Shown here in pieces: positions 1 to 37,582 of a stretch of 37,582 nucleotides of DNA. The notes beneath the pieces were generated by a model that worked only from the letters and a program-made list of their open reading frames with translations, was not told the origin of the DNA and did no database searches. Source of the stretch: a virus; IMG/VR virus record IMGVR_UViG_3300025147_000439, positions 1 to 37,582 of that record; one strand, given 5' to 3'. Position 1 is the stretch's first letter, and every line of letters starts with the position of its first letter. The position numbers and the translations under genes were made by a program.

Positions 1-906
1 ATGCCTCCAGGTAATTCGGCGAGTCGGGTACTGGCAAACGGTGCCCGGCTATACGCTCTGCCCATGACGCGGACTCTCACGAGTGCGTGGCAGGGGGCCA
101 TAGATGGGTGGATTCCGTGGCTGAGGGCCCGCGGCCACGCCGAGACCTCGATTGCCACCCGTGTCCAACACGTAGGCGCGCTCGGGCGCGCTTGCGGCAA
201 CCCCGACCCGTGGACGATCACCGACCACGAACTCATGGACTTCGTCGGTCGACAAGCCTGGTCACGTGAGACCCGCCGCGGCCGACGCGTTTCCTACTCC
301 CACTTCTACCAATACGGCGGCGAGCGCGGCTTCATTGATGGTTCTCCCGTCGACACGATCCCCAAGACGCGCGCGGGTATGCCTGCGCCGAACCCCATCC
401 CGCCCGACGTATACCAGGCGGCACTACTCGGCCGCCCCGAGCGCACCCAACTGATGATGCGGTGCGGTTTCGAGGTAGGAATGCGGCGGGCCGAGATCAC
501 CGTGGTGGGCCGCAGCGACTTGGTACCCGGCCGTGACGGATGGTCCCTGTGGGTTCATGGCAAAGGAGCCAAAGATCGCCTGGTGCCGATCACAGATTCT
601 CTCGCTCGAGCGTTGCGGGCGGCATGCCTCGCTGGAGGCGGATACGCATTCCCCGGCGATGATCACGGACATTTGTCAGAGGAGTACGTCGGTAAACTTC
701 TCAGCCGGGCACTGCCCTTCGGATGGACAGGCCACGCGCTGCGCCATGGGTTCGGCACAGAACTGCTCCGACACGGTGTGGACCTACGCACCATCCAGGA
801 GCTGCTCGGCCACGCGTCGGTCGCCACTACCGAGCGGTATACCAAGCCGCGTGATGATGCTCCGCGCGCCGCCATCGAAGCCCTTCGCCAGCGCCTCGTC
901 GGGTAG
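1..906 (+). CDS. int: Tyrosine site-specific integrase
   Basis: Catalyses integration and, with a directionality factor, excision of the phage genome by strand exchange at att sites. The full catalytic set of the tyrosine recombinase family is visible: Arg162 (GMRRAEI), Lys188 (HGKGAKDR), His245 and Arg248 (HALRHG), His271 (LLGHAS) and nucleophile Tyr280 (TTERYTK). Residues 25-110 look like a SAM-like core-binding domain. Length (301 aa) is usual for short actinophage integrases. An ATG at 64 (MTRTLTSAW) is a plausible alternative start, because the first 21 residues look atypical and no upstream sequence is available to judge the ribosome site. It is the only large gene on the + strand and lies just upstream of the 918-946 promoter. 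No att core could be identified. Confidence 0.93.
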
Positions 907-917
907 AGCCCCACCGC

Positions 918-946
918 TTGACGTGTCATAATTTATGACATACACT
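918..946 (+). promoter_or_regulatory. Sigma70-type promoter of the HTH operon
   Basis: TTGACG (918-923) and TACACT (941-946) are separated by exactly 17 bp, the optimal spacer. The promoter starts 12 bp after the integrase stop and fires toward the 76-aa gene at 999. Its spacer is a perfect palindrome, so occupancy should block RNA polymerase. Confidence 0.75.
924..940. promoter_or_regulatory. Palindromic operator inside promoter spacer
   Basis: TGTCATAA-T-TTATGACA is a perfect inverted repeat (8-bp arms, 1-bp centre). It fills the spacer between the -35 and -10 hexamers. The AT-rich composition stands out from the GC-rich surroundings. The likely ligand is the HTH protein encoded at 1285-1671, but an integrase-side or CI-like repressor cannot be excluded. 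Confidence 0.7.
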
Positions 947-998
947 TTAGGTACGAGGTCAGGCACTAGGCCAGACCGAGACCCCCAGGGGGATTCAG

Positions 999-1229
999 AT
1001 GGACAGCAAGTTCTCAGACCACGAGGTGAACGTGGCCCTCACCATCGGCGAGATGGCGGGAATGATCCACATCGATGGCGGCGTGCGGGCAGAGAAGAAG
1101 GCCCGCAACATGGCCCAAAGCCTCGCCGAGGACGTCGCCGCGATCGCGATGTTCTCCCTCCCGAAGATGGTCATCTTCCGCAACATGGCGGGCAAGATCG
1201 CCGCCGACCACGTCCGCAAGTACTCATAG
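999..1229 (+). CDS. Small orphan protein, candidate anti-defence protein
   Basis: 76 aa, no family recognised. It is the first gene after the 918-946 promoter; an AGGGGG ribosome site lies about 7 nt before the ATG. The predicted protein is soluble and mostly helical, with a hydrophobic Ala/Met-rich middle (NMAQSLAEDVAAIAMFSLPK) and a basic C-terminus (HVRKYS). No signal peptide, zinc motif or obvious HTH is seen. The next gene encodes an Aca2/YdiL-like HTH protein. By guilt by association this could be an anti-CRISPR or another anti-defence protein, but it could equally be an excisionase or a lysogeny regulator. The function is inference from context only. Confidence 0.8.
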   Translation: MDSKFSDHEVNVALTIGEMAGMIHIDGGVRAEKKARNMAQSLAEDVAAIAMFSLPKMVIFRNMAGKIAADHVRKYS

Positions 1230-1235
1230 GGAGAG

Positions 1236-1257
1236 GGCCCCGGGGAAACCCGGGGCC
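1236..1257 (+). promoter_or_regulatory. GC hairpin before the HTH gene ribosome site
   Basis: GGCCCCGGG-GAAA-CCCGGGGCC forms a 9-bp perfect stem closed by a GNRA-type GAAA loop. It lies between the 76-aa gene and the GAAGGAGAG ribosome site (1271-1279) of the HTH gene. No U-tract follows, so it is not a classical terminator. It could attenuate, stabilise the upstream message or serve as an RNA-binding site. Confidence 0.6.
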
Positions 1258-1284
1258 ACCCCCACCCCCAGAAGGAGAGAGACG

Positions 1285-1671
1285 ATGACCGAAACCACCG
1301 ACGAACCCACCATGACCGGCGCCGAGTTCCGATGCCTCCGCGAATACCTCGGCCTCACCAACGCCTGGCTCGCCGACTACCTCGGCGTCCACGAGCGCTC
1401 CGTCAACCGATGGGGCGACGACATCAGCCCCATCCCCCCCGGCATCGCCGACGACATGCAGAAGCTCGACGCGGACGCAGCGATGAGCGTCGACGCCGGT
1501 GTCGCACACCTGCGAACTACCAACAGTCGAACGTGGACGACGTGGCGCACTGACGATGCGCTCCACGCCGCCCACCCCGACGACGGGCACACCGCCCAAT
1601 GGCACCGCGCGATCGCCGCGCGGATCCGCGAGCGCGTGGCCGGCGTCGTGCTTGAGTTCGGTGACGAGTAG
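1285..1671 (+). CDS. Aca2/YdiL-like (DUF1870-type) helix-turn-helix regulator
   Basis: 128 aa. The ATG at 1285 has a strong GAAGGAGAG ribosome site. Residues 11-46 form an HTH (EFRCLREYLGLTNAWLADYLGV, recognition helix near HERSVNRW) followed by a PP-x-I turn and an acidic helix. The C-terminal half contains an HPDDGHTAQWHRAI segment. This two-part layout matches my memory of Aca2 and YdiL proteins (HTH, 'IPxx' turn, C-terminal N/HPD...W helix). Known Aca2 proteins repress the promoter of an acr-aca operon by binding an inverted repeat there; a fitting palindrome exists at 924-940. The inferred role is autorepressor of the 999-1671 operon. It could instead be a YdiL-type regulator unrelated to anti-CRISPRs. 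Confidence 0.8.
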   Translation: MTETTDEPTMTGAEFRCLREYLGLTNAWLADYLGVHERSVNRWGDDISPIPPGIADDMQKLDADAAMSVDAGVAHLRTTNSRTWTTWRTDDALHAAHPDDGHTAQWHRAIAARIRERVAGVVLEFGDE

Positions 1672-1717
1672 GCCACAGCCTGGGCGTCCGGCCTGAATCC
1701 CCGGGGCGTACACAAAG

Positions 1718-1759
1718 AGCGCCCTCTCTCCCGGCCGGGTGGCGGTGTGAGGGGGCGCT
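1718..1759. terminator. Terminator hairpin between convergent units
   Basis: An 11-bp stem (AGCGCCCTCTC with GAGGGGGCGCT, one G-U pair) encloses a GC-rich loop that can itself fold. It sits 47 nt after the HTH gene stop and 14 nt before the 3' end of the convergent DUF2335 gene, so it may serve both strands. Confidence 0.7.
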
Positions 1760-1772
1760 TCGCTGGTGGTTT

Positions 1773-2429
1773 CTACTTGTCGGCGTTCACGGCGGGTTGT
1801 CGTGATGGCGGGCTTGCGGGGCGACCCCAGTTGCGGCGGGTCGCGGCGATGATTTGGGGGCCAGAAGCCACCGTTCCCGCGGCGCCGGAGATGAGGGCTG
1901 CAACTTGCTCCCCATGCCACAACAGTGCTGCGGCGAGCGCGAACAATGCCCACGGCATGAACGACACCGCGAAGGTTGACATCACGAAGGCGCTTGCTTC
2001 CGCCCGTAGAGGGATCATGAGGGCTTTCTGCTTGGTGCGTTGCTCCCGCTCAGCCATAGACACAATTCGATTGGCGAGTCCGGGTACGGCGTTTTCATAC
2101 TCGAGAAGGTCTTCAGGTGCAGGAAGTGGCCCGCTACGGTGCGTGAAGGCGACGGCCTTGATCTCGCCTGTGGTCAGGTGCTGGAGCTCCTCGAGGGGGT
2201 CTCCGCCTCGGCCATTTGATCCGACAGCAGCCGTCCCACTTCGTTCCAAACTTCGCCCACCGAGTCCATCTCCTGGATCTCCTGTGCGAGCTCTCGCATC
2301 CGCGTCGGATCCGGGCTGATTGCCATCTCCCACCCGCGCTCGATTCCCCTGAGAATTGGGCTCTTCTCTCGCAGATTCGTTAGGTCCATCAGACTGGTCA
2401 TGGCGATCGCCTTCCTGTGCCTCGTCCAT
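1773..2429 (-). CDS. DUF2335-family membrane protein (start uncertain)
   Basis: The C-terminal 140 residues match the DUF2335 pattern: RSGPLPAPEDLLEYE, then a PGLANRI / SMAEREQ helix, then two hydrophobic segments (SFMPWALFALAAALLW and ALISGAAGTVASG) and a short cytosolic tail. The family is of unknown function. The start is a problem. ATG 2429 has a good GGGGGAGGG ribosome site, but the 75-residue segment it adds is D/G/S/N-rich with about 50 percent GC at third positions, unlike its neighbours. The same DNA in another frame (2174-2401) has normal codon use. A TTG at 2249 is another possible start. The two frames may form one protein through a -1 shift near the C5 tract around 2195. The unit lies between two terminators, beyond the lysis genes. 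Confidence 0.7.
   Translation of the reverse strand: MDEAQEGDRHDQSDGPNESAREEPNSQGNRARVGDGNQPGSDADARARTGDPGDGLGGRSLERSGTAAVGSNGRGGDPLEELQHLTTGEIKAVAFTHRSGPLPAPEDLLEYENAVPGLANRIVSMAEREQRTKQKALMIPLRAEASAFVMSTFAVSFMPWALFALAAALLWHGEQVAALISGAAGTVASGPQIIAATRRNWGRPASPPSRQPAVNADK
2174..2401 (-). CDS. Small ORF overlapping the DUF2335 gene, possible N-terminal part
   Basis: 75 aa from ATG 2401, preceded by AGGAAGG at good spacing. Codon use (about 80 percent GC at position three by eye) is typical of this genome. The protein is helical and charged (RGIERGWEMA, RMRELAQEIQEMDSVGEVW). It ends inside the DUF2335 coding region in a different frame. It may be a separate, translationally coupled protein, or the true N-terminus of the DUF2335 protein separated by a programmed frameshift or a sequencing error. 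No family recognised. Confidence 0.5.
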   Translation of the reverse strand: MTSLMDLTNLREKSPILRGIERGWEMAISPDPTRMRELAQEIQEMDSVGEVWNEVGRLLSDQMAEAETPSRSSST

Positions 2430-2561
2430 GTACAACGCCCTCCCCCGCCGGCATGTTCCCTCTCTACGGTAGCAATCGCATAGAGGTCGTGCGCGCCTGA
2501 GAGATCAACGCCACAGTACATGTGGACCCATCACGAAGGGAATCCCCCTAGTTAGTGCACA

Positions 2562-2615
2562 ACAAGAGCGCCCCTCTCCCGAGCCGGAGAACCGGTGGGA
2601 GAGGGGCGCTCTTGT
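2562..2615. terminator. Strong 19-bp-stem terminator after the lysis genes
   Basis: ACAAGAGCGCCCCTCTCCC (2562-2580) pairs perfectly with 2597-2615. The 16-nt loop contains a further CCGG-AGAA-CCGG mini-hairpin. It lies just after the holin stop (2624) and ends the long leftward late operon. The stem shares GAGCGCCC and CTCTC elements with the hairpin at 1718-1759. Confidence 0.88.
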
Positions 2616-2623
2616 GTGTGTAG

Positions 2624-3196
2624 CTACGTGCGGGACTTGAACTTGGAGGATCCCGTCTTGACGGGCGTCGCTACTGATGGGACGGCGCTGACCACGTGCG
2701 GCTCAACGGTGCCTGTCGGGGTTGTCTGAGTGACCTGAACCATCGAGTCATCTGTGACGTCTGACGCGTAAGCAAACGCTGTCAGCGTCGACACAGTCTC
2801 AATGGGCGGCGTCGCAATGTTCTTTCCCACCGAGACCATCGCCGTCACGACGGCTGCCGACAGAGCCTGACCCCAGTCGATCTCAAAGACGTTCGTCGCT
2901 GACGCAGAGAGGACCACCGCCAACGAGACAATCGCTGTCTTGCTTGCCCGATACGCGATCGCCTGCCACCACGGCAAGCCCGAGTCGGGACTCGGGATCG
3001 ACACGAGGGACCACAACGTGGAACCCGCCGCGGCCGCGACACCAATGCCGCCCACCGAGTACCAGTCGACGTCCGCCAGAGTTGCTGGTGCGACGAGGCC
3101 CAGTGCGGCGACTGCCGTCCACGCCGTCGACGCGGCACGCTTGCCGGCCTCCTCCCAGAACGCCCGCGAGCGCAGGCGGTTGATGATGCTTTGCAT
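2624..3196 (-). CDS. Holin with tandemly duplicated r1t-type domain
   Basis: Forms the membrane lesion that releases the endolysin. ATG 3196 is preceded by GGAGAAAGG. The 190-aa protein contains two copies of a holin-like unit offset by exactly 63 residues: Trp14, Arg20-Ala21 and Asp44-Trp45 match Trp77, Arg83-Ala84 and Asp107-Trp108. Each copy has two hydrophobic segments (for example TAWTAVAALGLVA and SLAVVLSASA), giving up to four membrane passes. Ordinary r1t-type holins carry one such unit in about 70-120 aa. The C-terminal 55 residues are Thr/Val/Ser-rich and end in a basic SSKFKSRT tail. It follows the endolysin and DUF2746-like genes, as usual for an actinophage lysis cassette. Confidence 0.82.
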   Translation of the reverse strand: MQSIINRLRSRAFWEEAGKRAASTAWTAVAALGLVAPATLADVDWYSVGGIGVAAAAGSTLWSLVSIPSPDSGLPWWQAIAYRASKTAIVSLAVVLSASATNVFEIDWGQALSAAVVTAMVSVGKNIATPPIETVSTLTAFAYASDVTDDSMVQVTQTTPTGTVEPHVVSAVPSVATPVKTGSSKFKSRT

Positions 3197-3257
3197 GGTG
3201 GTGCCTTTCTCCAGGGTTGTTCCAAGTCGGGCTTGGGGTTGCACTTGTGGTGGTGAA

Positions 3258-3584
3258 CTACCGTCCGTCGATATGAGTGGTGAGACGGTCCCTGATGTCC
3301 TCGATGTCCCCCGAGATCGTGTCGAGCCGGGCGTTCACCTCGCGGGTCTCCCGATGGGCGCCCTCGGCCGCTAACTTCGCCGCCCTCGCTGCGGTATCCG
3401 CGGCACTTGCGGCAGCCATCGCCCGGTCGATGTCGTCTCGTTGATTCGTGGTGTGGGTGTTCTTCACTTCTTCGTGGATCTCGCGCACCTGGGTGGCGGT
3501 CGTGCGTGAGCGTTTCGCCTGACGGTTTGAGACCATCAACGCGCAGGCGGCGATGACGGCGACCACGACCTGTGTCCAGTCCAC
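3258..3584 (-). CDS. DUF2746-like small membrane protein
   Basis: 108 aa with one N-terminal membrane segment (QVVVAVIAACALMVSN), then a basic stop-transfer patch (RQAKRSR) and a long predicted coiled coil to the end (heptad-like REIHEEVKN through DIEDIRDRL). Proteins of this shape commonly lie between endolysin and holin in actinophages and are suspected of modulating lysis or acting as a second holin-like factor. It starts 8 bp after the endolysin stop. The role is inferred from architecture and position. Confidence 0.7.
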   Translation of the reverse strand: MDWTQVVVAVIAACALMVSNRQAKRSRTTATQVREIHEEVKNTHTTNQRDDIDRAMAAASAADTAARAAKLAAEGAHRETREVNARLDTISGDIEDIRDRLTTHIDGR

Positions 3585-3592
3585 AGCCGCCC

Positions 3593-4264
3593 CTACCTGA
3601 GCAAGGCCCGCAGGCTTGCTGCGTCCTGGGCAAGAGCCTCGAGTTCTTCACTTGTCACCACGGTGGCGGTGATGGTCGAGTCCCGCTTAGAGCGTGCAGC
3701 AAACGACGGCCCAGAGATGTGGATCCACTGGCCCCGATCGCCACCCGCGAAGACCTTCGCGCCCCCGCCGTCCTGTTCCTTTTGGCCCGTTGTCCAGAAA
3801 TCCATGATGTCCGTATCCTCGTCTTCTTTGATTGGTGTGGGTGTGAACGTTGCGGTAGGTGTGGTTGTGTTGCTGGCCGGGGTTGCTGGCGTGTAGACGC
3901 GCACACCATTCAGATCCTCAGCCCACCCGAGATATGCACCAAACCCGGCCCATGTCATAGCGGCAATGCTGCTGAACCTGGACACCTTGAACCCGTTCAC
4001 GGTCACCACGGAGCCGTCAGACAGGCGCATGGCAACATGGCCGGCAGGGTTCGTGTACTTGAACCACACCGGCACCACAGCGCCGCTGGGAGGCATCTCT
4101 CCCGGGTGCTTGTGTGCGGCGTGGCTCCAAGCACTAGCCGCGGTCGGGTACTTACTCGCGACCCCGAACCACTGGCGCGTGTACCTAAGGCACATGCCGT
4201 AGACGATCGTCGATCCGACCTTTGCGGTCGCGGAGGCTTGGGCAAGAGTGCCGGTGAGAATCAT
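3593..4264 (-). CDS. Endolysin, NlpC/P60- or CHAP-like cysteine peptidase
   Basis: Cleaves peptidoglycan cross-bridges at the end of infection. Residues 15-105 form the catalytic domain with candidate nucleophile Cys25 (YGMCLRYTRQWFG) and His76 (NPAGHVAMRL). The order Cys then G-H-V-A fits CHAP/P60 amidases or peptidases. A Pro/Thr linker (residues 126-145) leads to a C-terminal region with no recognised wall-binding fold. No signal peptide is seen, so release should depend on the holin. The 223-aa gene overlaps the upstream tail gene by ATGA. Confidence 0.85.
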   Translation of the reverse strand: MILTGTLAQASATAKVGSTIVYGMCLRYTRQWFGVASKYPTAASAWSHAAHKHPGEMPPSGAVVPVWFKYTNPAGHVAMRLSDGSVVTVNGFKVSRFSSIAAMTWAGFGAYLGWAEDLNGVRVYTPATPASNTTTPTATFTPTPIKEDEDTDIMDFWTTGQKEQDGGGAKVFAGGDRGQWIHISGPSFAARSKRDSTITATVVTSEELEALAQDAASLRALLR

Positions 4265-4905
4265 GATGAGGCCTTCGCAATCCGCGTCGCCACAAGCCGT
4301 TCAGCACCGACCGCCTGCGTGCCTCCAGTGGCTGATGCGACGTACCGGATCTTGATGGTCTTGGATGACGCGAGCGTGATGTGTCCCGTCGCCATGAAGT
4401 GACCGATGCCCCAATCGGTTTGTGCGTTGATTCTGAACGTGTCGAGGTCAGATGTTCCGTCATACAAGGCCAGGTAGATCGACCGAATAGCTGAAGGGTT
4501 CAGCGTCAAGAGAGTCTGCACGTCGATGCGCCACGATCCGGCGCTCAGCGTTACTTGAGCAGGATCCGTTGATGACGCTGCAGCTGCTCCGATTGAGCCA
4601 CCCCCCGCGCCCGTGTCAACAACCGTCTCCGCGGCGATGTACTTCTGGAACGTCGAACCATCGGTCGTCACCTCGAACTGCTCCCTGGGATTCGCATCCG
4701 CACGGAAGAAGAAGACCGGTGACGACACCGAAGGCACCACTGCCGGCGACAATGCCGCGAGCGTGGCAAGCGCGGACGTCTGCGCGGCGGCATCGCCCAC
4801 AGGGATCGGGTCATACAGCGATACGGAGAACTTACGGAACCAGTCGGATGGGTCGACTGAACGGCTGCCAGCGAGAACAGCGTGTCCGTGTTCGTCGAGA
4901 GTCAT
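4261..4905 (-). CDS. Minor tail / distal tail fibre-like protein
   Basis: 214 aa, predicted beta-rich (SWRIDVQTLLTL, RSIYLALYDGT, TIKIRYVAS). The C-terminal half resembles a jelly-roll or fibre-tip fold, preceded by an Ala-rich stretch. It is the last tail gene before the endolysin. A role in host contact at the tail tip is plausible from position; no family is recognised with certainty. Confidence 0.65.
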   Translation of the reverse strand: MTLDEHGHAVLAGSRSVDPSDWFRKFSVSLYDPIPVGDAAAQTSALATLAALSPAVVPSVSSPVFFFRADANPREQFEVTTDGSTFQKYIAAETVVDTGAGGGSIGAAAASSTDPAQVTLSAGSWRIDVQTLLTLNPSAIRSIYLALYDGTSDLDTFRINAQTDWGIGHFMATGHITLASSKTIKIRYVASATGGTQAVGAERLVATRIAKASS

Positions 4906-4914
4906 GTAAGCCTC

Positions 4915-5742
4915 CTAGATGGGCCGTGTGTAGGTGATGGTGAGAGCCATGCCATCAGCGTCTGATGTGCCGCGAACCGCGTTGTATTCCGCATAGCCAA
5001 CGCCGACCAGTGCGAGCCCCTTGTAAGTTCCCGCGCGGTACCCGGCGAATACCGATGCATCGAGGGCTACCTGGACAACACCCGACTTTCCAGGTGCGCC
5101 AGTTACTACCGTGCCCGCGGATGATGGCGCACTCGAGGCAGCCCCGTTCGTCGCTGCCTGTACTTTGACCGCTGGATACAAATCCAATGCGAGCCCCGCG
5201 CCGCGAAGCGTGACCAACATTGCTGTGATCTCCGACGCTCCGAGAGCTACTATCTGGTTTCCGTAGGTAGCTAGACCGGTGAGGGGGCCTGACCCAAATC
5301 GATCACCCTGATACAGGGTCGAACGGCCGCCGTATTCGGTTCGGGATACGTTCCAGTTGTCGTATCGACCTGAATCTGCATCCCACGTTCCAGTCCACTC
5401 AGGTCGTAGCGTGACCGTCGTCGGCGCAGTCGTCGCACCAACCTCAGGCGCGGTAGGCAGGTCGGCCGTGTCGCCACCAGCAGGGCCCAGGCACATGTAC
5501 TGATCGCCGCCACCAAACGGATTGCGCAGCACGTTGACGATCTCTCCCTCAACGTAGATACCAGTCGATACCGCCATCATTGGGACACGAGGTGCACCGT
5601 CGATCGACACGATTGCGCGGTTCCCCAGCTCGTTGATCTCAACGAGAATTCCCTGGATTACCATGCGTGAGTCCGCACTCAATGGCAGTCCCCGAGGGAA
5701 CTGAGATACCTCCCGGATGTCGTCCAATGCTGAACTACTCAT
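4915..5742 (-). CDS. Minor tail protein
   Basis: 275 aa from ATG 5742, chosen because it gives an ATGA overlap with the upstream gene. The N-terminal part (residues 20-85) is a compact beta domain (MVIQGILVEINE, RAIVSIDG, GEIVNVLRNPF) resembling the OB-like first domain of actinophage tail-base proteins. The C-terminal part (from about residue 110, WTGTWDADSGRYDNW) is Gly/Ser/Thr-rich and fibre-like. Likely component of the tail tip. Confidence 0.7.
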   Translation of the reverse strand: MSSSALDDIREVSQFPRGLPLSADSRMVIQGILVEINELGNRAIVSIDGAPRVPMMAVSTGIYVEGEIVNVLRNPFGGGDQYMCLGPAGGDTADLPTAPEVGATTAPTTVTLRPEWTGTWDADSGRYDNWNVSRTEYGGRSTLYQGDRFGSGPLTGLATYGNQIVALGASEITAMLVTLRGAGLALDLYPAVKVQAATNGAASSAPSSAGTVVTGAPGKSGVVQVALDASVFAGYRAGTYKGLALVGVGYAEYNAVRGTSDADGMALTITYTRPI

Positions 5743-6926
5743 GATGGGACCACCGCCACATCGATACGCATCGAACCGCCGTCGTAAACGAATGGCAACT
5801 GGATGCCCTCGACATAGCCCACCAGGTCCTGACCCCATTCACCCGTGGGCTCGAACGTGGTTGAGACGCCCCACAAAGTGCGCATAGACGTGATCTCCTC
5901 CAGCAACTGATCACTACGCACGCCCACGGGGTCATCAAGTTCGAGGCGCGGATCCGAAGCCATCTCCACAGGGACAACGATGGCTGAGCGAATGCTCGCG
6001 TCAAGGACTGCTTGACCTACGGCCGCGGCCTGCTCCACGGTGGTGATCGCTGCCGACGTGACTGTGGTGTCCTTCGTGCCGAACCCCTCCGGGTCCACAG
6101 CGAACGGGCCCGTCGTCTGGCTCACGATCTTCTGGAACGGAGGCTTCGACGACTCATCAGTCTGTGTTCCATTTACGATGACCCGGTTGAAAATCTCTGA
6201 CCGTGAGGACCCCATCGGCGCGCTCACCACAATCGGCAACGGGTTCCCAGGCGACCGCTCGCCATCTGACAAGACCATGACTGGGCTCGGCGTCGTAGGG
6301 TTCGGCGGATCGATACGCAACTGACCGTTCCCGTCAGGCCGTGCGATTGCTGGCCACGCTGACAAGAGGGCCTCAATCGAACTGAACCGGCTCCCGGAAT
6401 GCACCATGTATGTCGGGCAGGGCCTGTCCACCAAAGACGCCGAGATCGACGCTGAGAGGCCTACAGGCATTAAACGTCGAATCTCCGACGCGAAGGTGCC
6501 ACCATCGAGTGGCGTCAACGGGGACGGGATCGTCTCGTCTACTTCCCGCTGCTCAATGCCATACGCCGTCACAGCAACCGTGCCCGACGTCGTTGGTACC
6601 GCATCCTCAATCGTGAAACGCCCCAACGGAGTCCGGTACTCGATCCCCGTCACCACCGACGTCACGATCGCCACAGGCTCGAGCACCTGGCCTGCCGCGG
6701 CCAACGGGTGCCGCATGTCCCCGCGCGGCGCCCAGTCCACACCATCGACGAGGCGTTTCACCTCAAACGAGATGGAGTCCTTCACGTTGCGACGCCGCGA
6801 CCACACCGCCGAACCGTTGATAGGGCGGATACCCGACGCCAACAGCGTCGAACCCAGCCACGAAGCGATCTCGGTGCGGTACCCACAGACCCCGGCCAAC
6901 ACCTCATCAGGTGCACCGTCACGCAT
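5739..6926 (-). CDS. Minor tail protein (DUF5047-like tail-base protein)
   Basis: 395 aa from ATG 6926, which overlaps the previous stop by 8 bp. The sequence has the features of tail hub/baseplate proteins of actinobacterial siphophages: a beta-rich N-terminal region (IRPINGSAVWSRRRNVKDSI), a central GIEYRTPLGRFTIED segment and a late segment with repeated D..VGVRSDQLLEEI. Probably forms the ring joining tail tube to fibres. DUF5047 assignment is by resemblance only. Confidence 0.7.
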   Translation of the reverse strand: MRDGAPDEVLAGVCGYRTEIASWLGSTLLASGIRPINGSAVWSRRRNVKDSISFEVKRLVDGVDWAPRGDMRHPLAAAGQVLEPVAIVTSVVTGIEYRTPLGRFTIEDAVPTTSGTVAVTAYGIEQREVDETIPSPLTPLDGGTFASEIRRLMPVGLSASISASLVDRPCPTYMVHSGSRFSSIEALLSAWPAIARPDGNGQLRIDPPNPTTPSPVMVLSDGERSPGNPLPIVVSAPMGSSRSEIFNRVIVNGTQTDESSKPPFQKIVSQTTGPFAVDPEGFGTKDTTVTSAAITTVEQAAAVGQAVLDASIRSAIVVPVEMASDPRLELDDPVGVRSDQLLEEITSMRTLWGVSTTFEPTGEWGQDLVGYVEGIQLPFVYDGGSMRIDVAVVPS

Positions 6927-7722
6927 CACGCACCGACTTCCAGTCAAACGCCGCGAAGTCATCCACCGTGAGACCCGCAAAATCGGAAACGACGTCGTCG
7001 ACCGTCACCGTGTCATAGAACGCCACCAAGTCATCGACGGTGATCACGATGAGCGCGGTGTAAGGCTCCGGGTCATCCTGCAGCTCGTAAGACAGCGACC
7101 AAACGCGACGCGTCGATACCCCACCATCACCAGCAAATAGCAGATTCGGGGCACGCAAAATCAACACCAACTCGACCGCCGCAATATCCCGGATCTGACC
7201 ATTCGACCGCATTACGACCGGGGCCGAAGCGACTACCAACTCGTGGAGCTTCTTGGTGTTCTCCGCCGTAGTCAGGATCTGCCACGACCCACCACCATCG
7301 GACCCGATGTCAGTACGACCGACCTTCTTGCGCCGCCCAGGGATCTTCGTCAACTGGATTGCAGCCTCAGGCTCCCGAGGATCTCCGTTATCAACCCACT
7401 CGAAAGGAATCACCACATTGCCGCGCAGATCCTGAACCACAAAATCTGACGTGTAGGTCACCGTTACCGGTGGTGCAACATACACCTCGTCACCCACCGT
7501 GACGCGATACGTCACCGGCACGTTCAACGCGGACCTCGCATCAATGAGTACGACCTGTGTTCCCGATGAGACCCCCACACCACCAGGCACCGACCACGAA
7601 GAACCATCCGATGTAGTCCCCGCGACCGTGAACTCAATACCGTCATCGACCCCAGAAACAACCACTTGGACACGACGCGGATCTGTACCAGTCAGGACCG
7701 ATGCCACAATCGAAACTGCCAT
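6919..7722 (-). CDS. Minor tail protein (distal-tail-like)
   Basis: 267 aa directly after the tape measure gene (2-bp gap), where actinophages place the distal tail protein. Beta-rich: an Ig-like N-terminal domain (VQVVVSGVDDGIEFTVAGTT, TYRVTVGDEVYVAP) and a C-terminal domain with RRVWSLSYELQDDPEPY. The last 35 residues contain a short repeated TVDD motif (four copies: ITVDDLVAFYD, VTVDDVVSDF, LTVDDFAAFD). Role inferred from gene order. Confidence 0.72.
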   Translation of the reverse strand: MAVSIVASVLTGTDPRRVQVVVSGVDDGIEFTVAGTTSDGSSWSVPGGVGVSSGTQVVLIDARSALNVPVTYRVTVGDEVYVAPPVTVTYTSDFVVQDLRGNVVIPFEWVDNGDPREPEAAIQLTKIPGRRKKVGRTDIGSDGGGSWQILTTAENTKKLHELVVASAPVVMRSNGQIRDIAAVELVLILRAPNLLFAGDGGVSTRRVWSLSYELQDDPEPYTALIVITVDDLVAFYDTVTVDDVVSDFAGLTVDDFAAFDWKSVRDA

Positions 7723-7723
7723 G

Positions 7724-10666
7724 TCAGCCCCTTCCCCTCAATGCGCTCTTACGTACACCCGAAGCTGCGCCCCGTTCGCTCTGCACCACCGTGCGAATCA
7801 CGGCATCGAAAGCCTGGCCGCCAATATCAACCACCACTTTGGAGCCCTCGAGCATCCCGGCCATCGAGACGTTGACATTCGGTGAGGCGCTGCCGATCAT
7901 CGGGAACGTGGTTCCCGTGGCAGACCCACCATCAGCAAGGCCTCGCGCCATGAGAATCTGCATCAGGCTTCCTGTGTCGGCGTTGTTGATCGCATCCATG
8001 CCGCGGGTTCCCCAGAACGAGTGCGCCGCGGCCTTGACCATGTACTCGCCGTCGGATGCCCAAATCGGCACGTCGTCGGAAACTGATGTTCCCGGCCCGT
8101 GGATCGCCCCACCCCCTGCGAACGTCGACCCGCCATGCGTCGAGTACCCCTCAATTGCGTAGCGTGTCGAACCTGGAATCCTCCTGATCGCATCATTCAA
8201 CGCATTCACCTGCGATAGCGCCGTCGCTAAACCTGGCGTCTCGAACGGCGTATATACCGCAGTGGGGATGAGGTTCATTTTGTCGGCCAACGCGGCTGCC
8301 TCGTCAGCGGTAAGCCCCATCTGGATGGCTGAGTTGATAAAGGCCTGGCGGCCCTCCTCCATCCGGTTGTAGAGCTCACCAGCGCCAACACCGGCTGCGT
8401 CTCCCGCTTCAAGCCATGCGAATGTCGAATCAACCAGATTGGACAGCGCATCACGGTTATCGCGGCCCGCCTGAGTGTGTTCATTCAACGTCGCGGCGCC
8501 CTCGATGAGCGCACCGTTCTCGTCGTAGAGTGCTGCGGTTGCGCCATCGACAGCGTCGGCATAGTTCGTAAGCGCGTCGAACTCGTTGAGTGCAATCCCC
8601 GCAGCCTCATGCTGAGCATCAATCTGCGCGGTTAGCGCCTCGACATATGACTGCGTCGCATCCGTTGCATCATCCGTGGCACTTGTCCCGACCGTTGTGC
8701 TATCGATCGCGGCGTCAGTACTCACCTTGATCTTGCCCGTCGCGAGCGCGAGGAGGGTGGCGTCGTCCGCTGCGAGTCCTTGTGCGGTTGCCTGTTCTGT
8801 GAGTGCGTCTCGGAACTTTGGTAGGGCGTCGAGCACGGTTGCGAAGTCTTCGTCGGATACGGCACCGAAGCCTTCGGCGAGGAGTTGGAACTGCTTCTGG
8901 GAGGAAGTCAGGTCGATGGCGGCGAATCCGGCGAGGGCGTCGTCCATGACGCGTATTTCGTCGGCGGCTTTGACTACGGAGTCTCCTGCACCGAAGAGGG
9001 TGCTGACGGTGTTGCCGACCCAGTCAGCTGCTGATGCGCCGAATTGCCACCAGGGCTTGCCCTGCATGTCGTCGGCGATCTTGTTGAAGCCGGTCATGTT
9101 CGCGCCGACATTGATCATTGATTCGGAGAGGAGGTCTGCCCCGTCGGCTGCAGTGGCGAGTTGGTTGCGAACATCGACCAGGCTCGGTGAAGCATCAGTA
9201 AGTGCGTCGATGCCCTGCTTGGCTGCGACCGCGACTGCTATGAACGCGCCCGCGAGCCCCGCATAGCCTGCTGCCTTTGAAAGACTTGCGAGCCTAGCCG
9301 TCGCGCGAGGCGAGATGAGTCCAAGCTGGGTTAGTGACCCTACCGTCTCGACAACTCTTGGAAACAGCAACAGGAACCCACCCGCCGCAAGAGCAGCTCC
9401 TGTCGTCACTCCGCCAAGGCCCGCGACGGCCTTCTTGACGGGCTCCGGCAGGCCTGCGAACCACTCGGAGACGTCTGCGACCCCTGTCGCGAGGGAGGCG
9501 AGCATGGGCAAGAGTTCCTCGCCGATGGTGATCGCTGCTTCGTTCAGCGCGTTGCGAGCGATCGCGATCTTCGCCTCTGTGGTGTCGTACCGCTTGTTCG
9601 CTTCCTCCACGAGCGCCGTGTTGTCTTCCCACGCCGTACTTGCGAGCGCCAACTGGTCGGTGAGGAGCCCGTGTGCTGAGCCGAGGGAGAGCACAGACCT
9701 CTTAAGGCGCTCGTCGGCGAGGCCCAGGTTGTCGAAGATCGCTGTTGTCGACTGGCCAGAGGATGACATGCGACCCATGCCCTCGATGAATGACCCGATC
9801 GCTCCTGCTGCGTCCTGCTCGAAAGCGCGCTGGAATTCTTCCGTCGAAACTCCCGCTACTTGTGCGAACGTCTCGAGGTCGTCACCGCCATCTTTCACGG
9901 CGTCCGAAATTGACGTCATGACCTTCGAGATTGCCGTGCCTGCGGCCTCCGAGGGCACACCCACGGAGGTGAGTGCTGATGCGAACGCTAGTACCTGCGA
10001 CTCGGAAAGCCCTGCCTGCTTGCCCGCTGCGGCAAGGCGAAGGCCTAAGTCGACGATCTCGGCTTCCGTCGTAGCCGAGTTGTTGCCGAGGTCCACGATC
10101 GTCGCGCCCATTCGGGCAATATCCGAGATAGACGTGCCCATGATGTTCGCCATCCGGGCAATCGACGTCGCTGCTTCCTCAGCGGAGAGGTTCGTGGTCT
10201 GACCGAGGTCGATCATCACGCGCGTGAACGCGGCCACATCCTTGACCTTGACGCCCAGTTGTCCCGCGGCCGCTGCCACATTCGCGATCTCTGTCTGGGA
10301 GGCGGGCAGCACCAACGCCATCGCGCGCAAATCGTCCTGCAACGTCGCGAGCTCATCGTGCGTACCATCGACGGTCTTGAGAACCCCAGCCCAGGCCGCC
10401 TCCCAATCGATCGCCGCGCGCGCCGAGAACACGAGCGCCGCGGCGCCTGCCGCACCAAATAGCGTGAGGGCCCGACCCGACTTCTCCCACGCCTCACGGT
10501 TTGTGTTCGCCGAATGGATCATCCGGCCCGTGGTGGACGTGATCTTGTTGCCATCACGGTCAAGGAACGCCGCAGTCTTGGCCGACTCTGCACGGATGTC
10601 AGCCATCGCGGACTTGTAACCCTGATACTCCGCCCGGATTTTGACGGCTATCGTCCGTTCAGACAT
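7724..10666 (-). CDS. Tail tape measure protein (TP901-like)
   Basis: 980 aa; sets tail length and is ejected with DNA. ATG 10666 follows GGGAGGT. The TP901 core is visible at residues 120-330 (LGQTTNLSAEEAATSIARM, LSESQVLAFASALTSVGVPSEAAGTAISKVM). Hydrophobic segments occur near residues 68-85 and 410-435 and in AAGYAGLAGAFIAVAVAA, as expected for a protein that inserts in the host membrane. At about 0.15 nm per residue the predicted tail is near 145 nm. It is preceded by the frameshifted chaperones and a reverse-oriented insert. Confidence 0.95.
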   Translation of the reverse strand: MSERTIAVKIRAEYQGYKSAMADIRAESAKTAAFLDRDGNKITSTTGRMIHSANTNREAWEKSGRALTLFGAAGAAALVFSARAAIDWEAAWAGVLKTVDGTHDELATLQDDLRAMALVLPASQTEIANVAAAAGQLGVKVKDVAAFTRVMIDLGQTTNLSAEEAATSIARMANIMGTSISDIARMGATIVDLGNNSATTEAEIVDLGLRLAAAGKQAGLSESQVLAFASALTSVGVPSEAAGTAISKVMTSISDAVKDGGDDLETFAQVAGVSTEEFQRAFEQDAAGAIGSFIEGMGRMSSSGQSTTAIFDNLGLADERLKRSVLSLGSAHGLLTDQLALASTAWEDNTALVEEANKRYDTTEAKIAIARNALNEAAITIGEELLPMLASLATGVADVSEWFAGLPEPVKKAVAGLGGVTTGAALAAGGFLLLFPRVVETVGSLTQLGLISPRATARLASLSKAAGYAGLAGAFIAVAVAAKQGIDALTDASPSLVDVRNQLATAADGADLLSESMINVGANMTGFNKIADDMQGKPWWQFGASAADWVGNTVSTLFGAGDSVVKAADEIRVMDDALAGFAAIDLTSSQKQFQLLAEGFGAVSDEDFATVLDALPKFRDALTEQATAQGLAADDATLLALATGKIKVSTDAAIDSTTVGTSATDDATDATQSYVEALTAQIDAQHEAAGIALNEFDALTNYADAVDGATAALYDENGALIEGAATLNEHTQAGRDNRDALSNLVDSTFAWLEAGDAAGVGAGELYNRMEEGRQAFINSAIQMGLTADEAAALADKMNLIPTAVYTPFETPGLATALSQVNALNDAIRRIPGSTRYAIEGYSTHGGSTFAGGGAIHGPGTSVSDDVPIWASDGEYMVKAAAHSFWGTRGMDAINNADTGSLMQILMARGLADGGSATGTTFPMIGSASPNVNVSMAGMLEGSKVVVDIGGQAFDAVIRTVVQSERGAASGVRKSALRGRG

Positions 10667-10701
10667 GCGTTCACCTCCCGGTCGGAGTAGCCTCAGTCGC
10701 T

Positions 10702-11040
10702 ATGGAGTTCGTGATCTTTGTGATGGTTGGCATCGCTGGTCTTGGGGCCATCGGTATATGGCTGGCGATCGAGATGGCGCGCGGTGGTGGGCGTAACCTG
10801 CGCGAGCGCGATGAACTACTCGTCCGCAAAGATCAGGTGCTCGATGAGGTGTTCGATGGGCGGCCGATGGTGAGTTACCAGTCGACGATCCGCACGCTTC
10901 CACTCCCAGACGTGGTCGACGGGGCCGGCGTTCGGGGTTATGTCCTGGCGAGCAATACGAATATGCCCAACGGTGACCTCATTGAGGGTCGCGACCTGGT
11001 CTTTACTCGTCGGGAGTCTGGCCTGGCTTCGACGGCTTGA
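10702..11040 (+). CDS. Reverse-oriented small membrane protein, moron-like
   Basis: 112 aa on the strand opposite to the structural operon. The N-terminus is a clear membrane anchor (FVIFVMVGIAGLGAIGIWLAI) followed by a charged helix (RNLRERDELLVRKDQVLDEVF) and a small beta domain. Codon use on this strand is coding-like, and the opposing strand has no better candidate in the 336-bp gap between the G-T stop and the tape measure start. Its 3' end overlaps the G-T gene antisense by 38 bp. No Shine-Dalgarno is close to the ATG; TAGCCT (10688-10693) lies 8 nt upstream and could drive a leaderless message. Possible lysogenic-conversion or exclusion gene; no family recognised. Confidence 0.6.
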   Translation: MEFVIFVMVGIAGLGAIGIWLAIEMARGGGRNLRERDELLVRKDQVLDEVFDGRPMVSYQSTIRTLPLPDVVDGAGVRGYVLASNTNMPNGDLIEGRDLVFTRRESGLASTA

Positions 11041-11946
11041 AGCTCGGGTCAAGCTTCACTATCGGACTCGCGCCCTTCGGAGCGTTCTCGCCAAGTTTTG
11101 CCAAGTGCTTGTGCACCGCGAGCGCTGCGTAGTCGGTTTGCATCTCTACGAGCCACCATCCCTCGGTCTCGGGGTCGATTGCGTGTTCGAGCGGTGCGCC
11201 GTACTGGTTGTGTGAGCGCCGGTATAGGACGAGCGACTCGGCGAGGCCCCGGTCCTTGGGTGACCACTTTTCATAGTCGGACGGCTTAACGGACCACAGT
11301 GCGGCTGCCTCTATGGCGGTTACTGCCCCTTGGTGCCCTCGGAGCCACTCAACGATTTTGGGCGGGGCATCTCCACCTCACCGCGGGTCGCCTTCGCGAT
11401 GGCCTTGGTGAGCATCTCGATACGGTCAGGTCCGTACTCGCGGGCCCGCATGGCACGCACCTGGGCCACGGAAATGGTCTCCGTCGCACCTTGACCGGTC
11501 GTGATGCTGATCGTCGCCTTCGCGATGAAGTGCAGGTCGCGCTCGATCGCCTGACGCTCGGACTCCTTCACGAATGCGTCACGCTCTACCGCCCAAGCAG
11601 CCTTCGCTTTCGCTGGCGCGACCTTCGGCAACATTTGGGGGGCCATCGGCTCGGGGAACTCGTCCCGAATCTCCTCTGTCTCGTCAGGAGTCAAAGCCCT
11701 CACGATCCATGTCGACTTCGATGCCTCATACCTGGCCCACAGCGCCGCCTCATCCCGCTCGAGGTCCCGCATCGGGTTCGCTTCACCCATTGCGCGTTGG
11801 CCCGTCGTGGACTGGCTCTCCAGAATGTCGCGACGGGCAATCAAGTCGCGCATCTCATCCATGATCGCCTGGTCGGCGAACAACTCCACGGTCTCGGTGC
11901 GGGCAGTGCCGCTGTTGAGCCACTGATCAACAACAGAGTTAGACAT
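11003..11946 (-). CDS. Tail assembly chaperone G-T, -1 frameshift product
   Basis: Joins the G reading frame to an overlapping frame by a -1 shift at CCCAAAA (11356-11362), giving about 314 aa. After the shift the frame continues KIVEWLRGHQGAVTAIEAAA and ends at TAA (11003-11005). This frame has no usable start codon of its own near the junction, which supports frameshift-only expression. In lambda-like siphophages the G and G-T proteins coat the tape measure before tail tube polymerisation. The T part has a WWLVEMQTDYAALAVH segment and a Pro/Lys tail. Confidence 0.85.
11320..11946 (-). CDS. Tail assembly chaperone G
   Basis: 208 aa from ATG 11946 (MSNSVVDQWLN), located between the major tail gene and the tape measure, where siphophages encode the G chaperone. 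Helical and acidic/basic mixed, with DEMRDLIARRDILES and EEIRDEFPEPMAPQ segments. The 3' end overlaps the T frame and carries the slippery site 12 codons before the stop. Confidence 0.85.
   Translation of the reverse strand: MSNSVVDQWLNSGTARTETVELFADQAIMDEMRDLIARRDILESQSTTGQRAMGEANPMRDLERDEAALWARYEASKSTWIVRALTPDETEEIRDEFPEPMAPQMLPKVAPAKAKAAWAVERDAFVKESERQAIERDLHFIAKATISITTGQGATETISVAQVRAMRAREYGPDRIEMLTKAIAKATRGEVEMPRPKSLSGSEGTKGQ
11356..11362 (-). other. -1 programmed frameshift site CCCAAAA
   Basis: On the minus strand the zero frame reads C-CCA-AAA and slips to CCC-AAA, a textbook X-XXY-YYZ heptamer. It lies 12 codons before the G stop, and the -1 frame stays open for 117 further codons. 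Position and sequence match tail chaperone slippery sites of siphophages. Confidence 0.88.
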
Positions 11947-12071
11947 GTGATCCTCCACAGAATCATTGGGTATTGGTCCGGCCAAGGCCGGGGTGAGTAT
12001 CCACAGTGAGGGGTGCCCCATGGGGCACCCCCGCGCCGCCGCTGTGGAGACCAGCGACGCGGGGATGGTCG

Positions 12072-12578
12072 TTATGCGCCTGCGACGATGACCTTGTTGA
12101 GCGCCATGTCACTGATCGCGAGCGGGATGCGGTACCTGCGCCAGCCCTCACCGGTCTCAAGGATCGGGTCATCGGTGATCGCCTTGAAATACGAGTACTC
12201 GTCGTCTGCCGCGAAATCAGCAGAAGCGAGCTTCCCACCAGTGCGACGTAGCAGGTGAAGTTCGGTTCCCTTGACGTAGGCCGCCTGGAAAGCCGTCTCT
12301 TCGGTAACGTCTGGCTGGCCGCCCGACGTGAAGTACCTGAACGCGGTGATCTCCCCAGACGCGCCGGACTTGCCGAACGTCTCCGAACTGCGAGGCTCAC
12401 CCATGGCGGGCATGTTGATCTTGGACGACCCGGTTGGCCCCAACTGAGGGTCCGCAAGGATCTGCGTCGACCAGTCCACACCAGCGTTGGCTTCGGTGGC
12501 CGTGACGGCATTCTTACTGGCTGGTGCAGTCGCCAGGGAGACGAGCTTGTCGTCCTCATCCGCGAGCATCTTGGGCAT
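12072..12578 (-). CDS. Major tail (tube) protein
   Basis: 168 aa from ATG 12578; the upstream GAGGAG favours this over the GTG nine bases earlier. The chain begins with a tag-like MPKMLADEDDKLV, followed by a beta-rich domain (EITAFRYFTSGGQPDVTEE, ELHLLRRTGGKLASA, GWRRYRIPLAISD). The final AISDMALNKVIVAG resembles tail-tube proteins of actinophages. It lies between the tail terminator side and the chaperones, which is the normal place. Confidence 0.83.
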   Translation of the reverse strand: MPKMLADEDDKLVSLATAPASKNAVTATEANAGVDWSTQILADPQLGPTGSSKINMPAMGEPRSSETFGKSGASGEITAFRYFTSGGQPDVTEETAFQAAYVKGTELHLLRRTGGKLASADFAADDEYSYFKAITDDPILETGEGWRRYRIPLAISDMALNKVIVAGA

Positions 12579-12583
12579 GTGGA

Positions 12584-12850
12584 TCACTCCTCAGAGTCGG
12601 TGTCCCCGGCCTGCGCGGGGTTGGTATCGGTGGCCGCCACAGGGGCGGCCGGGGTCTCCACAGATCCCGCATGTGAACTGCGGGACGTCTTCTTTGGTTG
12701 CGGCTTTGGGGCCGCCGCCGGGTCTGTCGGCAACACGAATGCGCCACCGAAGATGTTCGGGTTGTTGATGTAGTGGGCGGGCACAGTGCGCGTCTTGCCG
12801 GTGTTCCTGTCCAGACCATCAACAAAGGCGGCCATCGGCTTGTCGGTCAT
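12584..12850 (-). CDS. Small tail-module protein of unknown function
   Basis: 88 aa immediately upstream of the major tail gene (5-bp gap). A folded N-terminal half (MAAFVDGLDRNTGKTRTVPAHYINNP) is followed by a disordered Ala/Pro/Lys/Thr-rich tail. Similar short proteins precede the tail tube gene in several actinophages. No function known. Confidence 0.72.
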   Translation of the reverse strand: MTDKPMAAFVDGLDRNTGKTRTVPAHYINNPNIFGGAFVLPTDPAAAPKPQPKKTSRSSHAGSVETPAAPVAATDTNPAQAGDTDSEE

Positions 12851-12908
12851 GAGAGTCTCCTTGTGACGTGCGCGAGCGCCCTCTAGGACGTTGCGAGTGG
12901 TCTTCTGG

Positions 12909-13304
12909 CTAGTTGCGCCAGGCTGTGTACCGGTAGGTGTCCGTTGCGGCGACCACGTGAGAGTCCGTAGTGATCCCCATCAGGTTGCGGTCAGCGAAAA
13001 AAGGGCTCGTGGCAGTGCGCCGGAGGTCAGTCGACCAGCCCTCAACAACGGGGTGTGAACGGTCTAAGAGCGCCGCCACCCGCTCGCCCACTGATCGAGC
13101 CTGGTCCTCATTCGCCCCGCAGTACTTCACCTGGACATAGTCGCGAATATCGCGATCACCTGCCATCGCTGCCTGTGTGGTCGCAAGGTTTGGTGCGGTG
13201 ACTACGACACGCTTGTCCGGTGCACTAGCGGGCACGTCCGTTCCACACACGAAGATGTCGAGCGGTTCGATGAGCGCCTTGATTGCGACCACGTGGTCAA
13301 CCAT
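12909..13304 (-). CDS. Tail terminator protein (gpU-like)
   Basis: 131 aa, mixed alpha/beta (IKALIEPLDIFVCGTD, KRVVVTAPNLATT, DYVQVKYCGANEDQARSVGERVAALLD). Size, fold pattern and location between the neck protein and tail tube genes match the terminator that caps the tail tube and contacts the head connector. Its start overlaps the previous stop by one base. Confidence 0.75.
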   Translation of the reverse strand: MVDHVVAIKALIEPLDIFVCGTDVPASAPDKRVVVTAPNLATTQAAMAGDRDIRDYVQVKYCGANEDQARSVGERVAALLDRSHPVVEGWSTDLRRTATSPFFADRNLMGITTDSHVVAATDTYRYTAWRN

Positions 13305-13696
13305 CAGAGGAGCCCCCCCGCCACATCTGCGAGCGCGCTGAGAAGCCCTTGCTCTTCCTCATCGAGCGCCGCCTGAGGGTCGCGCACGGTTCCGCCTCCG
13401 CCGTTGGGGGCACCGAAGTAGGCGATCCATGCGAGACCGCCGGCGTGACCCTTTCCGCGACCAATCACGGGGCCGATCGCTGCTGACACCGCGTCACGTT
13501 CCTCGAGCACATCAAAGTCGATGTCCTGGGCGATCTTGCGAAAGTGCGGGCGTTGACGCATGTCTGCGCGCATCGTGGCTTTGACGTTGACAGCGCCCTT
13601 CACCACGACGCTGCGGATCTCGGCCGCCATGTTCGTTTCAGCACGGTCTACAACTGCCGCGAACTCGCGGAAACCTGACGTGTCGATAGCGCTCAT
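13304..13696 (-). CDS. Tail completion / neck protein (HK97 gp10-like)
   Basis: 130 aa. Features include an N-terminal helix with VVKGAVNVKATMRADMR, resembling the basic helix of gp10-like proteins, and an invariant-type G-AWIAYFGAPNGGGG turn followed by an acidic tail. It overlaps the head-closure gene by ATGA. Position fits the head-tail joining module. Confidence 0.78.
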   Translation of the reverse strand: MSAIDTSGFREFAAVVDRAETNMAAEIRSVVVKGAVNVKATMRADMRQRPHFRKIAQDIDFDVLEERDAVSAAIGPVIGRGKGHAGGLAWIAYFGAPNGGGGTVRDPQAALDEEEQGLLSALADVAGGLL

Positions 13697-14103
13697 CGCG
13701 TCACCTCGTCGACGTACACACGGAAGGCGGTCGAAAGAGAATTTTGGGGAATGTCGGCCACACGAAACACACGTGATCCTGCAGCGAGCGACGGGTCCGG
13801 CGACGCGGTCACCGTCACGATGTCACCCACCTTGGGAAGGTAGTCATCGGAGACAGGAAATCGCATTGCTGTGCGCTGTACCGTTGTCGTCTTGGATGCC
13901 ACCTCGGGCGACGATTCGAACGGCTCATACGAGCGGAATCTGCACGGGTATTCCGTGACCAAGGTTTGCTTCGGCACCGTAATGTCACTCGTCTCAGGAT
14001 CGACAGTGCTGGCCGCCCCGGTAGGGCGTTCGATAGTGCAGCGATCCTTCATCCGACGGAGTGCCCGCCTGCGCCCGGCCCGGATTGCCTGTGGCATCAC
14101 CAT
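13693..14103 (-). CDS. Head closure / stopper protein (DUF6093-like)
   Basis: 136 aa with a very basic start (RAGRRRALRRMKDRCTIERP) and a small beta-barrel (PCRFRSYEP, TTTVQRTAMRFPVS, VGDIVTVTASPDP, SRVFRVADIP). This resembles the SPP1 gp16/DUF6093 stopper that seals DNA in the head before tail joining. It follows the head-tail adaptor gene. Confidence 0.8.
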   Translation of the reverse strand: MVMPQAIRAGRRRALRRMKDRCTIERPTGAASTVDPETSDITVPKQTLVTEYPCRFRSYEPFESSPEVASKTTTVQRTAMRFPVSDDYLPKVGDIVTVTASPDPSLAAGSRVFRVADIPQNSLSTAFRVYVDEVTR

Positions 14104-14111
14104 GACTCTCC

Positions 14112-14576
14112 CTAGAGGTAGTAGGGCGGAAGGATGGGGTCGCCCGTGAGTATCGAGTCGTCGAACGCCGGGAAGTCATCACGTGTCGTCGTGATCGTGC
14201 GCAAACCCCCGTGAAGATTCCCTGCGTATTCGGCGAGCAGCGACTTCTCGGACTCCGTGAGGTACACGCCGGCCTCTTGGACCTTGCGCGCACCGTAGAA
14301 GTCGTCTTCGCGCTCCTGCTCGTAATCGTCAGGATTGGTGTACTTACGGGCCGCGGCCTGCACACACACCTGCACCACCTCGTCGGGGATGTCAGCGACC
14401 ACGTCGGTCATGGCGAGGTTCAGCCAAGACCGCTTGGTCTCCTTCCTGACAAGGCTGGACGCCATGCGCAGCACTGCCTCCGCCCGCTTGAAAGCGGCAG
14501 AGTTCGTCGGGATCTCTTCCTCAATCCAGTCCGCAAGGGACTCGACGGGAGCGAGCGGAGGCAGTGGCTGCGTCAT
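14112..14576 (-). CDS. Head-tail adaptor (gp6/gp15-like connector)
   Basis: 154 aa, mostly helical (SLADWIEEEIP, SAAFKRAEAVLRMASSLVRKE, DEVVQVCVQAAARKYTNPDDY). Adaptors of this class dock on the portal and consist of a helical bundle with a C-terminal extension. It lies right after the major capsid gene. Confidence 0.82.
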   Translation of the reverse strand: MTQPLPPLAPVESLADWIEEEIPTNSAAFKRAEAVLRMASSLVRKETKRSWLNLAMTDVVADIPDEVVQVCVQAAARKYTNPDDYEQEREDDFYGARKVQEAGVYLTESEKSLLAEYAGNLHGGLRTITTTRDDFPAFDDSILTGDPILPPYYL

Positions 14577-14588
14577 GGCGCGAAACCC

Positions 14589-15539
14589 CTAGACGATCGG
14601 GGCGGCGAAGTGAACGGCGCGAACCAGCAGCGCCGACTCTCCGACACCGGCGAGGTCCTCGGCGGGCTCGAACACACCCGTGGTGGCGTCAAGCGTGCCG
14701 AAGTCCTTGGTGACGGATGTGCCGATCCACGAGTCGGTAACCACGCGGTCCTCGACCTCGTTGGGGTCGAACACGCGAACCACACGCGTTGCGAACCCTG
14801 CGAACGACTTCGACTCGCCCCACGGGGCGCCAGCAGGCACCTTAGGCGCGCGCGTGACGAGCGGGAACGCGGTGGGGTGGAAGAAGACCACCTCATCGGG
14901 ATCCAGCAACGGAGACGACACGGGCGTAAACCCGTAGATCGGCGGGAGCATTGCCGCCTGCAGCACGCTCGTGGTGCCCGACTCGCTGGCCTTCGTGAGG
15001 TTGTCCAGCTGAATCATCTCGGAGTCAACAGACGACCCCATGAGCGCGATACGACCCGTCTGTGGCACGTTCGCGTTGTTCATGAGGCGACGAGCCTCCG
15101 CGAACATGCCCTTCAGGTCGGCGTAGTCGGTCTCGAGGTCGTGAGCGTAGGTCGCGCCCTGCATCCCGGACACGACGCGCTCCTCGATGACGCGCGCGGT
15201 GGCGGACATCATGGGCTGGATGATCTCGGCACCAAAGTTCTTGATGTCGAGTTCCATCTGCTCGTCCGTGACAGGGATGTCGAGGTAGACGTCGGTGTCG
15301 AGCGTGACGTCAACCTTGCGTTGCTGCAGAGCCGACTTCGTGCGGGCCGCACCCGAGCGCAGTGCACGGGTCTTGGCCTTGGCATAGGCGGGAAGGCGGA
15401 CCGTGATCGTGTCGTCCTTGGCGCCGGCGAAGTCGCCGACACCATCCCGCCAAACCAGGCGGGGCACGACAAGCTCACGCTCGAGCAGGCCGAGAGCGGT
15501 ATTGACAACCACTTCCGGCTTGACAAAGGCGTTGGCCAT
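14589..15539 (-). CDS. Major capsid protein (P22 coat-like)
   Basis: 316 aa. The N-terminus (MANAFVKPEVVVNTALGLLE, then ELVVPRLVWRD) is characteristic of the P22 coat family, an HK97-fold group. Further matches are DTITVRLPAYAKAKTRA, an extended TDVYLDIPVTDEQ strand and a C-terminal VRVFDPNEVEDRV. A strong GGAGAA ribosome site precedes ATG 15539, as expected for the most abundant virion protein. The scaffold gene lies directly upstream. Confidence 0.93.
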   Translation of the reverse strand: MANAFVKPEVVVNTALGLLERELVVPRLVWRDGVGDFAGAKDDTITVRLPAYAKAKTRALRSGAARTKSALQQRKVDVTLDTDVYLDIPVTDEQMELDIKNFGAEIIQPMMSATARVIEERVVSGMQGATYAHDLETDYADLKGMFAEARRLMNNANVPQTGRIALMGSSVDSEMIQLDNLTKASESGTTSVLQAAMLPPIYGFTPVSSPLLDPDEVVFFHPTAFPLVTRAPKVPAGAPWGESKSFAGFATRVVRVFDPNEVEDRVVTDSWIGTSVTKDFGTLDATTGVFEPAEDLAGVGESALLVRAVHFAAPIV

Positions 15540-15581
15540 GGTGTTTCTCCTTGTGTTACGCCGCCCGCCTGGTGCGGATGG

Positions 15582-16238
15582 CTAGTGAAGTTGCGGAATG
15601 GACGCCGCCAACTTGCGCGGGTCCATCTCTTCCGGTTCAGTGCCCGGCTCGCTCCCCCCGCGCCCTGTACGCGGACGGTTGGAGGGGAGGGACTTCTTGG
15701 TGTCGTCCTTGTGGCGCTCGGCATACCGCTCAGCGGCGGCGAGCACCGCTTCTGGGGTCTTGCCGTTGATGAACTCGAGGTCATCCTCAGCAAGACCAAA
15801 CTTGATAGCGGCACGCAGACGCGCTGTGTCGAGTTGAGCCTCCGACATGCCGGACTTCGCCTCGTCGCGTTCCTTCTCGAGGCGCTGGTGGTCGGTGAGC
15901 TTCGCGTCGTCGGCTGCCTTCTGGGCAGTCTCCAACTCCGTCAGACGGTCCTTGAGCTTCTTCTCGTCGGCATCCTTGGCCGCGAGCAGGGTGCGAGCTC
16001 GGCTCTCGTCGAACGCCTCGCCGGACTTCTCCCACGGGGCCTTGTACTCGCCCTGCTTTGAGGCGTCCTGGTTGGTGCCGTCCTGCGACGCACCCGACTT
16101 GCTGGTGTCGCCGTCCTGCGACGCACCCGACTTGCTGGTGTCGCCGTCCTGCGACGCACCCGATCCGCCACCTTCAGCCCCGGACTGGTTGAACACGATG
16201 CCGGGAGCGAAACGGAGACGGTTGTTGGGGTTGAACAT
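15582..16238 (-). CDS. Capsid scaffolding protein
   Basis: 218 aa from ATG 16238 (AGGAGG just upstream; the longer frame merely shadows the MuF gene). After a short NRLRFAPGIVFNQ start comes a flexible stretch with 11-residue GASQDGDTSKS repeats (residues 27-55). A long coiled coil follows (AKDADEKKLKDRLTELETAQ through LTDHQRLEKERDEAKSG), then a basic C-terminus (KKSLPSNRPRTGRGG). This layout is standard for scaffolds that direct procapsid assembly and are then removed. It lies between MuF and coat genes. Confidence 0.88.
   Translation of the reverse strand: MFNPNNRLRFAPGIVFNQSGAEGGGSGASQDGDTSKSGASQDGDTSKSGASQDGTNQDASKQGEYKAPWEKSGEAFDESRARTLLAAKDADEKKLKDRLTELETAQKAADDAKLTDHQRLEKERDEAKSGMSEAQLDTARLRAAIKFGLAEDDLEFINGKTPEAVLAAAERYAERHKDDTKKSLPSNRPRTGRGGSEPGTEPEEMDPRKLAASIPQLH
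16078..16163. repeat. 33-bp tandem repeat in scaffold gene
   Basis: Two exact 33-bp units (16078-16110 and 16111-16143) and a 20-bp partial third copy (to 16163). Each unit encodes the 11-residue GASQDGDTSKS in frame. Copy number could vary by slippage without breaking the frame. Confidence 0.92.
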
Positions 16239-16306
16239 GTGGACCTCCTGGGCCCTGTAGTGGTGCCAGCACCTGGCCGGCCAACCCGCTGGAGCAGCGG
16301 GGAGTC

Positions 16307-17101
16307 TTATTTGCCCGTGAGCGCGCGGCGCGCGGGCGAATCCTTGAAAGCGCCACCGGCGCGCATCCGGTACAGCACCGTTTCGGGAGTTCTCGCAAGT
16401 CCCTCGGCGGTGGCCTGGTCGGCGGCCGTGAAGTACGAGTCCACGTAGACCTGCTCTGTTTCCGTGGGCACCCAGTCGCGGTAGATGATCTCGACAGTGC
16501 AGCCACAGCCCTTGTGGTACGGGTCGCCGTTGCCCTTCGCGAGCGCTTTGGCTTCGCTGGTGTAGGCGGGTCCGCGGGAGACGAGCATGCCGCAGAAGGT
16601 GCATGGGTCGCCGTCGGAGACGCGGCGGTAGCCCACTGCGCGGCGGTCGGCCTTGCCTGTCTCGCGGATGGCGTTGCGGCCGCCGGCAAGGATCATCTTG
16701 CGCATCTCACGCTGGACGTCTGTGGTGACCTCGTTGAACGCCATGTAGGGAGTGCGGCCCTTGCGGATGCGGCCCTTGAGCCCCTGTGGTCCTGCAGCGT
16801 CTAGGACGCCTGAAGTGGCGGTGATGTCTAGGGATGGGGCGATGATCGTTCCTGCGCCGCCTGGACGCTCGAGCGACCAGTACACGTCCAAGTACTTCAC
16901 GGCCTGGACCTGCGAGACCTTGTAGTACTTTGCGACGATCCCGACCATGCGGTCGTTCCACAGTGCGCGTGAGGCGTCGATGTTTGCCACGTCGAGCAGC
17001 TGCATCGCCCTGCGTACTTCGGAGTCGGCACTCGTGGCGAGCGCGACCTGGCGTCGGCGGTGAATATCGGTGGCTACCGATCCTGCGTCAGTGCTGGCCA
17101 T
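16307..17101 (-). CDS. MuF-like capsid/minor head protein
   Basis: 264 aa. The C-terminal half has the MuF/VG15 signature: DPCTFCGMLVSRGPAY, followed by YHKGCGCTVEIIY, giving Cys-x2-Cys, His and Cys-x-Cys as a metal-binding cluster. The N-terminal half is helical (RRAMQLLDVANIDASRALWND). MuF proteins sit between portal and scaffold, bind the portal in the procapsid and often carry protease or effector domains. Here no extra toxin or protease domain is visible. It starts 7 bp after the portal stop. Confidence 0.85.
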   Translation of the reverse strand: MASTDAGSVATDIHRRRQVALATSADSEVRRAMQLLDVANIDASRALWNDRMVGIVAKYYKVSQVQAVKYLDVYWSLERPGGAGTIIAPSLDITATSGVLDAAGPQGLKGRIRKGRTPYMAFNEVTTDVQREMRKMILAGGRNAIRETGKADRRAVGYRRVSDGDPCTFCGMLVSRGPAYTSEAKALAKGNGDPYHKGCGCTVEIIYRDWVPTETEQVYVDSYFTAADQATAEGLARTPETVLYRMRAGGAFKDSPARRALTGK

Positions 17102-17107
17102 GGCTGT

Positions 17108-18484
17108 CTACACGCTGGCGGCGGCGTCTGCGGGGATGTTGGCGGCGAGCGCGTTGGCTACGGCCTTCGCTTGGATCGTGTCGGCAGAGGGGTGTTCCTC
17201 TGCGTAGGCCACCCAGGACTGTGCTGTCGTCGAGTCAATCCCTGGGATGCGGTCCCAGAGCAACTGCGGAGGAACTCCGAGCATGGTCGCAGCCTTGCCA
17301 AGGGCGTCGACGGCCGCGGCGAGGGCGCCGCTTTCGTCGTCTGCCCACTTGGTACGGACGGAGAAGTTCTCGGCGTCTTCGGCCCTGTTCTCGATGTGGG
17401 CGGCGAGACGGAGGAAGCGCACGTTGCTGCTGCCATAGGAGACCTTGCGGTCACCTACCTTGGCTCGGAGGGAGTTGCGGGCTTCGACGAGGCCGTCGGC
17501 GGAGATGTTGACGAGTTTTCCGAACGTGGTCATGGGCGTCTGCGATATCGCGGCAAGGGTCTCAAGGTCGGAGTCGTGCGCCTCAATGAAGGGCTTGAGT
17601 GACGTCTCGTCGAGCGTTCCGAACTTCGCCTCGTGGTCCTCGGCTACCAGGATGTCGTCCTGGCGGAGTTTGAGCTTCGTCGACGCTGATTCTTCGTCCG
17701 TGGCCGGCTGCTGCACACCGGTCGCGGTGCGGATCTTCCACGAGTTGAAGTGCTGCGTGAGCATGCGGTCGTAGTCGGTCTTGTTGATGCGCGAGAACAG
17801 CGGGACCAGGGGCTCAATTTCGCCGGGCGCGCGCCCCTCGAGGTCCATCTGGTTTGCGTAGCGCACGATCGGTGTGACGCCCAAGTCGTGGGCTTCGAAG
17901 TCGATGTACTTCGCCTTGGCCTGGCTCGCCTCCCGTGACAGAAAAGTCACTCCCTCATCGTCGTAGACGCGGTAGTGCACGGCGCCCTTGGGCTGCTTGA
18001 TGATGCGTACTCCCCACGTGGGGAACTCATCCTCGATCAGGTCTTCGTACAGAGCGAAGAAGTCCCGAGGCGAGTGCGCCGTCATTGATGCGCCTGGGCG
18101 CCCAAATGAGTCGACACCAGGCAATGCAAGGCCATAGGCGAGCCCATACCCGAGCGAGGCCCGGTAGATCGCACCCTGCTTGGTCTCCATGTCGTTGCGG
18201 TCCCAAGGTCCCCACATCGCGTGCAGGTCTTCCGGCCTACGGTCAGCCGCGTAGATACCCTCGGCCTTGATCGCCTGCGCGGTGGTCTCGATGACGAGGC
18301 GCGGCCATGGGGTCTGCGAGATCTCCTTGAGATACCTCAGTTCGCGGTCCGTGGTGCGCTTGACCTTGATCTCTTCGGGAGTCCACCTGAGCCACCCGTC
18401 GATGACGTCGAGCTTCGTGCGCTCGGTCTCGTACTGGGGGAGCAGAAGGTCTTCGAGTGCTTCGATGTAGTTCTGTGGCTTCAC
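17108..18484 (-). CDS. Portal protein (SPP1 gp6-like)
   Basis: 458 aa. Forms the dodecameric DNA channel at the unique vertex. GTG 18484 overlaps the terminase stop as GTGA. Typical segments: an N-terminal LLPQYETERTKLDVIDGW, the ELRYLKEISQTPWPRLVIETTAQ wing, a central RINKTDYDRMLTQHFNSWK, then TPMTTFGKLVNISADGLVEAR and a C-terminal AVDALGKAATMLGVPPQLLWDRIPG. Length is normal for gp6-type portals. Confidence 0.93.
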   Translation of the reverse strand: MKPQNYIEALEDLLLPQYETERTKLDVIDGWLRWTPEEIKVKRTTDRELRYLKEISQTPWPRLVIETTAQAIKAEGIYAADRRPEDLHAMWGPWDRNDMETKQGAIYRASLGYGLAYGLALPGVDSFGRPGASMTAHSPRDFFALYEDLIEDEFPTWGVRIIKQPKGAVHYRVYDDEGVTFLSREASQAKAKYIDFEAHDLGVTPIVRYANQMDLEGRAPGEIEPLVPLFSRINKTDYDRMLTQHFNSWKIRTATGVQQPATDEESASTKLKLRQDDILVAEDHEAKFGTLDETSLKPFIEAHDSDLETLAAISQTPMTTFGKLVNISADGLVEARNSLRAKVGDRKVSYGSSNVRFLRLAAHIENRAEDAENFSVRTKWADDESGALAAAVDALGKAATMLGVPPQLLWDRIPGIDSTTAQSWVAYAEEHPSADTIQAKAVANALAANIPADAAASV

Positions 18485-20271
18485 CAGACTCGACCTCCCT
18501 TCCGTCTCTTGGGGTTGTTCAGGTATGCGCGGCGCGCCATCCTGGCGCCTACCATCGACACTGCGGCGTCGATCTTCTTGCGGGACTCTCTGTGTTCCTT
18601 ACCGATCGATGCGCCGGCCCTGGTGGGCATGCGGCGCGCCGCGATGACGTGCTTACGGAGCCTCGCGTCGCCGTCTTGGGTGAAGGCCTTCGCTTCGATC
18701 TCCGCCTCGACCACACCCACCTCAGCGACAAACCGCTTCTGCTCGGCGAACAGCGCCATGTCGAACATGACCGAGTGGCCCGTGCGCCCGTGGTGAGGGA
18801 ACTCACGCAGCTTGCGGTTGTACTTGCGGTGCCACTCGTCAAAGAGCGTGTCCCAGTACCGATCGCGGGTTTCATCGTTGAGGGTGTGCGACGGGTCACC
18901 CCAGAACGCGACCACGGTGTATCTGGCCATCGCGGCGTCTACCGCCGCGTCGACCTTCTCGCGCGGTGCGAGCCAGCCCTTGCCACGATCGCCTGGCGGC
19001 TTCTGCCAGAGCCCGAGCATGAACACGTGACCGTCGGTGATCCTGCACCCGACGAGCGCCGTCGCGTCGTCCGACTTCGAGCAGTCGATGAACATCGCGA
19101 TCTCTTCGCGCTGCGCCACGATCACGTCCGGTCGCGCCATCACGTCCCACGCCTGCGGTGTGGTCCAGGCGTCCTCAGTACCGGTGACCTGGTTGTACCA
19201 CTTGCGGCGAGACTCAGATGGCGGGTTGTTCGGGTTCCCGATCGACTTGAGAACACGATCGGTGTCCAACCATGTCGCGTCGCCCCTGACTGCCTCGATC
19301 ACGGCTGGTGCCGCTTTGAGCGTCAACGGTGCGGACGGTGGCGCCTCGAGCGAGTCGTACATGATGCCCACGTCGGCAAACTTGGGCTGATCGGACGGGT
19401 CATCCGCGTCAGGGTCGCCCTGTGTGCCCTCGAAGGCATCACGCAACCGCTCCGCTACCGAGTCCTCGCCGGGCCTGTGCGCGTTGAAGATCGCGAGCAT
19501 CCGAGCGGGCGAGTTCTTGTCACGCTTGGCCGCGTTTCCCTCGAGCACACCCCACATGTCGTGGCCCTGGTTCGACGAGTTCCAGTTCTGAATCTCATTG
19601 AGCAGGATCTGTGTGGGACGGCCACCTTCAAGCGTCAACGGCGCCGACGTCACGGCTTCGAGTTGGCGCGTGTCCCCCATCGCCCACGCCGTTAACTTGC
19701 CCAGCTGTATCCCGTAGTGGCTGCGCGTGGACTGCGGCAGCATTCCGGGGAGCATCTTCATCGTGTTCTTCGTCTGCTCCTGCGAGACGGCTACGATCTG
19801 CACCCACGCGTTTGGCTCTTCACGCCCCACGGGACGATCGCCGTCCCAGTAGTCGAACCGCACGGGCCCGACCATCTCGGCCATGGAGATCGCCGCGCCG
19901 AGCGGGTCCTTGCCCCAGCCCTTGAGCCGCTGCAGGGCCACGATTGAGAACTCGAACTGCTCGTTCTCGTCGAGCGCGTAATACCAGAGGATGAACCGTG
20001 CCTGCTCGGGTGTGAAGACCCAAGGCCCACCATGAGGTGACGTGAGCCACTGGCCAGCCCATGCGAGCAGGTCCCACCCGAGCGTGACATCGGGGAGGTT
20101 CCAGCCCATCTTGGGCGACCACTCCCACGTCGGCCCAATCTTGACTGGTTCCCACTCGAGACCCTTCGGCGGTGTTGCGCGTGTCAGGAGGTCTTGGTAG
20201 AAGGCGATGATCTCGCGACGCTCGGCGTCACGATTGACGTGGAGCGACGGAGCGCTACGAAGACGCGCCAT
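18481..20271 (-). CDS. terL: Terminase large subunit
   Basis: 596 aa from ATG 20271 (MARLRSAPSL). N-terminal packaging ATPase: the P-loop position is taken by an unusual LKGWGKDPLG (about residues 115-125), and the Walker B-like strand is ILLNEIQNW (about 222-230). The C-terminal nuclease of the RNase H fold starts at MFIDCSKSDDATALVG (Asp plus Asp-Asp) and continues through VVAFWGDPSHTLN and a late DAAVSMVGARMA. The gene overlaps the small subunit by 17 bp and the portal by 4 bp. Packages DNA into proheads and cuts it. Confidence 0.93.
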   Translation of the reverse strand: MARLRSAPSLHVNRDAERREIIAFYQDLLTRATPPKGLEWEPVKIGPTWEWSPKMGWNLPDVTLGWDLLAWAGQWLTSPHGGPWVFTPEQARFILWYYALDENEQFEFSIVALQRLKGWGKDPLGAAISMAEMVGPVRFDYWDGDRPVGREEPNAWVQIVAVSQEQTKNTMKMLPGMLPQSTRSHYGIQLGKLTAWAMGDTRQLEAVTSAPLTLEGGRPTQILLNEIQNWNSSNQGHDMWGVLEGNAAKRDKNSPARMLAIFNAHRPGEDSVAERLRDAFEGTQGDPDADDPSDQPKFADVGIMYDSLEAPPSAPLTLKAAPAVIEAVRGDATWLDTDRVLKSIGNPNNPPSESRRKWYNQVTGTEDAWTTPQAWDVMARPDVIVAQREEIAMFIDCSKSDDATALVGCRITDGHVFMLGLWQKPPGDRGKGWLAPREKVDAAVDAAMARYTVVAFWGDPSHTLNDETRDRYWDTLFDEWHRKYNRKLREFPHHGRTGHSVMFDMALFAEQKRFVAEVGVVEAEIEAKAFTQDGDARLRKHVIAARRMPTRAGASIGKEHRESRKKIDAAVSMVGARMARRAYLNNPKRRKGGRVW

Positions 20272-20920
20272 GAGGCGTTGTCCAACGGGCCTGCGCGGCA
20301 GCGCGTGCACCCTCAGAGCGTCCCTGCGATGCCCCCGAGTCGACGTCCTTGAGCTTCAACTTCGCCAGCAATGTCGCGACGTGACCCTCATGGGCTCGCA
20401 CCTCGGTGAGCAGCGGGTTCGCCACGAGTTGCCCCATCGACCCAAGCACGAGAATCTGCATCTGCGACAGTTCCTCGCGGATCCCGTGAACGCGTTGCTC
20501 TGCGTAGCACGCGGACCGGAGAACTACGAGCTCGTCGGCGCGCAACTCGAATACCTCGACCACATCACGCCAGAGCCGCTTGCCGCGTTCACCCATGCCC
20601 GCAGGTGGCGCAGGCGGATGCGAAGGCGCTAGCTCGTCGCCGTTGTCGCTAACTGCGCGAAGGTGGCGCTGCGGGGAAGTCCTGCGCACCGCCTTATGCT
20701 TCGGCGTGGCCTCCTCTTCGACCTTCGGCGCGTCAACCTCGACATCCTTCGCCGATGTCTTTTTGGCGGGAGCGGCCTTGGCCTGCGTGGTCCTAGCGGC
20801 GCGTGCACGGCGCGGCGCGGCCGCGGGCTTCGCGACAGGAGTCGTGGTGTCGGTAGGCCTAGCGGCGACTGGCTTCGCGACTCGGGGCTTTGGGCGTGAA
20901 CGCGGGGTGTTTTCGGTCAT
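20255..20920 (-). CDS. terS: Terminase small subunit (P27-like)
   Basis: 221 aa. The C-terminal 120 residues carry the phage P27-type small terminase signature (GERGKRLWRDVVEVFELRAD, LVVLRSACYAEQRVHGIREE, GQLVANPLLTEVRAHEG). It recognises the packaging site and regulates the large subunit. The first 95 residues are an unusual low-complexity tail of Lys, Arg, Ala, Pro and Thr (PAAAPRRARAARTTQAKAAP), probably disordered and DNA-binding. Confidence 0.88.
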   Translation of the reverse strand: MTENTPRSRPKPRVAKPVAARPTDTTTPVAKPAAAPRRARAARTTQAKAAPAKKTSAKDVEVDAPKVEEEATPKHKAVRRTSPQRHLRAVSDNGDELAPSHPPAPPAGMGERGKRLWRDVVEVFELRADELVVLRSACYAEQRVHGIREELSQMQILVLGSMGQLVANPLLTEVRAHEGHVATLLAKLKLKDVDSGASQGRSEGARAAAQARWTTPHGASS

Positions 20921-20962
20921 GGGTGTAGCCCTCCTGGGGCGCTCGAGCGCCCACCTGGAGCG

Positions 20963-21559
20963 CTACAGGGACGCGATGACCGCGCTGAGATCTGCGAGCG
21001 TGTTCACGGATCCCGGCCAACGGTCACCCGTGACGGTCATGAAACGTGCTCGTGAGTAGATCTCGATGCGTTCACCGGCGCGTTGACCACGGCCGGGGCC
21101 AGGCACAACGTGCCCGAAGATGTGAAGACCGGTCCCCGAGGGGCTGATCTCGATGTACGTCGCAGGGCACGCGTTGACGATCGCTTGAGCCCAAGGCTCG
21201 AGGCGACCGTTCGCCAGACACCTGTCGAGGTCGATGGCGCCAATGCCGTCACCGAGCATGAACCCGATGCCGTCGCCGGACTTGGCCGCCTTCACGACGT
21301 CGTAGGTCGTCCACGTCCTTGGGTTCGTCGACGATGCTGACCGGCCGTTCGCCATGATCGGCCGGCGTGTCGGCTTCCCGCCAGCACGCGGAGTGTTTGC
21401 GAACCGCGACCACCGCGGCTTCGACGTCATCTCGGCCGGGAGCTGCTGCGCACGGTGATGAGCGACGCGGCACCTCGTGGAACAGAAGCGCGGCGTGCGT
21501 CCGCGCGCAGGCAGCGACATCGTCTCGCCACACTTCTCGCACGTAAGCATCAGTTCCAT
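20963..21559 (-). CDS. Primase-polymerase (Prim-Pol/AEP) N-terminal-domain protein with zinc finger
   Basis: 198 aa. Residues 7-35 form a Cys4-type zinc finger (CEKCGETM, RFCSTRCRVAHHR). The rest matches the 'bifunctional DNA primase/polymerase N-terminal' family: GIGFMLGDGIGAIDLDRCL (acidic Asp-x-Asp), PSGTGLHIFG (the sxH motif) and RFMTVTGDRW. The helicase part of full replication proteins is absent, so it is a stand-alone catalytic domain. It sits between HNH and small terminase genes. On the minus strand TAGACT ends 6 nt before the ATG, a possible leaderless start; ATG 21550 is an alternative. Confidence 0.83.
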   Translation of the reverse strand: MELMLTCEKCGETMSLPARGRTPRFCSTRCRVAHHRAQQLPAEMTSKPRWSRFANTPRAGGKPTRRPIMANGRSASSTNPRTWTTYDVVKAAKSGDGIGFMLGDGIGAIDLDRCLANGRLEPWAQAIVNACPATYIEISPSGTGLHIFGHVVPGPGRGQRAGERIEIYSRARFMTVTGDRWPGSVNTLADLSAVIASL

Positions 21560-21919
21560 GCCCTCAGTCTACTACCTCGATGTAACGATATCTAGGAGAT
21601 ACCTGGCATTTCTCTCGCGTGGTGTTATGCACCACTGCGTATGACGCGACGAGCGCTCGGAAGGTGGTCGCTGACACCCAGGCCCTCGATAGGCGCTCAG
21701 ATGGGCGCGCAGGGCCGTTTAGGGGTGGGCGAAAAACGAGCATGTTTTGCACGCAGTTTTGGAACTGCTATCCGGCGGTGGGGGCGTCATGCGAGGGGGA
21801 GTCACCCCCCAGGGCTGCTGACGCTCGCGCTCTTCGCCTCGGCGCGTTCTTTGATGCTCTTCACTCTAGCTCAACTCACTGTTCGAGGTCGAGCACGCAC
21901 GAGCACGAGTTGCGACCTG
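21560..21919. other. Noncoding gap with inverted repeats, possible packaging or control region
   Basis: No convincing gene. It holds GTGGTG-TTATG-CACCAC (21619-21635), TATCT-AGG-AGATA near 21590 and a nested inverted repeat at 21784-21824. The middle (21720-21770) is less GC-rich. Location between HNH and the terminase side is where cos-type phages usually have their packaging site, but no overhang sequence can be read from the window. Confidence 0.5.
21784..21824. repeat. Nested inverted repeat
   Basis: Outer arms GCGTCA (21784-21789) and TGACGC (21819-21824) enclose GGGGG-AGTCA-CCCCC (21795-21809). Could be a terminator, a packaging-site element or a protein-binding site. Confidence 0.55.
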
Positions 21920-22219
21920 TCATCGCAAGCCTGGATGACGCTCCTGCGGACGAAGCCTCATGCCTGCCCGTCTCCGGTTGGCCTCGGCATTCTCCTGACT
22001 TGACTTCGCCTTATGGCAAGGCGTCGAGAGCCATTGAAGATTCGCAAGACTGTGGTCGTCCCCTCGGTCACGGTGGTCGCACTCCGCCCCTATCCCTGTG
22101 CACTCCGGCACATGGGTAGCGGCCTCGCACTTACCCCTCGCCCGCTTCTTCGTAGCTGCCTTGAGTTGCGGCCAATTCTTCGGCAACCGCTTCGCCCGTG
22201 TCGATGTCTCCCACGCCAT
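21920..22219 (-). CDS. HNH endonuclease
   Basis: 99 aa from ATG 22219, preceded by GGGAGGT at 6-nt spacing. The HNH core is complete: Cys pairs (GKCEAATHVPECTG), then CDHRDRGDDHSLANLQWLST-PCHKAKS with the Asp-His, Asn and final His of the beta-beta-alpha-metal fold. Small HNH proteins beside terminase genes cooperate in cos cleavage in several siphophages. The longer open frame upstream is noncoding by composition and contains a terminator-like hairpin. Confidence 0.9.
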   Translation of the reverse strand: MAWETSTRAKRLPKNWPQLKAATKKRARGKCEAATHVPECTGIGAECDHRDRGDDHSLANLQWLSTPCHKAKSSQENAEANRRRAGMRLRPQERHPGLR

Positions 22220-22321
22220 CGCAACACCTCCCGGCATGCCGCGGACCCACCATCCATGGGGAGGCGGCGGGCCCGCGGTCCGCTGTGTGCGCCTGCCAGC
22301 GCAACCGTCCGGGAAGCACGA

Positions 22322-22349
22322 AGGCCCGCACCCCATGGGGGCCGGGCCT
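22322..22349 (-). terminator. Terminator between early and late genes
   Basis: On the minus strand AGGCCCG pairs with CGGGCCT around an inner CCCCATGGGG palindrome, followed by TTCGTGCTT. It lies in the 212-bp gap between the 52-aa zinc protein gene and the HNH gene, so it may separate early from late transcription. No clear promoter is seen in the rest of the gap. Confidence 0.65.
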
Positions 22350-22431
22350 AGAGACACTTCTCCTCGCAGTGCCCATGCTACGCGCTCACGACCATCGTGT
22401 GCAACAGGCACGTCTCGCGCGTGTCGCCACG

Positions 22432-22590
22432 TCAAACCCTGCTCGTGAGGTGCCACCCATGGCAACTCGGACACAGGTACGCCCGCTGCTCCGTCTTGGG
22501 CCGACGCGAAGAGTCTGCGTACTGCACCCTGGCCAACGTGATCAGAGCATCCACTCGCGACCGGAACCGCCGCTTCTTGCAAGCCTCCAT
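22432..22590 (-). CDS. Small zinc-ribbon protein
   Basis: 52 aa from ATG 22590. A basic helix (EACKKRRFRSRVDALITLA) is followed by RAYLCPSCHGWHLTSRV, a Cys-x2-Cys with a nearby His. This size and the 'YxCPxCxxWHLTS' ending recur in small actinophage proteins near terminase genes. It starts 29 bp after the next upstream gene ends. The longer open frame reaching 22977 is antisense-like noise over the neighbour. Function unknown, possibly nucleic-acid binding. Confidence 0.75.
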   Translation of the reverse strand: MEACKKRRFRSRVDALITLARVQYADSSRRPKTEQRAYLCPSCHGWHLTSRV

Positions 22591-22618
22591 GATCAGATAC
22601 TCTCGGCCGCCACCGACA

Positions 22619-23533
22619 TCACGGCCTCCCGGGATGCCACACGTTGCACCTCGAGCAGTAGTGCGCACTCCCAACCACATGCCGCACATCAACAGCAGCC
22701 GTGTCCCTCGTCTTCGGCGTCGAGCACGTCGAACACCGCTGCTCCTCACCCTTCGGATCCGCCGCACGTGCACCATGGCGCGTCGTGAACCGATACGTGG
22801 TGTGAAGCTCATCCGCGTCAATGGCACCCTCAGCAGCCTCCGTCTCCTGACGCTCAATCTCCCGCAGAAGCATCCGAATATCCCCATCACCGTTCTCACG
22901 CTGACTCTCAGGGTCATCGGTCCACGCAGACTCACACTCAGTGCACATCGCAAGCCCAAACCTCGACGCCACATCAAGCCGCACCCGCAGAGAGTCCATC
23001 ACGTCACACCGTGGACACCGCACATGCGGCCGCTGTGCCCGCTCCTCAAACCCCGCCACAATCTTTGCCTGCGTCCACCACGACATCGCCAAACGTCGAA
23101 GCGCTCGCAGCTGGTCGTCGGACACCTCGGACGCCATTGCGGCCAGAGTGTTCAGGTTCGTGGCGACGAATATGCCAGGGTCGCCGCCGAACTCCGCCAC
23201 CGTCGCGGCCGCGCGCTTACGGATCCGCTCGAGCGCATCGATCGCGTCCAGCGATGCCGTCGGCCGCGACTCACTCATCCCGCTAGGCCCCGCCGCTCCC
23301 CGCACGCCTTCGACCGCCGCCTCGATCTGCACCAACATCGAAGGCATCGACACCGAGTGGTACCCGGCCGCGATTGACTCGAATCTATCCATCGTGTCGT
23401 CCCACGACCACCACGGCGACGTCGTCTCAAACGGCTCCACCATCTGCCGTAGCCGCTTACGAATCAGACGGGCAATCTCCCGACGCTCCTCCGCAGAGAG
23501 CGCCACTGGCTTGACCTCGTGGTCCACATTCAT
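22619..23533 (-). CDS. Protein with two zinc ribbons, unknown function
   Basis: 304 aa, ATGA overlap with the upstream gene. The N-terminal 200 residues are helical (EERREIARLIRKRLRQMVEP, ALERIRKRAAATVAEFGG). Two Cys4 clusters follow: VRCPRCDVMDS paired with AMCTECESAW, and QRCSTCSTPKT paired with HYCSRCNVWHP. The second resembles the ending of the adjacent 52-aa protein. Resembles uncharacterised actinophage proteins of the DUF7341 kind, but this assignment is weak. Confidence 0.8.
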   Translation of the reverse strand: MNVDHEVKPVALSAEERREIARLIRKRLRQMVEPFETTSPWWSWDDTMDRFESIAAGYHSVSMPSMLVQIEAAVEGVRGAAGPSGMSESRPTASLDAIDALERIRKRAAATVAEFGGDPGIFVATNLNTLAAMASEVSDDQLRALRRLAMSWWTQAKIVAGFEERAQRPHVRCPRCDVMDSLRVRLDVASRFGLAMCTECESAWTDDPESQRENGDGDIRMLLREIERQETEAAEGAIDADELHTTYRFTTRHGARAADPKGEEQRCSTCSTPKTRDTAAVDVRHVVGSAHYCSRCNVWHPGRP

Positions 23534-24612
23534 GACTTCTCCTCTGGCTGGGTGATGTGCGATGGCGTAGGTGTACGCGGACCACGACGAGACCTACGAG
23601 CCCCAGGAGGGTGCGCGGCGGCGTCCAGGACAGGCCCGGGAAGACCAGGCAAGACCAGTCCCGACCCGTCCCGTCCCGAGGGAGCCAGATCCGTGACACC
23701 CCGAATCATTTGATCCGGCATTTGATCTTCTGGAGGGCCGTGTGGCGGGCTTTCGTCCGCCTCTGGTCCTGGTGTGCCCGCCGCGTTCCCCGAAGCGTTC
23801 TCGGGCCGCTGGTGGGCTGCTGCGGCCGCGTTCTCCGTGCCGGGTCGCTGGCTGCGCGTCGCGGTAGCCGGCGGGGTCCGCTGACCTGTGGCCGCGTCCT
23901 CCCCATCGGGTCGCTGGCTCGCAGTCGCGGTGCCCGGCAAGGACCGCTGACCATTGAGATACTCGGCAATCTCTGCGGCCGATGGCCACTTGCCGAGGTG
24001 CTTCTTCACGTAGGCCTTCGCCTTAGCGCCATAGACCGGCTTCGCTGGCGCGGGCATCAGTTCAGCCGTCGGGTCGTTCTGGCACCCGTAGCAGTAGATG
24101 ACGTAATTCTCCGGACGTGTGGGCTGCTCCAAGATGTTGACGTGCTCCCACGTGAGGCCCCCAGGACTCTTGCGGTCGTTCCACGTCACCACACGCCCGC
24201 ATGCGCGGCAGTTGTCCCCGTCACGGAAGATCGCGTAGACCGTGAGACGGAGGTTCTTCGCGTCCTTGCTGCGGATCCGCGTGCGATCGATCTCGTCCTG
24301 CGTGAGTAGGTGCAAGTACTTCTGATCGTTGATCAGCCGGTACCCCGTGCCGTGTGGCTCCCACACCTTCGCCCGGACGAGGTACGCCATGAGCTTCTCG
24401 GCGCGCTGCTTCGTCCCTGCCATCGTGAGCACCATGCTTCGCGTCACCCGGCGGTCGGTGTCCTCGTGCTCCTTGCCGCCGGCCTCAGCAGCGAGGCGCA
24501 CCGAAAACCCGAACACCTCATCGACTGTGCGCTCGTCGGCATCAGGGTCCTCGAGCGGGTCAAGGGTGCGCGGGTCGTAGGCGGCAGTGTCGCCGACGCG
24601 CAAGAAGCTCAC
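23530..24612 (-). CDS. Replication-initiator-like protein with HNH-type zinc domain
   Basis: 360 aa from GTG 24612, which lies 17 bp after the previous stop and has a GAGGG upstream; ATG 24681 would overlap it by about 50 bp. A winged-helix-like region at residues 60-120 (TMAGTKQRAEKLMAYLVRAKVWEPHG) resembles phage replisome organisers. Next is an HNH-like zinc domain (GDNCRACGRVV, GGLTWEHVNILEQPTRPENYVIYCYGCQN). The C-terminal 130 residues are Pro/Ala/Thr-rich with a degenerate repeat (TATASQRPDGEDAATGQR, TATRSQRPGTENAAAAAHQR). Likely acts in replication initiation; inferred from domains and position. Confidence 0.78.
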   Translation of the reverse strand: MSFLRVGDTAAYDPRTLDPLEDPDADERTVDEVFGFSVRLAAEAGGKEHEDTDRRVTRSMVLTMAGTKQRAEKLMAYLVRAKVWEPHGTGYRLINDQKYLHLLTQDEIDRTRIRSKDAKNLRLTVYAIFRDGDNCRACGRVVTWNDRKSPGGLTWEHVNILEQPTRPENYVIYCYGCQNDPTAELMPAPAKPVYGAKAKAYVKKHLGKWPSAAEIAEYLNGQRSLPGTATASQRPDGEDAATGQRTPPATATRSQRPGTENAAAAAHQRPENASGNAAGTPGPEADESPPHGPPEDQMPDQMIRGVTDLAPSGRDGSGLVLPGLPGPVLDAAAHPPGARRSRRGPRTPTPSHITQPEEKS

Positions 24613-24628
24613 GTGTGGTGGTCCCTCT

Positions 24629-24910
24629 CTAGTCGGAGCAGCCGGCGCACTCGCCGGTCTCGGGGTTCTGCGGCTTGCCACACGACGTGCAGAACATGGG
24701 TGGTGCCGGGTGGCACCTCAGGCACGGGCACGGCACCTCGTTGTCATTCGCATCGAACGACACCTGCGTGCAGTTCTGGCACTTCTCCACACGGCACTCA
24801 GGACACATGCGCACCCGTGGCGCGTCGACCGCGAGCATTGCGGCAAGTCGTTCGAACCCTGCTACTGCTTCGGCTGCGGTGAACCCGACGTTGGGGATGG
24901 GTGTGGTCAT
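24629..24910 (-). CDS. Cysteine-rich multi-zinc-ribbon protein
   Basis: 93 aa with about twelve cysteines in CxxC pairs: MCPECRVEKCQNC, PCPCLRCH, FCTSCGKP, CAGC. Resembles DnaJ-type or double zinc-ribbon domains. A helical N-terminus (AAEAVAGFERLAAMLAV) precedes them. ATGA overlap with the upstream gene. Probably binds nucleic acid or protein; function unknown. Confidence 0.75.
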   Translation of the reverse strand: MTTPIPNVGFTAAEAVAGFERLAAMLAVDAPRVRMCPECRVEKCQNCTQVSFDANDNEVPCPCLRCHPAPPMFCTSCGKPQNPETGECAGCSD

Positions 24911-25263
24911 GACGGGTCCTTGGATTCGGTGAGCATCGTCTCGCGCGCAACTGTGGCGACGGCCAGGAGTGCGGCGGTCATGTCGTCCCAGGCGTCTTCG
25001 ATGGTGGCAAGTTTGCGTTCTGCGATCATGTGCTTCGGGATGTCAACCTCTTGGCCGCGAACGGTGGCAGTCATGTCGTGGCTGTAGAGCATCTGCCCCC
25101 ACGTGCCGCCGTCGAACTCGACTGTTACCTCGATGGGCCAGATGAGCACCTCATCGCCGTGTTTTCCTGTGGTGAGCGCGCGGAAACTGCCGCGGATACG
25201 CCCGCCGTCCGTTGAGATGATGCGCTGGAACCGGCTCATGTCGTAAGCGCGAACGTCACCCAT
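24907..25263 (-). CDS. Hypothetical early protein
   Basis: 118 aa from ATG 25263, overlapping the previous stop. Mixed alpha/beta: beta strands in RIRGSFRALTTG and EVLIWPIEVTVEFDGG, and a helix in IEDAWDDMTAALLAVATVARE. No family recognised. Part of the minus-strand early operon. Confidence 0.7.
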   Translation of the reverse strand: MGDVRAYDMSRFQRIISTDGGRIRGSFRALTTGKHGDEVLIWPIEVTVEFDGGTWGQMLYSHDMTATVRGQEVDIPKHMIAERKLATIEDAWDDMTAALLAVATVARETMLTESKDPS

Positions 25264-25942
25264 TGTTCGCACCTCCGTCGTGTGCGCCGGATAGGGCAAC
25301 GCCGAAGGGCCTTGGCCCGCGCAGAAGAGCCGCAATAAGTTCGCCCGTCAACCTCGGGTGTCCGACGCTGGAGTCGAAGCGCTCAAAGTAGTCCGCCCAT
25401 TCCTCCCGTTCAGCCGTGACAGCCTGGGCGGCGGCGGTGAGGACTGTGGCGGGGAAGGGGATCCACGTCAGGTCTACGGCGACGTGCGAGTACTGCTCGT
25501 CTTCTTCTGGCCAGGAGGTGGCGAACATGTCGCCGTCACCGTTGGACCATACGAGCCACAGACGTTCGCGGGCGTCGCTGAGTGCCACTCCTGCCCCGTT
25601 GGCGTTGTCGTAGTACTCCTGTAGCTCTTCAACGCTCGCCACTACCGTGCTCGGTGCGTGGGGGATCGGCGTGTAGGTGACGACGGGGTCGGGGATCGTC
25701 CAAATGGTCTGCGGGACGGGGTTGAAGTCGCCGTCGTCCGGCGCGGGCAACACCACACGTATCGGGCCTGTGATGGTTTCGATGGTCTTGGTGACAGTCG
25801 TCAGGACCCATTCGCTCAGGTTGTGGCGCAGGATCGGGTCGAGTTCCTCCCATGACGGGTGGTCGCCCGGCACGCTTTCGCAGCGTGCTTCATACTCTGC
25901 TCGAGCGACTTGCTCGACGATTCTGGTCAGATCGTGCGCCAT
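25256..25942 (-). CDS. Hypothetical early protein
   Basis: 228 aa, no recognised family. The first 60 residues are helical (RIVEQVARAEYEAR, HNLSEWVLTTVTKTIET). A beta-rich middle contains TIWTIPDPVVTYTPIPH and RLWLVWSNGDGDMF. An acidic W/E-rich stretch (EREEWADYFERFD) comes near the end. Confidence 0.7.
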   Translation of the reverse strand: MAHDLTRIVEQVARAEYEARCESVPGDHPSWEELDPILRHNLSEWVLTTVTKTIETITGPIRVVLPAPDDGDFNPVPQTIWTIPDPVVTYTPIPHAPSTVVASVEELQEYYDNANGAGVALSDARERLWLVWSNGDGDMFATSWPEEDEQYSHVAVDLTWIPFPATVLTAAAQAVTAEREEWADYFERFDSSVGHPRLTGELIAALLRGPRPFGVALSGAHDGGANNG

Positions 25943-25944
25943 GA

Positions 25945-26436
25945 CTACTTCTCCTCGGATGCGCGGTGATGCGCGGTGATGTGAATCGAGACGTTGTTGC
26001 GGTACGACACCTCGACAGGAAAGACTCCCTCTGGTTCGAGTTCTGGTGGGTACAAGAGCAGACGCCCGATGTCAGTGGGCTCGGAAGCGGCAGGATCGTC
26101 CCTGTTTGCCTCCCACCACTCGTCGCGGCGGACGTGCAGCTCCAACGCAGCTAGCAGGTCAAAACACGCCGCGTCTTCCATGCGGGCATCCCAGCCCTGA
26201 CCAATGAGGTTGCAAGGACCGCGCACCCCACGCTTTGGGTCGATGATCGTGTAAGCGACCTCGCCCTTCGGCTTGAACTCCGCCTGACGCGTGAGCACCG
26301 CGAAACGCTCAGACACAGCGCGGGCGGTCCACCACCTGTGGTCACCTGAGAACTTCACCTTGTCGTGCTTCGCGATCCCCATCACTGTGACGGGTACCGC
26401 TGGGGCGGGCACTGCTTCTGTCTCTATGTCGGGCAT
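25945..26436 (-). CDS. Hypothetical early protein
   Basis: 163 aa from ATG 26436, with GGGGAGAAG at suitable spacing; a GTG at 26442 overlaps the previous stop (GTGA) and is an alternative. Contains HDKVKFSGDHRWWTARAVSERFAVLTRQ, a small beta domain reminiscent of proteins that bind DNA or RNA ends, and a helical FDLLAALELHVRRDEWW. No family recognised. Confidence 0.7.
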   Translation of the reverse strand: MPDIETEAVPAPAVPVTVMGIAKHDKVKFSGDHRWWTARAVSERFAVLTRQAEFKPKGEVAYTIIDPKRGVRGPCNLIGQGWDARMEDAACFDLLAALELHVRRDEWWEANRDDPAASEPTDIGRLLLYPPELEPEGVFPVEVSYRNNVSIHITAHHRASEEK

Positions 26437-26438
26437 GG

Positions 26439-27209
26439 TCACTTCTCCCCGTCTTCTCCTGTGGCGGCCGACAGCGGTGTCGTGCGGAGCTGATCGAGGG
26501 TTTCCTCGAGCGCGGTCGGGTCTATGAGGACCTCACGAGCCTTGGAACCTTGGGATGGGCCGACGATGCCCAGGGCTTCGAGTTCATCCATAAGGCGTCC
26601 GGCCTTGGCGAATCCAACGCGTAGCTTGCGTTGCAGCATCGACGTGGATCCGATTTGAGTCGTGATCACGAGTTCTGCGGCGGTGACCCTGTCCTGCCGT
26701 TCCCCTACGGCGTCGGGGTCGCTCTCAGGTATCGCCATGCTTCTCCCGTCTTCGATGTTGGCGTCTTCGTCGACGTCGTCGTCCTCGGGGTCGGCGGTGT
26801 GGCCCATGGTGACGGTGATGCCTTCCTCTGCGAGGTCGACGAGCGTTCCCATGAGACCGCTGGCGGACTCTCCCGTGCGGTGGTCGACCGCTCCGTCTGC
26901 GAAAGCCTCGTTCACGTCCTTGCGGACGAACACGGGGAGGGTCTGGTGCTTGGTGCGTCCCTCGAGGGCGGCCATGAGGAGGCGCTCAGCCATAGCAGCG
27001 TCGTGCGGTCGCACCAGTTCGATGCGGTCGATCGCCATGACGGGCTCGACGGAGTGTTCGGCGCGGTTGTCGATCAGTTTCGAGGTCGACAGGACCACGA
27101 TCGCGATACGGCGCTCGTCCGGGTGGCGCACGACGTCGGCGGCGTGCGGGGCGAGCCCGTTGCGGAAGTACTCGTCATCTGCCTTGGGCAGGGATGCTGA
27201 CAGTTTCAC
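26439..27209 (-). CDS. FtsK gamma (winged-helix) domain protein
   Basis: 256 aa from GTG 27209 (AGGAG upstream). Residues 172-231 match the FtsK gamma domain: [57 protein letters not shown]. In cellular FtsK/SpoIIIE this domain reads the polar KOPS/SRS octamers and activates XerD. The motor (Walker A/B) is absent. The N-terminal 135 residues ([45 protein letters not shown]) form an unrecognised domain, followed by an acidic linker ([13 protein letters not shown]). May bind phage DNA in replication or recombination; role unknown. Confidence 0.85.
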
Positions 27210-27219
27210 GGTTGTTCTC

Positions 27220-27495
27220 CTAGTTCCAGTCGTCGACGTGCTCGACGGTGTTGTCGGGGTTGAGGTAGTAGATGCGTGTGCCAACACGGGTGCCGGCTTT
27301 GACCACGTCGACGCCACGTTGCAGTTCGCGCACACCATCACGGGCCTGCACGATCGGAGCGGAGCGGATGAACGCCTTCTTGCCCACGGAGTGCTCCACA
27401 CGGATCCGGTTCGTGAGTTGACGGCGCGACGCCTGCGCCCACTTCGCAAACGTCGGCGTGCAACTCATCACGGCGGTCAACTGTGCGGGCGTCAT
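27220..27495 (-). CDS. Hypothetical early protein
   Basis: 91 aa. Helical, basic N-terminal half ([19 protein letters not shown]) and a beta C-terminus ([19 protein letters not shown]). No family recognised. It ends 10 bp before the FtsK-gamma gene and probably belongs to the same unit. Confidence 0.68.
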
Positions 27496-27509
27496 GACAC
27501 TGCCTCCGC

Positions 27510-27515
27510 TACGGT
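27510..27515 (+). promoter_or_regulatory. Candidate -10 element of a leaderless gene
   Basis: TACGGT fits the actinobacterial TANNNT -10 pattern and ends 6 nt before ATG 27522, so the start site would fall on or next to the ATG. No -35 match is seen and no Shine-Dalgarno is available. Confidence 0.35.
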
Positions 27516-27521
27516 GGCGCT

Positions 27522-27803
27522 ATGAGTGAAGAACCCATTGCGTTGCCGCTGATCAAGGGCAGAGTCGTCCGACGCGAGGTCACGCTGAGGCGCGGCGTCG
27601 TGAAGATCGTCATCACCAACGAGGCACCGGGGTATTGGGAGATCAACGGGCAAGACGCGGGTCGATCTGTCTTCTTCCGAATTGGGGCGCTGGTGCTCAA
27701 AGACGGTGTCTACACGATTGAGCCAGTCGATGTTCTTCATCGTGGCCAACGTGATGTACCTGATGGCGACTGGTTCAAGATTGTGCTCGAACTCATCGAG
27801 TAG
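27522..27803 (+). CDS. Reverse-oriented small protein, moron-like
   Basis: 93 aa opposing the early operon, filling the 313-bp gap between two minus-strand genes. Codon use on this strand is clearly coding-like. The protein is beta-rich (GRVVRREVTLRRGVVKIVITN, GYWEINGQD, SVFFRIGALVLKDGVYTIE) and ends in WFKIVLELIE, without membrane segment or signal peptide. A TACGGT -10-like element ends 6 nt before the ATG. Possibly a lysogenically expressed gene; no family recognised. Confidence 0.65.
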   Translation: MSEEPIALPLIKGRVVRREVTLRRGVVKIVITNEAPGYWEINGQDAGRSVFFRIGALVLKDGVYTIEPVDVLHRGQRDVPDGDWFKIVLELIE

Positions 27804-27808
27804 CCCCT

Positions 27809-28282
27809 TCACGATTCGACCTCCATGCGCTGGATCGTGGTGCGGCCCGTGATGCGGTACGCCATGGTCTGCACCACGTGCTGTGGCAAGGGTTCGGGGT
27901 AGCGGTTGATCGTCGCCTTGCGGATCACCTGAACTCGGCCGTCGTCATGCACCCACCACAAACCGGCGCCTGACACTGGTGGGTGCTCGATGAGTCCCGC
28001 AGGCACCACATAGATGAAGCGGTGCGTCACGCGACGCCAGGGGTCGACCTTGTGCCATGTCTCGCGGGCGGCGTCCGCGCGGGAGATCTTGATCTCGAAC
28101 GCGGTGCGCTGCAGCGAGTCGAACATGAGCGCGTCAATGCGACGAGACGTCGACACGTGCTCCTCACGAGGACGACCCTCGTTGTAGGACGCGGCGAAGT
28201 GATCGCCGATGGTGATCTCTGGCACAAACGCCGAACCCGAGTGATACGCCACGACAGCCGCCAACACCTCCGCCGCCTTCAC
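27809..28282 (-). CDS. PD-(D/E)XK nuclease-like (MmcB-type) protein
   Basis: 157 aa from GTG 28282, overlapping the upstream stop as GTGA. The core RRIDALMFDSLQRTAFEIKI provides Asp and the Glu-x-Lys of the PD-(D/E)XK fold, followed by DPWRRVTHRFIYVVPAGLI. The order resembles MmcB-like putative repair nucleases. Probably a DNA-processing enzyme; substrate unknown. Confidence 0.7.
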   Translation of the reverse strand: MKAAEVLAAVVAYHSGSAFVPEITIGDHFAASYNEGRPREEHVSTSRRIDALMFDSLQRTAFEIKISRADAARETWHKVDPWRRVTHRFIYVVPAGLIEHPPVSGAGLWWVHDDGRVQVIRKATINRYPEPLPQHVVQTMAYRITGRTTIQRMEVES

Positions 28283-28746
28283 GCGACAGCCCCTGTCGGT
28301 GCGGTGAGCACGTTGAAGTAGCGGTCCCACAACAGGCCCGCATCCTCGACGTCGAGCACCTGCCATGCGTCCTGCCGGCGCCCCCGGATGTCCGACGCGT
28401 CCAACGGCTTCGTCAGGCGCTCTACCCGCTCGAGTGGCACCAAGGTGGCGTACCTTGCCGCGGCGAGACGCTCCGCCCACGCCAAATCGATCGACGTCGC
28501 CCACTGCGCGCCACATGCCGCCTGACCCGCCCACACTGCGCGAGGCCCATCCGTGTACAACGGTGTGCCCGCATAGGCCACACCACGCACCGGCCCACCC
28601 GACTCCTTCAACCACAGACGGTCACCCGCAGCCACACCCCCCCACGGGGCCCGACGGTCACGGGCCGCACGGAACTCGACGGGCTTCACCCCAGCGAGGA
28701 CGCGCGTCAGCCACTTCTTCCGAAGGATCACGAGGTGGTCAGTCAT
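28279..28746 (-). CDS. ASCH-like domain protein
   Basis: 155 aa from ATG 28746 (ATGA overlap). N-terminus LVILRKKWLTRVLAGVKPVEFRA, then GVAAGDRLWLKES, resembles ASCH domains (PUA-like beta barrels that bind RNA or modified bases), where an early basic helix is followed by 'G-D-x-V-x-L'. The second half is helical (IDLAWAERLAAARYATLVPL). Could act with the cytosine methyltransferase or on RNA; function inferred only. Confidence 0.62.
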   Translation of the reverse strand: MTDHLVILRKKWLTRVLAGVKPVEFRAARDRRAPWGGVAAGDRLWLKESGGPVRGVAYAGTPLYTDGPRAVWAGQAACGAQWATSIDLAWAERLAAARYATLVPLERVERLTKPLDASDIRGRRQDAWQVLDVEDAGLLWDRYFNVLTAPTGAVA

Positions 28747-29159
28747 GACGTCACCTCGTTCTGCACGTACTGGCCGCCCTCGATCGGGTGGGTCGTGACA
28801 TGCCACACACGCTTCTCGGCCGGGCACGGGTACACCCAGGCGTCCTTCGGCATCACGCGGGCGTCACGCATCGCGTCGGCCTGCTTGAGGTAGCGCTTCT
28901 TGAGTCGCCCGCCTGACGCATGGCAGATGCAGATCCCGCCGTGGAACCCCGTCCCCGCGAACGGGTCAGGTGCGGGCTCTGGCTTGCGGCGGCGCAACGT
29001 GATCACCTTCGTACCAGTGCGGGGCGACTCCTGCACGGAGTGCACGTAGAGCGGTTCTGTCACCAGCACCACCTCGTTACCCGGGGGCACACGCCTGTCG
29101 CCCAACAGTTCACCGGTCGCGTCGTTCGTCACCACGACGCGTAACGTCAGGTCGCCCAT
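28743..29159 (-). CDS. Hypothetical early protein
   Basis: 138 aa from ATG 29159, sharing one base with the previous stop (TGATG). Beta-rich N-terminal half (LTLRVVVTNDATGELLG), a GICICHASGG turn, then a basic helix RLKKRYLKQADAMRDARV and PCPAEKRVWHVTTH. Cys and His spacing could bind zinc. No family recognised. Confidence 0.68.
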   Translation of the reverse strand: MGDLTLRVVVTNDATGELLGDRRVPPGNEVVLVTEPLYVHSVQESPRTGTKVITLRRRKPEPAPDPFAGTGFHGGICICHASGGRLKKRYLKQADAMRDARVMPKDAWVYPCPAEKRVWHVTTHPIEGGQYVQNEVTS

Positions 29160-29428
29160 CACTGCACCGCCGTGTGGTAGACGACGACACCGAGCACAAA
29201 CACGCATGCCGCGATGAACGCGAGATTCGCCCACCGCTGCGCCCGCGTGATCGGCGCCACCGGCACCTCGTGGATCGCCGTGATCACGTTGTCTGCCCAC
29301 GGGCGCGCATGGTGCACGACCTGCGTCGGCACCGCGACAACTGCGGCCAAGGCCTCTACGGCCTCCTCACGGTCATCCGCGAGCCCGTACACGTCGATCC
29401 TGTGCGTCGGCTTCAATGGCTCAGCCAC
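29159..29428 (-). CDS. Small C-terminally anchored membrane protein
   Basis: 89 aa. The last 22 residues are a membrane segment (LAFIAACVFVLGVVVYH) after a cytosolic acidic/helical part (DREEAVEALAAVVAVPTQVV). Tail-anchored layout. Function unknown. Confidence 0.68.
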   Translation of the reverse strand: MAEPLKPTHRIDVYGLADDREEAVEALAAVVAVPTQVVHHARPWADNVITAIHEVPVAPITRAQRWANLAFIAACVFVLGVVVYHTAVQ

Positions 29429-29648
29429 GGTCTACCTCCACAAGGTCGTACTGCTTGCGCAGCGTCGAGGGTGTGACCACGCGCACATCACCGGTAGAGC
29501 TGAGGTGCACCATGCCTGCACGCCGGTCGATCTTCACGACCTTGTAGACCGCGTGGTTCGAGCGGGCTTGCCACTTCTGGCCAGGCATGATCGCGCGAGC
29601 CGCGAGCGCTTCCGCGATGTCGGGCGACTCGGTCGCCACATCGGTCAT
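29421..29648 (-). CDS. Hypothetical early protein
   Basis: 75 aa from ATG 29648, sharing one base with the previous stop; a GTG three bases upstream is an alternative. A short helix (IAEALAARAIM) leads into a small SH3-like beta domain (GQKWQARSNHAVYKVVKIDR, GMVHLSSTGDVRVVT). No family recognised. Confidence 0.66.
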   Translation of the reverse strand: MTDVATESPDIAEALAARAIMPGQKWQARSNHAVYKVVKIDRRAGMVHLSSTGDVRVVTPSTLRKQYDLVEVDRG

Positions 29649-30118
29649 CACTGGGCACCCTCGATCTGTAGCAGCGCCGCCGGCGACCCGGATTCATACT
29701 GTGCGGCGATGCTCGATGCGGTGACCTCGTACACGGTGCGCCCACCTGGCAGCAAGATGTGGGGTAGGAACTCCTGCTCGAACGTGACGATGCCCGAAGC
29801 GACAGCCTCCAGCTTCGCCTTGACGATGAGCGCGAGGGCGCGCCAGCGTTGGCGGACGGCCTGTTCGTATGCGGCGGCGGCCTGGTCTGCGGAGCGCGCA
29901 GTGCCACGTGTGGGTGTGTGGGTGAACTCGTAGGCGTCACGAGCAGGGAGTGGCACCGTAAAGCGGATCGCTCGGCCCTCGGCTGTGAACTCGATTACAG
30001 CGAAGTCGCGTCGGGTGCGGTATCCGAACTCATCGGCGCCGTACCGAAGAAGGATCTTCTCGATCTCGACCCTCGAGCGATCCGATGGCACTGACGTGTC
30101 TGCTGCATAGGCACTCAT
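29648..30118 (-). CDS. Hypothetical early protein
   Basis: 156 aa from ATG 30118, preceded by AGGAGG. Conserved-looking core: VEIEKILLRYGADEFGYRTR, FAVIEFTAEGRAIRFTVPLP, then a helical QAAAAYEQAVRQRWRALALIVKAKLEAVASGI. This arrangement is known from uncharacterised phage proteins lying beside RusA. Function unknown. Confidence 0.72.
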   Translation of the reverse strand: MSAYAADTSVPSDRSRVEIEKILLRYGADEFGYRTRRDFAVIEFTAEGRAIRFTVPLPARDAYEFTHTPTRGTARSADQAAAAYEQAVRQRWRALALIVKAKLEAVASGIVTFEQEFLPHILLPGGRTVYEVTASSIAAQYESGSPAALLQIEGAQ

Positions 30119-30122
30119 CAGT

Positions 30123-30497
30123 TCAGGCCTCCTCTTCCTTGTGCTCAGGGGCGGGTGCAATACGGAAGGACGGCATCTCTCGGTCTCCGACTTTCACGAA
30201 CTCGGGGCCTCGGAATAATCCGAATGCGGCCCAGTCGCATCCGCGCCCGGCGTACTTCTCGTCGCGGCTGGGCGCTCCGAGGATTCGACCGATGCAGATC
30301 TGGCCGATGTGGTCAGAGGCCAACGGGCGCGACGCGATGGGGTGCTCGGCGAGCGCGGCCTTGAAGTCCGCGACGGTTGCGATATCGCCGCACGAGGGGC
30401 AAATGAACGCCCAATCCATGGGGTCTGGCCCAAAGCGCTTCTGCAGCTCGGCTACCAGTTCGTCTTGGGTCCTGACGACAGACTTGTCGCTAGCCAT
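30123..30497 (-). CDS. VVA0879-like protein
   Basis: 124 aa. The FICPSCGDIATVADFKAAL segment with a Cys-x2-Cys and the later YAGRGCDWAAFGLFRGPEFV match the VVA0879 family, which is common in actinophage early regions and uncharacterised. Probably zinc-binding. It lies between RusA and the gene at 29648. Confidence 0.78.
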   Translation of the reverse strand: MASDKSVVRTQDELVAELQKRFGPDPMDWAFICPSCGDIATVADFKAALAEHPIASRPLASDHIGQICIGRILGAPSRDEKYAGRGCDWAAFGLFRGPEFVKVGDREMPSFRIAPAPEHKEEEA

Positions 30498-30499
30498 GG

Positions 30500-30958
30500 T
30501 CAGCCCTCCTCATTCTCATACGTGTCGACTTCGATCACGGTGTACGGACGGGTGGGGTCGTCGGCCCATGCTTTGAAGCACGCATGCCCGACCACTTGGG
30601 CGTCGTCCTTGATCGCACCACCGTCGACGAGTGCGTCGAACACGTTGCGGGCGATCTTGTCCGTGTCCCCGGTGCGCATCGCGGTAGGGAACGGGTCACG
30701 GTTCGACTTCGGTTGCGGGAGGAACGCGAGGATCGACACAAGCACCGGGCCCTCATACGGGCGGGCGCTGCGGATCTTCTTCCGCACCTCCCATGCGACC
30801 TCGGCACGCCACTCCTTCGAGCCCGCCGTGGACTCCGTGAGGCGTGCATGCCCCACACCCAAGCTCTGCCCGCCCACTATGACGCGGCGCTGTTTCGCGA
30901 CCATCGACCCCTTGGTGCGGGCCCGGCCCTCCACCAACACGCGCACAAGAATCCTCAT
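30500..30958 (-). CDS. rusA: RusA-family Holliday junction resolvase
   Basis: 152 aa. Resolves four-way DNA junctions formed during phage recombination or replication. The RusA signature is present: RTGDTDKIARNVFDALV (Asp98, Asp100, Asn105 and Asp108) and GAIKDDAQV (Asp118-Asp119), which supply the acidic metal site. ATGA overlap with the gene upstream. Confidence 0.9.
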   Translation of the reverse strand: MRILVRVLVEGRARTKGSMVAKQRRVIVGGQSLGVGHARLTESTAGSKEWRAEVAWEVRKKIRSARPYEGPVLVSILAFLPQPKSNRDPFPTAMRTGDTDKIARNVFDALVDGGAIKDDAQVVGHACFKAWADDPTRPYTVIEVDTYENEEG

Positions 30959-31779
30959 GCCGCCACCCCGCTCTTCATAGAGCCGGCGTTCAGGCCATAC
31001 CGGGTCACACGCTGCGTCACCGCGTCGTGCCTCATGCGGAGAAGATCGGCGATCTCGCGATATTTCAACCCGCTCCGGATACCCAACGCGATCGCGGCAT
31101 TCACCTCAGATGATGAGAGAGGCGCCCAGCCTTCCCCGGCGATGACACGCTCCACGGCGATCACGTCCATGATGTCTGCACCACCACTCACAAGACGAGG
31201 GTCTTCGTTCGGGTCATCGAGGTCATCCCACGCGATCGGAGGCAAAAAGCCGCGCGTCCTCGCCATCGTCGACGTCTTCGCAGACAACCCAGGAACCGTG
31301 TTGAGCTCGTCGAACGCCGCGGCCATCGCACGATGGCGCGCCGCTGAGACCCGCTCACCCGGCTTCAACATCGAGCACCACGCATGGTTTCCCGTTCCCT
31401 GCACCGCGGCCGCCTCAATCACCGCCTGCGTGTGCCCCAACCACTGCAGCGCCTGGTAACGGCGAACCGCCGCGAACGAGGGAACCTGCGACGGGCCTGC
31501 CGCACGCTCGAACGTGAGTTGCGGAGTCAACGCGAGGAACCGGCGCGCGTGGCGCAGATACGTCCCCGGCCTTGTGTCCGAATCAAGGAACGACGTGCTC
31601 TTCGCTCGGAGCCCCGCCGCCGACGTGATCGCCCACCTCGAGAACCCCAACTCGTGAAGCCCCCGCACGTGGCCCAGCACCTCATCGCTCGGCACGCACC
31701 CACGTGGCAGCCCGTGCAACTCGTCCAACATCCGTTCACGGCGCCAACGCTTGAGGCGCTGCGAGGTTTCCTCCGTCAT
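30955..31779 (-). CDS. Helix-turn-helix protein of unknown function
   Basis: 274 aa, basic N-terminus (RLKRWRRERMLDELHGLPR). An internal region (GLHELGFSRWAITSAAGLRAKST) and the C-terminus (SGLKYREIADLLRMRHDAVTQRVTRYGL) each look like an HTH. Such proteins are common in the early region of actinophages and may regulate transcription or act in replication. Overlaps the methyltransferase gene by 4 bp. Confidence 0.75.
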   Translation of the reverse strand: MTEETSQRLKRWRRERMLDELHGLPRGCVPSDEVLGHVRGLHELGFSRWAITSAAGLRAKSTSFLDSDTRPGTYLRHARRFLALTPQLTFERAAGPSQVPSFAAVRRYQALQWLGHTQAVIEAAAVQGTGNHAWCSMLKPGERVSAARHRAMAAAFDELNTVPGLSAKTSTMARTRGFLPPIAWDDLDDPNEDPRLVSGGADIMDVIAVERVIAGEGWAPLSSSEVNAAIALGIRSGLKYREIADLLRMRHDAVTQRVTRYGLNAGSMKSGVAA

Positions 31780-33611
31780 GCCGCCAACCCCTCACCAGTG
31801 ATCGCTGCCACGACCGTCGCGATCAGATCGCGTGCGGCCGGCGGCGTCACCGCATTTCCCGAGAGCTTCACCTGCTCGCGACGGTTCCCCCGCATCTCGT
31901 ACTCAGCGGGAAACGCCATCGCCTGCTTGATCTCACTCGGCTCGAGCATGCGGAAGCGCACATCATCAATGTCGACCGTCCGACCCGTGAGCACCGCCTG
32001 ATGCCCCGCCGTGGTGACCGTCCGCACCGGCTCGCTATCCGGGGTCGTCATCTCCGCGCCGCCCGAATTCATCCGCTGAATCAGGGCGTGATGATTTCCA
32101 GACGCCGTGACCGTCGCGAGCGCCTCGCTTAGTGCGCGGGCGTTCGATCCACCGCCACGGAGCTCGGCGATGAATGGTGGGAACAGGAGGGCCTTGGTGG
32201 TCTCGTTCGCCGTGACGGTAGACATGGCTTTGTCGAGGTCGCGGGTGCGGTACTCGTGGCGACGCTCGAGCATGAACGGCATCATCGCCAGGCCCTCGGT
32301 CTCACGCGTCGTGCGCGTCCTGAACGCCTCCGTGTCGGGGCGGGCGTCGTCGTTCCAAGTCCCCCCCGCGGGGACCATGAGTGCGTGGCGCGGTTCAGTG
32401 GTTACCGTCGCGAGCGGGTCGTAGGCCGGGCGCGTGCCGTCGTCGCGCGTGTAATACGACATCAGCAACGGGTGCAATGCCATGCCCGTCTCGCTCCGTG
32501 TCGTCTGGGCGCGCATCGCGTCGGCCGCCGACCACGGCTGCCTACCGTCGCGGCCCTCTACCGGCACCATGAACGGCGCATACGCCAGAGCCTTCGACTC
32601 GCGCGCCACCATCGCATGCGTCGGCATCGAGAGAGGCCACGAACGCACGTACCCGTTGGGGTCGCCGTAGTTGCGGTGCTTCGGGTCGGTCGAGTCGTAG
32701 GGGTTCGCGGTCTCGGTGAGGATCGGGGTCCAGTACCGGTCGATGCCCATCTGGATCCTGCGCATCGTCTTCTCAGCCAACGGCTTCGCCCGGTCGCCGA
32801 TGCGCTGACCTGGGATAGACCAGTCGATGATCGACGACGCGGGCAACCATGCAGGCTCCACGACCTGCCCACGGCACGACATCTTGGGGCACCGGTACAC
32901 GTACTGCGAGCGGTACCGTCCGGTGACCGCGTTCTCGCGCTTCCACTGCTGCACCGAGTTCACGACCTCGCCACAAGACGGGCACCACGCCACGGGGCGC
33001 TGCATCCGCTCAAAGTCAGGGGCCCGTTCACCCGTGCGCCACAACGCGATGTACACGCGGTCACGCGACTGCGGGGCAGGCATCCCAAACGCCTGCGCGT
33101 GCATCGAGTTGAGCGACACGATCTTGTGCTCGTACCCCATGTTGCTCAGCGTCGACAGCCACGACCGGAACTGAGACCCACGCGTACCGTTCGGCGACGA
33201 CCAGTCCGTCACCTCGACCACGTTCTCCACGAGGATCGCCCGATAGTTGTGCACCTCCGCGAACCTGACGACGTCCCACATCGTCGCCCGCGAGCGCTCG
33301 GATGCTGCGTCGGGGAGTACTTCACCGAAGAGGTCGGGCTGGGTGGGGAGTTTGCGGCCCTTGGCCCTGCTGTGGTTAGTGCACTCGGGTGAGGCCCAGA
33401 GGATGTCGGTCGACATGATGAACCGGGGGTCCGTGTTTGAGATGTCGGCCTGCAGGTGGTCCGTGTCAGGGTGGTTCGCGTTGTGGGTCTCGATCGCGAG
33501 GTCCCAATGGTTCGCGGCGAGCTTCACGTCGACACCACCCACGGCCACCGCGCCCGTCGATGAGCCGCCCGCACCACAGAACAGGTCGGTCATGGTGAGG
33601 TTTGCGCTCAT
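31776..33611 (-). CDS. C5-cytosine DNA methyltransferase
   Basis: 611 aa. Catalytic motifs in order: motif I DLFCGAGGSS (9-18), motif IV with nucleophile Cys77 in ASPECTNHS (Pro-Glu-Cys rather than the usual Pro-Pro-Cys), motif VI ILVENVVEV (Glu129) and motif VIII QSRDRVY (181-187). A Cys4 zinc insert follows (WCPSCGEVV, YRCPKMSCRG). The long C-terminal region carries a degenerate repeat of about 45 residues around 'LATVTTEPRHALMVP', 'MSTVTANETTKALLFP' and 'LATVTASGNHHALIQ'. No cognate restriction gene is adjacent, so it is an orphan enzyme that probably protects phage DNA. Confidence 0.92.
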   Translation of the reverse strand: MSANLTMTDLFCGAGGSSTGAVAVGGVDVKLAANHWDLAIETHNANHPDTDHLQADISNTDPRFIMSTDILWASPECTNHSRAKGRKLPTQPDLFGEVLPDAASERSRATMWDVVRFAEVHNYRAILVENVVEVTDWSSPNGTRGSQFRSWLSTLSNMGYEHKIVSLNSMHAQAFGMPAPQSRDRVYIALWRTGERAPDFERMQRPVAWCPSCGEVVNSVQQWKRENAVTGRYRSQYVYRCPKMSCRGQVVEPAWLPASSIIDWSIPGQRIGDRAKPLAEKTMRRIQMGIDRYWTPILTETANPYDSTDPKHRNYGDPNGYVRSWPLSMPTHAMVARESKALAYAPFMVPVEGRDGRQPWSAADAMRAQTTRSETGMALHPLLMSYYTRDDGTRPAYDPLATVTTEPRHALMVPAGGTWNDDARPDTEAFRTRTTRETEGLAMMPFMLERRHEYRTRDLDKAMSTVTANETTKALLFPPFIAELRGGGSNARALSEALATVTASGNHHALIQRMNSGGAEMTTPDSEPVRTVTTAGHQAVLTGRTVDIDDVRFRMLEPSEIKQAMAFPAEYEMRGNRREQVKLSGNAVTPPAARDLIATVVAAITGEGLAA

Positions 33612-33874
33612 GCCTGTACCCGCCGAATCACAGTGGTAGCCGTGACCGTGAAGAAGTCGCCGGGCTTGAGCACCACGTCACGTGACGCACCCTCAGGAGT
33701 GGCGCGTACCGAGATCACACCGTCGTGGAAGTACACGGCCGCGAAGGGAATCGCGGCACGAATCACGTCGACGACGCGGATCTCTTCGGCCTGCTCTGCG
33801 ACCTTCGCCGCGTAGGGCGTCCCAAACTCTGCAGCGTCAAACGCGCTGTACTCCTGTTCCACGAGCTCGCTCAT
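33608..33874 (-). CDS. Hypothetical small early protein
   Basis: 88 aa from ATG 33874 (ATGA overlap). An acidic helical start (ELVEQEYSAFDAAEFGTPYAAK) leads to a beta part (AVYFHDGVISVRATPEG, DVVLKPGDFFTVTATTVI). No family recognised. It directly precedes the methyltransferase gene (4-bp overlap). Confidence 0.68.
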   Translation of the reverse strand: MSELVEQEYSAFDAAEFGTPYAAKVAEQAEEIRVVDVIRAAIPFAAVYFHDGVISVRATPEGASRDVVLKPGDFFTVTATTVIRRVQA

Positions 33875-34065
33875 GCGACACCGCCCTCGAACTTGCGCAG
33901 CGTCACAGCGAAGGCAACCGCCGCGGCGTACAGCACCAACGCCAGCAGCCACATCGACAAGTGCCCAGTCGCGAACCAGTTGCCGAAACACGCCACGGCG
34001 AGCAGCAACGCGCCCAGCGAGAGAGCGCGGAGCCGACGGGCCCGGAAGATTGGATGCATGTTCAT
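33871..34065 (-). CDS. Small two-span membrane protein
   Basis: 64 aa from ATG 34065 (AAGGA upstream). Two hydrophobic segments (LGALLLAVACFGNWF and MWLLALVLYAAAVAFAV) separated by a short polar turn, with basic residues at both ends (RARRLRA, LRKFEGG). Could be a small membrane effector, exclusion protein or accessory lysis factor. No family recognised. Confidence 0.66.
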   Translation of the reverse strand: MNMHPIFRARRLRALSLGALLLAVACFGNWFATGHLSMWLLALVLYAAAVAFAVTLRKFEGGVA

Positions 34066-34110
34066 GGTCAAAGTCCTTAAGGTTTGGCTGGCAGGCAGAC
34101 GGACAAGTGG

Positions 34111-34410
34111 TCAAGCAGCGGATGGGGAACGCTGTGGCGCGGGCGAGTACGCGGGGCTCTTCGGGCACGCGAACCGGTGAAGGAGCACCATCTGCTCGAC
34201 GTCCGGATCGATGTGATCCCCAGACGCAAGCCGGTGAATCATCAGGCGACCCGTGACCGGGTGCTCAAAGCCCGCGAACGTGGCACGCGGATCCTTCGAG
34301 AAGTCCATACGCGACGGCTCAATCGGGACACGCTTACCCGACTTGATCGCCACCCCAAACTCGATCTCCTGGCCACAATCACGGCACTTCACCACCTCGT
34401 GATAAGCCAT
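34111..34410 (-). CDS. Zinc-ribbon-like hypothetical protein
   Basis: 99 aa from ATG 34410 (TGATG overlap). The N-terminal VKCRDCGQEIEFGVAIKSGK resembles a Cys2 zinc-ribbon half, with later His and Cys residues (HRFACPK) that could complete it. Similar proteins are frequent in actinophage early regions. Function unknown. Confidence 0.7.
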   Translation of the reverse strand: MAYHEVVKCRDCGQEIEFGVAIKSGKRVPIEPSRMDFSKDPRATFAGFEHPVTGRLMIHRLASGDHIDPDVEQMVLLHRFACPKSPAYSPAPQRSPSAA

Positions 34411-34805
34411 CACGCCACCTCCGCCATCTGACGCGACACCCACGTCGAAGTCGTGCGGCGGTACACCTTCACGTAGGCACCCTTGGCCGACGCTCCCGTC
34501 GACGGAACCGACGCGTGAACCTGTTGCCCGTCCACTTCGATCATGTGAGGCTTGAGCAGGCCCGCAACACACGCGGCCCGCATCATCGGAGAGCGCGACC
34601 CCGCGGACACGTCCGCACCGTCGAGAACCTCGCGCAACGTGTTCGCGGAAATCAGCGCACCCGGCGCCCGCTCCCCAATCGCGTCGAACACCACACGCTG
34701 CTCAAAGGACGTCACCAACTCGGCCGCCTGCGCAATGCCCTCACGCTTCGCCTCGATCGCGGCCTCGATGTAATACCCGTCGAGCGTCAGCTGCTGACTG
34801 TTCAT
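34410..34805 (-). CDS. Winged-helix-like hypothetical protein
   Basis: 131 aa from ATG 34805 (ATGA overlap). After QQLTLDGYYIEAAIEAKREGIA comes ELVTSFEQRVVFDAIGERAP, ISANTLREVLDGADVS and RSPMMRAACVAGLLKP, which reads like a winged helix domain. A DNA-binding or replication role is possible. No family assigned. Confidence 0.68.
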   Translation of the reverse strand: MNSQQLTLDGYYIEAAIEAKREGIAQAAELVTSFEQRVVFDAIGERAPGALISANTLREVLDGADVSAGSRSPMMRAACVAGLLKPHMIEVDGQQVHASVPSTGASAKGAYVKVYRRTTSTWVSRQMAEVA

Positions 34806-35353
34806 GCCACACCCCCATGAGGAACCGCGACAAGATGCCGCGGCGCATGGGTCCCGGCGCGGTCCGACACTGGCGGCCACTGCTCGAGCACCTCACACGC
34901 AGACCGTTCGGCCAACGTGACTAGGCGCCCCTTCGCAGCCCACACCATCGGGGCGAGGTCGCCAGCGAAGTCGAGGTCAGTGAGGAGCCCGGCTGCTTCG
35001 TCGAGGAGGCGCGTCGCGTAGTGGATCCGCTCAGCGACCTGTGCGGCCGTCTGAGGCTTCGAAAACATGGGCGAGGCTTCTCGTACCCGCACAGCAACCG
35101 CAGGCGCCATGAAGACCACACGGTCCTCGTGGTGGGGAGATACAACTACGCCGTCACCATCGGGAGCGTCGAGCAGTACACGCTCACCAAGGAACGCCCG
35201 CGTCATCGACGCCAACCACTCCTGTGCGGCTTGCTTCGTGGCGCGTGTGACAGTTACGCGCTCACCACCGACCACCGTGAACGTCGCGGACCACTTCGTC
35301 TCGCGCCCAAATGTGTCGATGATCTGGCACTCGGCGCTGAACGCGCCGCTCAT
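34802..35353 (-). CDS. Hypothetical early protein, paralogue candidate of the 35793 gene
   Basis: 183 aa from ATG 35353 (ATGA overlap). The first 50 residues (MSGAFSAECQI, WSATFTVVGGERVTV, AQEWLASM) parallel the protein at 35793-36128. The C-terminal part is helical (AAQVAERIHYATRLLDEAAGLL) with an RSACEVLEQWPPV ending. Function unknown. Confidence 0.68.
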   Translation of the reverse strand: MSGAFSAECQIIDTFGRETKWSATFTVVGGERVTVTRATKQAAQEWLASMTRAFLGERVLLDAPDGDGVVVSPHHEDRVVFMAPAVAVRVREASPMFSKPQTAAQVAERIHYATRLLDEAAGLLTDLDFAGDLAPMVWAAKGRLVTLAERSACEVLEQWPPVSDRAGTHAPRHLVAVPHGGVA

Positions 35354-35793
35354 GACCTCACCCCGAGGTTCTGCATCATCTCTTCGACACCGACGAGCTC
35401 GTTCTTCACACACGTAAGCCCGACGAACAACCGGTCAACGTTGGGCCGCGCCGGGTCATAGACCCCCACACGCGACAGAGCCGTCAGCGCCCGACGCAAC
35501 GACGCCTCCGCAGACTCGAGCGAGTAGAACGCATCCTCGAGCAGCGCCGGCGTCGACATCGACGCGAGCGCCACGGCGACGGTGTCGCCCTCGGTGGCCG
35601 TGTTGTCTTCGGCGTCGAAGGTGGGCGCATCGGTGGTGGCCGGGGGGGTAGCCACCACCGATGCACGGTTGAGGGCCGCGACGATCTGCTCGATGCGTCC
35701 CGGGATGGGGTAGACGATGCTGTCGCGGATTGTCGCGAAGGGGCCGGGGTTTTCGACGGGGCCACCCTGCGCGAGTGAGAGGCTGTCGGTCAT
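35350..35793 (-). CDS. Hypothetical early protein
   Basis: 147 aa from ATG 35793 (TGATG overlap). Helical segments IPGRIEQIVAALNRASV and EDAFYSLESAEASLRRALTALS surround a Pro/Thr-rich linker (VVATPPATTDAPT). The linker DNA contains a strong inverted repeat (35627-35664). No family recognised. Confidence 0.68.
   Translation of the reverse strand: MTDSLSLAQGGPVENPGPFATIRDSIVYPIPGRIEQIVAALNRASVVATPPATTDAPTFDAEDNTATEGDTVAVALASMSTPALLEDAFYSLESAEASLRRALTALSRVGVYDPARPNVDRLFVGLTCVKNELVGVEEMMQNLGVRS
35627..35664. repeat. Perfect 14-bp inverted repeat inside a coding region
   Basis: GCATCGGTGGTGGC (35627-35640) and its exact complement (35651-35664) flank a 10-nt loop containing seven consecutive G on the + strand. 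It lies in the linker-coding part of the gene at 35350-35793. The hairpin is strong but has no U-tract. Confidence 0.88.
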
Positions 35794-36128
35794 CACGCCA
35801 CATCCCTGCGGTCGAGTTCGGCGAGCGTGGGCACGAGGCCGCGAGGGCCTTGGTATCGGCGGCGATCGGATACCGCGACGAGGTTGCGGGCCTCGGGGCC
35901 TGCGGTGAGTGCGGCACGGACGATGTCGAGCTGGCCTGCGGTTGCGGCAATCACGGCAGGGCTCGAGTGCGAGTCGCCAAATGCTTTTGCGTCTAGCCAT
36001 GCGTCGCGTTGGAACTTGGTACTGAACGTGCGGGCGTGTGAGCCGTCGTTAGTGGTGACGGTCGCCGAATACATCTCGCTACCATCGACGGCGATGGTTG
36101 TCAGTGACACCCGGAGCGCGCCGGTCAT
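35793..36128 (-). CDS. Hypothetical early protein
   Basis: 111 aa from ATG 36128 (ATGA overlap). MTGALRVSLTTI, YSATVTTNDGSHARTF and FQRDAWLDAKAFGD mirror the opening of the protein at 34802-35353, suggesting a duplicated domain. The rest is helical (AATAGQLDIVRAALTAGPEA). No family recognised. Confidence 0.68.
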   Translation of the reverse strand: MTGALRVSLTTIAVDGSEMYSATVTTNDGSHARTFSTKFQRDAWLDAKAFGDSHSSPAVIAATAGQLDIVRAALTAGPEARNLVAVSDRRRYQGPRGLVPTLAELDRRDVA

Positions 36129-36502
36129 GACTGCCCCTCGAGGTTGTGCAGCGTGGCGAGGAGTGTAGCGACCGGCTCTTTGGGGCAATCGGTGACGCGC
36201 TTAGTCACGAGTTGCTGTACCTCGCCTACCTGTATGCCTTCAAGGCACTTCACCCGACGGCCTACGACTGGCATCCACGACGCATAGACCACGATGATTG
36301 TGGCGCCCACCGTGACGAACTTGACCACGTCCAAGGCGATGTCGGAAAGGTCTCCCATCCCGATCTTCTCCGCGAACACCTCGAACGCGGCGATCGCCTC
36401 GAGTGGCAGCGGCACCCCAGACGTCGTCTCGAATACCGTCGCGTCAGCAACTGGCGACGTAATCGTGAACGGGGGCGCCTGACCCGTGACCATGGCACTC
36501 AT
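36125..36502 (-). CDS. Hypothetical protein with one membrane segment
   Basis: 125 aa. Its ATG (36500-36502) lies inside copy A of the 23-bp repeat. One hydrophobic stretch (FVTVGATIIVVYASWMPVVG) follows a mixed N-terminal half (PLPLEAIAAFEVFAEKIGMGD). The C-terminus is polar (LEGIQVGEVQQLVTKRVTD). The ATG pattern suggests it originally followed the HTH gene at 37391 directly. Confidence 0.65.
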   Translation of the reverse strand: MSAMVTGQAPPFTITSPVADATVFETTSGVPLPLEAIAAFEVFAEKIGMGDLSDIALDVVKFVTVGATIIVVYASWMPVVGRRVKCLEGIQVGEVQQLVTKRVTDCPKEPVATLLATLHNLEGQS

Positions 36503-36521
36503 GCCGCACCACCCATCGCGG
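36499..36521. repeat. 23-bp direct repeat, copy A
   Basis: TCATGCCGCACCACCCAT then C-GCGG. Similarity extends a few bases on both sides (ACTCATG to GCGTGGCCA). On the minus strand it encodes the ending Met-Gly-Gly-Ala-Ala-stop overlapped by ATGA, and it contains the start codon of the gene ending at 36125. Confidence 0.9.
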
Positions 36522-36573
36522 CGTGGCCACCCTCGGTAGTAGCGTGGGCCGCACCATCAACAGGGGAGGCAGC

Positions 36574-36900
36574 ATGACTGCACGCATCATCATTCGCCAC
36601 GGCGGACCTGATCGGGAGCACTATTGGCAGGGCGAGGATGAGCTCCTTGTCGTGGCGATCGAGCGCGCTTTCCGACGCCGACTTACCAAGGGCCAGAGCG
36701 TCTACTTCGCCAGCACTGCGGTCCCGCCGAGCGAGCGGTCCTTTGGCACGATCATCATCGCGCCCACGACATTCGTCAGTTTCTCGTACATGGAGTACGA
36801 CGGCACCGGCGAGATTCCCCTGCTGGACAAGGTCGAGGAACTCGTTGAACGCGACGGCGGTATCACCCTCGATATCAACGACGAACTCGTGACCGACTAG
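36574..36900 (+). CDS. Reverse-oriented cassette gene 1, unknown function
   Basis: 108 aa from ATG 36574, preceded by AGGGGAGG. It opposes all neighbouring minus-strand genes and is flanked by repeat copies A and B. Beta-rich: TARIIIRHGG, GQSVYFASTAV, GTIIIAPTTFVSFSYMEYDG, then an acidic helix (LLDKVEELVERDGG) and ITLDINDELVTD. No family recognised. The opposite strand is also open but shows poorer composition, so it is judged a shadow. Confidence 0.75.
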   Translation: MTARIIIRHGGPDREHYWQGEDELLVVAIERAFRRRLTKGQSVYFASTAVPPSERSFGTIIIAPTTFVSFSYMEYDGTGEIPLLDKVEELVERDGGITLDINDELVTD

Positions 36901-36974
36901 GCCGGCCGTTTGCAACGGACCGTCCGCACGGCGGTCCTGATCTGCGGCGCGGTTGTCTGCGAAAGCGGTCCAAC

Positions 36975-36997
36975 TCATGCCGCACCACCCATCGCGG
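36975..36997. repeat. 23-bp direct repeat, copy B
   Basis: Identical to copy A over the 23-bp core and in the flanking ACTC and GCG (27 bp in all, 36973-36999). It lies between the two + cassette genes, 476 bp from copy A. Confidence 0.9.
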
Positions 36998-37034
36998 CGG
37001 CGTTGGCCATCTGAGAACTGACAGGAGAGCACTG

Positions 37035-37385
37035 ATGAGCGAGAAGCCAATGACCTCGAGTGCGTGGTGCGACCATGCGGGAGCGCACACCTTGCTGTAC
37101 TGGCTTGAGATCGACGGAGACGGCGGCGACGCACATCTGTGTGATGGCTGCGTGGCTGAGTTGCGCCTGGCCGTGCAGCTTGCGCGGGCCCAAGGAGTCC
37201 CGTTCGACTTCAACTGGGGAGGAAACTCCCTGGGCCCGGCATTCGTGATCGTCGGGGCCGACACGTCTGATAGCGAAGTCGAGCAGTACTCGATGACCGA
37301 AACCACCGAGGTCACCATCGAAGCCGAAGAGGGGCCCGACGTGGGAGTCGTCATCCATCTGAATGGGTGGCAAGGTACCGACTGA
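37035..37385 (+). CDS. Reverse-oriented cassette gene 2, putative zinc protein
   Basis: 116 aa from ATG 37035, with ACAGGAGAG upstream. Contains a possible metal site: Cys and His in SAWCDHAGAHTLLYW, then HLCDGCVAELRLAV. The rest is acidic (SDSEVEQYSMTETTEVTIEAEEG). This 'CDH...DGDGG...LCDGC' layout occurs in small uncharacterised actinophage proteins. Flanked by repeat copies B and C. Confidence 0.75.
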   Translation: MSEKPMTSSAWCDHAGAHTLLYWLEIDGDGGDAHLCDGCVAELRLAVQLARAQGVPFDFNWGGNSLGPAFVIVGADTSDSEVEQYSMTETTEVTIEAEEGPDVGVVIHLNGWQGTD

Positions 37386-37390
37386 GCGAG

Positions 37391-37413
37391 TCATGCCGCA
37401 CCACCCATTGCGG
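37391..37413. repeat. 23-bp direct repeat, copy C (native 3' end of HTH gene)
   Basis: Matches copies A and B except one C-to-T change at position 19 of the core. It forms the last codons and stop of the HTH gene at 37391-37582, so it is the probable source copy. Confidence 0.88.
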
Positions 37414-37582
37414 TGGCGGTCTCCGCGAAGAGTGACCCTGGCGATACGCCGAGGCACCTCGCGACGACTGATACCTCGAGGTCAGTGAAGGGGCGTCGGC
37501 CACTCAGCTTCTGCGATACCGCCTGCTGAGTGATCTTGAGGGCTTCGGCGATCTCGGACTGGCGCACACCGCGACGGGCCAT
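37391..37582 (-). CDS. Cro/CI-family HTH regulator (may be incomplete at window edge)
   Basis: 63 aa; its ATG coincides with the last window base, so a longer N-terminus is possible. The HTH_3/XRE fold is clear: RQSEIAEALKITQQAVSQKLSGRRPF, followed by SVVARCLGVSPGSLF. It is the first gene of the leftward early operon, the position of a Cro-like regulator or immunity repressor. Its 3' end carries repeat copy C. Confidence 0.85.
   Translation of the reverse strand: MARRGVRQSEIAEALKITQQAVSQKLSGRRPFTDLEVSVVARCLGVSPGSLFAETATAMGGAA

What the first reader, a model, noticed from the sequence alone, without database searches (positions are those of the whole stretch)
918..1671. Candidate anti-CRISPR-type operon: orphan small protein plus Aca2-like autorepressor
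Seen: promoter with a perfect palindrome, a 76-aa orphan gene, then an HTH gene with the layout of Aca2/YdiL proteins, all in 750 bp beside the integrase. Known: acr-aca operons have this order, and Aca2 binds an inverted repeat in the promoter. Inference: the 76-aa protein may be a new anti-CRISPR or other anti-defence factor. This is the strongest candidate for an undescribed system in the window. Resemblance to Aca2 is by eye, and the family also includes regulators without Acr partners.
Basis: partly seen in the sequence, partly recalled or inferred. Interest (0 to 1): 0.85.

Follow-up and report, generated by a model that had tools for sequence, protein, structure and literature searches.

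The report
Self-regulated phage operon with RNA switch
[quoted passage not shown] the same pair of signals sits in front of many different unknown genes in phages of actinobacteria, so it may serve as a bait for finding new phage counter-defence genes.

Summary
In detail: TTGACG-17-TACACT at 918-946, its spacer an exact 8+1+8 palindrome; a 76-aa orphan (999-1229); a 128-aa HTH protein (1285-1671). The HTH protein has the complete two-domain Aca2/YdiL fold (Z 13.5-15; nothing else above 9.8). Two unforeseen features emerged. (1) The leader forms tandem hairpins; the first (957-977, GGUC-A-GGC-ANNAG-GCC-A-GACC) also stands in front of unrelated small genes in Aca2-like operons across actinobacterial phages. 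Its close variant occurs in 20 viral loci, all 20 with a start codon just downstream, and an Aca2-like gene lies nearby in all 17 with enough sequence; Mycobacterium phage Bipper has 10 copies, each 17-23 nt before an annotated start. Stem pairs change in a compensatory way. (2) The promoter palindrome changes in step with the recognition helix while the RNA hairpin stays constant. Best reading: an Aca2-type autorepressor acting on DNA (evolutionary support strong) and on mRNA (inferred), like acrIF8-aca2 of phage ZF40. That the 76-aa protein is an anti-CRISPR is unsupported: no family, no fold match; Cas1 absent from the one host genome and present in only 2 of 44 genomes of its genus. New variant of a known kind.

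The parts
918..946 (+). sigma-70-like promoter, -35 TTGACG (918-923), 17-nt spacer, -10 TACACT (941-946)
   Evidence: near-identical in L003 and L011
924..940 (.). DNA operator: perfect palindrome TGTCATAA-T-TTATGACA that fills the promoter spacer
   Evidence: different palindrome at the same place in L003/L011 and in over 20 related operons
957..977 (+). leader hairpin 1: GGUC-A-GGC-ACUAG-GCC-A-GACC (pentaloop ANNAG, A.A mismatch), proposed RNA operator
   Evidence: folds; same hairpin before unrelated genes; compensatory changes; CM R1 35.1 bits
978..996 (+). leader hairpin 2, GAG-A-CCCC-CAG-GGGG-A-UUC, holding the Shine-Dalgarno sequence (about 987-992)
   Evidence: a second hairpin that holds or overlaps the Shine-Dalgarno is also predicted in L003, L020, L021, L028, L018, L022, Bipper, Typha and ZF40 leaders
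999..1229 (+). 76-aa orphan protein (cargo), predicted three-helix bundle, pI 8.1
   Evidence: 80-83% identical in L003/L011; dN/dS 0.06-0.30
1236..1257 (+). 9-bp hairpin with GAAA loop between the two genes; the hairpin sequence is identical in all three elements; terminator/attenuator or RNA-processing element (inferred)
1285..1671 (+). 128-aa HTH protein of the Aca2/YdiL fold, proposed autorepressor
1393..1413 (+). codons of recognition-helix residues E37-W43 (R38 aligns with Aca2 R30)
   Evidence: role of R30 from PMC8434428
1718..1760 (.). long GC-rich inverted repeat at the end of the operon, between convergent transcripts (probable terminator)
   Evidence: read from sequence; similar element at the same place in L003 and L011
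64..906 (+). tyrosine integrase directly upstream (context)
   Evidence: start inferred from alignment with L003/L011

Best explanation
A self-contained phage module, lying beside the integrase, in which an Aca2/YdiL-type HTH dimer limits its own synthesis and that of the gene before it at two levels. Transcription: it binds the palindrome that fills the -35/-10 spacer and excludes RNA polymerase. Translation: it binds the leader RNA, recognising the ANNAG hairpin with the A.A mismatch and holding the adjacent Shine-Dalgarno hairpin shut. The strong promoter gives a burst of cargo on infection; as HTH protein accumulates, both new transcripts and existing mRNAs are silenced. The 76-aa cargo is most likely an early-infection accessory protein, perhaps counter-defence. 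Shown computationally: the parts, their conservation, helix-operator covariation, hairpin covariation and hairpin-HTH co-occurrence. Inferred: binding, repression, RNA binding by this HTH, and the role of the cargo.
For: Fold: AlphaFold pLDDT 89; Aca2 Z 14.0-15.0 over 113-118 residues, SO3848 14.3, YdiL 13.5, next Aca10 9.8 over the HTH only; the helix/strand order equals that published for Aca2 (PMC8434428). Profile: best PDB matches are Aca2, then YdiL; Pfam Aca2_YdiL hits all six members aligned, and a family member passes the Pfam cut-off (27.3 over 23.8). DNA operator: palindrome in the promoter spacer; in 29 relatives' leaders the best inverted repeat ends 13-18 nt before the hairpin in 27, and 21 are significant singly. 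Its sequence follows the recognition helix: RTVRHW with CTTCC (11 of 11), xDTxRR with CCCCAC (3 of 3), PRTxRA with CACCC/ACCTCC (5 of 5), GEATVNRW with GATAG (2 of 2), window HERSVNRW with TGTCAT; no permutation of 20000 does as well. RNA operator: 12 distinct hairpins, 100% of cells paired, 3 pairs with double changes, slid controls 0; 20 viral loci, 20 of 20 before a start codon, 17 of 17 testable ones with an Aca2-like gene on the same strand, against none in 22 loci found by weak or unspecific hairpin matches; in 198 genomes the only three covariance-model hits above 30 bits are all Aca2-like operons. ZF40 acrIF8-aca2, the type system, has the same plan: palindrome between -35 and -10, two tandem leader hairpins with the SD in the second, location between lysis genes and integrase. 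Aca2 binds RNA (cryo-EM complex, PMC11239489; Birkholz 2024 Nature, title seen, content from memory).
Against: No experiment. That the HTH, rather than the ribosome or a host factor, reads the hairpin rests on co-occurrence and on analogy. The ZF40 RNA hairpin differs in sequence and is not hit by the models. In Bipper and Typha most hairpin-led genes have no HTH gene in the same operon, so action in trans must be assumed. In L003/L011 the palindrome (5-bp arms) is not significant alone. Loci are related, so counts overstate independent events; controls were shorter or from other taxa.
Confidence: 0.75

Rival explanations
1. True acr-aca operon: the 76-aa protein inhibits a CRISPR-Cas system. 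Compatible with the regulatory model; it concerns the cargo only.
For: Operon order, Aca2-type regulator, place beside integrase and lysis genes as in ZF40; variable orphan genes precede the regulator, as acrs do.
Against: No sequence or fold match to any Acr; no known acr among the cargo of relatives; Cas1 absent from the lysogen genome and in only 2 of 44 genomes of its genus; only 3% of Aca2-like proteins have an upstream acr (PMC9410906).
Confidence: 0.12
2. Type II toxin-antitoxin pair: 76-aa toxin followed by an HTH antitoxin that autoregulates.
For: Toxin-first pairs with autoregulating HTH antitoxins are common, and Aca2 resembles MqsA (PMC9410906; HigA2 and MqsA among HTH-only matches). 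In Bipper and Typha the hairpin also precedes genes annotated as toxins.
Against: 55-nt gap with a strong hairpin that would lower antitoxin relative to toxin; cargo of relatives is extremely diverse and mostly acidic with no toxin family; no PADLOC or NCBIfam TA match above cut-off.
Confidence: 0.12
3. The hairpins are only a translation-initiation or mRNA-stability device read by host factors; the HTH acts on DNA alone.
For: Hairpin 2 holds the SD; in Bipper and Typha hairpins precede genes far from the HTH gene.
Against: Hairpin and Aca2-like gene co-occur 17 of 17; in 198 genomes no strong hairpin lies without one; a pure initiation device would not need a fixed ANNAG loop and A.A mismatch.
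Confidence: 0.2
4. Integration/excision control: the 76-aa protein is a recombination directionality factor and the HTH its regulator.
For: Adjacent to the integrase in all three elements.
Against: Predicted three-helix bundle without HTH or winged helix; no excisionase match; an inserted gene separates integrase and operon in L003 and L011.
Confidence: 0.05

Closest known systems
acrIF8-aca2 operon of Pectobacterium phage ZF40 (JQ177065/NC_019522)
   Same: small gene then Aca2-fold HTH; palindrome in the -35/-10 spacer; leader with two tandem hairpins, second holding the SD; next to lysis genes and integrase
   Different: cargo unrelated; DNA palindrome and RNA hairpin sequences differ; HTH only about 20% identical in structure alignment; hosts are actinobacteria; one RNA hairpin type is shared by many cargo genes, and in Bipper/Typha by many genes of one phage
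YdiL (1S4K) and SO3848 (2OX6)
   Same: full-length fold (Z 13.5 and 14.3)
   Different: chromosomal, no cargo-regulator operon established (PMC8434428)
PHROG 955 HTH DNA binding protein (Bipper gp48, Typha gp48, Gilgamesh gp87 as relatives)
   Same: full-length homologues, 35-39% identity, shared C-terminal PASWHRA.AARV motif
   Different: no 76-aa gene; in Bipper/Typha the hairpin marks about ten scattered genes
Start-associated sequences (SAS/ESAS) of cluster K mycobacteriophages
   Same: repeated elements just upstream of start codons of many genes of one phage (PMC3203893)
   Different: sequence GGGATAGGAGCCC plus 17-bp inverted repeats; the authors saw little support for RNA hairpins; no link to an Aca2-like protein tested here

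Membership tests
Aca2/YdiL family (PF08965) | profile match over the curated cut-off | tested here: inconclusive
   window protein 21.0 bits against 23.8; family member L099 27.3, over the cut-off
Aca2/YdiL family (PF08965) | two-domain fold: HTH a1-a3, long a4, b1-a5-a6-b2 dimerisation domain | tested here: met
   topology from PMC8434428
Aca2 (functional group) | recognition-helix arginine equivalent to R30 | tested here: met
   R38 in the window protein; alanine in L003/L011, which have another operator
Aca2 (functional group) | inverted repeat within the core promoter of its operon | tested here: met
Aca2 (functional group) | binds leader RNA stem-loops and blocks translation | not testable with these tools
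   stem-loops present and covarying; binding untested
Aca (anti-CRISPR-associated) | encoded with a proven anti-CRISPR gene | tested here: not met
   no known acr in this operon or among the cargo genes of relatives examined
Anti-CRISPR protein (76-aa) | inhibits CRISPR-Cas interference | not testable with these tools
   no homologue or fold match; Cas1 rare in the host genus
Type II toxin-antitoxin | toxic first protein neutralised by the second | not testable with these tools
   no toxin family match

The most novel reading that the evidence does not exclude
Actinobacterial phages and other mobile elements share an Aca2-type dual DNA/RNA repressor whose DNA specificity drifts while its RNA specificity (ANNAG hairpin) stays fixed. 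In some mycobacteriophages it governs in trans an RNA regulon of about ten accessory genes. The hairpin marks a large undescribed pool of counter-defence genes, of which the 76-aa family is one.
Probability: 0.3. Interest if true: 0.85.

Novelty: new variant of a known kind. Interest (0 to 1): 0.62.

Why it matters
Anti-defence genes of actinobacterial phages are poorly known because there is little to use as bait. A short, specific RNA motif plus a promoter palindrome plus an Aca2-fold gene is a searchable signature that already collects over 20 operons with unrelated, unannotated cargo. It also extends dual DNA/RNA control by HTH proteins beyond the proteobacterial Aca2 and suggests that one HTH protein may control many mRNAs in one phage, directly testable in the laboratory phage Bipper.

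Tried and rejected
Foldseek of the 76-aa model against PDB and viral models: no match below E 0.6. Search for the 76-aa protein in phages, plasmids and 396 genomes of the order: only the Demequina prophage. Rfam: no family matches the window leader or 11 related loci. The stem2=3 hairpin pattern outside Bipper/Typha hits an unrelated repeat (GGGCAGGCACAAGGCCAGCCC) without Aca2-like genes, so it is not specific on its own. Weak covariance-model hits (24-29 bits) in genomes have no Aca2-like gene and were taken as chance. SAS/ESAS of cluster K were considered and not equated. MAFFT on whole leaders misaligned the two stem lengths and was not used for counting. A second, weak match to the HTH in the L003 contig (G002:27168) was read but not resolved.

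Full report
WHAT IS THERE. The window is a 37,582-base virus record. Its genes run leftwards (terminase, portal, tape-measure region, lysis, primase, RusA, methyltransferase); of the genes examined, only the integrase at 1-906 and the two genes of the finding run rightwards. Between 918 and about 1760 lies a self-contained unit: promoter, leader, 76-aa gene, hairpin, 128-aa HTH gene, inverted repeat at the end. The promoter spacer is an exact 17-nt palindrome (6 of 5000 shuffles) found nowhere else in the window.

RELATIVES. One record (L002) carries the identical operon. L003, another phage contig, and L011, a prophage in a Demequina genome (phage genes up to roughly 33 kb of the contig, then tRNAs and host-like genes), carry the same operon beside a related integrase. 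The 76-aa protein is 80-83% identical and under purifying selection (dN/dS 0.06-0.30), the HTH protein 51-59% with dN/dS 0.29-0.89 (Nei-Gojobori, short genes, rough). The 52-nt leader is 85-94% identical, more than third codon positions of the 76-aa gene (67-83%). L003 and L011 share a promoter palindrome (GATAG-GTTTT-CTATC) that differs from the window's, and they share a recognition helix (GEATVNRW) that differs from the window's (HERSVNRW).

THE HTH PROTEIN. Pfam Aca2_YdiL 21.0 bits, E 4e-4, slightly under the cut-off of 23.8; all six members of an alignment with mycobacteriophage and Streptomyces phage proteins match. A profile finds Aca2 first in the PDB. The model (pLDDT 89) aligns over its whole length with Aca2 (Z 14.0-15.0), SO3848 (14.3) and YdiL (13.5); everything else is HTH only, Z 9.8 or less. 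The order of helices and strands is that described for Aca2. R30 of Aca2, needed for repression (PMC8434428), corresponds to R38 here.

THE LEADER. All three leaders fold into two tandem hairpins, the second holding the Shine-Dalgarno sequence. Looking at genes in front of other HTH-family members (18 of 392 genomes of the order) showed that the cargo is different each time while the first hairpin recurs. A descriptor scan found it in several copies in Bipper and Typha. With covariance model R1, Bipper has ten copies at E up to 0.1, all 17-23 nt before annotated starts. The stem shows compensatory changes only: 12 distinct sequences, every cell paired, three pairs changed on both sides. A scan of viral contigs for the longer-stem variant gave 20 loci: 20 of 20 have a start codon downstream, and an Aca2-like gene on the same strand is present in all 17 that are not cut off by the contig end; 22 loci from weak or unspecific matches have none. 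In one (L099) cargo and HTH are fused in one 329-aa protein, which passes the Pfam cut-off.

DNA OPERATORS. In 27 of 29 hairpin-bearing leaders the best inverted repeat ends 13-18 nt before the hairpin, in the promoter spacer (21 significant singly). Half-site and recognition helix go together without exception in the classes found (classes were drawn by eye and loci are related, so the permutation result is not a probability). The hairpin is the same across these classes. Hence DNA recognition drifts and the RNA element does not.

COMPARISON WITH THE TYPE SYSTEM. ZF40 acrIF8-aca2 was fetched and read: spacer palindrome GTTCGCGATTGCGAAC between TTGCTT and TATAAT, two predicted leader hairpins with the SD in the second, position between lysis genes and integrase. 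The plan is the same, the sequences are not. Aca2 bound to a 42-nt RNA has been imaged (PMC11239489). That it represses translation and that this is widespread in the family is my recollection of Birkholz et al. 2024 (title confirmed; text not held).

MECHANISM. Most likely: strong promoter at entry, cargo and HTH made, HTH dimer closes promoter and ribosome-binding site. The GAAA hairpin between the genes, identical in sequence in three elements, probably lowers HTH relative to cargo (inferred). Function of the cargo is open. Acr is disfavoured by rarity of Cas1 in the host genus (2 of 44) and absence in the lysogen (the genome is a MAG and may be incomplete), and by the 3% base rate. Small size, early-type strong promoter, tight control and location favour an accessory or counter-defence protein in general.

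VERDICT. Observation confirmed; interpretation partly supported. The regulatory module is a new variant of the Aca2 system; the cargo is a new, uncharacterised family.

Noticed in passing
L059 (Bipper NC_031253, 33-37 kb and 66-72 kb), L060 (Typha NC_054393): About ten copies per phage of the ANNAG hairpin just before start codons, including genes annotated as ribonuclease or RelE-like toxins; a candidate RNA regulon of an Aca2-like protein.
   Followed up: partly
L099:4229-5215: One 329-aa ORF joins an unknown N-terminal cargo domain to an Aca2-like HTH domain, recalling Acr-Aca fusions such as AcrIIA1.
   Followed up: partly
L020, L023, L027, L102, L107, L111: A recurring small acidic cargo family with motif D(I/V)DAI(A/V)D..L plus a C-terminal FW/YW, before Aca2-like genes; no Pfam or NCBIfam match for those scanned.
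   Followed up: partly
L098, L100, L104, L105, L109: Another recurring cargo: about 168 aa with an N-terminal excisionase-like HTH (weak HTH_17) and motif IGGNRWQKNG..RVYINNW.
   Followed up: no
window 1773-2405 (-): DUF2335 membrane protein next to the holin-like genes, absent at that place in L003; PHROG 3996 moron-type membrane protein.
   Followed up: no
window 12010-12031 and 20937-20952: Two further perfect palindromes of 8 bp or more per arm (GGGGTGCCCCATGGGGCACCCC; GGGCGCTCGAGCGCCC).
   Followed up: no
L002:95-170: Sequence upstream of the integrase in the twin contig looks like the 3' part of a tRNA gene and could be attP; ARAGORN finds no whole tRNA.
   Followed up: no
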